A DNA stretch of 49,023 nucleotides from Microcaldota archaeon. GTDB lineage: Archaea; Micrarchaeota; Micrarchaeia; Anstonellales; JAGGVH01. A program made the position numbers and the translations under genes. This document shows, in pieces, positions 1 to 49,023 of this stretch. Under the pieces are notes generated by a model. The model ran no database searches. It was not told where the DNA came from and saw nothing but the letters and a program-made list of their open reading frames with translations. Each line of letters opens with the position of its first letter. Position 1 is the stretch's first letter. The stretch covers positions 1 through 49,023 of the forward strand of contig JAGGVH010000016.1 in NCBI GenBank assembly GCA_021158105.1, in the 5' to 3' direction.

Positions 1-1
1 G

Positions 2-214
2 AATACTGTGCCGTATGATGACAAGTCACCGTTTATCACATCAGGGATACGTCTGGGCACGCCAGTAGTGACCACGCGAGGGATGAAAGAAAACGAAATG
101 AGACTGATTGCTGAATGGATTAACAAAGTTATAAACTCAAAAGGCGCAGACTCTGAAAACATAAAGAAGGAAGTTGAAGAGTTTGCAGGGAAATGGCCGT
201 TGTTTGTTGTATGA
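2..214 (+). CDS. glyA: Serine hydroxymethyltransferase, C-terminal fragment (5' end outside window)
   Basis: Reading through the window edge: [40 protein letters not shown], a characteristic SHMT C-terminal segment. Confidence 0.85.
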
Positions 215-216
215 AT

Positions 217-765
217 CTAACTTTTTCCACCTGGTTTGTAATATTCTATAAGGTCACGCAAAGTCCACGGTTTGCAATCCTTTTTGTCAAACCCGAGAAG
301 TTGAGCATATTTATAAACCACAGCACTTGATCCTGCCTCAATCTCAAGAAATGTTGGGATATAATCATACTGCCCTTCATACTTATCAATCTCAAAGTGT
401 ACACCATTTAAAACATAACTCGTTCTGTGCTTTTTTATATTCAACCATACTGACAAACCTAACAATTCCAATATCTTTTTTGTAACGTTAAAACTTGAAA
501 CTTTTATTTCATACTCCTCCCTTACTTTAACATGTTCATCTCTTTTTAAGATAGAATGCTTAAGAGTAAGGAATGCCTTGTTACCTATTGTCCTCAATCT
601 TAGAATCTTACCATTTTTCCTTAATGAATTGTCCTTATAATCAAAATATAACGCATTAACATCATCATCAATGATTTTTTTTGCGTTTAGCAATTTCAGT
701 TTGTTCTCAATATCTTTTTTATTGACATTTAATATCTTAGCTTCAATCTCAATATTATCCTGCAT
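217..765 (-). CDS. CYTH domain protein (class IV adenylate cyclase / triphosphatase-like)
   Basis: N-terminal IEIEAKI (ExExK signature), LRLRTIGNKAFLTLKH, FLEIEAGS near the C-terminus. Confidence 0.8.
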   Translation of the reverse strand: MQDNIEIEAKILNVNKKDIENKLKLLNAKKIIDDDVNALYFDYKDNSLRKNGKILRLRTIGNKAFLTLKHSILKRDEHVKVREEYEIKVSSFNVTKKILELLGLSVWLNIKKHRTSYVLNGVHFEIDKYEGQYDYIPTFLEIEAGSSAVVYKYAQLLGFDKKDCKPWTLRDLIEYYKPGGKS

Positions 766-867
766 AAAAGTAGTAAGACAAAAAGATTAATAAATATATA
801 CAACACCAAACTACTATCGAAGAATATCTTTTAATAAATTCAAAAAATTATCTAAAAATAATATTAA

Positions 868-1494
868 TTAATCAATCCTTTTCACACTAAAATAAAACGG
901 ACTAAAATTAACTTCTACATACAACCCTAATTTGATAGATGGAACCTTAAAAATATGAGTAAGACCAATTTTAGTATAACCTATCTGTTCATGAATATGT
1001 CCACAAAATACTGCAAACGGCTGTTTGTTTTCAATGCTCTCACGAAGTGCAACAGACCCTGCATGATCACCGCGCGGAGTTGCATCAAATATATTATACG
1101 GTGGAAAATGACTCAATAATATAGTATCATAAGTTATATTCATCTTTTCCAATTGTTTTTTAATCTCATCCTCAGTCTTTTCATAAACAGTATTGAACGG
1201 CGTGATCGGCGACCCGCCAATGCCTTTCACATCCCATGACTTAAACGTCTTTTTCTTATTTTCAACATTAAACTCTTCCATTATATCCCTAACATCTAAA
1301 GGATCATTATTGCCCGGGACATAATAAAGAGGTATGTTCTTATGCTTAAAAAGATTAACAAACTTCTGTGTGAACACTTTATCATACGACAAATCACCCA
1401 AAAAGAATACTGAATCATAATGATGATTGTCTAATAGATTATCTAATTTTTGAAGGATATTGCTACTGTGCAAATCAGATAAACACAAAATCAT
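868..1494 (-). CDS. Calcineurin-like metallophosphoesterase
   Basis: Motifs SDLH, FLGDL, PGNND, LLSHFPP, CGHIHE. Confidence 0.82.
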   Translation of the reverse strand: MILCLSDLHSSNILQKLDNLLDNHHYDSVFFLGDLSYDKVFTQKFVNLFKHKNIPLYYVPGNNDPLDVRDIMEEFNVENKKKTFKSWDVKGIGGSPITPFNTVYEKTEDEIKKQLEKMNITYDTILLSHFPPYNIFDATPRGDHAGSVALRESIENKQPFAVFCGHIHEQIGYTKIGLTHIFKVPSIKLGLYVEVNFSPFYFSVKRID

Positions 1495-1523
1495 GATACC
1501 GCCCTAAATTTGTGTTGCTGTCT

Positions 1524-2411
1524 TTACCTTTTCCGTTTATGTGAAGAACGTTTAACTCCCAAACTCTTCTTTCCATGGTTATTACGTTTAGATTTTCTGA
1601 AGTTTTGTTTTTTCTTGTGTTTCACAGGAAGGTGCGATATCTCATCCAACCTTTCCTTAATATCTTTCTTAAGAAAACTTGACAAATCTTTATGTGTAAA
1701 CCAGTCTGCACGTGCTGCTATAGACAATTGGTTAGCATACAACCTGCTGACCCTCCCGCTAATATTCTTTGGAGCCTTTGCAATCTCTGGAATTTGAAAT
1801 ATGACACCGTGTTTTGGCGGGTTACTTCCAGTCCTCAAATGTTTAAACAACGCCTTTTCTGCACCAAACACCTGTATAGTACTCGACGGTAACATAGCAA
1901 GCTTTTCCATACCACCGGCATGTCTTAAAAGTTGCGCAACCACTATTGGTGGAGCGATCGAACACATGTTAGGTGCAATCTTCTTAGTATTAGATTCTAT
2001 AAACTTCTCAAGTTCATTCTTAACATTGATGAGTGAAACTAAATTCTCAGCAATCCTTTTTATCATTTTAAGACTATCCCTATCAGGTTCTGCACCGATT
2101 CGATTCTTCAATGCTTTCTGAACAATTTCTGTTTTCTTCTCAGACAACTGGCCATTATACTCATGCTTAAAATCATATTCAACAATGAATTGTGCATATT
2201 CAGATATACTGAGAATGTCTTTAAGTTCTGGAAAGTAATAGTCATACCATGCAAATATCCGTTCATACAACCTGTTAATCATATCATTATACTCTTCGAG
2301 CATGCTGACCGCCTGAATTATTGAATAATCCGGCAACATTAATTCCTGTTTTGTTTTTATCTTAGCCTTCTTAATACTTTCCATTATAAGTTGCTTTTTA
2401 GACTTTGCCAT
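1524..2411 (-). CDS. nop5: Nop5/Nop56-related C/D-box sRNP core protein (start trimmed to MAKSKKQ; ORF track extends further upstream)
   Basis: Nop domain HGVIFQIPEIAKAPKNISGRVSRLYANQLSIAARADWFT; Lys/Arg-rich C-terminus. Confidence 0.9.
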   Translation of the reverse strand: MAKSKKQLIMESIKKAKIKTKQELMLPDYSIIQAVSMLEEYNDMINRLYERIFAWYDYYFPELKDILSISEYAQFIVEYDFKHEYNGQLSEKKTEIVQKALKNRIGAEPDRDSLKMIKRIAENLVSLINVKNELEKFIESNTKKIAPNMCSIAPPIVVAQLLRHAGGMEKLAMLPSSTIQVFGAEKALFKHLRTGSNPPKHGVIFQIPEIAKAPKNISGRVSRLYANQLSIAARADWFTHKDLSSFLKKDIKERLDEISHLPVKHKKKQNFRKSKRNNHGKKSLGVKRSSHKRKR

Positions 2412-2463
2412 GATATGGAATTGTTTAGGAACATTTTTATATCTAACGTTTGGAATATAATAC

Positions 2464-3159
2464 ATGAACAACTTAACACAGGTAGCAAGCATGTTTGCAT
2501 CAAACGACATATTTCTTTTGTTCGTAATGATAAAGTTATTGATAGGGATATTAGCAGTGGGATACATGTTTAACTTTTATTTGTCATGGTGGAAAACAAA
2601 AAAGAAGTTGTCAGTAATATCATTCTACGCTTTAAACAAAATAGTAAAAAAAGCAAAACTTTTAACCTTAGGGTTATTGTTTCTAGTGGTGTCATTCTTC
2701 TTAGAGTTTTTATTAGTCGTAGGGATATTAGGTCCAGAGTTATACATTTGGATTGGCATCGCGCAAGTCATCTCAATCGTATTCATAGGATATGCATTTT
2801 ATGAAATGATGAGGAAAGACCTCCCCAGTGCTGTGATGATCGAAAAGAATGTGAATTCTTTACCCATTACATCAATGCCGTCACAAGCCATACGCGAGAT
2901 TAATAAGAAAGAAGGGATCTATGATGAAGAATATATCAAACGAAAACTGTCGCAGATACCTGTCCCCGAAAAAATATTAAAAAAGTTTAAACATAAAAAA
3001 GTTAAGAGTAAAAAAACAAAAAAGAAAATTAAAAAGACTACAAAACATAAAACTAAAACCAAACCTAAATCACCTGTAAAAAACAAAACTAAAAAGTCTA
3101 AAGTAAAAAATAAAAAACAAAACAAAAAAAGTAAAACACATAAACAGCATAAACGGTGA
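2464..3159 (+). CDS. Multi-TM membrane protein with strongly basic Lys-rich C-terminal tail
   Basis: Four hydrophobic segments followed by about 65 residues dominated by K/T/S; divergent from nop5 with about a 50-nt spacer. Confidence 0.6.
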   Translation: MNNLTQVASMFASNDIFLLFVMIKLLIGILAVGYMFNFYLSWWKTKKKLSVISFYALNKIVKKAKLLTLGLLFLVVSFFLEFLLVVGILGPELYIWIGIAQVISIVFIGYAFYEMMRKDLPSAVMIEKNVNSLPITSMPSQAIREINKKEGIYDEEYIKRKLSQIPVPEKILKKFKHKKVKSKKTKKKIKKTTKHKTKTKPKSPVKNKTKKSKVKNKKQNKKSKTHKQHKR

Positions 3160-3163
3160 TAAT

Positions 3164-3577
3164 ATGGGGATAATAGATAACATAAAATCAATGTTTGGAA
3201 TTAAACAAAAAAAATACAATTTACCTTACTTAATAAAAACCAAAGTTCATCCACTCAGGTTAAAAGCAAAACAGAATGATACTATTACACTTGAAGTTGT
3301 TGTTAAGAATGTAAGCGATGAAAAAAAATTGACATCAGTAACACTTAAAACAAGCAGATGGATCGGAACTGATTTAACAGGACTGAAAAAGATTGAGAAA
3401 ATAAAACTCGGTTATATGGAACCAGGTGATACAAAGACTGTAAACTTTAATGTCCACAGCAACAGTTCAACACCTGCCGGCAACCATAAAGCTGCTGTTA
3501 TAGTTCAATCTCATTTTAAAGATTATAACCAAGTCATGAATGCAGTCAAAAAAATAATAGACATCAGGGCGGCTTAG
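3164..3577 (+). CDS. Predicted beta-sandwich (CARDB/Ig-like) protein of unknown function
   Basis: VHPLRLKAKQNDTITLEVVVKNVSDE...MEPGDTKTVNFNVHSNSSTPAGNHKAAVIVQ resembles CARDB/NEW3-type Ig folds. Confidence 0.5.
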   Translation: MGIIDNIKSMFGIKQKKYNLPYLIKTKVHPLRLKAKQNDTITLEVVVKNVSDEKKLTSVTLKTSRWIGTDLTGLKKIEKIKLGYMEPGDTKTVNFNVHSNSSTPAGNHKAAVIVQSHFKDYNQVMNAVKKIIDIRAA

Positions 3578-3873
3578 TTTTTTGTATCGTTTCCTTCTTT
3601 AACTTCTGGTTTGGATTCTGCCCTCCTAAATATCTCAATAATATGAGTTGCAATCATCCCACCGTTCTCAGTCAATGAAACAACCTGATACTTTCGTTCT
3701 TTTTTTATGTCAACAATGCCCAAGTCCATAAGCTTATGAAGAATCTTGGTTGCATACACATATGTGCACCCGCTCGCACGCGCCAATGATGAAATGTTCA
3801 TTTCCTTCTCTTTAAGATTAACCAACATCTTTGCAACCTTAACCTTAAATATCAAATCAGTTATCTCGGCCAT
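3574..3873 (-). CDS. Winged-helix transcriptional regulator
   Basis: MNISSLARASGCTYVYATKILHKLMDLGIVDIKKERKYQVVSLTENG. Confidence 0.7.
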   Translation of the reverse strand: MAEITDLIFKVKVAKMLVNLKEKEMNISSLARASGCTYVYATKILHKLMDLGIVDIKKERKYQVVSLTENGGMIATHIIEIFRRAESKPEVKEGNDTKN

Positions 3874-4526
3874 AATACATAAATACTCATTCCATTTTTA
3901 TACTTTTCCTTTAACAATTTCAAAATTCCTGGGAGATGTCCTGCACCTATAACACATAACAATGTATCATTTGTCTCTAAAACCTTTTCAATATTTCTCA
4001 CCATGTATATGTTACGTTTTTCAATCATAACATTATACACAGTTGGAAGATGACGCTTAAACATTATGATCAAATCTTCAATTTCCTGCGGCGATAACCC
4101 ATACATCACGTCACCCTTCTTAAACATTGATGATATGTCAACCTTAATATGCTCTCTTGTGAACATTGCTCTGAACCATTCGGACAATGGAACTGACGAA
4201 AGGCCTTTCATAATAATGTTTATTGGTATGTCAATCAATGCAATCTTAATCTTCCTTTTTGACGCTTCGATTATTGCAGTTTTCATTTCCTCACCGGGTT
4301 TGATCCCTACGGCCCATCCGATAGATTGTTGGACATAATACAGTAATAGGTGTAAAGGGTTAAGTGTTGGGATGATGCTACGTTTCTGCGACATTAACGA
4401 ACGAAACCTATTATAACAAAGTTCCACACATACTACATCTGGAGATGCATCATTAATCCCATTTTTTACAGTATTGATTGACGCCTTTGACACGTGTGCC
4501 ACAGGTATAATATAAATTTTCTTCAT
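3861..4526 (-). CDS. TraB family protein
   Basis: YIIPVAHVSKASINTVKNGINDASPDVVCVELCYNRFRSL ... VIGAGHLPGI, typical of archaeal TraB-domain proteins. Confidence 0.85.
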   Translation of the reverse strand: MKKIYIIPVAHVSKASINTVKNGINDASPDVVCVELCYNRFRSLMSQKRSIIPTLNPLHLLLYYVQQSIGWAVGIKPGEEMKTAIIEASKRKIKIALIDIPINIIMKGLSSVPLSEWFRAMFTREHIKVDISSMFKKGDVMYGLSPQEIEDLIIMFKRHLPTVYNVMIEKRNIYMVRNIEKVLETNDTLLCVIGAGHLPGILKLLKEKYKNGMSIYVLWPR

Positions 4527-4607
4527 AACATTCACAAAATAGGTTTAAGGATAAAAGGTTAAAAATACAGTAGTCTTATACATATTAAGAAGTTGTTATG
4601 AGGTGGT

Positions 4608-5891
4608 ATGATGATAATAAAAGATATGAAAGGCATTGAAATATTAGACTCGCGTGGCAATCCCACTATTGAGATTGATATTACAATAAAAAGTAAAAAA
4701 ACTGTGACTGCAAGAGGAATAGCACCGTCAGGCGCATCACGCGGAGAATATGAAGCATGGGAATTAAGAGATGGTGGTAGAAGATATCTTGGCAAAGGAG
4801 TTTTAAAGGCAGTCAACAATGTTAAGTTAATTTTAAAACATACTAAGAATAAAAAATTTACACAGAAAACGTTTGATGAAAAACTATGCAATATTGCAGG
4901 GCCGAATAAAAAAAAGATTGGCGGCAATACTACTACTGCAGCATCACTGGCATTCCTCAATGCGTCTGCTAAACTCAAAGGCAAATGGGTTTATGAGTAC
5001 TTAGGCGGAAAAGTATTGCCGGTTCCGTTTATGAACATAATAAACGGCGGACGGCATGCAGGAAACCGTTTAGCAATCCAAGAATTTTTGATTGTGCCAT
5101 TCGGTGCAAAAACATTCAAGCAAGCAGTCCAATGGAACAGTGAAATATATCATACACTTGGAAAGTATTTGGTTGATATTTATGGACCGACAGCAAAAAA
5201 TGTAGGTGATGAAGGTGGTTATGCGCCCCCTATGGAAAACACTGAACAAGCATTGTCAGCGATATACTGGGCAATTGAAGAGTTGGGGTATAATGGAAAG
5301 GTTGGTATGGCTATCGACGCAGCAGCATCAGAATTTTATGATAAGATGTATAACATTGACGGTGCATCGATGACTCCTCCTGAACTCTTAGAATATTATG
5401 AACAACTCATTGCAGAATATCCCATTGTCAGCATCGAAGACCCGTTTGAACAGAATGATTATAGGATGTTCAGTGAACTTAGAAAAACATTCAGCAACAC
5501 TAATGTCCAAATTATAGCAGATGACCTGACAGTTACCAATCTGTCACGAGTCAAACGGGCGATTGATGAAGGGTCAATGGACACTTTACTTCTCAAAGTT
5601 AACCAGATCGGGACAGTGTATGAAGCATATGAAGCATTCAAATATTGTTTATCCCATGGTGTTAGGACAATGATATCCCACCGCAGCGGCGAAACAGAAG
5701 ATACTACGATAGCCGACCTCGCAGTGGGCCTTGAAACTGGACAGATTAAGAGCGGGGCACCTGCAAGGGGCGAGAGGACTGCCAAGTATAACCAATTACT
5801 ACGAATTGAAGAAAGACTAGGGAAAAAGGCCAAGTATGCAGGTAAAGACTTTAGAAAATACGGGAGAAAGATTAGAATGTTTGAGAGATAA
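4608..5891 (+). CDS. eno: Enolase
   Basis: ILDSRGNPTIEID, GGRHAGN, VGDEGGYAPP, SIEDPFEQND, LLKVNQIGT, SHRSGETEDTTIADLAVGL. Confidence 0.98.
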   Translation: MMIIKDMKGIEILDSRGNPTIEIDITIKSKKTVTARGIAPSGASRGEYEAWELRDGGRRYLGKGVLKAVNNVKLILKHTKNKKFTQKTFDEKLCNIAGPNKKKIGGNTTTAASLAFLNASAKLKGKWVYEYLGGKVLPVPFMNIINGGRHAGNRLAIQEFLIVPFGAKTFKQAVQWNSEIYHTLGKYLVDIYGPTAKNVGDEGGYAPPMENTEQALSAIYWAIEELGYNGKVGMAIDAAASEFYDKMYNIDGASMTPPELLEYYEQLIAEYPIVSIEDPFEQNDYRMFSELRKTFSNTNVQIIADDLTVTNLSRVKRAIDEGSMDTLLLKVNQIGTVYEAYEAFKYCLSHGVRTMISHRSGETEDTTIADLAVGLETGQIKSGAPARGERTAKYNQLLRIEERLGKKAKYAGKDFRKYGRKIRMFER

Positions 5892-6133
5892 AATTAAGAA
5901 ACTACAATGATAACACAACATTTTTAAATATTTATACTTAAATTAATATGGCTAAAATTTAATACTTTTAATAGCATGATAGAGGGTTAGAATTAACTAA
6001 TATCATGTAAAGTTAAAAGATATATAAAGTGGAAAGTTTGATAAAACTTGTATATATTTTAGACATTGGTATAAACTATAAGATTATGAAAGTTGTAAAA
6101 GTATGATAGTAAAAAGGTTAGGAGGTGGTGAAT

Positions 6134-7774
6134 ATGACAAACATTGAAAATCAACAAATGGCAATGATGCCTGAAGGTTCTAAGAGGATATTGGGAAGAG
6201 ATGCACAACGATTAAACATCTTAATAGGTTATGCAGTCGCAAACACTATCAAGACAACATTGGGACCAAAAGGCATGGACAAAATGTTAGTTAGCGACTT
6301 GGGTGACATTGTAATCACAAATGACGGTGCAACCATACTTGAAGAAATGAACGTTGAACATCCCGCTGCTAAGATTATGGTTGAGATTGCAAAGACACAA
6401 GACAAAGAAGTCGGTGACGGCACAACAACATCAGTAGTAATCGCAGGCTATCTGTTAAAGAATGCCGGTGACCTTTTAGACCAAAATATTCATGCGTCAA
6501 CAATCATCAAAGGTTATAACTTGGCTGCAAAGAAGACTGATGAACTTCTCAAAGATTTAAGCTATAAAATTTCAATCAATGACAAAGAAAAACTTATTAA
6601 AATTGCATCAATCTCAATGGATTCTAAATCAATAGGTCTTGGAGAATCAAAAAGGTATTTAGCTGAATTAGTTGTTGATGCAATAACAGCAGTTGCAGAA
6701 GAAAAAAATGATCATTACATCATTGACACTGACCTGATAAAGATTGAAAAGAAAGAGGGCGGTGCAATCAAGGATACAAGATACATTAAAGGTGTAGTGA
6801 TCGACAAAGAGATTGTACACACTGGCATGCCTAAGAACATTAAAGATGCTAAGATTGCATTGTTAGAATGCCCATTAGAAATTGAAAAGACAGAAACTGA
6901 TGCAAAGATACAGATTACATCCCCTGACCAGATGAAAGCATTCCTTGACCAAGAAGAGAAGATGCTAAGAAACATGGTTAATAAAATAAAAGAATCTGGT
7001 GCAAACACAGTATTTTGCCAAAAAGGCATTGATGAACTTGCACAGCATTTTCTTGCAAAGGCAGGGATAGCAGCTGTTAGGAGAGTTAAAAAGTCTGACC
7101 TTGAAAAGTTATCACGTGCGACCAACGGCCGTATAATCTCAACATTGGATGACCTATCAGAAAAAGACTTGGGCAAGGCAGGCAAGGTTTATGAAGAGAA
7201 GGTGGCAGGAGAATCAATGGTGTTCATAGAAGGCTGTGAAAGTGCAAAAGCAGTTACATTATTTTTAAGAGCAGGCACAGAACATGTAGTAAACGAGGTG
7301 GAACGTGCAGTTGTTGATGCAATGGGTGCAGTTGCAAGCGCTATAGAGGATGGCAGTTATGTGACTGGTGGTGGCAGTATAGAGATTGAACTTGCCCAGA
7401 AACTCAGAGAGTATGCAATAAAGATTGGTGGCAGGGAACAATTAGCAATACAGGCATTTGCAGATTCTCTTGAAATCATTCCAAAGACCCTTGCAGAATC
7501 AACTGGTATGGATGCAATCGATACTTTAGTAACATTAAGGACAAATCACACAAAAGGCAATGTTTCTGACGGCATCAGTGTATACGATGCAAAGATTGAT
7601 GACATGGAAAAGCTCGGCGTCATTGAACCGACACGGGTCAAAAAACAAGCCGTGTCAAGCGCAACAGAAGCCGCCACGATGATGTTGAGGATTGATGACA
7701 TAATCGCATCAAAAGGTAAATCGACTGGTGGTGGTGCAGGCGCTGGCGGCATGCAAGGCATGGGTGGTATGTAA
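6134..7774 (+). CDS. thsA: Thermosome (group II chaperonin) subunit
   Basis: [43 protein letters not shown]-rich C-terminus ([15 protein letters not shown]). Confidence 0.97.
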
Positions 7775-8938
7775 TTGAAATCATACCCATTTTCTTTTAT
7801 TTTTTGCCATTATGGAGAATTATGGTTAAAAGGCAGTAATAGAACACTCTTTCTTAAGAAACTAAAAAACAATGTTAAAAAACAACTCAATGTCACTCCG
7901 ATTATAAACAGAGATATCATGATTGTCCCATACTCACAAGAGAATTATGAAAGATTAAAATATGTGTTTGGGATTGACGGTTATGGTGTAGGAACAGAAG
8001 TTAACAAAGACATCAATGAAATTGTTAAAACGTCTGTTGATATAATTAAAAACTCAAACATAACAACTGAATCAAGCATTGAAGTTTCAGTAACAAGGAA
8101 AGATAAATCTTATGAACTAACATCGCCCGAAGTAACACACCTTGTCTTAAATAGAATAATCAAGGAAGGTATAAATGTTAATAAAAAAAGCAATACAAAA
8201 TTAATGATTAAAATAGGTAAGAAAGTTAAGATATACATAATACAATTACACAAAATATATAACACACGGTTTATGAACGGTGCGGGTGGATTGCCCTTTG
8301 GCATAACTGGCAAAGTCGGTGTGATGTTATCAGGTGGGATTGACAGTCCAGTTGCTGCATGGATGATGATGAAAAGGGGATGCAAACCAGTGTTTATTCA
8401 TTTTCATTCTGTTGACAATTTCAATCCGTTCACTGGACAGGGTGGTAAGATTGGTGACATTCTGAAACAGCTTAAAAAATATTCTCCTGACACATTAACA
8501 TTGTATGCGATAAACTTTAAACCAATAACAAAACAAATTGTACAACATGTCCCGCCAAGTGACAGGTTAATAGTTTACAGAAGATATATGTATAGGTTAA
8601 GTGAACAATTATTGAAAGATGAAAATATTAATACACTTGTTTCTGGTGAATCATTAGCACAGGTTGCATCGCAAACATTAGAAAACTTATCAGTAATAGA
8701 TGAAACATTAGGATATCCATACCTAATTCTTCGTCCATTGATTGGCATGGACAAAAAAGAAATAATTGCATTATCAAAACATATTGGAATATTTGAACAT
8801 TCAATCAAACCATACGATGACACATGTTCAAAATTCTTGCCAAAACATCCTACATTACATGCAAACTTAGAACAAATCAAATCATATGAAAAAAGGATTG
8901 GTGACATTAACATAGATTATAAAAAATTTAAAATATAA
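7775..8938 (+). CDS. thiI: tRNA 4-thiouridine synthase ThiI (THUMP + PP-loop), TTG start directly after the thermosome stop
   Basis: HYGELWLKGSNRTLFLKKL, PP-loop GVMLSGGIDSPVAAWMMMKRG, YDDTCSKFLPKHPTLHA; no rhodanese domain. Confidence 0.92.
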   Translation: MKSYPFSFIFCHYGELWLKGSNRTLFLKKLKNNVKKQLNVTPIINRDIMIVPYSQENYERLKYVFGIDGYGVGTEVNKDINEIVKTSVDIIKNSNITTESSIEVSVTRKDKSYELTSPEVTHLVLNRIIKEGINVNKKSNTKLMIKIGKKVKIYIIQLHKIYNTRFMNGAGGLPFGITGKVGVMLSGGIDSPVAAWMMMKRGCKPVFIHFHSVDNFNPFTGQGGKIGDILKQLKKYSPDTLTLYAINFKPITKQIVQHVPPSDRLIVYRRYMYRLSEQLLKDENINTLVSGESLAQVASQTLENLSVIDETLGYPYLILRPLIGMDKKEIIALSKHIGIFEHSIKPYDDTCSKFLPKHPTLHANLEQIKSYEKRIGDINIDYKKFKI

Positions 8939-8980
8939 TACAAAAAACCTAATCTGGCTTGAAAACAGAAATACATACAA

Positions 8981-10282
8981 CTATGTCTTTGCTTGATAAG
9001 GTATATTATCCTTTTCAGTACCCACTTCAATGTTTTTATTTTCTTTGTCCATAATAAGTGCTTGGTAATGCCTTAACTGAATTACACGAGCATCCAATAC
9101 ATAATCAATAGATTGTTGTATATTACTTCTATTGAGTGCTCTCACAGAATTTACTAATTTTTCTCCTATTTCCCATATCATATGATTATATGTTTTATCA
9201 TGCAAATAAGGTGTTAACCAGTTATTTATCAGATTGATTAATTTTTTAACTTGCCAATATTTTGATGGTTGTATATTTTTAGAAGTTTTATTTTTCTCCA
9301 ACTTATACAATAAATCAATATATTCAATGACTATATTGTCTATATAATCATGAAGATAAACAAACTGCTCATAACTTGCCAATAGATTTTGTCTTCTTTT
9401 ATAAAGAGCAGGTTTAAGTAGTTCGATAATCTCAACATTTCTTTTAATAAACCTATCTCTAACTGCTATCACTTTCATCAAAGCAGCAGGCCAATTTCTC
9501 TCTTTTCTTTTTCTTATCCTCTCGGGGTCGTTTGATGATTTTATTAAATCTATTGCACCTATTTTATCAGTCAATGTAGATAAAAGTTGTTTAGATTCAA
9601 CCTTGAATTTATGCCTCTTTTTCCTTAATTTTTTAGCTATAATCAAAAGTTCATTAATAACTCGTCTTCTTTCTTCATCTGTTGAACCTTTGCCAAGCTG
9701 TGGCATATATCTTATAATATCATCTAAACAATCAATCAGCTCATTATTTTGTTTATATTCTGATACTAAAGAATCGATTGTATGTTGTGTTCCGCGTATT
9801 GCTTTTGGTAAAGAATCAAAAGTTATCTTACGTTCTACTTTTTCCCCATTCTTCCAATTACTTGTTGGAATAATTATTAATCCATTTTTGTCAATTGTTA
9901 TATTTGTTTCATTGAGCGGTTTAACATGACTAAACCTGTTTGTTAAAGGACCGATGATGGGCATTTCGTTTATAAAAATTTCTACAATGATTGCAACATA
10001 CTCCTTTTCGGTCATCATTTTTTTATAATTCCCATTAGCTATAAAATATTTTATTCTTTTCCACAGTTCTGCAAGCGTTTCATCACTCTCAATAAGCTTA
10101 GAAACCATCGCATTATTAGAAGCAGTACATGCATTTTTAGCAATCTGTTTACCATACCTTCTTCCAAACATTTTTTCCAGATTGATAAATTTTTTTCCAT
10201 AAGTGTCCCTTATGATGATCAATGCTGAACGTACCCAATTACGCGCTCTAAAATGAACATTATGAACATACTTCATATTCAT
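8981..10282 (-). CDS. Hypothetical protein, 433 aa, predicted helical
   Basis: Single long ORF with lineage-typical codon usage; no family recognised. Confidence 0.55.
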   Translation of the reverse strand: MNMKYVHNVHFRARNWVRSALIIIRDTYGKKFINLEKMFGRRYGKQIAKNACTASNNAMVSKLIESDETLAELWKRIKYFIANGNYKKMMTEKEYVAIIVEIFINEMPIIGPLTNRFSHVKPLNETNITIDKNGLIIIPTSNWKNGEKVERKITFDSLPKAIRGTQHTIDSLVSEYKQNNELIDCLDDIIRYMPQLGKGSTDEERRRVINELLIIAKKLRKKRHKFKVESKQLLSTLTDKIGAIDLIKSSNDPERIRKRKERNWPAALMKVIAVRDRFIKRNVEIIELLKPALYKRRQNLLASYEQFVYLHDYIDNIVIEYIDLLYKLEKNKTSKNIQPSKYWQVKKLINLINNWLTPYLHDKTYNHMIWEIGEKLVNSVRALNRSNIQQSIDYVLDARVIQLRHYQALIMDKENKNIEVGTEKDNIPYQAKT

Positions 10283-10370
10283 ATAATAAATTTAATAAAA
10301 ATGATTTAAAAATATATGCAGTAATATAATGGGTTTAAAAAACAAAACCAAATTAAACAACTTATAATTA

Positions 10371-10488
10371 TGCGGCTGTCGGGATTTGAACCCGAATCAT
10401 AGGCTTACCTCTTTCTACTTTCAACCCTATCAGAAAAATCTTTTTCTATTGGAAGGCCTGCGTCCTAACCAGGTTAGACTACAGCCGC
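10371..10488 (-). tRNA. tRNA-Gly(UCC) with about a 44-nt intron after position 37 (intron about 10406..10449)
   Basis: Acceptor GCGGCTG/CAGCCGC, D arm GTCTAACCTGGTTAGGAC, anticodon loop CTTCCA|A, T arm TCGGGTTCAAATCCCGA, discriminator A. Confidence 0.9.
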
Positions 10489-10564
10489 ATAACAATGAAC
10501 ATAAATATAAAATAAAAAGTTTAAAAAGGTTTTTTATAATTCTATTCACATTCGTAAAATACAT

Positions 10565-11185
10565 TTACCTTGCAGCCCTTGCCATCCTTTCGATTTCATC
10601 TCTCTTCTTGACAGCATATGAATTCTGCAAGTCACCTTGGGCAGCATATATAATCTCATTAGCCAACGCCTCTGATAAAGAAATCTTTTTATTGAAACAC
10701 CTCATAAGCGATGCCAGTGCAATGTTCCTAAGTGCAAGGTCTAACCTCCTAGTAACAGAAATGTCAACTGCAACTTGATAAGACACACCACCGAACGACA
10801 CACGAGTCACATCCTCCCTAGGCGCAGAGTTTTGTATGGCATCAACGAGCACTTGAATAGGATTCTTTTTGGTTCTCTCATGAATGATGTCAAATGTCCG
10901 CATAACAATCTTTATAACCTTCTGCTTTTTGCCCTGGAGTTTACCATGTGTTCTTATAACTTTGCCCGAAATCTTGTCACCAGTACCGCCACGCATAAGT
11001 TTATTTATCAGTCTCTCAACAATGTTAACTTTATCCTTTCCAAATTGTTTTTTAACGTGCCTCCCAGCAGAATGTGGAGTATGGATAGGAGTAAGGGAAA
11101 TATGCGGTTTAAGTGAAATGTCACTAACTTCAATACCGTCAAATGAATATTTTCCAAACAAAAGAAAAGATTTTGACAAGTCCAT
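10565..11185 (-). CDS. rps7: 30S ribosomal protein S7 (uS7)
   Basis: SAGRHVKKQFGKDKVNIVERLINKLMRGGTG...NSAPREDVTRVSFGGVSYQVAVDISVTRRLDLALRNI. Confidence 0.97.
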   Translation of the reverse strand: MDLSKSFLLFGKYSFDGIEVSDISLKPHISLTPIHTPHSAGRHVKKQFGKDKVNIVERLINKLMRGGTGDKISGKVIRTHGKLQGKKQKVIKIVMRTFDIIHERTKKNPIQVLVDAIQNSAPREDVTRVSFGGVSYQVAVDISVTRRLDLALRNIALASLMRCFNKKISLSEALANEIIYAAQGDLQNSYAVKKRDEIERMARAAR

Positions 11186-11196
11186 GTTATCACCTT

Positions 11197-11625
11197 TTAC
11201 CTCTTAGGTTTTTCTTTCTTTTTCTTCCACAACAGTTTAAGGTCAATATTGTTAACTTTTTCAACTTTAAACCTGACTCCGGGGATTGAACCCATCTGTC
11301 CCCTCTGTGAACCGCCAAGACCAGACAATAATACTTCATCATGCTCATCAATATAATTGATTGCACTGTTTCCCGGTGCATGAGCAGTAACAACCTTCCC
11401 GTTCTTAACCAGCTGAACTTTGACACACTTTATCAGTCCTGAATGCGGCTGTTTTTGCTCAAGTGCACGTTTCTCTAAAACAATTCCTCTAACCATCGGC
11501 GCCTTCCCCGCAGGGTTATACTTAAAATTAAGGTTAAGTTTTCTCCGTTTCCATCTTTTTGATAACCATTTCTGTTTTTTTCTTCTCCTTAAAAGGTCTC
11601 TGCCTGCAAATTCACCATGACCCAT
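11197..11625 (-). CDS. rps12: 30S ribosomal protein S12 (uS12)
   Basis: GKAPMVRGIVLEKRALEQKQPHSGLIKCVKVQLVKNGKVVTAHAPGN. Confidence 0.97.
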   Translation of the reverse strand: MGHGEFAGRDLLRRRKKQKWLSKRWKRRKLNLNFKYNPAGKAPMVRGIVLEKRALEQKQPHSGLIKCVKVQLVKNGKVVTAHAPGNSAINYIDEHDEVLLSGLGGSQRGQMGSIPGVRFKVEKVNNIDLKLLWKKKKEKPKR

Positions 11626-11694
11626 AATACCACCATATTAACATATTATTACACACTTTCACTTTCCACTGTTACACTTAATATAATATATCCA

Positions 11695-12111
11695 TTATTT
11701 TGTTATAAGTTTCAACTCTTTACCATACAATCTCTTTATTATGTCCCTATTTCTTTTAATGATTTCACCACCCTTACCAATTGCAAGCCCGCGATGTTTC
11801 AAATTAATAGTAACATGAACAGTGTCATCTTGTTCACTAACTGAGATTATTTGAATATTAGACATCAAATACTTTATAAATACTTCTATGTTTGGATTAT
11901 ACTCAACAATCCTAACATTCTTTTTAAATTTTTCTTTTAACCTTTTAATAGATGATGCATCACGCCCTATACTTTTACGCAGGAGCCCACGATTGACAAC
12001 GAATAACACATTATTATCTGTAATAACACAGTCCATAGGAGAAACATGTGTTATCCTTTCAAACAGGTTCATTGAACCCAATGTTGTGCTGTCGATAACT
12101 CTTTTTATCAA
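11695..12111 (-). CDS. nusA: NusA-like transcription termination/antitermination protein (KH domains)
   Basis: Position between L30e and S12; KH-like NLKHRGLAIGKGGEIIKRNRDIIKRLYGK. Confidence 0.9.
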   Translation of the reverse strand: MIKRVIDSTTLGSMNLFERITHVSPMDCVITDNNVLFVVNRGLLRKSIGRDASSIKRLKEKFKKNVRIVEYNPNIEVFIKYLMSNIQIISVSEQDDTVHVTINLKHRGLAIGKGGEIIKRNRDIIKRLYGKELKLITK

Positions 12112-12126
12112 AAAATCCCCTTTTAT

Positions 12127-12435
12127 CTATTTGAAAACGTCCAACACCTTTGAGTCGCCCTCATTCAATATTACCATAACTGAAATCGGATGCGGCCGGC
12201 CACATGTCTCACCCAACCGTATTGCAGAATTGGGGTATATGACCAACGGAATCTGTGCAAGTTCTGAATAATATGTTATATCATTCTTTATATCCTTTGG
12301 ACTATCATTAGACAAAATAATCAGTTTGCCTTCACCATTCATCACACTTCTTTTGCATTCATTAATTCCTATGACAACTTTACCAGTATTGTATGCCAAC
12401 CTAATATTCTTTTCAATCGTTCCGATATCTTTCAT
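12127..12435 (-). CDS. rpl30e: 50S ribosomal protein L30e
   Basis: TGKVVIGINECKRSVMNGEGKLIILSNDSP; canonical position after rpoA2. Confidence 0.93.
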   Translation of the reverse strand: MKDIGTIEKNIRLAYNTGKVVIGINECKRSVMNGEGKLIILSNDSPKDIKNDITYYSELAQIPLVIYPNSAIRLGETCGRPHPISVMVILNEGDSKVLDVFK

Positions 12436-12456
12436 AAAAATCACCTACTCCATTTG

Positions 12457-13473
12457 TTAAAGTTTAACCTTTAATTTTACTCGCCCCGTACCCAACGGAA
12501 CTGTTTGACCAATCAGTATGTTCTCAGTCACGCCTTGTAACCTGTCAACTGTCCCAGTAACTGCCGCCTCAGTTATATGCCTGACAGTCTCTTCAAATGC
12601 TGCACGTGCAAACACACTGGGTTTGCCACCTGCTAACCCGTGCCGTCCGATTGATGTAATCTCACCATCAAAACACATTGCATCAGCAAGAAGCATAATA
12701 TGCCTCACATCAACATATAACCCTTGTGAATCCATAACATATTTAACCTGCTGTACCTGAACAGTTCTAGCAGCTTCAATACCCAATGTCTTCTCAACCT
12801 CTTTAACATCATTTGAAAATACCCTTGCGGTGTCAACACCTTCAACTTCTCTCACATCACTTATGTTTGACCCACTAGTAAAAATTATATATTCATCATT
12901 CTGCTGTATAACCATTGCTTTCTCAATACCCTTAACACCAGAAAGATGAAGCTTTGAAAGTTTAATGTAAACTTTTCTGATGTCAATCAATTTATTCTTA
13001 TTCCCAAACACAATTTTAATCTTATTATCTTTTGATGTAACCCTGACATCTTTCTCTTTAAAGAAACTTCTCACTTTTGATCGGATATTGTCCACACTAA
13101 TCCCATGATATTTAATCTCATCATTGTTTATAGTAATAACTATTGTTTTTTCACCAAGATCCTCTTTAACTTTTGCAACCTGATCCAATAATAAATATTC
13201 AATCCTGTGTGCAACTTCCATGGCTTTCTTCTCAGATTTTGCAAACTTTTTGTTGAGATGAATTTCCATTATTGGCTGTTTAGGTGTCTTGCGCGCATCA
13301 ACAAGTTCTATCAACCTTGGAAGGCCTGTCGGCACCTGTTCAGCCATGCCAGCATAATGGAACGCCCTCATAGTCATCTGGGTTCCAGGTTCACCAATAC
13401 TTTGCGCAGCAACAACACCTATTGGCTCATAAGGTGTTATCTTCCATTCATCCTTAATCTTTTTCTTAACCAT
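12457..13473 (-). CDS. rpoA2: DNA-directed RNA polymerase subunit A''
   Basis: PYEPIGVVAAQSIGEPGTQMTMRAFHYAG ... ARAAFEETVRHITEAAVTG. Confidence 0.97.
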   Translation of the reverse strand: MVKKKIKDEWKITPYEPIGVVAAQSIGEPGTQMTMRAFHYAGMAEQVPTGLPRLIELVDARKTPKQPIMEIHLNKKFAKSEKKAMEVAHRIEYLLLDQVAKVKEDLGEKTIVITINNDEIKYHGISVDNIRSKVRSFFKEKDVRVTSKDNKIKIVFGNKNKLIDIRKVYIKLSKLHLSGVKGIEKAMVIQQNDEYIIFTSGSNISDVREVEGVDTARVFSNDVKEVEKTLGIEAARTVQVQQVKYVMDSQGLYVDVRHIMLLADAMCFDGEITSIGRHGLAGGKPSVFARAAFEETVRHITEAAVTGTVDRLQGVTENILIGQTVPLGTGRVKLKVKL

Positions 13474-13484
13474 TAAAACCACCA

Positions 13485-16028
13485 TCACACATACTTATGA
13501 TACATTGAATATGTAGGATCAAGACCGTCACCACCATAAATAAACTGGATAATCTTACCAGACAACTCTCTTGCACTCAAATCATCACTAACATATATAT
13601 CCTGCAACGCATGTATCATCCTTCTTTGCATATATCCAGACCGTCCAGTCCTGAGTGCTTTTATAACCATCGAATCCCTACCACCCATACTTTGGAAGAA
13701 ATGCTCAACAGGTGTTAACCCTTCAAGGAAAGAACGCGGTATGAAACCTCTTGCCCTTGCACCAAGGTCACCCGGGAGAAAATGTGGCAATGTCCTGTTA
13801 TGGTACCCACGTGTCAACCTTTTACTTCTAACTGACTGCTGTCCAACCATTGCAGACATGTTAATTGTGTTAACTATTGAACCTCTTGCCTTGATCTTTG
13901 CAACGATCAATGCATTGTTATCAGGACCGAATGCATTCTCTATTATTTTCCCGCACAATTTTCTGGTCTTGCCATTTATTTCTAAGATTTTGTTTTCAAG
14001 CGTTTCCTTTAATGTCAATCCTGGTGCACGTTTTAATGTTTTATTCTTATACTTTAAAACTATTGCATCAATCTCTCTCTCAGCATTATTTATTATCTCC
14101 TTTATCTTCTTTTGTGTGGCATCATGCAATTCATATTCCCTGTACCCTAAAGAGAATCCCATAATCTTAAGAGTCGTTAGCCCTAACAATGTACTCCTAT
14201 TCACAAATTCCCTGCCAGCATCATACCCTTTCAAATAGGTCAACTGTTCACCGATTTCCCTATAACTTTTATTGTCAAGTGCACCTTGAACTAAAACACC
14301 ATTCTCAACTTTAACCTGTCCTTCTTCCTTATCAAGCGAATAAAAATCTGTCTTCTCAGAATAGTTTATTCCTTCAGGTATTAAGAGAGACATTAAAAGT
14401 TTACCTGAATATTTGTCACCAACATCAGGTTCGGGGAGGTGAGTAATCCCTGCAACAGATAATAAATAGGACGTTTCAACCTTGTCAAATACTGCATTAT
14501 ACGTAAGCTTAAAAGCTCCTGAAATGTGGTCCTCATTAGGTGCAATTATCATCCTACCATGACGAACAGACAACATCTGTTTGTGAGGCTCCATTAATTC
14601 TTTTGCTTCAACCTGTGCTTCAACACTCTGGATTATATGAAGATTCATCTCATCGCCATCAAAATCTGCATTGTATGGCGGGCACACTGCAGGGTTTATT
14701 CTTAATGTCTTGCCAGGCAACACTTTTGCAGTATGGCCCATTATAGACATCCTGTGAAGTGATGGTTGCCTGTTAAATAGTGTTATATCACCAGATATCA
14801 ATTGCCGTTCAACAACACACCCAGGAATAAGACCGTCAATAACTTCCTGTTTTGTATGTTCAGTGATCTTTACCCTGTGATTGTTTGGCATGATAACATA
14901 AACAGCCTTTGGATATTCATCTGATAAAATATACTTTTTAACTTCTTCAATGTTCCATGTCGTAACCTTGATAGGAACTGTTACCTCCTCTGCAATTGTC
15001 TGTGGAACACCTACCATGTTAATGTCAAGACGCGGGTCGGGTGATATAACAGTCCTAGCAGAAAAATTAACACGCTTACCTGAAAGGTTATACCTAAACC
15101 TTCCCTCCTTACCTTTCAATCGTTGTGCCAAAGTTTTTAATGCCCTACCTGACCTGTGACGGGCAGGAGGAGTGTTTGGGAGTTCATTATTGAAATATGT
15201 GCTCACATGATATTGCAACAGCTCCCATAAGTCTTCTATGATTAACTGCGGCGCGCCAGCATTGATGTTCATTTCCAACCTTTGATTAATCCTTATGATG
15301 TCAACAAGTTTGTGTGTCAAATCATCCTCAGACCGTTCGCCACTTTCCAAGGTTATCGACGGTCTAACGTTCACAGGCGGAACAGGCAGCACAGTTAACA
15401 CCATCCACTCCGGCCTCGCATGGATAGGATCAATCTTAAGCAATCTTAAATCATCATTTGATATGCCTTCTAACCATTCCCTAACTTCAGTGGGCAACAT
15501 TGCGACTTTATCTTTGTAAAAAGTTGTGGGTTTTAAAAGTGTAATCTCAGGTTGTTTAGCACCACAATGGGGGCATACATTACCTTTTAATTTCTTAGTT
15601 TTAAATTTCACAACAAGGTTTGAGGCTTCTTTCTCTTCATCTTCCATTGCTTCATACTCACTCAATTCAGCTTTTAACTTGTCAACATCTTTTTCATCTA
15701 ATATTACCCGATGACATTTTGGACATGTTGAACGTAGAAGATAAAGAATAATCTTTGAATACAAAGGATTTATGACCGGCCTAACAAGTTCAATCCTTCC
15801 AAAATGACCAGAACATGTTCCCATCCTGCCACCGCATGTCCTACACTTTAATCCCGGATCGATAACACCCATCCGAGTATCTATAAGGCCGTTCTCTATC
15901 GGATACCCATCATCATTGTACGTATCTGGAACTGTAACCTTAACTACACTCATCTTTCTAATCTCATCTGGAGATAATACTGTAAATCGCACGCCACCAA
16001 TCTTCTTATCAACTACCAAGTCAACCAT
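13485..16028 (-). CDS. rpoA1: DNA-directed RNA polymerase subunit A'
   Basis: NADFDGDEMNLH catalytic loop, zinc motif CRTCGGRMGTCSGHFGRIEL. Confidence 0.98.
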   Translation of the reverse strand: MVDLVVDKKIGGVRFTVLSPDEIRKMSVVKVTVPDTYNDDGYPIENGLIDTRMGVIDPGLKCRTCGGRMGTCSGHFGRIELVRPVINPLYSKIILYLLRSTCPKCHRVILDEKDVDKLKAELSEYEAMEDEEKEASNLVVKFKTKKLKGNVCPHCGAKQPEITLLKPTTFYKDKVAMLPTEVREWLEGISNDDLRLLKIDPIHARPEWMVLTVLPVPPVNVRPSITLESGERSEDDLTHKLVDIIRINQRLEMNINAGAPQLIIEDLWELLQYHVSTYFNNELPNTPPARHRSGRALKTLAQRLKGKEGRFRYNLSGKRVNFSARTVISPDPRLDINMVGVPQTIAEEVTVPIKVTTWNIEEVKKYILSDEYPKAVYVIMPNNHRVKITEHTKQEVIDGLIPGCVVERQLISGDITLFNRQPSLHRMSIMGHTAKVLPGKTLRINPAVCPPYNADFDGDEMNLHIIQSVEAQVEAKELMEPHKQMLSVRHGRMIIAPNEDHISGAFKLTYNAVFDKVETSYLLSVAGITHLPEPDVGDKYSGKLLMSLLIPEGINYSEKTDFYSLDKEEGQVKVENGVLVQGALDNKSYREIGEQLTYLKGYDAGREFVNRSTLLGLTTLKIMGFSLGYREYELHDATQKKIKEIINNAEREIDAIVLKYKNKTLKRAPGLTLKETLENKILEINGKTRKLCGKIIENAFGPDNNALIVAKIKARGSIVNTINMSAMVGQQSVRSKRLTRGYHNRTLPHFLPGDLGARARGFIPRSFLEGLTPVEHFFQSMGGRDSMVIKALRTGRSGYMQRRMIHALQDIYVSDDLSARELSGKIIQFIYGGDGLDPTYSMYHKYV

Positions 16029-16046
16029 GACACCACCTTATTCAAA

Positions 16047-17855
16047 CTAAGCCTTATCCTCTAAAAGGATTTTGGGGTTTACACCAAGAGAGATTATCTC
16101 ATCAAGCAATAATTGGAACGCATAACTAATCTCAACTTTATAGAACTTGTTACTGTCACCACATATAGGACAAACTGTCTTATTCTTTGTGTAATCAAAA
16201 TACCCTATAGAGCCACAGCGGGCACATACCAACATCGTAGATTTATCACTCTCTTCAAGCAATCTTTCTTTTATAAGCATAGATGACCCATAACCTATCA
16301 AACAATCCCTTTCCATCTCACCAAAACGTAGTCCGCCACCTCTTGCACGACCTTCAGTGGGCTGCCTTGTTAATAACTGCACTGGACCCCTCGACCGTGC
16401 GTGAATCTTATTAGATACAAGATGATGCAACCTCTGATAATAAACAACTCCAACAAAAATCTTTGCTCTTAGTTTTCTTCCAGTTATAGGGTCAAACATT
16501 TCCTCTTCACAATACTCATCAAACCCATTATCCTTTAACATTTTCTTAAAATCATCAATGTTATCATTAACAAATGCACTACCATCTATCCTTTTACCGA
16601 CTATTGAACCTGCCTTGCCACCCATCATTTCAATGATATGGCCAAACGTCATCCTAGATGGGATAGCATGAGTATTAACAATCAAATCAGGAACGATGCC
16701 ATCCTTAGTAAAAGGCATGTCCTCCTGTGGCAAAATCATTCCTATAACTCCTTTCTGTCCAGAACGCGCTGCAAACTTGTCACCCAGTTCAGGAACCTTA
16801 ATATCTCTAAGCCTAACCTCAACCATGCGATTGCCACCCAACGAATCAGTAACCATGACTGAATCAACTATACCCACCTGGCCAGACTTAACAGTTACTG
16901 AACTTTCCCTCTTTTTCTCCTCAATTATACCAAAAACTGAAATCTCTTCTAAGAACCTTGGCGGCGAAGTTTTGCCTATGAGCACGTCGCCACCTTTAAC
17001 ATTAACTTCCGGCGAGATTATACCGTCACTTCCTAAATACCTGTATGCCTCTTCAGACCGATACCCCAATATTGTAGGTGGTGGTATTTCAAACTTGTCC
17101 TTCTGTCCACTGGGATACCTTTTTTCCTCAGCAGTTGAAGTCCTAAACATAACTACTCTTCCCATCCCCCTGTCCAATGCACCTTTATTGATTATGATGG
17201 CATCTTCTGTGTTGTATTCATATGACAACACTGCAACAACAAAATTCTGGCCAGCCGCGTGGTTGCCCATCTTAAGATTTTCATAAGTCCGCGTTGTGAC
17301 CAAGGGTAGCTGTGGGTAGTACATAATATATGACCGTGACAAATAATAATTTGTATAATTTGCAGAGTACAATCCTAAAGACTGTTTTGTTTGTGACGCC
17401 GCCATTGCATTTCTGGATGATAAGTTATGGTTTGGATAAGGTAAACTGCCACCAACTGTACCTAACACTGAAATCAGGTCAACCTCCAAATGTGTATGTT
17501 TCTCGTTAAGTTCATTTTCCCATTGTGCAATATAAGCCATCTCTTCCTCTTCTGCATCTAAATATTCTATAACACCCATGTTAACTAAATCTTCCCATCC
17601 TATTTCATTAGAATTTAATTTGTCTTTAAGTTCCTGAGTAAGCCGTGATTTCCCATTGTCAACTATAATGTATGGCCTTCTCGCTCTTCCTCTGTCTGTG
17701 TTAATATAAAACGAATTGAATGTCTTATTGTATGAAAAGTTTGCATGTTTTGTTATTTCACCTTTCCTCCTGCTGGCAACGAGTTGGTTATAAAGTTCTA
17801 AAGGATTATCATGATACCCAACCAAGCACCCATTAACATAAACTCCAGTATTCAT
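16047..17855 (-). CDS. rpoB1: DNA-directed RNA polymerase subunit B'
   Basis: GNHAAGQNFVVAVLSYEYNTEDAIIINK, GDKFAARSGQKGVIG, RFGEMERDCLIGYG, C-terminal zinc motif. Confidence 0.97.
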   Translation of the reverse strand: MNTGVYVNGCLVGYHDNPLELYNQLVASRRKGEITKHANFSYNKTFNSFYINTDRGRARRPYIIVDNGKSRLTQELKDKLNSNEIGWEDLVNMGVIEYLDAEEEEMAYIAQWENELNEKHTHLEVDLISVLGTVGGSLPYPNHNLSSRNAMAASQTKQSLGLYSANYTNYYLSRSYIMYYPQLPLVTTRTYENLKMGNHAAGQNFVVAVLSYEYNTEDAIIINKGALDRGMGRVVMFRTSTAEEKRYPSGQKDKFEIPPPTILGYRSEEAYRYLGSDGIISPEVNVKGGDVLIGKTSPPRFLEEISVFGIIEEKKRESSVTVKSGQVGIVDSVMVTDSLGGNRMVEVRLRDIKVPELGDKFAARSGQKGVIGMILPQEDMPFTKDGIVPDLIVNTHAIPSRMTFGHIIEMMGGKAGSIVGKRIDGSAFVNDNIDDFKKMLKDNGFDEYCEEEMFDPITGRKLRAKIFVGVVYYQRLHHLVSNKIHARSRGPVQLLTRQPTEGRARGGGLRFGEMERDCLIGYGSSMLIKERLLEESDKSTMLVCARCGSIGYFDYTKNKTVCPICGDSNKFYKVEISYAFQLLLDEIISLGVNPKILLEDKA

Positions 17856-17889
17856 ATTACCACCTTATCTATTTTTTGAGTTTATTCAA

Positions 17890-19365
17890 TTATATCATCT
17901 TAACATTATTTTCCTTTAATTTCTCGATAATTGCATTAACATGCTCCTGTTCATTCTGTTCACCAGGAGTGACCTCTGTTATCAGTGCTAAATTCTTAAC
18001 AAGTGCAATGTTTGGACCTTCTGGACTTTCAGTGGGACAAATCTTTCCCCAATGAGTCCCATGCAAATCCCTTGCCAAGAAATGGGGATGTTTTTTACTG
18101 AGCGGGGAAATTACCCTTCTAAGATGGGATAACATCGAAAGATAACTTGTCCTGTCAAGAAGTTGTGCAACACCAGTCTGCCCTGCCACCCAATTGCCTG
18201 TTGCAAGCGCAATACGAATCCTGTCACTCAATGCATCAGGCCTGACTAAGTTCTGAACGATTAATCTTCGCCCTCTTGCCTCAGCCCTACTAGCTTGATA
18301 TTGAATATCCCTAACCAAAAACTTAAACGCATACCTGAACAAATCCTCCATCAGAACACCTGATATCTTAACCCTCTTATTAGCATAATGATCCTTATCA
18401 TCAGGAGCCACCCGTTCTGTGCCAACAAGGTTGGCACGATATGCCATCTCAATCAAAAACTTTGCCTTTTTGATCCTATCCTCTTTCTGTTTGCTGATAT
18501 GCGGGAGAAGATAAGTGTCCAACAACAATTCTGCACGCAATAATTGCTCTGCTTCATCACGATTGGGCATTACTCTCTTTCCCAAATATTTTAATGCATC
18601 ATCATTTGTCTTTGTTTTGTCCTCATCAAAATTAATAAGAAAATCGTTCTTTAACATTAAGTCATCAGGAAGATTTTCTAAGATTGCTTTATTATTCTTT
18701 AATCCTAATGCTTTCAATACAATAGTAAGATAAAGTTCAGTAGGTGAACTTGGGAATTCAAGCTTAAAAATACCATTGTTCTTACGTTCAACAACACATC
18801 TCGCTCTAAAACCATCTTTTGTTGAAAATATCTTTGAAATGACTATGGATTTTGTACCCTCTTTAGTAGTTATTAACCTATTTGGTGCAAGGTCTTCAAT
18901 GCCAACCAAAACCTTTTCACTTCCATTAATTATAAAATAACCACCAGGGTCATCAGGGTCTTCACCAGCATCGATCAATTCTTCAGAACTCATGTTTTCA
19001 AGATAACATAACTTTGATTTTAACATGACAGGCAATTCGCCTATGTAAACCTCTGAAACCATTGACTCTATACCGTGCATGACAGAAATGACTTCTAAGA
19101 AAATCGGTGCAGAATATGTTATCCCTCGTAAGCGAGCCTCGTTTGGCAAGATTTCTCTTCGAGAACCGTCAGCTTCAATGATCATCGGCTTTTCAAGCCT
19201 TACCTTTCCCAAACGTATGCTGTAACCTTCAATGTTGGTAGGTATGACGCCTACGTTGTCTATTATGCTCTGCATACCGTTGTCTATAAACCTGTTGTAA
19301 GATTCTAAATGTTGCCTAACAAAAGAATGTTCCCTAAAATACGCTTCCAATTCATTCTTAATCAT
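17890..19365 (-). CDS. rpoB2: DNA-directed RNA polymerase subunit B''
   Basis: YFIINGSEKVLVGIEDLAPN ... HPHFLARDLHGTHWGKICPTESPEGPNIALVKNLAL. Confidence 0.97.
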   Translation of the reverse strand: MIKNELEAYFREHSFVRQHLESYNRFIDNGMQSIIDNVGVIPTNIEGYSIRLGKVRLEKPMIIEADGSRREILPNEARLRGITYSAPIFLEVISVMHGIESMVSEVYIGELPVMLKSKLCYLENMSSEELIDAGEDPDDPGGYFIINGSEKVLVGIEDLAPNRLITTKEGTKSIVISKIFSTKDGFRARCVVERKNNGIFKLEFPSSPTELYLTIVLKALGLKNNKAILENLPDDLMLKNDFLINFDEDKTKTNDDALKYLGKRVMPNRDEAEQLLRAELLLDTYLLPHISKQKEDRIKKAKFLIEMAYRANLVGTERVAPDDKDHYANKRVKISGVLMEDLFRYAFKFLVRDIQYQASRAEARGRRLIVQNLVRPDALSDRIRIALATGNWVAGQTGVAQLLDRTSYLSMLSHLRRVISPLSKKHPHFLARDLHGTHWGKICPTESPEGPNIALVKNLALITEVTPGEQNEQEHVNAIIEKLKENNVKMI

Positions 19366-19457
19366 ATGACACCCCTCAAATATAATACTTTTCAATTACC
19401 ATACCTTTATTGCATTCTTCAACATAACCTCTAACTGATTAAAAGGTCAACTGAGAA

Positions 19458-19709
19458 TTATTCAACCACACGATAATAATCATATTCGCCAGTGAAATCC
19501 TTACGGTGAATCTTAATGATCATCCCTTTTGTAACTTTAAAACTGTGCTTGCGCATCATTATCTTTAAACCCATATCGTTCTTCTTAATCTTTGGAAGGT
19601 TTTGTTTTGTGGTGTTAAATTTCTTAAGAAGTTCTTCTTCCTCCTCTTTGCTTAGAGGCAAATGTTCTGGAATAAGCTCATGGTCAGAATATTTAATCTC
19701 ATCCTTCAA
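19458..19709 (-). CDS. rpoH: DNA-directed RNA polymerase subunit H (TTG start)
   Basis: HELIPEHLPLSKEEEEELLKKF...LPKIKKNDMG...VTKGMIIKIHRKDFTGEYDYYRVVE. Confidence 0.95.
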   Translation of the reverse strand: MKDEIKYSDHELIPEHLPLSKEEEEELLKKFNTTKQNLPKIKKNDMGLKIMMRKHSFKVTKGMIIKIHRKDFTGEYDYYRVVE

Positions 19710-19718
19710 TATATCACC

Positions 19719-19732
19719 ACCTGTGCACAGGT
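19719..19732. promoter_or_regulatory. Perfect 14-bp palindrome ACCTGTGCACAGGT in the rpoH promoter/leader
   Basis: Read directly; lies about 10 nt upstream of the rpoH start, downstream of an AT-rich TATA-like stretch (TTATAATTTTAAAA on the minus strand). Confidence 0.6.
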
Positions 19733-19888
19733 ATTGCAGGGTTTTAAAATTATAAAAGCATATACTTTAAATAACGAAAAGTTTATAAATGGTTTGGAAT
19801 ATGTGTAAGCTCTTCCATTATCCTGTTGTCCACCATATTCAATCTAATAAACTTTGATCAGCAATAACCTTTAACTTTTAAATTTAGA

Positions 19889-20494
19889 TTAATATTCTAT
19901 GTATACTTTTGTCTCATACTTCTCTTCAACCTTTCTCTTAAACTCGTTCGGATCTGCTTCAATACCATCAAACGTGTTGTAATGTATTGGGATAACAACC
20001 TTGGGTTTGATATGACCGACAGCTTCAACTGCATCATTAATGTTCATTGTATAAGTCCCACCTATAGGAAGAAGTGCAATGTCAATATTTTTTAAATCTT
20101 TCATCTCAGGTATAACATCTGTATCACCTGCATGATATATTCTTGCATTATCAATGTTAACAATAACACCTGTGCCCATTCCTTTCGGGTGAAACTTTTT
20201 ATCAATATTATAAGCATGGACAAACTCCAGCTTCACACCATTAATCTCTTTGATGTCACCTGGGGAAACATTAACCTGTGCATATTTACAGTCCGCCCCC
20301 ACAGTAACTGTATCATTCTTTAATATCTTTTTAGGGTCTGCACAATGGTCATAATGCTTATGAGTAAATATTACTATGTCAGCCTTTTCAGGATTATCAG
20401 GTAATACATAAGGATCTATATAAATCGTCTTTGAACCCTTTATCATTACAGACGCATGACCAAAAACTTTAACTTCAATGTTTCCATATTTCAT
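19889..20494 (-). CDS. Metal-dependent hydrolase, beta-lactamase superfamily (UPF0173-like)
   Basis: HASVMIKGSKTIYIDPY, FTHKHYDHC, ARIYHAGDTDVIPEMK, LPIGGTYTM, VVIPIHYNTF. Confidence 0.9.
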   Translation of the reverse strand: MKYGNIEVKVFGHASVMIKGSKTIYIDPYVLPDNPEKADIVIFTHKHYDHCADPKKILKNDTVTVGADCKYAQVNVSPGDIKEINGVKLEFVHAYNIDKKFHPKGMGTGVIVNIDNARIYHAGDTDVIPEMKDLKNIDIALLPIGGTYTMNINDAVEAVGHIKPKVVIPIHYNTFDGIEADPNEFKRKVEEKYETKVYIEY

Positions 20495-20540
20495 ATTATC
20501 ACCTTTTCATTATTCATATTAACACACCTTCAAAATCTAA

Positions 20541-21500
20541 TCAACTGGTTAGAACATTCTTTGGTGATGAATTTATCATCTTAACATTGACAACTACACA
20601 ACCGTTATCAGAATACACTTCAAACAGTCCTGTCTCAGTTTCTGGGTTTATCAACCATTCAGGAATTCTGTCAAGTATCATATAATCTATCTTGTTATTG
20701 CGCATAAACGAACGAATATTGTTAGGTTCAACTACTCCATCAAATGCAACATACGGAACATTATAATATTCCGCAAGCATAGAATAATTCTTTTGTATTC
20801 CTATATTGTATCCTTCCTGCTCCTGCTCTGAAAGGTTTAATACTGTCCAAACAAAACATTCTGTCATGTTTGATAAGAACAAACCGCGTGTAGTGTTGAA
20901 AAGTGAGAGGTTGATTGTTTTGTTTGTGGCACACCATTCCTTAAACTTGTGAATGTTTTTGTTTTCGCAATCACTAAAATTTTCCTTTTCATAGACACTG
21001 ATATAACATTTCTCTATGTTGTCATTGTTTGATGAACCGGCTGAATATAAATCACATGCATTGATATTCCCAAAGTAAACGCCGTTATAAAGATAACATT
21101 TATTCTTGACCGTGGTATTATTAATCTTTGAACATGAATCAATGTTGTTATCTGCCGTTGCAATTTTATAATAACAATCGTCAGGCAATGAAGTAAAAGA
21201 GCAGACTTCAGAATTATTGAGTTTTACCCCGCAAGCAATAAAACAGTCGTCCTTTTTAGTATCATTCTCAAACGACCCGCAATCGCCAACAGTATATATA
21301 GAATAATCTTCAAATGTAATACCAACCTTTTTTGTCAAGATCATTTGTTCATCAGAATATGTTTTATAACTTGTTGTGTTCCACAATTCCGGGCCGACCA
21401 CTACACTCTTACCTGTTGCAATTTTATGATTGTTCCCCACACACCCAAAAAATAGTATTGAAGAAAATAATATTATTAATAAAATATTATTCTTTAACAT
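20541..21500 (-). CDS. Putative lipoprotein with Cys-rich repeats
   Basis: Signal and lipobox MLKNNILLIILFSSILFFGC; repeated C-x8-15-C-[FY]-x10-13-C units. Confidence 0.65.
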   Translation of the reverse strand: MLKNNILLIILFSSILFFGCVGNNHKIATGKSVVVGPELWNTTSYKTYSDEQMILTKKVGITFEDYSIYTVGDCGSFENDTKKDDCFIACGVKLNNSEVCSFTSLPDDCYYKIATADNNIDSCSKINNTTVKNKCYLYNGVYFGNINACDLYSAGSSNNDNIEKCYISVYEKENFSDCENKNIHKFKEWCATNKTINLSLFNTTRGLFLSNMTECFVWTVLNLSEQEQEGYNIGIQKNYSMLAEYYNVPYVAFDGVVEPNNIRSFMRNNKIDYMILDRIPEWLINPETETGLFEVYSDNGCVVVNVKMINSSPKNVLTS

Positions 21501-21777
21501 CTGGAACCACCCGCCTCCATGAACCTCCAATATAATGCCATAATTGTTTTGTTGTTGAATCATAGACAAGTGATGTTTTGTTTGCAACCTCTATCGGCCT
21601 GTCAATCTCAATGAAAATCTTATTCATCGTCCATTTAATCTTATCCTTAAAAGGATTACGTTCTATGATATAAACCTTGCCCCTTTCCTTTTTAATTCTT
21701 TCACACCAGTCAATAATCATATTTATATCCTTTTGTGAAACCAATGTACCACCATACCATAACCTTACAGAAAACAA
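21487..21777 (-). CDS. Small hypothetical protein overlapping the 5' end of the lipoprotein gene
   Basis: 96-aa ORF, overlaps the next start by about 14 nt (translational coupling). Confidence 0.5.
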   Translation of the reverse strand: MFSVRLWYGGTLVSQKDINMIIDWCERIKKERGKVYIIERNPFKDKIKWTMNKIFIEIDRPIEVANKTSLVYDSTTKQLWHYIGGSWRRVVPDVKE

Positions 21778-21786
21778 AGTATAAAA

Positions 21787-22248
21787 TTACCTTTTCTTGG
21801 TTTTTGTTCTACGCTTTGTAGTTTGTTTAGAACTCTTTCTCTTCTTCACAGACATCTTAGATTTTGACCGCTGTTTAACCTTTACCTTTTTAACAGGCTT
21901 AGCCTTACTCTTAACTCCCCTATCAGAACTAACTATGGTTTTTGTGGTTTTAGGAGCAATACTGACTTTAGGGGTTAAGACAACAGGCTTATCTTTGATT
22001 TTAGTGAATGTGTCAACAATCTTTTTCCTCTTTTTATATTTATCAATGAAAAGCAGTATTATCCCAAGCGGAACAGTGATTATCGTTATAATTATAAATG
22101 ATATAAAAACAAGCCAAACAATATCATTGGACACAGTAACGTTAAACATTCCACTCTGTATGATTAAACATCCAAATGCTCCAACAAATGAAAAAAATCC
22201 TATCACCAGCAAAACCAATCCAGCCATTTTCATAGTTATCACCATCAT
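21787..22248 (-). CDS. Two-TM membrane protein with Lys/Arg-rich C-terminal tail
   Basis: Two hydrophobic segments then KPVKKVKVKQRSKSKMSVKKRKSSKQTTKRRTKTKKR. Confidence 0.55.
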   Translation of the reverse strand: MMVITMKMAGLVLLVIGFFSFVGAFGCLIIQSGMFNVTVSNDIVWLVFISFIIITIITVPLGIILLFIDKYKKRKKIVDTFTKIKDKPVVLTPKVSIAPKTTKTIVSSDRGVKSKAKPVKKVKVKQRSKSKMSVKKRKSSKQTTKRRTKTKKR

Positions 22249-22310
22249 TATTCAATCATAAACAATATAAATATTGGTGTCAGACTCACATTTTTCTACT
22301 TTTGCTATAT

Positions 22311-22470
22311 TGGACCCGCCGGGATTTGAACCCGGAACCTCTGCCTTTTTCAATATAGTTTACAATCCTTACTTCATAAAGAATGTTTCTTTTTGGGATG
22401 AAACACTTTTTCTTTACAAAGAAAAAGGGTTTCATGCGAAGGCAGCACGCTACCGTTGCGCCACGGGCCC
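22311..22470 (-). tRNA. tRNA-Ala(CGC) with about an 88-nt intron after position 37 (intron about 22347..22434)
   Basis: Acceptor GGGCCCG/CGGGTCC with the G3-U70 Ala identity pair, anticodon loop TTCGCA|A, T arm CCGGGTTCAAATCCCGG, discriminator A. Confidence 0.9.
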
Positions 22471-22546
22471 TATAAAGATTGCTAACATATTTTAGATAGT
22501 TTAATTTATATTGATTACTAAAAACCAAAAAAGAAGAATAAAAAAA

Positions 22547-23251
22547 TTAAATCAATTTTTCAAGGTCTTTCTGTTTCTTCTTAGCAACTACCCTTACTGT
22601 ATCCTTTGTACCAAGGCCGATCGCTATTGCACCACCTAATCCTATTGCTATCGCAATCGCTGCAAAGAATGCGTTGACTGCAGTCATGAATGTGGATTCT
22701 AAAATGATAGTGTTAGCACCTGGCAAAACCAATGGTAATGCCATTACCACACCGATGTAAACTATCACAACTTCCACCAATGTACCTATAGGTTTAGCAA
22801 ACGGCGTAACCCTGCTGGCCTTAATCCTGTCAGTTATATAATCACCAACCAACATTGCAATCACTAAGATTGTTAATCCTTTGACTAAGTCAGGTATGTA
22901 ATTTATTATACCTTGTATATTTGCTGTTAGGAACAAAAATCCTGACATCTGTGCTGCCCATCCAAGAAAGAGCATGAAAATCCATAACTCTAATATGAAC
23001 TTTATTATCCCTGTTAATGTCCAGCCAAGCAATGCATCGTGTAAACCGTGTTGTTTCATGAAAGGCTCAAGTTTAATCTTTCCTGCAGCATACTTCCACA
23101 GCCAACCAGTAATCTTTGCAATTATATAACCGATGATTGCAACTAATATGAAGAAGAATATTGATATTAAACTGTTGACAAAATTAGTTGCAATCATACT
23201 GTAATCAATCTGGTTAAACTGTGTCATCATCGGACCAATTACATCAGTCAT
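22547..23251 (-). CDS. Membrane protein resembling MscS-type conserved TM-helix repeat proteins
   Basis: Several hydrophobic helices; IPDLVKGLTILVIAMLVGDYITD and AIAIGLGGAIAIGLGTKDTVRVVAKK. Confidence 0.6.
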   Translation of the reverse strand: MTDVIGPMMTQFNQIDYSMIATNFVNSLISIFFFILVAIIGYIIAKITGWLWKYAAGKIKLEPFMKQHGLHDALLGWTLTGIIKFILELWIFMLFLGWAAQMSGFLFLTANIQGIINYIPDLVKGLTILVIAMLVGDYITDRIKASRVTPFAKPIGTLVEVVIVYIGVVMALPLVLPGANTIILESTFMTAVNAFFAAIAIAIGLGGAIAIGLGTKDTVRVVAKKKQKDLEKLI

Positions 23252-23386
23252 TCACCCACCTCCTAAGATGTTTGGTAACATTTACAACATTTTTTTATAT
23301 AAGAAGTATTAATTAAACATTTAAAAAACTTTGGTTTCTGTTATCAACGAAGTTTATCATTGAATTATCATTGAAACTTTTTTTTT

Positions 23387-23410
23387 ACTATTTAATAAAA
23401 ATTAAATAGT
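23387..23410. promoter_or_regulatory. Perfect 10-bp inverted repeat ACTATTTAAT-aaaa-ATTAAATAGT upstream of the inositol-phosphate synthase gene
   Basis: Read directly in the 218-bp intergenic region. Confidence 0.5.
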
Positions 23411-23469
23411 TTTAAAAAGTTAACTAATTAAAATATATTTAATAGCATCTAAAGTTATGAGGTGAGGAT

Positions 23470-24597
23470 ATGAAAATTAGAACTGCAATTGTTGGGGTGG
23501 GGAACTGTTTTGCAGGATTATACCAGGGAATTGAATATTATAAAAAAATGGATACTGAAAGGATTGGATTAATGCATGAGAACATTGGACCGTATTCATG
23601 GAAAGACATTGAATTTGTATTAGCATATGATGTGTCAAAGAATAAAGTCGGTAAACCATTACATGAAGCTGTGTACGCTAAACCAAACTATGTTAAGATT
23701 GTAGATTCAATGCCAGAAAACGGTGTGATAGTTCAAGAAGCACCCGTGCTTGACGGTGTGGGGAAATGGGTCAAGGACATGTTTGAACCTATGGAAAATA
23801 CTGCACCAATTGAAGTATTAAGAGAAAAGATTATTAATGAAATCAAAGAAAACAACATTGACGTTCTCATAAACTATCTTCCAGTTGGAAGCCAGAAGGC
23901 AGTAGAATTCTGGGCAGATGTCGCTCTTGAGAGCGGGACTGCATTTGTTAATTGTATGCCGATATTTATCGCAAGCAATCCTGAATGGGAAAACAAATTT
24001 AGAGAAAAGAATATACCTATAATAGGCGATGATATAAAGTCACAGGTGGGCGCAACCATCATCCACCGCGTGCTCGCAAAACTGTTTGAGGACAGGGGCG
24101 CGATACTTGACAGGTCTTACCAGTTAAACTTTGGGGGCAATACTGATTTCCTTAATATGCTTGAAAGAGAACGGTTGAAATCTAAAAAGATTAGCAAAAC
24201 CGAATCTGTAAAAAGCCAATTGAAAAAACATCCTATAAAGGATGAAAACATCCACATCGGCCCAAGCGATTATGTCCCATTCATGAAGAATAACAAAGTC
24301 GCATACATTAGATTAGAAGGGAGGATGTGGGCAGACGTGCCGTTCAACATTGAACTTAGGTTGGATGTTGATGATAAGCCTAACAGTGCCGGTGTTGCAG
24401 TGGACGCGATAAGATTGGCAAAACTTGCGAAGGATAGGAACATTGGCGGTGCATTGTTAGGACCGTCAGCATATTTGATGAAACATCCTCCTGTTCAATA
24501 CCCAGACCCTGAAGCAAAACAAATGACTGAAGAATTTATAAAAGGCGAACACCAAACCCACCAAAACCAAACAGAGGAAACAAGTGAAACTGTATGA
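23470..24597 (+). CDS. ino1: myo-inositol-1-phosphate synthase
   Basis: TAIVGVGNCFAGLYQGIEYY, INYLPVGSQKAVEFWAD, GDDIKSQVGATI, LNFGGNTDFLNML. Confidence 0.96.
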   Translation: MKIRTAIVGVGNCFAGLYQGIEYYKKMDTERIGLMHENIGPYSWKDIEFVLAYDVSKNKVGKPLHEAVYAKPNYVKIVDSMPENGVIVQEAPVLDGVGKWVKDMFEPMENTAPIEVLREKIINEIKENNIDVLINYLPVGSQKAVEFWADVALESGTAFVNCMPIFIASNPEWENKFREKNIPIIGDDIKSQVGATIIHRVLAKLFEDRGAILDRSYQLNFGGNTDFLNMLERERLKSKKISKTESVKSQLKKHPIKDENIHIGPSDYVPFMKNNKVAYIRLEGRMWADVPFNIELRLDVDDKPNSAGVAVDAIRLAKLAKDRNIGGALLGPSAYLMKHPPVQYPDPEAKQMTEEFIKGEHQTHQNQTEETSETV

Positions 24598-25202
24598 TAA
24601 AACAACAATTTTCTAAAGAACAAAAATGGTTAGGTGGCATATTAAAAAAATTGCCAATGTCACCTAATCAGATTACTTTACTTTCAATATTGTTTGCACT
24701 GATTGCAGGAGGATTAATCATTTTTCACCAGTTTGTGTATGGTGCGATATTTTTTCTGGTTGCAGGTGTAATGGATGTGATTGACGGAGCAGTGGCACGT
24801 GCAAAAGACCAAACTACTAAATTTGGCGGCTTCTTAGATGGAGTATCAGACAGGTTTGTAGAAGCAATCTTTCTTTTTTCATTAATGTTTTATGACCTTC
24901 CAACAGTCTTTATCAATCCCCAAGTTTGGCTGGCAGGATTGATATTCATCGGAACATGCATGCCTTCTTTTGTAAGGGCATACGGAGAACATAAACATGT
25001 GATAGACCATAACACTGCAAACAAATTGGGGGGGATATTTGAAAGGAGCGAAAGAATTATCACTATCTTTTTAGGGATTGTGATAGGATTCTTTATTTCA
25101 TGGCAATGGTTTATTTATATTATAATATTATCCATAATATTATCATTAATCACAGTCATCCAACGAATATATATAATTTATAAAGAAACAAAGACTACAT
25201 AA
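24594..25202 (+). CDS. CDP-alcohol phosphatidyltransferase, probable archaetidylinositol phosphate synthase
   Basis: DVIDGAVARAKDQTTKFGGFLDGVSDRFVE, the DGxxARxxxxxxxxGxxxDxxxD CDP-OH-P motif; 4-nt overlap with ino1. Confidence 0.93.
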   Translation: MIKQQFSKEQKWLGGILKKLPMSPNQITLLSILFALIAGGLIIFHQFVYGAIFFLVAGVMDVIDGAVARAKDQTTKFGGFLDGVSDRFVEAIFLFSLMFYDLPTVFINPQVWLAGLIFIGTCMPSFVRAYGEHKHVIDHNTANKLGGIFERSERIITIFLGIVIGFFISWQWFIYIIILSIILSLITVIQRIYIIYKETKTT

Positions 25203-25233
25203 TTCCAAGATTCAAAAGGTTAAAGGAGATAGC

Positions 25234-25902
25234 ATGATAAAAGCAGTAATATTTGATTATGATGGAGTGATCGGAGATACTGAGCAGTGGCAGTATCAAA
25301 CATGGAATGAGACGCTTAAACCATACAACATATCCATATCAAAAGAAGAATATATTAAAAAATTATGCGGTCGGCAGGGTGAAGACATTGACAAGGAAAT
25401 CATCAACAAATTCAAACTTAACATCCCATACGGTGCATTAGTCAAAAAGAAAGAAAAACTTATTTTAGAATGGTTCAGAACCAAACCAATCCCCCTTATG
25501 CCCAACGTGAAAAAGATAATCAAAAAGATAAAAGATATGCAGTTGTTGATAGGGATTGCATCATCTGTCCCAACCAATGAATTAAAGATAAAAATCAAAA
25601 AGCTTGGGCTGACTTTTGATGCAATGACTTCTAAAGAAGAAGTCAAACACAGCAAACCCGACCCAGAGATTTATACATTGACTGCAAAAAAATTAAATGT
25701 GGCGCCCATAGAATGTGTGGTGTTTGAGGACAGTTCACCAGGGGTGGTTGCCGCAAAACGGGCGGGCATGTTTGTCATAGCAATACCTACTGAGTGGAGC
25801 GCAAAACAAGATTTCTCAATGGCTGATGCCAATGTTAGAAATTTAAGTGAAGGTCTGGACATTTTAAAAAAATTAATTGATAAAACAAAGCTTAAAATTT
25901 GA
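25234..25902 (+). CDS. HAD superfamily hydrolase (beta-phosphoglucomutase-like subclass)
   Basis: FDYDGVIGDTE, IASSVPTNE, HSKPDPEIY, VFEDSSPGVVAAKRAGM. Confidence 0.9.
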   Translation: MIKAVIFDYDGVIGDTEQWQYQTWNETLKPYNISISKEEYIKKLCGRQGEDIDKEIINKFKLNIPYGALVKKKEKLILEWFRTKPIPLMPNVKKIIKKIKDMQLLIGIASSVPTNELKIKIKKLGLTFDAMTSKEEVKHSKPDPEIYTLTAKKLNVAPIECVVFEDSSPGVVAAKRAGMFVIAIPTEWSAKQDFSMADANVRNLSEGLDILKKLIDKTKLKI

Positions 25903-25907
25903 ACCCA

Positions 25908-26867
25908 TTAGATATGAATCTTTGATAATATCTTTTTAAAATGTAACATCTTTTCAACAGCCTTTCTGCTCCAATCAATCAGATGGATTTTGTCTTCATC
26001 TGTCAATTCAATTATCTGTTTTTCACAAGGTATACTGAGGCGAACCCTTGCAGCCACAGGAAGTTCTTCCCACACCATTTCGCCATCCACATCATCGTAA
26101 ACAACTTTTTCAATGTCTGTTTTATATTTTTCAAGTTCGTGAAGAATAGCATGATTTTTGTCAGGGGATTGGGTGGTGTGGATTATAAGATCTATTGAAT
26201 ACTTTTTTATTGTTGGATTAAAACCAATAGAATAAAAAATATTAGACCGTCCAGAATTGAACATCATAACATGTTGTCCAACCGCAGGTTTAATATGGAC
26301 ATGAAGCGGTGCGAGAGCATCAGACAACAATGAAAAATAGTTTTCATAAGCAATCTTTTTTTCAGTTTTTTGTTTTTCAGTCAGAGTAAACTCAGGTCTT
26401 CTTACAACATTATAATCAAAAGCATACGGAGAATCATTAATTTGATATATTCTGAACTCAACAGCAAAAATGTTTAGTTGTATTATATCCAATGCTGTTA
26501 TATGTTCTTCATTGAATTTCTCTGCAATCCATACAGCAAACCGTGCATCTTCTGCTGCCGAATATGTAACAATTTTCCCAAGGTGATCATGATTTGAAGT
26601 TCCAAACTGCACTTCTATGATTATCTTATCACCAGTTTCCTGTATTGTACCAGTTATATCCTCATAATACCGTCCGGAAAATTTTTGGTGTTCAGTGTCT
26701 ATTATCGTTAATCCTATAGATTCTGATAGGGCGTTCAACATTCCAAACTCATTTTCACTTATATAACTAGTCAGCTCCCTTTCATCATCAAAAACTGTTT
26801 TCGGTTTAATTCTTTTCAATGAAACAAGATTGGTTGTTATTCTGTTTGTTGTATTTTTAGGTTTCAT
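25908..26867 (-). CDS. DUF4268-like protein with PD-(D/E)XK nuclease-like core
   Basis: YEDITGTIQETGDKIIIEVQFGTSNHDHLGKIVTYSAAEDARFAVWIAEKFNEEHITAL; DUF4268-like C-terminal half (YFSLLSDALAPL...). Confidence 0.65.
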   Translation of the reverse strand: MKPKNTTNRITTNLVSLKRIKPKTVFDDERELTSYISENEFGMLNALSESIGLTIIDTEHQKFSGRYYEDITGTIQETGDKIIIEVQFGTSNHDHLGKIVTYSAAEDARFAVWIAEKFNEEHITALDIIQLNIFAVEFRIYQINDSPYAFDYNVVRRPEFTLTEKQKTEKKIAYENYFSLLSDALAPLHVHIKPAVGQHVMMFNSGRSNIFYSIGFNPTIKKYSIDLIIHTTQSPDKNHAILHELEKYKTDIEKVVYDDVDGEMVWEELPVAARVRLSIPCEKQIIELTDEDKIHLIDWSRKAVEKMLHFKKILSKIHI

Positions 26868-26922
26868 GATGTTTTTGTACTGCAATCAGTTTATAAACAT
26901 TTCTCCATAATTAACAACCACT

Positions 26923-28167
26923 ATGGTTACAATGATACAACGTAAAATACAAGTTGATAAAATCAGAACTGAGGTTAAAGAGGAAATTGACAAAATAAAG
27001 TATGACAAAGAAAATTTATTATTCTTTATTAATGATCAAAAAAGGATAATAAACGTTGCAATCAAAAAACATATCTCCCCTGAAAGAGTAAAAGAACTTG
27101 AAGACCATCTTGAAAATCTTAAGAAAAGAAAGAAATATGTTGATAAAATAGACACTAACGAATTTTACAAGATAAGATTAAACAAAGAATTGAGGACACA
27201 GGCAATAAAGAATGTTATGGAGATTAAACTCCCTGAACCGCCAATGGAGAAATGGATGGAAATATTGTTTACTAATGAAGAATATGAATCTGTTAAGCAC
27301 AGGACAAAGGTTAACAATAATATTATTGATAAACTTGACATGATGTATAGAATAATAGAAAATATCAAATGTTCAAAAGAATGTGCTGCAAAGATGGCAA
27401 GAGCACATTTTGAACACAATGTCCCAGAAAAATTCTTAACCTATTTACACCTCAACATAAGTCCAATTGAGTGGAAGGAAGCATTCAAGACATTCTGCGA
27501 ACTTGGAGAGTATGCAGTGTGGGCAACACCTGAAGATTGGACAATATTTGGAAAAGGATTGGTTGAAGAAGTTGAGAAAAGAAAACAACATCCGTCAGAA
27601 GAAACAAGAATGTTCTTAGAAAAATATCACATATCAAAAACGTCTGCATTTGCAATCATAAGATTCTTAACAGAAAAAAATATTAACATCCCGAAAAATA
27701 AAGAAGATACAAATAAAATTATCAAGAAGTATGGACAACAAATAATAAACAGTAAATTCATTTTCACAAACAAAAAGGCGTTCTCAAGAATGATGAATAC
27801 TGCTTTCAAAAAAATCTTTAGAGGGCCGCATCTTAAAATCTCAACATCTGTCAAAAATGAAATAAAAGATTATATTGACCCGGAAAGGGTTGAAAAAATA
27901 TTAAACTGTTTTATGAACGGTTACCCCAAAACCAAAAACAACCCAATACATATCACCGATATCAAGGATGCTGTTAAACTGCCAAAAGGTAGTGTAGAAA
28001 AAGTATTAAACTTCTTGAACCATATTGGAATCGTCAGACAATTCTATTCAAAAGATGGTGTTGCAAACAGATATTTTCTAATTTTGGATAGGAATGCAAT
28101 AGATAAGGAATGGCATAACCTTTATGATGAGATTGAAAGGTTTATTAAAGTTACGAACGAGAATTAA
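26923..28167 (+). CDS. Hypothetical protein with N-terminal coiled-coil and C-terminal winged helix
   Basis: Charged helical N-terminus; NPIHITDIKDAVKLPKGSVEKVLNFLNHIGIVRQFYSKDGVANRYFLI. Confidence 0.55.
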   Translation: MVTMIQRKIQVDKIRTEVKEEIDKIKYDKENLLFFINDQKRIINVAIKKHISPERVKELEDHLENLKKRKKYVDKIDTNEFYKIRLNKELRTQAIKNVMEIKLPEPPMEKWMEILFTNEEYESVKHRTKVNNNIIDKLDMMYRIIENIKCSKECAAKMARAHFEHNVPEKFLTYLHLNISPIEWKEAFKTFCELGEYAVWATPEDWTIFGKGLVEEVEKRKQHPSEETRMFLEKYHISKTSAFAIIRFLTEKNINIPKNKEDTNKIIKKYGQQIINSKFIFTNKKAFSRMMNTAFKKIFRGPHLKISTSVKNEIKDYIDPERVEKILNCFMNGYPKTKNNPIHITDIKDAVKLPKGSVEKVLNFLNHIGIVRQFYSKDGVANRYFLILDRNAIDKEWHNLYDEIERFIKVTNEN

Positions 28168-28211
28168 TAACTTTGTAGAATTATAAATTTGTAAATTCTT
28201 TGGTTGATATT

Positions 28212-29966
28212 ATGAGTATAAGAATAGCAGTCATTGATAGAAAGAAATGTGTTAAGGATAAATGCGGATACCTGTGCCAAAAATTTTGCCCCGGAGTGTT
28301 GATGGGGGAAGATACTATAACAATCGATGATAAGGGATACCCAGTAATCTCTGAACTGTTGTGTACAGGGTGTGGAATCTGTGTTAAAAAATGTCCTGTC
28401 GATGCAATAACAATCGTAAACCTTCCGATCGAAGGAAAAGAACCAACCTATCAGTACAATGTAAATGCCTTTAGATTGTACGGGATACCTCTGCCCAGTG
28501 AAGGTGTCACGGGATTTGTGGGCAAGAATGGGATTGGAAAGTCCACATCAATGAAGATATTAACAGGCATGCTAAAACCGAACTTTGGGGAATATGACAA
28601 AGAATGGGATTGGAAAGAAATATTAGATAAAATGAACAATATTGAACGTGCGTACTTTAGCAAGATAGCTGATAAAAAGGTTGAAGTGTCTTATAAACCA
28701 CAACACGTTGACATGTTTTTGAGGCCATTCAAGGGCACTGTAGAAGAATTGTTCAGAAAGGTCAACCCCAAAAGGATAGATGTTAATGAAGCTGTTGAGA
28801 TGTTTGAACTTAAACCTATTATGAAACGTAAACTTACTGAGTTGTCAGGAGGTGAACTGCAAAAGATTGCAATCGCAGCAGCATACATAAAAGATGCAGA
28901 ATTTTATTTCTTTGATGAGCCAGCATCATACTTGGATGTTGAACAAAGATTACTTGTTGCAAAGATGATTAAACAGCTTGCAGATGAAAAAAGAGTTATA
29001 GTGATTGAACATGACCTTGCACTGTTTGATTATTTAGCAGATTATGTCTATGTTTTTTACGGACTTGAAAATACTTATGGTGTTGTGTCAGGCATAAAAT
29101 CTGTGAGGAATGGGATCAATGAATACCTGAACGGTTATCTTAAAGATGAAAATGTCAGGTTTAGGGATCATGAAATAATATTCAGCCAAAAAGCTGAGGA
29201 AGAAGGCGAAGGGGAAGTAATGTTGAAATATCCAAAATTCGAAAAGAAATTCAGTAATTTTACATTCTCATCACAGCCAGGAGAAGTTCACAAGGGCGAA
29301 ATAATAGGAATACTCGGGAGGAATGCAATCGGCAAATCATTATTTGTTAAGATGTTGGCAGGGATCGTTAAACCTGACAACATTGAATGGGAAAACACAC
29401 TCAAGGTCTCTTACAAACCACAGTATGTAAAAGCAGAAGAAGACATATTAGTAAACCAGTTGTTTTCAAACGAAAAACTTAATCAGTTCATATTCAACGA
29501 ATCTGTGAGAAAACTAGGGATAAGCAAACTGATGGACAAACCATTGACTTCGTTGTCTGGGGGCGAACTTCAAAGGATAGCAATAACATTGGCATTGTCG
29601 CGTGAAGCTGACATTTATCTGTTTGACGAGCCGTCAGCGTTCCTTGACATTGAACAGAGGTTAGAGTTTGCATCGCTTCTTCATTCTGTGATATCAAATT
29701 CTGACAAGGTATGTTTTGTTGTTGACCATGACTTAGTATTGATTGAACTGCTGGCAAAAAAGGTTATGCTGTTCTCAGGAAAAAGTTCAATCAACGGCAT
29801 GACGTCACAACCTGTTAAAAAGTATGATGGGATGAACCTCTTCCTTAAAAAGATGGGGGTTACGATGCGCAGGGATGCTGACACATTAAGACCGCGAATT
29901 AACAAGCCGGGTTCTGTAAAGGACAGGGAACAGAAAGAAAAAGGAAACTATTATGAAGTTATATAA
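28212..29966 (+). CDS. rli: Ribosome recycling ATPase ABCE1/RLI
   Basis: Two 4Fe-4S motifs (CVKDKCGYLCQKFCPG, CTGCGICVKKCPVDAI), two ABC domains with LSGGELQ, GKNGIGKS and GRNAIGKS Walker A. Confidence 0.97.
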   Translation: MSIRIAVIDRKKCVKDKCGYLCQKFCPGVLMGEDTITIDDKGYPVISELLCTGCGICVKKCPVDAITIVNLPIEGKEPTYQYNVNAFRLYGIPLPSEGVTGFVGKNGIGKSTSMKILTGMLKPNFGEYDKEWDWKEILDKMNNIERAYFSKIADKKVEVSYKPQHVDMFLRPFKGTVEELFRKVNPKRIDVNEAVEMFELKPIMKRKLTELSGGELQKIAIAAAYIKDAEFYFFDEPASYLDVEQRLLVAKMIKQLADEKRVIVIEHDLALFDYLADYVYVFYGLENTYGVVSGIKSVRNGINEYLNGYLKDENVRFRDHEIIFSQKAEEEGEGEVMLKYPKFEKKFSNFTFSSQPGEVHKGEIIGILGRNAIGKSLFVKMLAGIVKPDNIEWENTLKVSYKPQYVKAEEDILVNQLFSNEKLNQFIFNESVRKLGISKLMDKPLTSLSGGELQRIAITLALSREADIYLFDEPSAFLDIEQRLEFASLLHSVISNSDKVCFVVDHDLVLIELLAKKVMLFSGKSSINGMTSQPVKKYDGMNLFLKKMGVTMRRDADTLRPRINKPGSVKDREQKEKGNYYEVI

Positions 29967-29967
29967 A

Positions 29968-31311
29968 TCATTCTTGTTTGCAAACAGAATATCCCACTAC
30001 CTTAACACCATTACTACAATGGACTGGCAGTTTATAGGTTATGGTTAGGGTTTTATCATAAACATTTTCATGGTTTAATGTTATCCAAGGAGTGCAATGG
30101 GTGTTATCCGGAAAGATATAATTATAATCCGGATACCATGTATCAAGATAAATCATCAGCTTACTGCATTCATCAGTCAAAAATTGTGAAGATACCCCTA
30201 ATATATAACCCCCAATCATAAAAAATAATGCAAAAAATAATGCAAAAAATATGATTGATTTATTGTTGACAAATGATGTTGCAAGCGGGAAAAGAAAAAT
30301 TAATGAGATAAACCTTGTGATATCCCCCATCATCCAATGTATTAATATTATGTGGGCAGTTGACAGATGTAACAATCCCCATCCCCTAATGGGTATAATA
30401 TTGTCAAACAATGCAAGAACAATGAGCACTGCGACCAGTAGGATGTACCACTTGGTTTTCATCTCACCTGTGAACGAAAGTAGTATTATCAAGATGACCA
30501 ACGGGTCAAGATACCTAAGATGAGAAGAGGATGATGAGATTAAAATATAAACGATAAGTAGGATTAAATAAGGTTTTAGAATTGTTTTGTTAGGTAGCAA
30601 GAAAACTAAGCCGAACGTGCCGATGGTCAGATAAGGTATGATCTTCATAAGGTTTTCAGGGTTGATATTTGGAGTGTTGCGAAAAAATATCACAGTCAAA
30701 AGTATTAACAATGCTATCAATCCTATCAAAACCATTTTCATGTTTACAGTTTTTTTGTTTATGATGTCTAAGAAAATCAAGATGATAAATGTTAAGAATA
30801 ATGTTGCACCCATAACCTTTGTCAGTGTGGCAAACAATGAAACCAATATAAACAATCCCAAGTTGATGTTAGACTGGTCTGTCCACCATCTTATAAGTAA
30901 AACAAACCCTAACATAAACAAAGGAATGAACAGGTTTTCAGCCATTACCAATGTTGGATAAAACAAAACTGAAGGCAGTAAAATTGAAAATAACATTATT
31001 AAAAACTGGTTAGTCTTATCCTTTGTATATTGAGAGATTAAGTATGCAGGAAACACTAACAAACTCATCATAAAAGCATTAATGTATCCTATAACACCTT
31101 CACCCAGCATTGCCCATAAACTGATAAACAAAGGATACATGGGCCGTGTCCAAAAGAAGTTGTCAGGTGAAAAGGTGGTTAAGGACTTGGCAGATAACAT
31201 GTATAAAGGAGAATCAGGCTGGACATAACCAATACCTGTGAAAAGGATTAATATGGAATGAACAAATAATGATATGAGAAACCAGTATACAACTTTCTCC
31301 AATTTTACCAC
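29968..31311 (-). CDS. Multi-TM GT-C/PMT-like glycosyltransferase (putative)
   Basis: YVQPDSPLYMLSAKSLTTFSPDNFFWTRPMYPLFISLWAMLGEG (acidic residue after TM1) and about 10 TM segments. Confidence 0.65.
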   Translation of the reverse strand: MVKLEKVVYWFLISLFVHSILILFTGIGYVQPDSPLYMLSAKSLTTFSPDNFFWTRPMYPLFISLWAMLGEGVIGYINAFMMSLLVFPAYLISQYTKDKTNQFLIMLFSILLPSVLFYPTLVMAENLFIPLFMLGFVLLIRWWTDQSNINLGLFILVSLFATLTKVMGATLFLTFIILIFLDIINKKTVNMKMVLIGLIALLILLTVIFFRNTPNINPENLMKIIPYLTIGTFGLVFLLPNKTILKPYLILLIVYILISSSSSHLRYLDPLVILIILLSFTGEMKTKWYILLVAVLIVLALFDNIIPIRGWGLLHLSTAHIILIHWMMGDITRFISLIFLFPLATSFVNNKSIIFFALFFALFFMIGGYILGVSSQFLTDECSKLMIYLDTWYPDYNYIFPDNTHCTPWITLNHENVYDKTLTITYKLPVHCSNGVKVVGYSVCKQE

Positions 31312-31779
31312 TCATTCTTGAACAGTGCCTGTTATTGGAACATCCGGCTTATATTCAAACTGCTGGCCAACAACTGAATATGTAAACCCTATGTTAAAAG
31401 AATATGGCTCGCCGGGATTAAAATTCTTATTCATGTTAATCTTGATTATCTTTTTCTCACTAGGATTAAGTTGTGATGACACTGTAAAACTGTCACTGTT
31501 TAGCCAGACATTATCGATCGTTATCGGGGCAGCCTTATTGTTCTTTATATTCAAAACTAATGTGCCGTCTGAATACAAAGAATGTGAACGAATGCCAATG
31601 TCTGAATAATACCAAAAATCTCTATGTCCTGATGATGACATCTGCGAAACCAGTGAAGGAATATTTGTAAAGAATATCGCTGAAGTTAATATTACAACCA
31701 GTACTATTGCCAGCATTAACAAGTATTCAGTTGCAGCCTGACCTTTTCTTTGTGCTTTTATGATATTGATAACTTTCAT
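31312..31779 (-). CDS. Class III signal peptide pilin-like protein
   Basis: KAQRKGQAATEYLLMLAIVLVVILTSAIFF: KG|QxxxE motif followed by hydrophobic stretch. Confidence 0.82.
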   Translation of the reverse strand: MKVINIIKAQRKGQAATEYLLMLAIVLVVILTSAIFFTNIPSLVSQMSSSGHRDFWYYSDIGIRSHSLYSDGTLVLNIKNNKAAPITIDNVWLNSDSFTVSSQLNPSEKKIIKINMNKNFNPGEPYSFNIGFTYSVVGQQFEYKPDVPITGTVQE

Positions 31780-31863
31780 GATGATAATAAAAAGGTAAGG
31801 TATTTAAGCGTTATCACTTTTGCTGAACAATACTATTCGTTTTCATAATAAAGGATTAAATTA

Positions 31864-31932
31864 AAAGTTTAGTTTAAAGTTTTACGCAAAACTTCAAAGT
31901 TTAGTTTGAAATTATGCAATTATTTATAAAGG
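31864..31932 (+). repeat. Direct repeat A, upstream copy (contains TATA box of ATPase A)
   Basis: 69 nt; matches 33225..33293 with 4 mismatches; ends in TTATTTATAAAGG. Confidence 0.95.
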
Positions 31933-31953
31933 TTTTGGAATTTAATATAGTAT

Positions 31954-33216
31954 ATGGACATTATTGAAATTGAAAACCAAAATCCTTGGTGGAATGATGA
32001 GGAATGGTTCAAAAAAGACCAAAAACTTATAACGGTTGAGAGGTCTGCTGTCAGTCTTGAATGGAAGCCATTTAAACTGGCAGAAGGAATTTATATTGTG
32101 TACGGCCCCAGACAAGTAGGAAAAACAACATGGGTTAAACAGGAAATTAAAAAACTTACTGATAAAAAAAAATATAATATATTATACCTCGCATGTGATG
32201 GAATCCTTTCAAATAAGGAATTTAAAAAAACACTCATAGAAATCTTAAAATATAAAAATTTTAAATATATATTTCTTGACGAGGTAACATTCATTGAAAA
32301 TTGGGAACAAATAATAAAATATCTTGCTGATTTAGGTAAATTTGAAGGGAAAACTGTGGTATTGACAGGATCATCATCACTCAATGTACTTAGAAAATCA
32401 GAGAGGCTGACTGGAAGACTAACAAAACAAAAACGATTTTATCCTTTAACATTTAGAGAATTTGTTAATGCAAAGATTAACACATCACCAACCAATGAAC
32501 AGTTATTTTATTTATTTAGGAGATATCTAATTCATGGAGGAATTTTAAAAGTTATTAACGAATATGAAAAAAATGGGTTTGTATCCTCTGACACTGTAAA
32601 TGATTATAGTGGAGCAATAGACGGAGAACTTTCAAAGATAAGGCATTCATCACGAATATTTAATTATATTCTCTCGCGTATCATAAAAACAATGACAAAC
32701 ACAATTTCATGGTCATCTATAGCAGGATCAGAAATTTCACAACCAACTGTATCTGATTATATTGAAATAGGAAAACAGCTTATGTTTATTGAATATATTG
32801 AAAATCTAAATTCATATGACAAGTCTTTCACAAAAAACAAAAAAATTTATTTTGTCGATCCTTTTATGTTTTGGGTTTCGCTCCATAGGATAAAAAGAAT
32901 TGGGGATGTTGGATTGGATAGTATTTTACCATATGAAAGCAAACTTGTGGAAAATGCTGTCTTTTCAAATCTTTTAATATATATTGATAAAAAAATTAAC
33001 CGTTCTATGTTTAATATACGTGATCACTTATTTTATATCAAAGATAGAACTGGGGAGATTGATTTCTACATAAATAAAAAGAAGATTGAAGTAAAATGGA
33101 CTAATAATTTTATTAAAAAACCAGACATTTTATACTTAACAAAAAGCAGTTTAAGCAGGAATGAAATACCTGTATATCAATTTTTATATGATATCGAAAA
33201 ATATGTAGGGTTATGA
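31954..33216 (+). CDS. STAND/AAA-like P-loop ATPase with DUF4143-like C-terminus (cassette A)
   Basis: Walker A GPRQVGKTTW, Walker B YIFLDEVTFIENW, VVLTGSSSL; C-terminal GEIDFYINKKKIEVKW (PD-(D/E)XK-like). Confidence 0.88.
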   Translation: MDIIEIENQNPWWNDEEWFKKDQKLITVERSAVSLEWKPFKLAEGIYIVYGPRQVGKTTWVKQEIKKLTDKKKYNILYLACDGILSNKEFKKTLIEILKYKNFKYIFLDEVTFIENWEQIIKYLADLGKFEGKTVVLTGSSSLNVLRKSERLTGRLTKQKRFYPLTFREFVNAKINTSPTNEQLFYLFRRYLIHGGILKVINEYEKNGFVSSDTVNDYSGAIDGELSKIRHSSRIFNYILSRIIKTMTNTISWSSIAGSEISQPTVSDYIEIGKQLMFIEYIENLNSYDKSFTKNKKIYFVDPFMFWVSLHRIKRIGDVGLDSILPYESKLVENAVFSNLLIYIDKKINRSMFNIRDHLFYIKDRTGEIDFYINKKKIEVKWTNNFIKKPDILYLTKSSLSRNEIPVYQFLYDIEKYVGL

Positions 33217-33224
33217 AAAATCTC

Positions 33225-33293
33225 AAAGTTTAGTTTGAAGTTTTACGCAAAACTTTAAAGTTAAGTTTGAAATTGTGCAATTATTTATAAAGG
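33225..33293 (+). repeat. Direct repeat A, downstream copy (orphan TATA box)
   Basis: Begins 8 nt after the stop of ATPase A; 65/69 identical to 31864..31932. Confidence 0.95.
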
Positions 33294-33316
33294 CTCCGGT
33301 TCTGGACAGATAAAAA

Positions 33317-33374
33317 TATTTCTTTCTGTTCATAGAAAGAAAATTGGTAAATTCTTTCTATTGGTAGAAAGAAA
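33317..33374 (-). repeat. Direct repeat B, downstream copy
   Basis: 58 nt identical to 34671..34728; abuts the stop codon of ATPase B. Confidence 0.97.
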
Positions 33375-34634
33375 TTATTTTAACAGCCATTTCCAAACGG
33401 GCAAAACTTGAATCTCTCTACCACCTATCTTGATCGTATCCTCAGTGTCATATGTAATAATTTCATTTGAATGTTTGAACATCTTTGATGCTTCTAAAAT
33501 TCCTTTAACTTCTCTGTCATAATTGTCTTGATTTAAAGTGTATGTAACCTGAATAGATTTGTTTGATGTTATAAAATCACATTCAAACCCATTCTTATAA
33601 TAATTAATCATCTTTTCTCTTCTGCGTAGTTCCAAATAAACTATATTCTCCAACATTCTTCCTATATCTTTATCAGGCACATAATAATTTATGAAGGCAT
33701 GGTCCATCACATAATTCTTTTTTGAATATGAAAGCTCTTTTTTCCCTTTATGTCTTGGGGTTATTAAATCTAAGAAATAAACCTCTTTTAGCATACCAAC
33801 ATAACTATGAATAACTGATGTGCTTGATTTATAATTTAAACTTTTTGCAAAATTATGAAACTTATTCATAGAAAATTCTTGAGAATAATTTTTTATTATA
33901 TACTTCATTAACAAATCCATTAAATCTCTATTCTTTATATTATACCTTTCAATTATATCCCTGTAGAATATCGTTTTAAAATAATCATCAATTATGCCCA
34001 ACCGGTTTTCTAAAACAATTTCTGGAAATCCACTCAACCTAACATAATCGTCAAACATTTTTTTTACCTTATGCTGCAATTTTCCATATTCCCAATTCTC
34101 TTTAAGTTTAACTCCTCTAAAAACTAAAAATTCTTTAAATGAAAGAGGAAACAACTCTATAGAATACGCCCTGCCTCTTAAAGATGTTGCAATCTCTCTA
34201 CTAAGTAGATTTGAGTTTGAGCCAGTGATATAAACAGTATATCTTTGCTCCTGTAATCTCCTTATGAATTTGTCCCATCCTCTAATGTTTTGTATTTCAT
34301 CAAAAAAAAGTATTGGTTTTTTGTCTGGATATAATTCATTATATCCTTCTAATATATAATTCAACTGTTCCTTCCTTATGTCTGAAATCCTTTCATTTTC
34401 AAAGTTTATGTATAAAAAATCTGTTATATCTTTACCAACTTTCATCTTTTCATTCATTATTTGATAGAGCAGATATGTTTTTCCAGCTCTTCTCGGACCA
34501 ACAACTGTTATAATTTTATTTATTTTCTTAAACTTGGGTATTTTAACATCTCTTTTGTAAAAATCAGGTATTCCAGTATCATGAAACTCCATTATGATTT
34601 CTTTTATGAACCTTTTTAACTCATAATTTTCCAT
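33375..34634 (-). CDS. STAND/AAA-like P-loop ATPase with DUF4143-like C-terminus (cassette B; start trimmed to MENYELKRF)
   Basis: Walker A GPRRAGKTYLL, Walker B ILFFDEIQNIRGW, VYITGSNSNLL. Confidence 0.88.
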   Translation of the reverse strand: MENYELKRFIKEIIMEFHDTGIPDFYKRDVKIPKFKKINKIITVVGPRRAGKTYLLYQIMNEKMKVGKDITDFLYINFENERISDIRKEQLNYILEGYNELYPDKKPILFFDEIQNIRGWDKFIRRLQEQRYTVYITGSNSNLLSREIATSLRGRAYSIELFPLSFKEFLVFRGVKLKENWEYGKLQHKVKKMFDDYVRLSGFPEIVLENRLGIIDDYFKTIFYRDIIERYNIKNRDLMDLLMKYIIKNYSQEFSMNKFHNFAKSLNYKSSTSVIHSYVGMLKEVYFLDLITPRHKGKKELSYSKKNYVMDHAFINYYVPDKDIGRMLENIVYLELRRREKMINYYKNGFECDFITSNKSIQVTYTLNQDNYDREVKGILEASKMFKHSNEIITYDTEDTIKIGGREIQVLPVWKWLLK

Positions 34635-34670
34635 ACTATTATCTACTAAATAAACATTTTTAAACCTTTC

Positions 34671-34728
34671 TATTTCTTTCTGTTCATAGAAAGAAAATTG
34701 GTAAATTCTTTCTATTGGTAGAAAGAAA
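34671..34728 (-). repeat. Direct repeat B, upstream copy
   Basis: 58 nt, 100% identical to 33317..33374; directly upstream of the TATA-like TTTAAAAA of ATPase B. Confidence 0.97.
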
Positions 34729-34730
34729 GT

Positions 34731-34782
34731 TGTTTTCTGTAAAAAACAAAAATGTATGTTTTTGTTCTTTTGAAAAAACAAT
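34731..34782 (-). repeat. Direct repeat C, downstream copy
   Basis: 52 nt, 1 mismatch to 36050..36101; overlaps the last base of the stop codon of ATPase C. Confidence 0.96.
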
Positions 34783-36020
34783 TATAGGATTGAATAAAAT
34801 ATATAAAACGGAAGTTTATACACCCCATCTTTTTCAGAAATATCCAATCCTTTATAAACAATTATTTTCTTGAACTTAGTTTTTATGTTATTAAACTGCT
34901 GGAACCCTTTTTTCTTTGAACCTATTTCAATTAGATAATCTTTCCAAACAAAATCAATATTATCTAAAAAATAAACATTTGTAAAATTAGATGCAAATAT
35001 ATCTTCAGTCATATTCCCAACAGTTTCTGACTCTGGGATCAACATCATATCAGCATACTCCTTTCTTATAGATGGGACAATAAAATAATATTTCCATTCC
35101 TTTCTTGCAGAAGATTTACCCATTTTGTAAGGCAATACCCTTTTTATGATTTCACCTCTCTCAAGAAGATTAAGCATACTACCCACCATACTCTTTGAAA
35201 CTCCAAGATCATTAGACAATACTGTATAATTAATCTTATTAGAAGCTGATAATAAGAGAATCATCCTTTCAAATTTATTCAGAGTGTATGTTTCCAGATT
35301 TCTTGACTTTGCAATGTCTGAATATATTACTTTTTCAACAAGGTCTTTTAATGTTTTAGGAGAATTATCAAACAGGTATGGTAGATTATTATTTATATAA
35401 TCATCAACAATATTTAATAAATTTGACACTTTATCATGAATATAGATATCATATCTCATTGCACTTCTCAATAAATCTTCACCTGGATTAAACCTTTCAA
35501 GTTTTACACCAGTCCTAATAAATATATATTCTCTAAATAACAAGGGGGGCAGGTGAACATAATTTGCACGTCTTGCAAGTTTTTGTTTGGATTCCTTAAT
35601 ATTTAAAGATGATGAACCAGTAATATAAAATTTCATTTTAGTATATTTATCATATGCAACTTTTATTTCATCCCACCAGTTAGGATAAGCATTGATTTCA
35701 TCTATAAACACTATTGCATCATCACCAAATAGATATTGAACCGCTTTTAAAACACTAAGTAAAGGTAACTTAACAGTGGATATCTCCTCCCCATGAATAT
35801 AAACTCGTTTACTTTCGTCAGATTCATTATATTTTTGGAACATGATAGTTGTTTTACCACTGCCACGTATACCATACATAATATTTAAACGTTTATTAAA
35901 CATATCATAAAAAAATCTTTTTTTATATTCAACATAATCTTTAGACGTCTTTTCATATCCAATCTTAGAATATTTAACAAATTCAACTGCATCAATAGAA
36001 TTTACTCCAAAATTATTCAT
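34782..36020 (-). CDS. STAND/AAA-like P-loop ATPase (cassette C; start trimmed to MNNFGVNS)
   Basis: Walker A YGIRGSGKTTIM, Walker B IVFIDEINAYPNWWDE, FYITGSSSLNI, wHTH-like YTVLSNDLGVSKSMVGSMLNLLERGEII. Confidence 0.86.
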   Translation of the reverse strand: MNNFGVNSIDAVEFVKYSKIGYEKTSKDYVEYKKRFFYDMFNKRLNIMYGIRGSGKTTIMFQKYNESDESKRVYIHGEEISTVKLPLLSVLKAVQYLFGDDAIVFIDEINAYPNWWDEIKVAYDKYTKMKFYITGSSSLNIKESKQKLARRANYVHLPPLLFREYIFIRTGVKLERFNPGEDLLRSAMRYDIYIHDKVSNLLNIVDDYINNNLPYLFDNSPKTLKDLVEKVIYSDIAKSRNLETYTLNKFERMILLLSASNKINYTVLSNDLGVSKSMVGSMLNLLERGEIIKRVLPYKMGKSSARKEWKYYFIVPSIRKEYADMMLIPESETVGNMTEDIFASNFTNVYFLDNIDFVWKDYLIEIGSKKKGFQQFNNIKTKFKKIIVYKGLDISEKDGVYKLPFYIFYSIL

Positions 36021-36049
36021 GTTTATTATATATACATATATATTTATAA

Positions 36050-36101
36050 TGTTTTCTGTAAAAAACAAAAATGTATGATTTTGTTCTTTTGAAAAAACAA
36101 T
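36050..36101 (-). repeat. Direct repeat C, upstream copy
   Basis: 52 nt, matches 34731..34782 with 1 mismatch; immediately upstream of the AT-rich promoter of ATPase C. Confidence 0.96.
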
Positions 36102-36428
36102 GCTTTTAGATATCACCAATCTTGCTTGAAAAGAATTCTACTATTTGTCCACTATAACCATTATAATAAGATCCTTCCATAATAGGATTATACATTTTTT
36201 AGTTAAAAATTGTGATTAAACATTTGATGTTTAGGTTAAATGTTAACTGTTAAGGATAAGAGTTAGAGTGGTTAACTGATAGTTTTTATAAAACATTTTC
36301 AACAGTCAACCCCCATAAAACCCATAATAACCTTTTTAAAACTATATGATATAATATACTTGAATATTTAAATGAATGTTTGAAAATAAAAAGTAAAAAG
36401 TTTGATGTTTGAACGGAGGTGTCAGAAG

Positions 36429-36806
36429 ATGAAGATAAACATGTTGTTTGCAATGATGTTCATTGCATTGTTAATGATGAATGTGTGGAGTGATCTTGGT
36501 GATGGTGCCTTGGTTGATGATGATGATGGTGGTGATGGTGATGATATTACATTTGGTAGTCTTAGAAATGTGCTTTGTGAAGTTAAAAAGGGAATTGAAG
36601 AATTATTAGGACCGATCGCATTCCTGCTTGTTGTAATGGCAGCAGTGATTTATGCTGGTGGACAACTCGGTGATGCACAACTCAGGGCAAAGGCGCAGGG
36701 TTGGGCAGTCGGTGCACTCGTTGGTGCTATCATAGCGTTTGTTTTATATGCAGTAGGACCAACTATTATAACAAAGATGTTTGGCGCTACTGATTGTCCT
36801 CCATAA
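36429..36806 (+). CDS. Small two-TM VirB2/TrbC-like pilin (copy 1)
   Basis: Signal peptide, then LLGPIAFLLVVMAAVIYAGGQLGDAQLRAKAQGWAVGALVGAIIAFVLY; SD-like GGAGGTG upstream. Confidence 0.7.
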   Translation: MKINMLFAMMFIALLMMNVWSDLGDGALVDDDDGGDGDDITFGSLRNVLCEVKKGIEELLGPIAFLLVVMAAVIYAGGQLGDAQLRAKAQGWAVGALVGAIIAFVLYAVGPTIITKMFGATDCPP

Positions 36807-36816
36807 GGTGAACATC

Positions 36817-37170
36817 ATGAAACCTCTTTTTTCTTTTATTTTGTTTTCAATGCTTCTTACCGGTTTTATCTTTGCATATGAAGATGAAGACAGTGGCATG
36901 ACCAAACTCACAGACGTGTTATGTAAAGTTGAAGCTCAACTTATTACTCTTCTCGGACCGATCGCATTCCTATTAGTTGTCATGGCGGCAGTCGTATACG
37001 GTGGAAGCCAGTTAGGTGATGCACAACTCAGGGCAAAGGGCCAAGGTTGGGCAGTCATGGCAATTGTCGGTGCAGTCATAGCATTCGTTATAATGATGTT
37101 CGGCCCTTGGCTGGTTGAAACCATGTTCGGCGGAAAATGTGAAGGGGGAGAATGGGTAGTAACTGAATAA
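36817..37170 (+). CDS. Small two-TM VirB2/TrbC-like pilin (copy 2)
   Basis: LLGPIAFLLVVMAAVVYGGSQLGDAQLRAKGQGWAVMAIVGAVIAFVIMMFGPW; close paralogue of copy 1. Confidence 0.7.
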   Translation: MKPLFSFILFSMLLTGFIFAYEDEDSGMTKLTDVLCKVEAQLITLLGPIAFLLVVMAAVVYGGSQLGDAQLRAKGQGWAVMAIVGAVIAFVIMMFGPWLVETMFGGKCEGGEWVVTE

Positions 37171-37226
37171 TGCCATTTTCTAAAATTTTCGAAACATTTA
37201 TAAATAATCTAAAATAAAATAGAAAC

Positions 37227-37814
37227 ATGAGAAAGAAAGAATTTGTATATCTATACCTCTCAAACAATTATATTAAAGGTAAAATTAAATTTACACAGAA
37301 AGAAATAGCTGAAAAACTCAACATTTCTTTAAGCACAGTCAACAATGCTCTTCGCCCATTAGTAAAAATGAATTCTATTAAAGTTGGGCACATGGGATTA
37401 GAAATAATTGACTTTGAAAAGATAATGGTTTACTGGGCGACAATAAGAAACATTAACAAAGATATAATCTACAAGACATTCTGTCCATACAGACCATTAA
37501 GGATTGAATCGAGTTTGCCTTCAGATGTTATATTCACTGGATATTCAGGATATAGGATCTTAACAGGTGACGCACCAGCAGACTATGGTGAGATTTATGT
37601 TTATTCAAACAATCCAAAAGAAATCGAAAAAAGATTTCCAAAAAAGAAAGGACCCACCAATTTAATAGTGCTTGCATACGATGAACACTTAGAAATGTTC
37701 AAACAAAAAAACTGTGCACCTTTGCCCTTAATCTTTGTTGACATTTGGAACCTGCCGCAGTGGTATGGCAAAGATTTTCTTGATAAGATAAAAAATAAAC
37801 TTTTTAACAGGTGA
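37227..37814 (+). CDS. HTH protein, putative AbiEi-like antitoxin
   Basis: HTH FTQKEIAEKLNISLSTVNNALRPLVKMNSIKVG; SLPSDVIFTGYSGYRILTGDAPADYGEIYVY; TATA TTTATAAAT about 25 nt upstream. Confidence 0.68.
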   Translation: MRKKEFVYLYLSNNYIKGKIKFTQKEIAEKLNISLSTVNNALRPLVKMNSIKVGHMGLEIIDFEKIMVYWATIRNINKDIIYKTFCPYRPLRIESSLPSDVIFTGYSGYRILTGDAPADYGEIYVYSNNPKEIEKRFPKKKGPTNLIVLAYDEHLEMFKQKNCAPLPLIFVDIWNLPQWYGKDFLDKIKNKLFNR

Positions 37815-37818
37815 TTAG

Positions 37819-38448
37819 ATGAAGGAATACTGGCCAGAGCACGTTACACAAAAAAGTTGGGAAAGATTAACAAGATTAACAAAAGAGTTTGATTTTATAC
37901 TGATAGGTGGCTGGGCAGTTTATCTATACACTGGATTGCACAAATCAAAAGACATTGACATTCTCATCAATCTTGAGACATTATACTCTTTAAAAAGCAT
38001 GTATGACTTAAAGAAAAATGAACATCTTAAAAAATATGAGATTGAAGACAATGAGTTTGACATTGACATCTATGTCCCACATTTCTCACAACTTGCAATA
38101 CCTGTTGAAGATATCATTAACATGGACAACCCGATAATCAAAGGAATAAAGACTGTAACACCTGAGGTATTATTGACCTTAAAACAATCTGCATTTATTG
38201 ACCGCCACAGCTCAGTAAAAGGCGGTAAGGATGCTATTGACATAATAACACTGTTGATGTATACTGATGTTGACTTTGAAAGATATATCACTCTTCTTAA
38301 CAAATACAAACATAAAAATTATCTTAACAATCTGTTGCAAATCATACAATCTTTTAATGATATTGAATACACTGGAATGGACTTTATAAAATATAACCAT
38401 TGGAAGAAAGATATAATTAAAAAGATAAAAGCAAGCAAATCACTTTGA
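37819..38448 (+). CDS. Nucleotidyltransferase-fold protein, putative AbiEii-like toxin
   Basis: LIGGWAVYLYTGLHKSKDIDILI (GG...DxD NTase motif), EFDIDIYVP; 4-nt gap from the HTH partner. Confidence 0.72.
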   Translation: MKEYWPEHVTQKSWERLTRLTKEFDFILIGGWAVYLYTGLHKSKDIDILINLETLYSLKSMYDLKKNEHLKKYEIEDNEFDIDIYVPHFSQLAIPVEDIINMDNPIIKGIKTVTPEVLLTLKQSAFIDRHSSVKGGKDAIDIITLLMYTDVDFERYITLLNKYKHKNYLNNLLQIIQSFNDIEYTGMDFIKYNHWKKDIIKKIKASKSL

Positions 38449-38472
38449 ACAGCCTGCAACCAAAAATGATTA

Positions 38473-41037
38473 CTATTTATACCTTAAAAACGCCCCTATC
38501 CCAAAAAACATATTCTTAAACTGTGCACCTTCAGTAGTATTAGTAGAAATAAAATGATATTCAATGTTATGCCTATTAGCAAGATTAACAAGGTAATCAA
38601 TCAAAGGCATAGTTTCACTGTTAGGTTTAACTTTATCACCGGGCTTGATTATCCTGACATCCTCTTCACCATCATCGCCCTTAACAATCTCAACTGTATA
38701 ATCCAAATCTTCTGATATCAAAACAGAATCGGCTTTATAACTCTTTATCGCATCAATCACAGGCTTGAGACCATAAACTGCAAGCCCGCCGGTTACTGCA
38801 TCACCAATGAACCGCGACACCATCTTACGCTCCTGCATAGCCTCTTGTTCCATTATTATATCTTCACCTTTTCGTATGATTTCATTAATCCCTGCCTCAT
38901 CAGTATACCCAACATCTATAAGAGGTTTTAAAACCTTTATTTGATAATTAAACGGTTTCATCTTAATAAAATTCTCCTTGGCAGGACCGGGCCCGCCGAT
39001 CAAAACACCTTTAACCTGGTTTGGCATAAAATATCTATCCATGTACTCCCCTATCCGCTTATAATAATTTTCAATCTCCTCAGTAATCAAACGTTGATAT
39101 CGTGCTGCACTGTTATGAACAACAAAACTGTTTGCTATAAAATTTTTATATTCAGGAATAGTCAAATCATAAACTTCTTTTTCTATTCCTAACTTATCAA
39201 TGCTCGCTACTACTGCAGGAATAAGATCTGATGAAACTAAAACAGACATCTCATCCACAATTTCTTTATATCTCTTATAATTTGAGTCGCCCTTAAATGC
39301 TGATAACTGCTTTCTGAACACTGGCAAAACCTTTGCCTTAAACCTTTTACTGCCAATGCCCCTCTTTCCACTGAAAAACATGTTTAACCCGTCAAAATCC
39401 CTTGTTTTCATACCCATCTTATGTGCCTGTTTTAAAACATACCTGCCGTCCACTGGAACCTGCCTGATAACTTGTGTTACAGTTTCAGCTTTACATATCT
39501 TTTTACATCTTTCTTGTTTTGAAGACAAACTAAAACCTATTTCATTAGTAAAAATCTTAACAGATTCTAAATCAGATATGATCAACCCCCACTGCCTCTT
39601 TTTCTGGTTTTTATCAGTATGTTTCTCATAAACAGTTGATATGATCCCAAAACGTAATAACAACATTTGCAACTTTCGTATCAATTTTTCGGTAGTCATA
39701 GCAATTTCTATTTTTGTGTTTGCAATATATCCTTCCGCATCAAATAAACCCCTTATAAAAGCACTACAAACATTATTATCAGATTTCATTACAATCTCGG
39801 GTATATCTCTATTATCACTCTTTTCAAATACTGTTTTACTTATCTGTTTCAACATCCGTCCAAAATTCCTACCATAAACCCTTAATTCAAGATATGTCTT
39901 TTTTGCAAAGCTTCCTTTTTGTTTAGTCTTGTCGACCGTTCTTACTTTCGTATCGACTCCAAAAGTTTTTGAGATAAGTTTTGAATATAAGTCAACCAAT
40001 TCCTTTTTTGATTCATACAAAACCACTTTATCCCCATCAAAAGAACCATCACCTGTGAGATAACCTATAACCTGTGCGACATCACTGTTAAAATATCTAG
40101 GAAATTTGGGCAGTTTTGCTCCTTGTCTTCGCACCAGGCCAATCTTCAATGGAACCTCAACACCTTTGTGTGGTATGCATCTTACAGACAAAACCTTATC
40201 GCCTTTTTTAAGGTCTTTTGCCAACCTTTCCCCAATCCCATTCTCAGTGATTACAAAGAATCTATGTCCAGCAGTCGCCCTTATCTCCATTGTAGGATAT
40301 TTTGTTTTTATCAAGAATATTGACCTGTTCAAATTTTTAGTAACTACGGGGCAGATATAATCTTTAACTGAATAATCCTTAAAACTTGAAACTTTAAGAT
40401 AATCGTTCGGAAGAAGGTTTTTTATCTCAGTTATCACACCATCAGACTTTTGCACCAGCGTACCAGGATGCAAACATTGCCCACCGACGTGCACTTTAGC
40501 ATGTGCTGTTGAATTGACCTCTTTAAGCTTTTCAACTTCAGTACCTTTCAAGTAGGCCAGTGTAGCCTGCCTACCGTCCATCGCCAAAATTCCATAAACG
40601 TCAGTGTGTGATATCATACGTTCTAAAGGTTCAAGAAAGAATTTTGAATCACACCTATAAATCTGAACAGATAACGGTACCGGCGGCAGGATCGAAAACA
40701 GTTTAATGTCAACTTTTGCAGGGTTATCTGACACATTACCACAGAACACTGCAATACCGTTTTCAGGTGTCCGTCCAAGATTTTTAAGAAAACCTATAAC
40801 TTTCTCAAGTGCATCGCCCACATTAGTCCGTGTAGTCTTAGATTTAATATTGGTTGACTGGCTCCGCTCACTCCTTAATTTATTTGTTACTTCATGAAGT
40901 TGATACCCTGCAGGTATATAAACCGATATGAGCTGTGTACCACTACCCTTAAGTTTTCTTAAATAATCCAATTTACGTTTCAATTCAAACTTCTGATCCT
41001 TTGTAATGACCACTGGAACATCATCTGAAGCTGCCAT
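38473..41037 (-). CDS. prf1: Peptide chain release factor aRF1, interrupted by an in-frame intein
   Basis: Extein halves: ...STAHAKVHVGGQ / SAARYQRLITEEIENYYKRIGEYMDRYF...; host protein 399 aa after removal of 455 aa. Confidence 0.96.
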   Translation of the reverse strand: MAASDDVPVVITKDQKFELKRKLDYLRKLKGSGTQLISVYIPAGYQLHEVTNKLRSERSQSTNIKSKTTRTNVGDALEKVIGFLKNLGRTPENGIAVFCGNVSDNPAKVDIKLFSILPPVPLSVQIYRCDSKFFLEPLERMISHTDVYGILAMDGRQATLAYLKGTEVEKLKEVNSTAHAKVHVGGQCLHPGTLVQKSDGVITEIKNLLPNDYLKVSSFKDYSVKDYICPVVTKNLNRSIFLIKTKYPTMEIRATAGHRFFVITENGIGERLAKDLKKGDKVLSVRCIPHKGVEVPLKIGLVRRQGAKLPKFPRYFNSDVAQVIGYLTGDGSFDGDKVVLYESKKELVDLYSKLISKTFGVDTKVRTVDKTKQKGSFAKKTYLELRVYGRNFGRMLKQISKTVFEKSDNRDIPEIVMKSDNNVCSAFIRGLFDAEGYIANTKIEIAMTTEKLIRKLQMLLLRFGIISTVYEKHTDKNQKKRQWGLIISDLESVKIFTNEIGFSLSSKQERCKKICKAETVTQVIRQVPVDGRYVLKQAHKMGMKTRDFDGLNMFFSGKRGIGSKRFKAKVLPVFRKQLSAFKGDSNYKRYKEIVDEMSVLVSSDLIPAVVASIDKLGIEKEVYDLTIPEYKNFIANSFVVHNSAARYQRLITEEIENYYKRIGEYMDRYFMPNQVKGVLIGGPGPAKENFIKMKPFNYQIKVLKPLIDVGYTDEAGINEIIRKGEDIIMEQEAMQERKMVSRFIGDAVTGGLAVYGLKPVIDAIKSYKADSVLISEDLDYTVEIVKGDDGEEDVRIIKPGDKVKPNSETMPLIDYLVNLANRHNIEYHFISTNTTEGAQFKNMFFGIGAFLRYK
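39112..40476 (-). mobile_element. Intein with LAGLIDADG (DOD) homing endonuclease domain inside aRF1, 455 aa
   Basis: C1 start CLHPGTLVQKSDG, block B ATAGHRFFV, endonuclease motifs VIGYLTGDGSF and FIRGLFDAEGYI, C-terminus FIANSFVVHN followed by +1 Ser. Confidence 0.96.
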
Positions 41038-41194
41038 AATATAAGTTTAATTCAATATTTTTATAAACCGTGCAGGCATACATAGAAATATACAGACCAC
41101 TCAAACAAATTTCATAATGTTTATAAAACTTCGTATATAAAAGAAACCTATTCTTCTTATAGAAGTGTGATATTGATTTAAAGAGGTGTATTTG

Positions 41195-43384
41195 ATGGCA
41201 AAGAAAGAAAACATTGTTGAAATGGTTGAAAGATTGATGGGCAACCGGGAAAACATCAGAAACATTGCTATTGTTGCACACGTTGACCATGGCAAGACAA
41301 CACTGTCAGATTCATTAGTCGCACGAGCAGGACTAATGTCTAAGGAATTGGCAGGTGAACAAAGAGTTTTGGACTATGACGAACAAGAACAAGCAAGGGG
41401 AATAACTATTAAATCAGCAAACATTTCTCTTGCATTTCCATATCAGGGCAAAGATTATTTAATAAATCTGATTGACACGCCAGGGCATGTCGACTTTGGA
41501 GGCCATGTCACAAGAGCAATGCGCGCCGTTGACGGAGTCATAGTGGTCATAGATGCAGTTGAAGGTGTAATGCCCCAGACTGAAACAGTGCTACGGCAGG
41601 CTATAAAAGAACGTGCCAAGCCTGTCATTTTCATTAACAAGGTTGACCGTTTGATAAGTGAAATGAGGCTCACACCCGAAGATATGCAGAAACGGTTAAT
41701 AAAAATAGTATTACAAGTCAACAAACTGATAGGACAGTATGCACCAAAAGAATTCAAAGATGCATGGAAGGTTTCTGTTGAAAACGGAACGATATCATTC
41801 GGTTCAGCATTTCACAAGTGGGCAGTGTCGGCAAATTCAATGAAACGCACAGGGTTAGGTTTCAAAGACATAATAGAACTTACACAATCTGAAAGAGTAA
41901 AAGAATTGCAAGAAAAAACACCTGTCGACGAAATCATACTAGAAATGGCTATCCATCATCTGCCCAACCCGCTCACTGCACAGAAATACAGAATACCACA
42001 CCTGTGGAAAGGTGACATTGAATCACAGAACGGTAAGGATATGATTGAATGCAACCCGGACGGTAAACCGATAGGTGTTTGTTTTGGCGTGATGAACGAT
42101 CCACATGCAGGTGAAGTTGCACTTGTCAGGTTATTCTCAGGCACTGTAAAAAAAGGTGACCAGTTATACTTAGCATCAACGATGAGTTATGAGAAGATTC
42201 AACAGTTAGGGATATACATGGGCAAAGAAAGAGTAGTATGCAACGAATTAACGGCGGGCAACATTGCGGGCATTGTCGGACTGAAAGATGTGTACGTAGG
42301 AGAAACAATATCATCAGAACCTGTTGAACCGTTTGAAGAAATCAAACATTACTCAGAACCTGTGATAACCAAATCAATTGAAGCCAAGAACAGCAAAGAC
42401 TTGTCAAAACTTATCCAGGCGCTTCGTGCAATCTCAAAAGAAGACCCAACAATCAGGGTCAAGATCAACCAAGAAACAGGTGAACATTTGATTTCAGGCA
42501 TGGGAGAACTTCACTTAGAAATCATTGAATATAAACTTAAGAACGAAAAAAAGATTGACATCGTGACTTCTCCGCCGATTGTTGTTTACAGGGAAACGAT
42601 TCACAAAAAAGGGCCTGAAGTAGAAGGCAAATCGCCGAACAAGCATACTAAACTATTATTCTCCGTTGAACCATTAGAACCAGAATTTATCAAGGCAATC
42701 GATGAGGGCAAAGTTAGCGAGGGCAAGGCAAAAGGCAAAGCTTCAATCGAAGAATACATTGCAGGCGGTTTACAGAGGGATGAGGCAAAGAGAACCATTG
42801 AAGTCTTCAATAAGAACGTTCTGATTGATGCTACAAGGGGCGTACAATACTTAAACGAAATCATGGAACTTGTAAGGCAAGGGTTTGAAGAGGCAATGAG
42901 CAAGGGACCATTGGCACAGGAAAAAGTTGTCGGTGTCAAGGTCAAGATATTAGACGGTACAATTCACGAAGACCCAGTCCACCGCGGTCCTGCACAGATA
43001 TTGCCGACTGTTAGAAATCCGATCTATTCATCATTATTACAAGCAGGAGTAATAATACAGGAACCTAAGCAGAAAGTATTAATTCAGGTCCCACAGGAAT
43101 TCTCAGGTGCGGTTATTAATTTAGTAAACGGCAAGAGGGGGCAATTACTCAACATGGAGCAGGAAGGTGAAGTTGCAACATTGCATTTCAAAATACCTGT
43201 TGCAGAAATGTTTGGTTTTTCAAGTGACCTGAGAAGTACAACACAGGGCAAAGCTATATGGTATCAGGAATATGCAGGATATGAAGACATACCACGCGAC
43301 TTACAAAAGAACATTGTCCATCAAATCAGAAAGAGGAAAGGATTAAAACCTGAACCACCAGAACCCAAAGATTTTGTAAGTTAA
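41195..43384 (+). CDS. fusA: Translation elongation factor 2 (aEF-2)
   Basis: IVAHVDHGKTTLSDSL, DTPGHVDFGGHVTRAMRAVDG, NKVDR, HRGPAQILP. Confidence 0.98.
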   Translation: MAKKENIVEMVERLMGNRENIRNIAIVAHVDHGKTTLSDSLVARAGLMSKELAGEQRVLDYDEQEQARGITIKSANISLAFPYQGKDYLINLIDTPGHVDFGGHVTRAMRAVDGVIVVIDAVEGVMPQTETVLRQAIKERAKPVIFINKVDRLISEMRLTPEDMQKRLIKIVLQVNKLIGQYAPKEFKDAWKVSVENGTISFGSAFHKWAVSANSMKRTGLGFKDIIELTQSERVKELQEKTPVDEIILEMAIHHLPNPLTAQKYRIPHLWKGDIESQNGKDMIECNPDGKPIGVCFGVMNDPHAGEVALVRLFSGTVKKGDQLYLASTMSYEKIQQLGIYMGKERVVCNELTAGNIAGIVGLKDVYVGETISSEPVEPFEEIKHYSEPVITKSIEAKNSKDLSKLIQALRAISKEDPTIRVKINQETGEHLISGMGELHLEIIEYKLKNEKKIDIVTSPPIVVYRETIHKKGPEVEGKSPNKHTKLLFSVEPLEPEFIKAIDEGKVSEGKAKGKASIEEYIAGGLQRDEAKRTIEVFNKNVLIDATRGVQYLNEIMELVRQGFEEAMSKGPLAQEKVVGVKVKILDGTIHEDPVHRGPAQILPTVRNPIYSSLLQAGVIIQEPKQKVLIQVPQEFSGAVINLVNGKRGQLLNMEQEGEVATLHFKIPVAEMFGFSSDLRSTTQGKAIWYQEYAGYEDIPRDLQKNIVHQIRKRKGLKPEPPEPKDFVS

Positions 43385-43405
43385 ACCAAACCATAATTTT
43401 ATTTT

Positions 43406-44095
43406 TTAACTTTGGAATTCTTCCTCAATCTCAGGTTTAGGTGGCGAACGATAAAATATCATCTTAACCCCGGCCTTTAGTATCAGATATAACATTATCA
43501 ATACTGTGATAAGCAAAATCGTCCTGTAAACATCATACGATTCTGATACAACAGTTATCTCACCATCATCATCTGCAACTGATATCAGGTCAAACGTTGC
43601 AACATTATCTTTAAACGATTTGGCATACTGTGCAGACGATATACTATACGGAAAAATGATTTTATAGATAAATGTTGCATTCTTAAGCTTAAGGTCTCTT
43701 ATAAAGTTAGATGACGAACTAATCTGTGACCCCCCTGGTATGACTGGATAAATCTGCGGCAACGTATTAACAATAACTGTTGACTTTCTAAGTATGAGCC
43801 AGTCAAAACCATTAGTATAATTATAAAACCTGCCGTTCTGGAAATCTCGTTCATAAACAACAGTCATCCCATCAACATAGCATTGGTTCTTGCATGAATC
43901 ATTAAGCTGTTTGATAAATTCCTCTTTAGTAATAGAACTATTGTCATACAAACTAGAATAATCTATAAACAGTTTGACATGTGACGACCCGTCAACATTG
44001 ATTTCCTGTTGTAAAGTATAGTCAACTGCAAAAATTAATGAACTGGACAATGATAACAAAAACAATATTAATAACACTCTTATCATGCCCATCAC
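43406..44095 (-). CDS. Secreted/membrane-anchored protein (signal peptide, C-terminal TM)
   Basis: N-terminal signal LLILFLLSLSSSLIFA; C-terminal TILLITVLIMLYLILKAGVKMIF. Confidence 0.55.
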   Translation of the reverse strand: MMGMIRVLLILFLLSLSSSLIFAVDYTLQQEINVDGSSHVKLFIDYSSLYDNSSITKEEFIKQLNDSCKNQCYVDGMTVVYERDFQNGRFYNYTNGFDWLILRKSTVIVNTLPQIYPVIPGGSQISSSSNFIRDLKLKNATFIYKIIFPYSISSAQYAKSFKDNVATFDLISVADDDGEITVVSESYDVYRTILLITVLIMLYLILKAGVKMIFYRSPPKPEIEEEFQS

Positions 44096-44118
44096 ATCAC
44101 CACAAATTTCAATATATG

Positions 44119-45069
44119 TTAATATTTATAAACATTTGTGTATCTTGATGACTGGCTCCTTGCAACTTCTAAAAGTTTAAGCAGCACGATTAGTGATGCG
44201 ACCCCTACAATGATTTCCTTAGCATAAATGTTCTGGAATGCAACTGCTAAATAATTGAAGATGCTATGGAATATGATTGCAGCAATCAACCCATTCCTCG
44301 GCGATGAAAACAACTTCTTCTCAAACCCCAGTATGGTCATCATGACAAACAACCCGTGCGCTGTAGCAGTTATGTATGTCCTGTTAAGTATGATGCTGAC
44401 CCACGCACCCACACCGAGAGACAACGGACTTGCGATGACTGAGAAATAGATCAAGTTCTCAATAAAACTAAACCCTGCACCGATCGCAAACGCGGTGGTT
44501 ATTATTGATGGATAACCTTTAATCAACAACCCCTTGTTTTTGAATAATAAAACTGATAAATATTTTAACACCTCTTCAACCACTGGAGTGATTATTATCA
44601 CCATCAGAAAGTTTAATGGTAACAATACATATATACTCTGGTTGACAAGAAATGATAATATGCATGCCATTGCACCAATAGTTACCAGTTTGCCCACTCC
44701 CCTGAATATGTCATTGTTCATAAAAGCAAAGATTAATGATGAAAACAATAACGTAAAAACAGGAAACAGTGATGACAACAGTGAGATGATAAAAAGTTTA
44801 ATCCACATGTCATTAACACCTGGCAAAGTCATTAAATAATACGCCACACCAAATACCACAATTAAAATAGATAAAAGGCCCACCCATCTAAAATCCTTAA
44901 ACGGGCGGTTAACTTTAAACTTATCTTTAAGGACAAGTTTTACAATGGTTATGGTTGTCAGTAGATAAAAGAATATCAGCATGACCATTTCAATGAACGC
45001 CAACACCTGATCAATGTCCTGCCCGATGTTTCCAGCCTGGTTATACATTGCAACACCTTCTATTTCCAT
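44119..45069 (-). CDS. PrsW-like intramembrane metalloprotease
   Basis: TPVVEEVLKYLSVLLF, GAGFSFIENLIYF, ITATAHGLFVMM, IIFHSIFNYLA. Confidence 0.8.
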   Translation of the reverse strand: MEIEGVAMYNQAGNIGQDIDQVLAFIEMVMLIFFYLLTTITIVKLVLKDKFKVNRPFKDFRWVGLLSILIVVFGVAYYLMTLPGVNDMWIKLFIISLLSSLFPVFTLLFSSLIFAFMNNDIFRGVGKLVTIGAMACILSFLVNQSIYVLLPLNFLMVIIITPVVEEVLKYLSVLLFKNKGLLIKGYPSIITTAFAIGAGFSFIENLIYFSVIASPLSLGVGAWVSIILNRTYITATAHGLFVMMTILGFEKKLFSSPRNGLIAAIIFHSIFNYLAVAFQNIYAKEIIVGVASLIVLLKLLEVARSQSSRYTNVYKY

Positions 45070-45434
45070 ACATAATATCTAACCTTTTTAAAAGGAAACC
45101 CTGGCACCCTGCGCGTGATTGAGACGACATTCGTACCCTTATGATAATGTGATGATGGGCAAGTGTTATACAGTTCAATGCCCTCGCCGTCATACTCTGC
45201 ACTGATACAATATCCACTGTCTTTTGTTAAACTGCTCATCACATCTTTTGCATCCTCAGTAACATCATAACTCCCTGTAACTTTATAAATCGTCTCAGCA
45301 AAATCGTTCGCAATCTGATACTCATACAACGTCGTATCAACTTTATAGGTGTTGGCAGTCAAAAGCAAAAAGCCTATCAACACAGACGCAAACATTAAAG
45401 AAAACACACTTTCCCAACTCATCATCCTAACCAC
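45060..45434 (-). CDS. Pilin-like secreted protein with N-terminal TM
   Basis: SWESVFSLMFASVLIGFLLLTANTYKVDTTLYEYQIANDFAETIYKV. Confidence 0.5.
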   Translation of the reverse strand: MVRMMSWESVFSLMFASVLIGFLLLTANTYKVDTTLYEYQIANDFAETIYKVTGSYDVTEDAKDVMSSLTKDSGYCISAEYDGEGIELYNTCPSSHYHKGTNVVSITRRVPGFPFKKVRYYVWK

Positions 45435-45447
45435 TCACACATGGACA

Positions 45448-45897
45448 TTAATCATCCACACACACTATCAACTTGGCAATAGACCTATTCATCACGCCAT
45501 ACCGCGTAATACACACCCTGTCATCATCAAAATCAAGATCGCACTGGATGTCACCGAGTTTGCCAGAACATAATGTAACATTTTTGTATTTCAACTTTGA
45601 AATCACTTTATCATACTCATTCTTATCCAATATCTTATGATCATTAAAACTACAATCATCATATGACCCAAACTTTATCAGATGGTCTGCAATTTCCAAT
45701 GCCCAGTTGTATTTTGAAACTGTCTTCATCCTAACCTCTGTCCTGTATGTAACATTAACCAATACAGTTATACATAAATAAAGTATCATTACAATGCCAA
45801 GCATGAAAATCATTAGATCAAACGAAATCATGCCGACCATACCTTTCAAACTTTGCTTTTTATTATTACCACGGCTCACGCTCTCCACCTTGCCCAT
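45448..45897 (-). CDS. Pilin-like secreted protein (start trimmed to MGKVESVS)
   Basis: KKQSLKGMVGMISFDLMIFMLGIVMILYLCITVLVNV; overlaps upstream pilin gene. Confidence 0.5.
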   Translation of the reverse strand: MGKVESVSRGNNKKQSLKGMVGMISFDLMIFMLGIVMILYLCITVLVNVTYRTEVRMKTVSKYNWALEIADHLIKFGSYDDCSFNDHKILDKNEYDKVISKLKYKNVTLCSGKLGDIQCDLDFDDDRVCITRYGVMNRSIAKLIVCVDD

Positions 45898-46237
45898 TAT
45901 CATACAACACCTTGGAATTAATAATCGGTACTGTAGCACTATTATACGAAACATTAGTAACAAGTTCGTTCCCAAACACTGGAGTCGTCCCCGGATACTT
46001 GTTTACTTTCTTGCCACCATAGTACAAATCAGAATATTTGGCCTTGAAATCATAATGTTCTGACAGGTAAACACTGTCATACCATGCATACATTGCATCC
46101 CTTGTGCGGTTTGCTGAATGAACGATGTTGCTCAACATGTCGTGCGACGCTGACAATATCATCAGTATTATGGTTAGCGCAACAAACGTAGCATACAACA
46201 TTTCAAGGGACAGTTGGCCTCTCGTCATATCTCCCAT
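45866..46237 (-). CDS. Class III signal peptide pilin-like protein
   Basis: TRG|QLSLEMLYATFVALTIILMIL, exact QxSxE motif. Confidence 0.8.
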   Translation of the reverse strand: MGDMTRGQLSLEMLYATFVALTIILMILSASHDMLSNIVHSANRTRDAMYAWYDSVYLSEHYDFKAKYSDLYYGGKKVNKYPGTTPVFGNELVTNVSYNSATVPIINSKVLYDNGQGGEREPW

Positions 46238-46255
46238 TTACCCACCAATTTGCTA

Positions 46256-47293
46256 TTACTTTGTATACAAAGATATTATATCATTCACACTCAAAAGTCT
46301 GCCTACCACTGTGGAATTATCATCATTTCCAAACTCATGAAACACTTGGTCCCATGTAACATCACCATTACTGCCTATAACCTTTGAAAATGTAAACTCC
46401 TTGTTTACTGGAACATAACCCCCACTCATTGAACCCGTTTTTTTATCATACACAATAACACCAAACGGTTTGTCAAACGTTACGTTCGCAGAATATACTG
46501 TACTTTCGTCAGGACTGGTTTCCAATAACGGCTTATTATACCCTTCCCCAGAGAGTGATTTAATATTAATGTTGCTATCACACGACGACGTCCATGTGAG
46601 TTTTCTAAAATCAAACCCAGTCAATATAAACGGTTTACAATCTCTAATATTGACAGCATTGTAAACTGTATCAAAGTTTACATTGCCACTTAACATACTG
46701 CGCATTGAACCTAATGATGACATACAACCTTTAAAATCATCAGAATCATTTGTGCACACATAAACAACTGTATAATCGTTATCACCCAACCGTGCAATCT
46801 CATCAGCAAACAACATTAATGTGACCCCGCGTTTTAGGTCAGGTTTTATGTCAGGAACTACTGAGTAATTCATGACTGCATGGTGGTCTTCATCAACAGT
46901 GCACATCGCATTCTCGCAAGGGTCAAAAGGCAAAGAATCTAACAATGGACAGACTGTCCCAGTTATAACACCAGACGTGCCGCCTGTTAACACGCCAAGC
47001 CCTGCCTGGACAGCAGGATCGCATGCACAGTCCTTAACACAATACGTCGTCCTTAAAACCCACATAATATACCCGACCCACATCCCCTGTTCAACTATAC
47101 TGCCAAGGTTATGCTTGGCATCGAGCGTTTCATAATACATCTTCTCAGACAACAATGCTCTTGAATACTCTTGGGCATGATACATTTGTGAATATGTATA
47201 AAGAGCAAGCATGACTGCTGATGAAAACACCATCACTAAGACAAAAGAAAGAAAACCTTTCCTGTTGGATAACATCCCTTTTATGTGCCCCAC
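46256..47293 (-). CDS. Large pilin-like secreted protein, Cys-containing
   Basis: LSNRKGFLSFVLVMVFSSAVMLALYTYSQMYHAQEYSRAL; extracellular domain with CVKDCACDP. Confidence 0.55.
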   Translation of the reverse strand: MGHIKGMLSNRKGFLSFVLVMVFSSAVMLALYTYSQMYHAQEYSRALLSEKMYYETLDAKHNLGSIVEQGMWVGYIMWVLRTTYCVKDCACDPAVQAGLGVLTGGTSGVITGTVCPLLDSLPFDPCENAMCTVDEDHHAVMNYSVVPDIKPDLKRGVTLMLFADEIARLGDNDYTVVYVCTNDSDDFKGCMSSLGSMRSMLSGNVNFDTVYNAVNIRDCKPFILTGFDFRKLTWTSSCDSNINIKSLSGEGYNKPLLETSPDESTVYSANVTFDKPFGVIVYDKKTGSMSGGYVPVNKEFTFSKVIGSNGDVTWDQVFHEFGNDDNSTVVGRLLSVNDIISLYTK

Positions 47294-47376
47294 ACAACAA
47301 GATAACCAGAAAAGAGTTAAATATTTAACGCAAGAACTATGATTAAAAGCATCAAATCATAAAAATTATAAACCGT

Positions 47377-47850
47377 TTAATGCAATTGGATCTCCTTTGC
47401 AATATTATACTGGTTGAACGTTATAAATTTCACACCTTTCTTAGGTATGTTGGCATAATCAGTCTTATTCCTTATAGCCATAAGATATTTCTGGATAGTG
47501 TTATAATCCTTTGTCTTCTTAACAATAATGTCAAAATAACCTCCTTTCTGCACTAGATTGACAATCAACGGTTCAGTTATTGGAAGATTAAACTGTTTAC
47601 AAAATTTAAGAAAATCTCTTGCCATGATACCGCTCATTGCAATGGGCTTTCCCCCTTTCCTGATTTCTATGTCCAAGTAAATCAGTTTCATAAGGTCAAC
47701 ACTGGGGTCGCCATAAAACTGCAAATAACTTAATGTCTCCTTATTGCGTATTGGCCGGATAATAATTTCAATTTTTGATCCTTTTTTTATGGGCTCCATT
47801 ACATTTAACAACATAGAATTAAAATTTTCTATTGCCCCGTAATTATCCAT
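47377..47850 (-). CDS. Hypothetical cytosolic protein
   Basis: 157-aa ORF, 8-nt overlap with upstream secreted-protein gene. Confidence 0.5.
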   Translation of the reverse strand: MDNYGAIENFNSMLLNVMEPIKKGSKIEIIIRPIRNKETLSYLQFYGDPSVDLMKLIYLDIEIRKGGKPIAMSGIMARDFLKFCKQFNLPITEPLIVNLVQKGGYFDIIVKKTKDYNTIQKYLMAIRNKTDYANIPKKGVKFITFNQYNIAKEIQLH

Positions 47851-48685
47851 ACGTTTCCCTCACATAATTATGAACCCTAAACATTAAAATCCTTTCTTTA
47901 CTGTTGTCATACACCTTCTGCCCTAATTCTTCTAATGATTCTGTTGGGTATTTTGCATAATATGCTTTCAAACCATACAGATACGCCATTTTTGCACTGT
48001 CCCAGTCATACGTTGGAACACCGCAAATGTTCCACCTAGAAATCAAAGGATTAATACCAAGATTCCTCTCAGCCGAATGGACGAATGTCACTGCATCAAC
48101 ATAATCTTTAAACTCATATGATGTATTAAAATGATATGTTGTGTTAACAATCATGTTAATCCTTTTTGTAGTATTAGCATAATCAACCATTGCATCGAGA
48201 AACTCCCAACGCAGTGCCAACATTACTGGCCTGCAATTGATTTCGCTGTGGAAACATACATTCCTGCACGACTGCTCATCATAACACCATGACTTGTAAA
48301 GCCCTAAAAATTTGATACATTTATCATAATATGTATCATTTGCCATAGAAGATTTAAACTTGTTAAACTGCTCTAACGACTCATTTAAAAGCGAAGATGC
48401 ATTGTCAGAAGTTAGCCCATAATAACAAACCAATACCTTTTTTATAACATTCTTGTCAGTTATAATTTCAGGCGTATCATACTTACCACTAGTTATTATC
48501 ATGTGGGGCTCATTGGAAATAGAAACTACATAATATTGTTCACCACAGTTAACATTTGACAACGAATAATACTGCTCGTTACCTATATGATGATACACAA
48601 AATGTTCTATCTGAAACATGTCAAGTGGATGCACTAGAACTGTTGACATTAAAATGAATAGGATAATCATATGATTGTTAGCCAT
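47843..48685 (-). CDS. Secreted Cys-containing hypothetical protein
   Basis: Signal MIILFILMSTVLVHP; multiple Cys and NxT/NxS sites. Confidence 0.5.
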   Translation of the reverse strand: MANNHMIILFILMSTVLVHPLDMFQIEHFVYHHIGNEQYYSLSNVNCGEQYYVVSISNEPHMIITSGKYDTPEIITDKNVIKKVLVCYYGLTSDNASSLLNESLEQFNKFKSSMANDTYYDKCIKFLGLYKSWCYDEQSCRNVCFHSEINCRPVMLALRWEFLDAMVDYANTTKRINMIVNTTYHFNTSYEFKDYVDAVTFVHSAERNLGINPLISRWNICGVPTYDWDSAKMAYLYGLKAYYAKYPTESLEELGQKVYDNSKERILMFRVHNYVRETYG

Positions 48686-48890
48686 GACATATAATAATTT
48701 TTCAATATTTAAAAATATATAGGTAAACTATAAAGTAACCCGCGAAAAATTTCATACAAAATATATAATAAGTTAAAGGCACCTTGTGAGGTGAACGAAA
48801 CCGAACAGAGCAGAGTTGGAAACTGAAGTTTGAGTCAAAACGAGCAAAGCAGAACTGTTTATCCGCTGTTAGTTTCAATAAGCGAGTGGG

Positions 48891-49022
48891 CTAAATATAC
48901 ACTTCAATGAAATCTCCTTTCATTCCAGAAGCAAGATATTTAATTCCATTAATCTTAAATTGTTTTTTGGAAAGTTTATGATTATGTCCTCCAATAATAA
49001 TTTTAGGTTTTATTCTTTCAAT
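48891..49022 (-). CDS. Metallophosphoesterase-like protein, C-terminal fragment (5' end outside window)
   Basis: Reverse complement reads IERIKPKIIIGGHNHKLSKKQFKINGIKYLASGMKGDFIEVYI*; GGHNH is the terminal MPE motif. Confidence 0.6.
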   Translation of the reverse strand: MERIKPKIIIGGHNHKLSKKQFKINGIKYLASGMKGDFIEVYI

Positions 49023-49023
49023 A

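Follow-up and report, generated by a model that had tools for sequence, protein, structure and literature searches.

Gene-specific flanking repeats with a 32-33 bp internal period at AAA_14/DUF4143 ATPase genes: probable private double sites of one-gene candidate defence units

Introduction

Three adjacent ATPase genes of a Microcaldota archaeon are each bracketed by a direct repeat that is found at no other gene, which raises the question of what these repeats are and why every gene has its own. The DNA analysed here (the window) is a whole contig of 49,023 nt, designated C43, from a draft genome of 962 kb in 50 contigs (G000). An earlier note on this DNA had interpreted each gene as a minimal recombining or mobile cassette, and had offered an operator function of the repeats as the alternative.

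The three proteins resemble the candidate defence entry PDC-S01, in which an ATPase is fused to a PD-(D/E)XK-like domain. In its passages on PDC-S01, PMC12988326 places the entry fourth by frequency among prokaryotic defence entries, with 9986 archaeal and 29494 bacterial instances, states that multiple PDCs are enriched in DPANN and that experimental validation is pending for most such candidates, and makes no mention of flanking repeats or double sites.

Results and Discussion

The three repeat pairs and their genes

Self-BLAST of the window recovered the three direct-repeat pairs where the earlier note had placed them (Table 1), with E values of 9e-24, 9e-24 and 2e-18 and identities of 94%, 97% (over an extended match, 33317-33381/34671-34736) and 98% for A, B and C, respectively. 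The spacing was also as claimed: the downstream copies begin +8, 0 and -1 nt from the stop codons, and the units are separated by gaps of 23 nt and 2 nt. No other non-coding direct repeats of that strength less than 6 kb apart were found by self-BLAST in the 49-kb window, and in the 241 kb of G000 that were scanned nearly all non-coding direct repeats less than 6 kb apart bracketed an AAA_14/DUF4143 gene. The proposed uniform order of repeat, promoter, ORF, stop codon and repeat held for B and C, in which the TATA-like sequence lies outside the repeat, but required amendment for A. Both copies of repeat A include the TATA-like TTATTTATAAAGG, and the downstream A copy therefore carries a promoter too. 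Known RNA elements were rejected as the identity of repeats A, B and C, since there were no Rfam matches across 31000-37300.

Table 1. Positions of the three ATPase genes and their flanking repeats in the window.
Feature	Position	Strand	Remarks
Repeat A, upstream copy	31864..31932	+	Double site, 32-bp internal period; TATA-like TTATTTATAAAGG within 3′ end
ATPase A, 420 aa	31954..33216	+	AAA_14 E 3e-28; DUF4143 E 6e-10; PADLOC PDC-S01 E 5e-28; PD-(D/E)XK-like motif EIDFYINKKKIEVK
Repeat A, downstream copy	33225..33293	+	8 nt past stop codon
Repeat B, downstream copy	33317..33374	-	Abuts B stop codon
ATPase B, 419 aa	33375..34634	-	AAA_14 E 1e-38; DUF4143 E 8e-12; PDC-S01 E 3e-104; PD-(D/E)XK catalytic Lys missing (ECDF...IQVTY)
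Repeat B, upstream copy	34671..34728	-	Two TTCTTTCT-N6-AGAAAGAA palindromes, 32 bp apart; immediately 5′ of TATA-like GGTTTAAAAATG
Repeat C, downstream copy	34731..34782	-	Overlaps last base of C stop codon
ATPase C, 412 aa	34782..36020	-	AAA_14 E 1e-25; DUF4143 E 3e-8; PDC-S01 E 8e-27
Repeat C, upstream copy	36050..36101	-	Double site, 32-bp period; 5′ of TATA-like TTATAAATAT

All three proteins scored over the Pfam cut-off for AAA_14 and DUF4143 and matched PADLOC PDC-S01 profiles, an assignment that agrees with the DUF4143/MNS-type identity guessed previously. In the AlphaFold model of ATPase B (mean pLDDT 88.6), an AAA+ domain is followed by a helical/winged-helix middle part, and the C-terminal domain is of the alpha-beta kind. 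When this model was compared with solved structures, the first matches included Orc/Cdc6-DNA (2QBY) and an archaeal Walker ATPase (2QEN); the global TM-scores were low (0.24-0.46), so the fold match is at the level of domains only. A PDB sequence search gave no convincing relative, and an NCBIfam search gave none. The PD-(D/E)XK residues are complete in A (E-V-K), and the lysine is absent from both B (Q-V-T) and C (E-I-G), as it is from the Bacteroidales relatives. Cleavage by B is doubtful because of the missing lysine.

Flanking repeats across the family

More than 30 AAA_14 matches over the cut-off were present in G000, a genome of less than 1 Mb. An own flanking direct repeat was found at about 17 of the 32 testable AAA_14/DUF4143-type genes of this genome, i.e. 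those with both flanks: 14 passed a strict test, which required a score exceeding the best of 20 shuffles by at least 5, and a further three (L002, L009 and L021) were clear on closer look. The earlier note had suggested looking for flanking self-repeats at other archaeal DUF4143 ATPase loci, and these were indeed present; across G000 and a sample of relatives from its order they accompanied 33/96 distinct family genes versus 1/76 control ORFs. In 80 loci of other genomes, mostly Bacteroidales, the corresponding counts were 22/84 genes and 3/180 controls, and one of the repeat-positive loci, L186, is from a complete chromosome, that of Bacteroides fragilis Q1F2. The same flank result was obtained for L058, from the host order, and L181, from Candidatus Micrarchaeota archaeon CG1_02_49_24, with 55% identity to B, and on this basis the host is probably Micrarchaeota-like. 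Relative to the ATG, the upstream copy generally lies at about -130 to -15; relative to the stop codon, the downstream copy lies at about -30 to +30. Site-gene-site is a widespread design of this candidate defence family. The design is not universal: on assorted plasmid and phage records, 12 homologues were inspected and flanking repeats were absent from all of them.

These counts bear on the suspicion that the pattern arises by chance, annotation or faulty assembly, the last of which had been named in the earlier note. G000 is a draft genome in 50 contigs, and several family genes lie near contig ends. The same pattern, however, recurs in dozens of independent assemblies, including the complete chromosome L186, at frequencies far above those of shuffles and control genes; an artefact is statistically refuted and extremely improbable.

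Each repeat was confined to its own locus. When 16 concatenated repeats were compared with the genome by BLAST, each matched around its own gene and nowhere else, except that two arrays (on contigs C42 and C11) held extra copies. Barring weak short matches, the flanking and array copies were all that the genome yielded at E<=1, with no solo or dispersed repeat, and the search for dispersed copies in the host that the cassette interpretation had called for was thus negative.

A common double-site architecture

The three repeats had been described as unrelated to each other. This was correct for their letters but not for their plan: for all six copies in the window, the strongest match of the repeat to itself was at an offset of exactly 32 bp, a match that was reached by 0/1000 shuffles for A and B and by 8-15/1000 for C. 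The upstream plan in the family consists of two, sometimes three or four, palindromic sites with a period of 32-33 bp located 5′ of the promoter. In an ungapped self-match test with shuffles, the best upstream offset fell at 31-34 bp for 33/101 archaeal genes versus 4/198 controls, and for 38/88 bacterial genes versus 1/177 controls. Many Bacteroidales members share their sites by descent; counting by protein clusters (50% identity), which corrects for part of this only, gave a 31-34 bp double site in 38/103 clusters versus 4/259 control clusters (Fisher p=2e-19). A 32-33 bp internal period is common to archaea and bacteria. In other orders of the class the double site was found at only 4/21 genes. 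Three or four iterated upstream sites with a 32-33 bp period were seen at the Bacteroidales genes L225, L226, L215, L220 and L240.

The upstream regions were enriched in inverted repeats (p=4e-9); downstream the enrichment was weaker (p=0.005). The downstream copy was undetectable in more than half of the family members and is therefore optional. The double site was also present upstream of relatives that have no downstream copy, and the many genes with an upstream double site and no detectable downstream copy indicate that the upstream element is primary.

Conservation of the site with the gene

Orthologues of B from other genera, L051 (64% identity) and L058 (55%), retained TTTCT..AGAAA palindromes upstream, and across the family genes with more similar proteins had more similar upstream regions (p=0.005). 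The palindrome motif with its 32-bp period also stands 3′ of the stop codon in L051, despite low overall identity to the upstream copy. The DNA around L051 has no match to the window; persistence of the downstream motif and its period in a different context indicates that the downstream element is maintained. Between the two copies belonging to one gene, differences were fewer in the palindrome arms (11/274) than in the intervening DNA (20/184; p=0.007 in what is a small test). The sites are thus palindromic, adjoin the core promoter and are conserved with the protein in orthologues elsewhere, as operators are, and the operator alternative of the earlier note was borne out in these respects.

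The maintained downstream site of L051 also bears on the reading that downstream copies are relics of tandem duplication, in which the second gene of a site-gene-site-gene array was lost. Tandem paralogue arrays do exist in genome G008 (L080), and on contig C42 (L150) a third repeat copy still includes the promoter and initial codons of an ATPase copy that has been lost. That is the single instance seen. In near-identical pairs (B 97%, C 98%, L029 and L093 100% for the greater part of their length) the match stops short of the start codon, so every deletion must have shared the same endpoint, and L051 retains a diverged yet intact downstream double site. The tandem relic was rejected as a general explanation and is considered highly improbable.

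Proposed function of the repeats

We propose that each repeat is the private double binding site of its ATPase gene, made of two palindromic sites about 32-33 bp, or three helical turns, apart. It is very probable that each repeat is a double site cognate to its gene. That the gene's own product is what binds it is also likely, with distinctly less assurance. The ATPase is predicted to combine an Orc/Cdc6-like AAA+ core, a winged helix and a PD-(D/E)XK-like domain (without the catalytic lysine in B). At the promoter it would most likely bind the upstream copy as a multimer and repress its own gene, and autoregulation through the site is probable. In about one third of family members in the order, the same element at the stop codon would turn the gene into a self-delimited one-gene unit. 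Such units, as members of PDC-S01, probably serve in anti-phage defence, and would be exchanged between genomes; the window would then hold three of them side by side. We lean, with modest confidence, towards this model as a whole, i.e. multimer binding of a private double site, self-repression, and a second copy that closes an exchanged one-gene unit.

Gain and loss of units

Genome G001, from the same genus, is collinear with the window; G001 and G000 are only ~70% identical. In G001 the pilin-like and VirB2-like genes that flank the trio lie ~130 bp apart, the ATPase genes are absent, and none of the repeats A, B and C could be traced at this locus. The absence may reflect gain in G000 or loss in G001. 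The units of C11 and C42 are likewise missing from the syntenic places in G001, and genomes G022 and G031 have the conserved neighbour gene of the L103 unit, followed by neither unit nor repeat. Flank searches in a plasmid collection gave no usable empty site. The units are accessory genes that were probably gained and lost as a block. The cassette interpretation was upheld to the extent that one-gene units are gained or lost. It failed in its prediction of recombination that leaves solo repeats: three empty sites were read for operator-type repeats, that of the trio in G001 and those of L103 in G022 and G031, and none held a solo repeat, in agreement with the genome-wide search. Overall, the operator idea best explains the repeats, and the cassette idea the presence or absence of the units.

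A stronger form of the cassette idea is a true single-gene mobile element, in which the ATPase, or a host recombinase recruited by it, excises and reinserts the unit through the direct repeats in the manner of a transposase. It would account for terminal repeats specific to each unit, for units present or absent beside conserved flanks (at the trio, L103 and other loci), for patchy copy numbers among relatives and for units in both orientations and in arrays, and the protein is an AAA+ ATPase with a nuclease-like domain. Active transposition, however, would be expected to leave near-identical second units or repeat copies elsewhere in the genome, and there were none; no solo site, excised circle or short target duplication outside repeats A, B or C was seen; and the catalytic lysine is missing in B and the Bacteroidales relatives. 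Such an element is unlikely. The related combination, in which the AAA+ product recognises the private double site at both ends and controls, beyond expression, whether the gene is excised, inserted or retained, would make this leading candidate defence family a new kind of minimal, self-delimited element that spreads as a mobile unit in itself; it is rated marginally higher and is still improbable.

Target-derived duplications at other loci

Long direct repeats around a gene can also be copies of its insertion target, and insertion with long target duplication was proposed for Helicobacter restriction-modification genes (Nobusato et al. 2000, as cited in PMC3031569 and PMC4978471). As described there, the likeness to the present units lies in defence-type genes between direct repeats with no integrase; the difference is that the repeat there is the target, whereas for A, B and C it is borne by the gene. 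G000 has both kinds. At L151, L191/L192 and L179 the repeat does correspond to the sequence of the empty target. A HEPN-MNT pair is followed by a 65-nt copy of a gene 3′ end, and L015 lies inside an outer repeat of 132 nt; at L191/L192 the final 107 nt of the gene upstream recur behind the ATPase; a box C/D sRNA-like gene is duplicated around an ATPase of G001; and the flanking repeat of L291 looks like a tRNA 3′ end.

For the trio, the empty sites contain no repeat sequence, and target duplication was therefore rejected for A, B and C; the empty site of L103 is equally free of it. The element is, moreover, conserved upstream of orthologues in other contexts, and L015 carries both layers separately, an inner 36-nt palindromic repeat and the outer 132-nt one. 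As an account of the repeats in place of ATPase sites, target copying is quite unlikely. Target-derived long duplications are instead a second, separate layer at other loci, beside the gene-borne sites that we favour for the trio.

Several of these loci were of interest in themselves. On C11 (L151:6451-9386) the gene 3′ end occurs three times, intact, behind the HEPN-MNT pair and behind the ATPase L015, and this triplicate is a long target duplication from two successive insertions. In G001 (L179:8000-8086 and 11179-11327) an ATPase and a beta-helix gene lie between two box C/D sRNA-like copies, a call made by eye, and in G000 (L166, C48) a single such copy is followed by a different ATPase; the two congeners thus have different ATPases inserted at a box C/D sRNA-like gene. 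The flanking repeats of L291, L288 and L314, from other orders of the class, resemble tRNA or protein gene ends, i.e. target duplications and not double sites. C42 (L150:2693-7712) contains two repeat-ATPase-repeat-TA-repeat arrays with paralogous RelE/ParE-type genes, in which TA-type genes stand between copies of the ATPase repeat.

Relation to known systems

The gene-specific double site of conserved architecture is a new feature beyond what is known of PDC-S01. No description of flanking repeats for the AAA_14/DUF4143 family was found in a literature search that missed most subscription journals. Orc1/Cdc6 and DnaA-type initiators provide one point of comparison, through the AAA+ and winged-helix fold matches and the iterated palindromic sites on one DNA face. 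They differ in that the trio has no origin context and its sites are private, at the gene's own promoter and stop codon. Toxin-antitoxin operators are palindromic, lie at their own promoter and are autoregulated, with many orthogonal paralogues per genome. The ATPase genes share with them the palindromic operator-like site at the own promoter and the many orthogonal paralogues in one genome, whereas the ATPase unit is a single gene and its putative operator is often repeated after the gene. In pdif/Xer modules and integron cassettes, small gene cassettes are likewise arrayed between short direct repeats, but there one shared type of site is used by a common recombinase, and here every ATPase gene has its own.

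The private double site, with its period of 32-33 bp in archaea and Bacteroidales, provides a concrete candidate ligand for each family member, and the dozens of natural protein/site pairs offer divergent specificity on one scaffold. The site-gene-site layout also raises the question of whether the family is found in defence islands through defence or through mobility.

Genes adjoining the trio

Three further features were noted beside the trio. Two tandem genes for VirB2/pilin-like small membrane proteins (36402-37170, + strand) share a 138-nt repeat of 78% identity (36609-36746/36955-37092), and G001 has more copies. Between the VirB2-like genes and an aRF1 gene lie genes for winged-helix (wHTH) and nucleotidyltransferase-like proteins (37227-38448, + strand), AbiE-like by eye, for which G001 seems to have no room. 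The aRF1-like peptide chain release factor gene itself (38473-41037, - strand) contains an apparent intein of ~450 aa; in the aRF1 of G001 the extein halves are contiguous, where the matches to query positions 11575-12212 and 13579-14168 adjoin.
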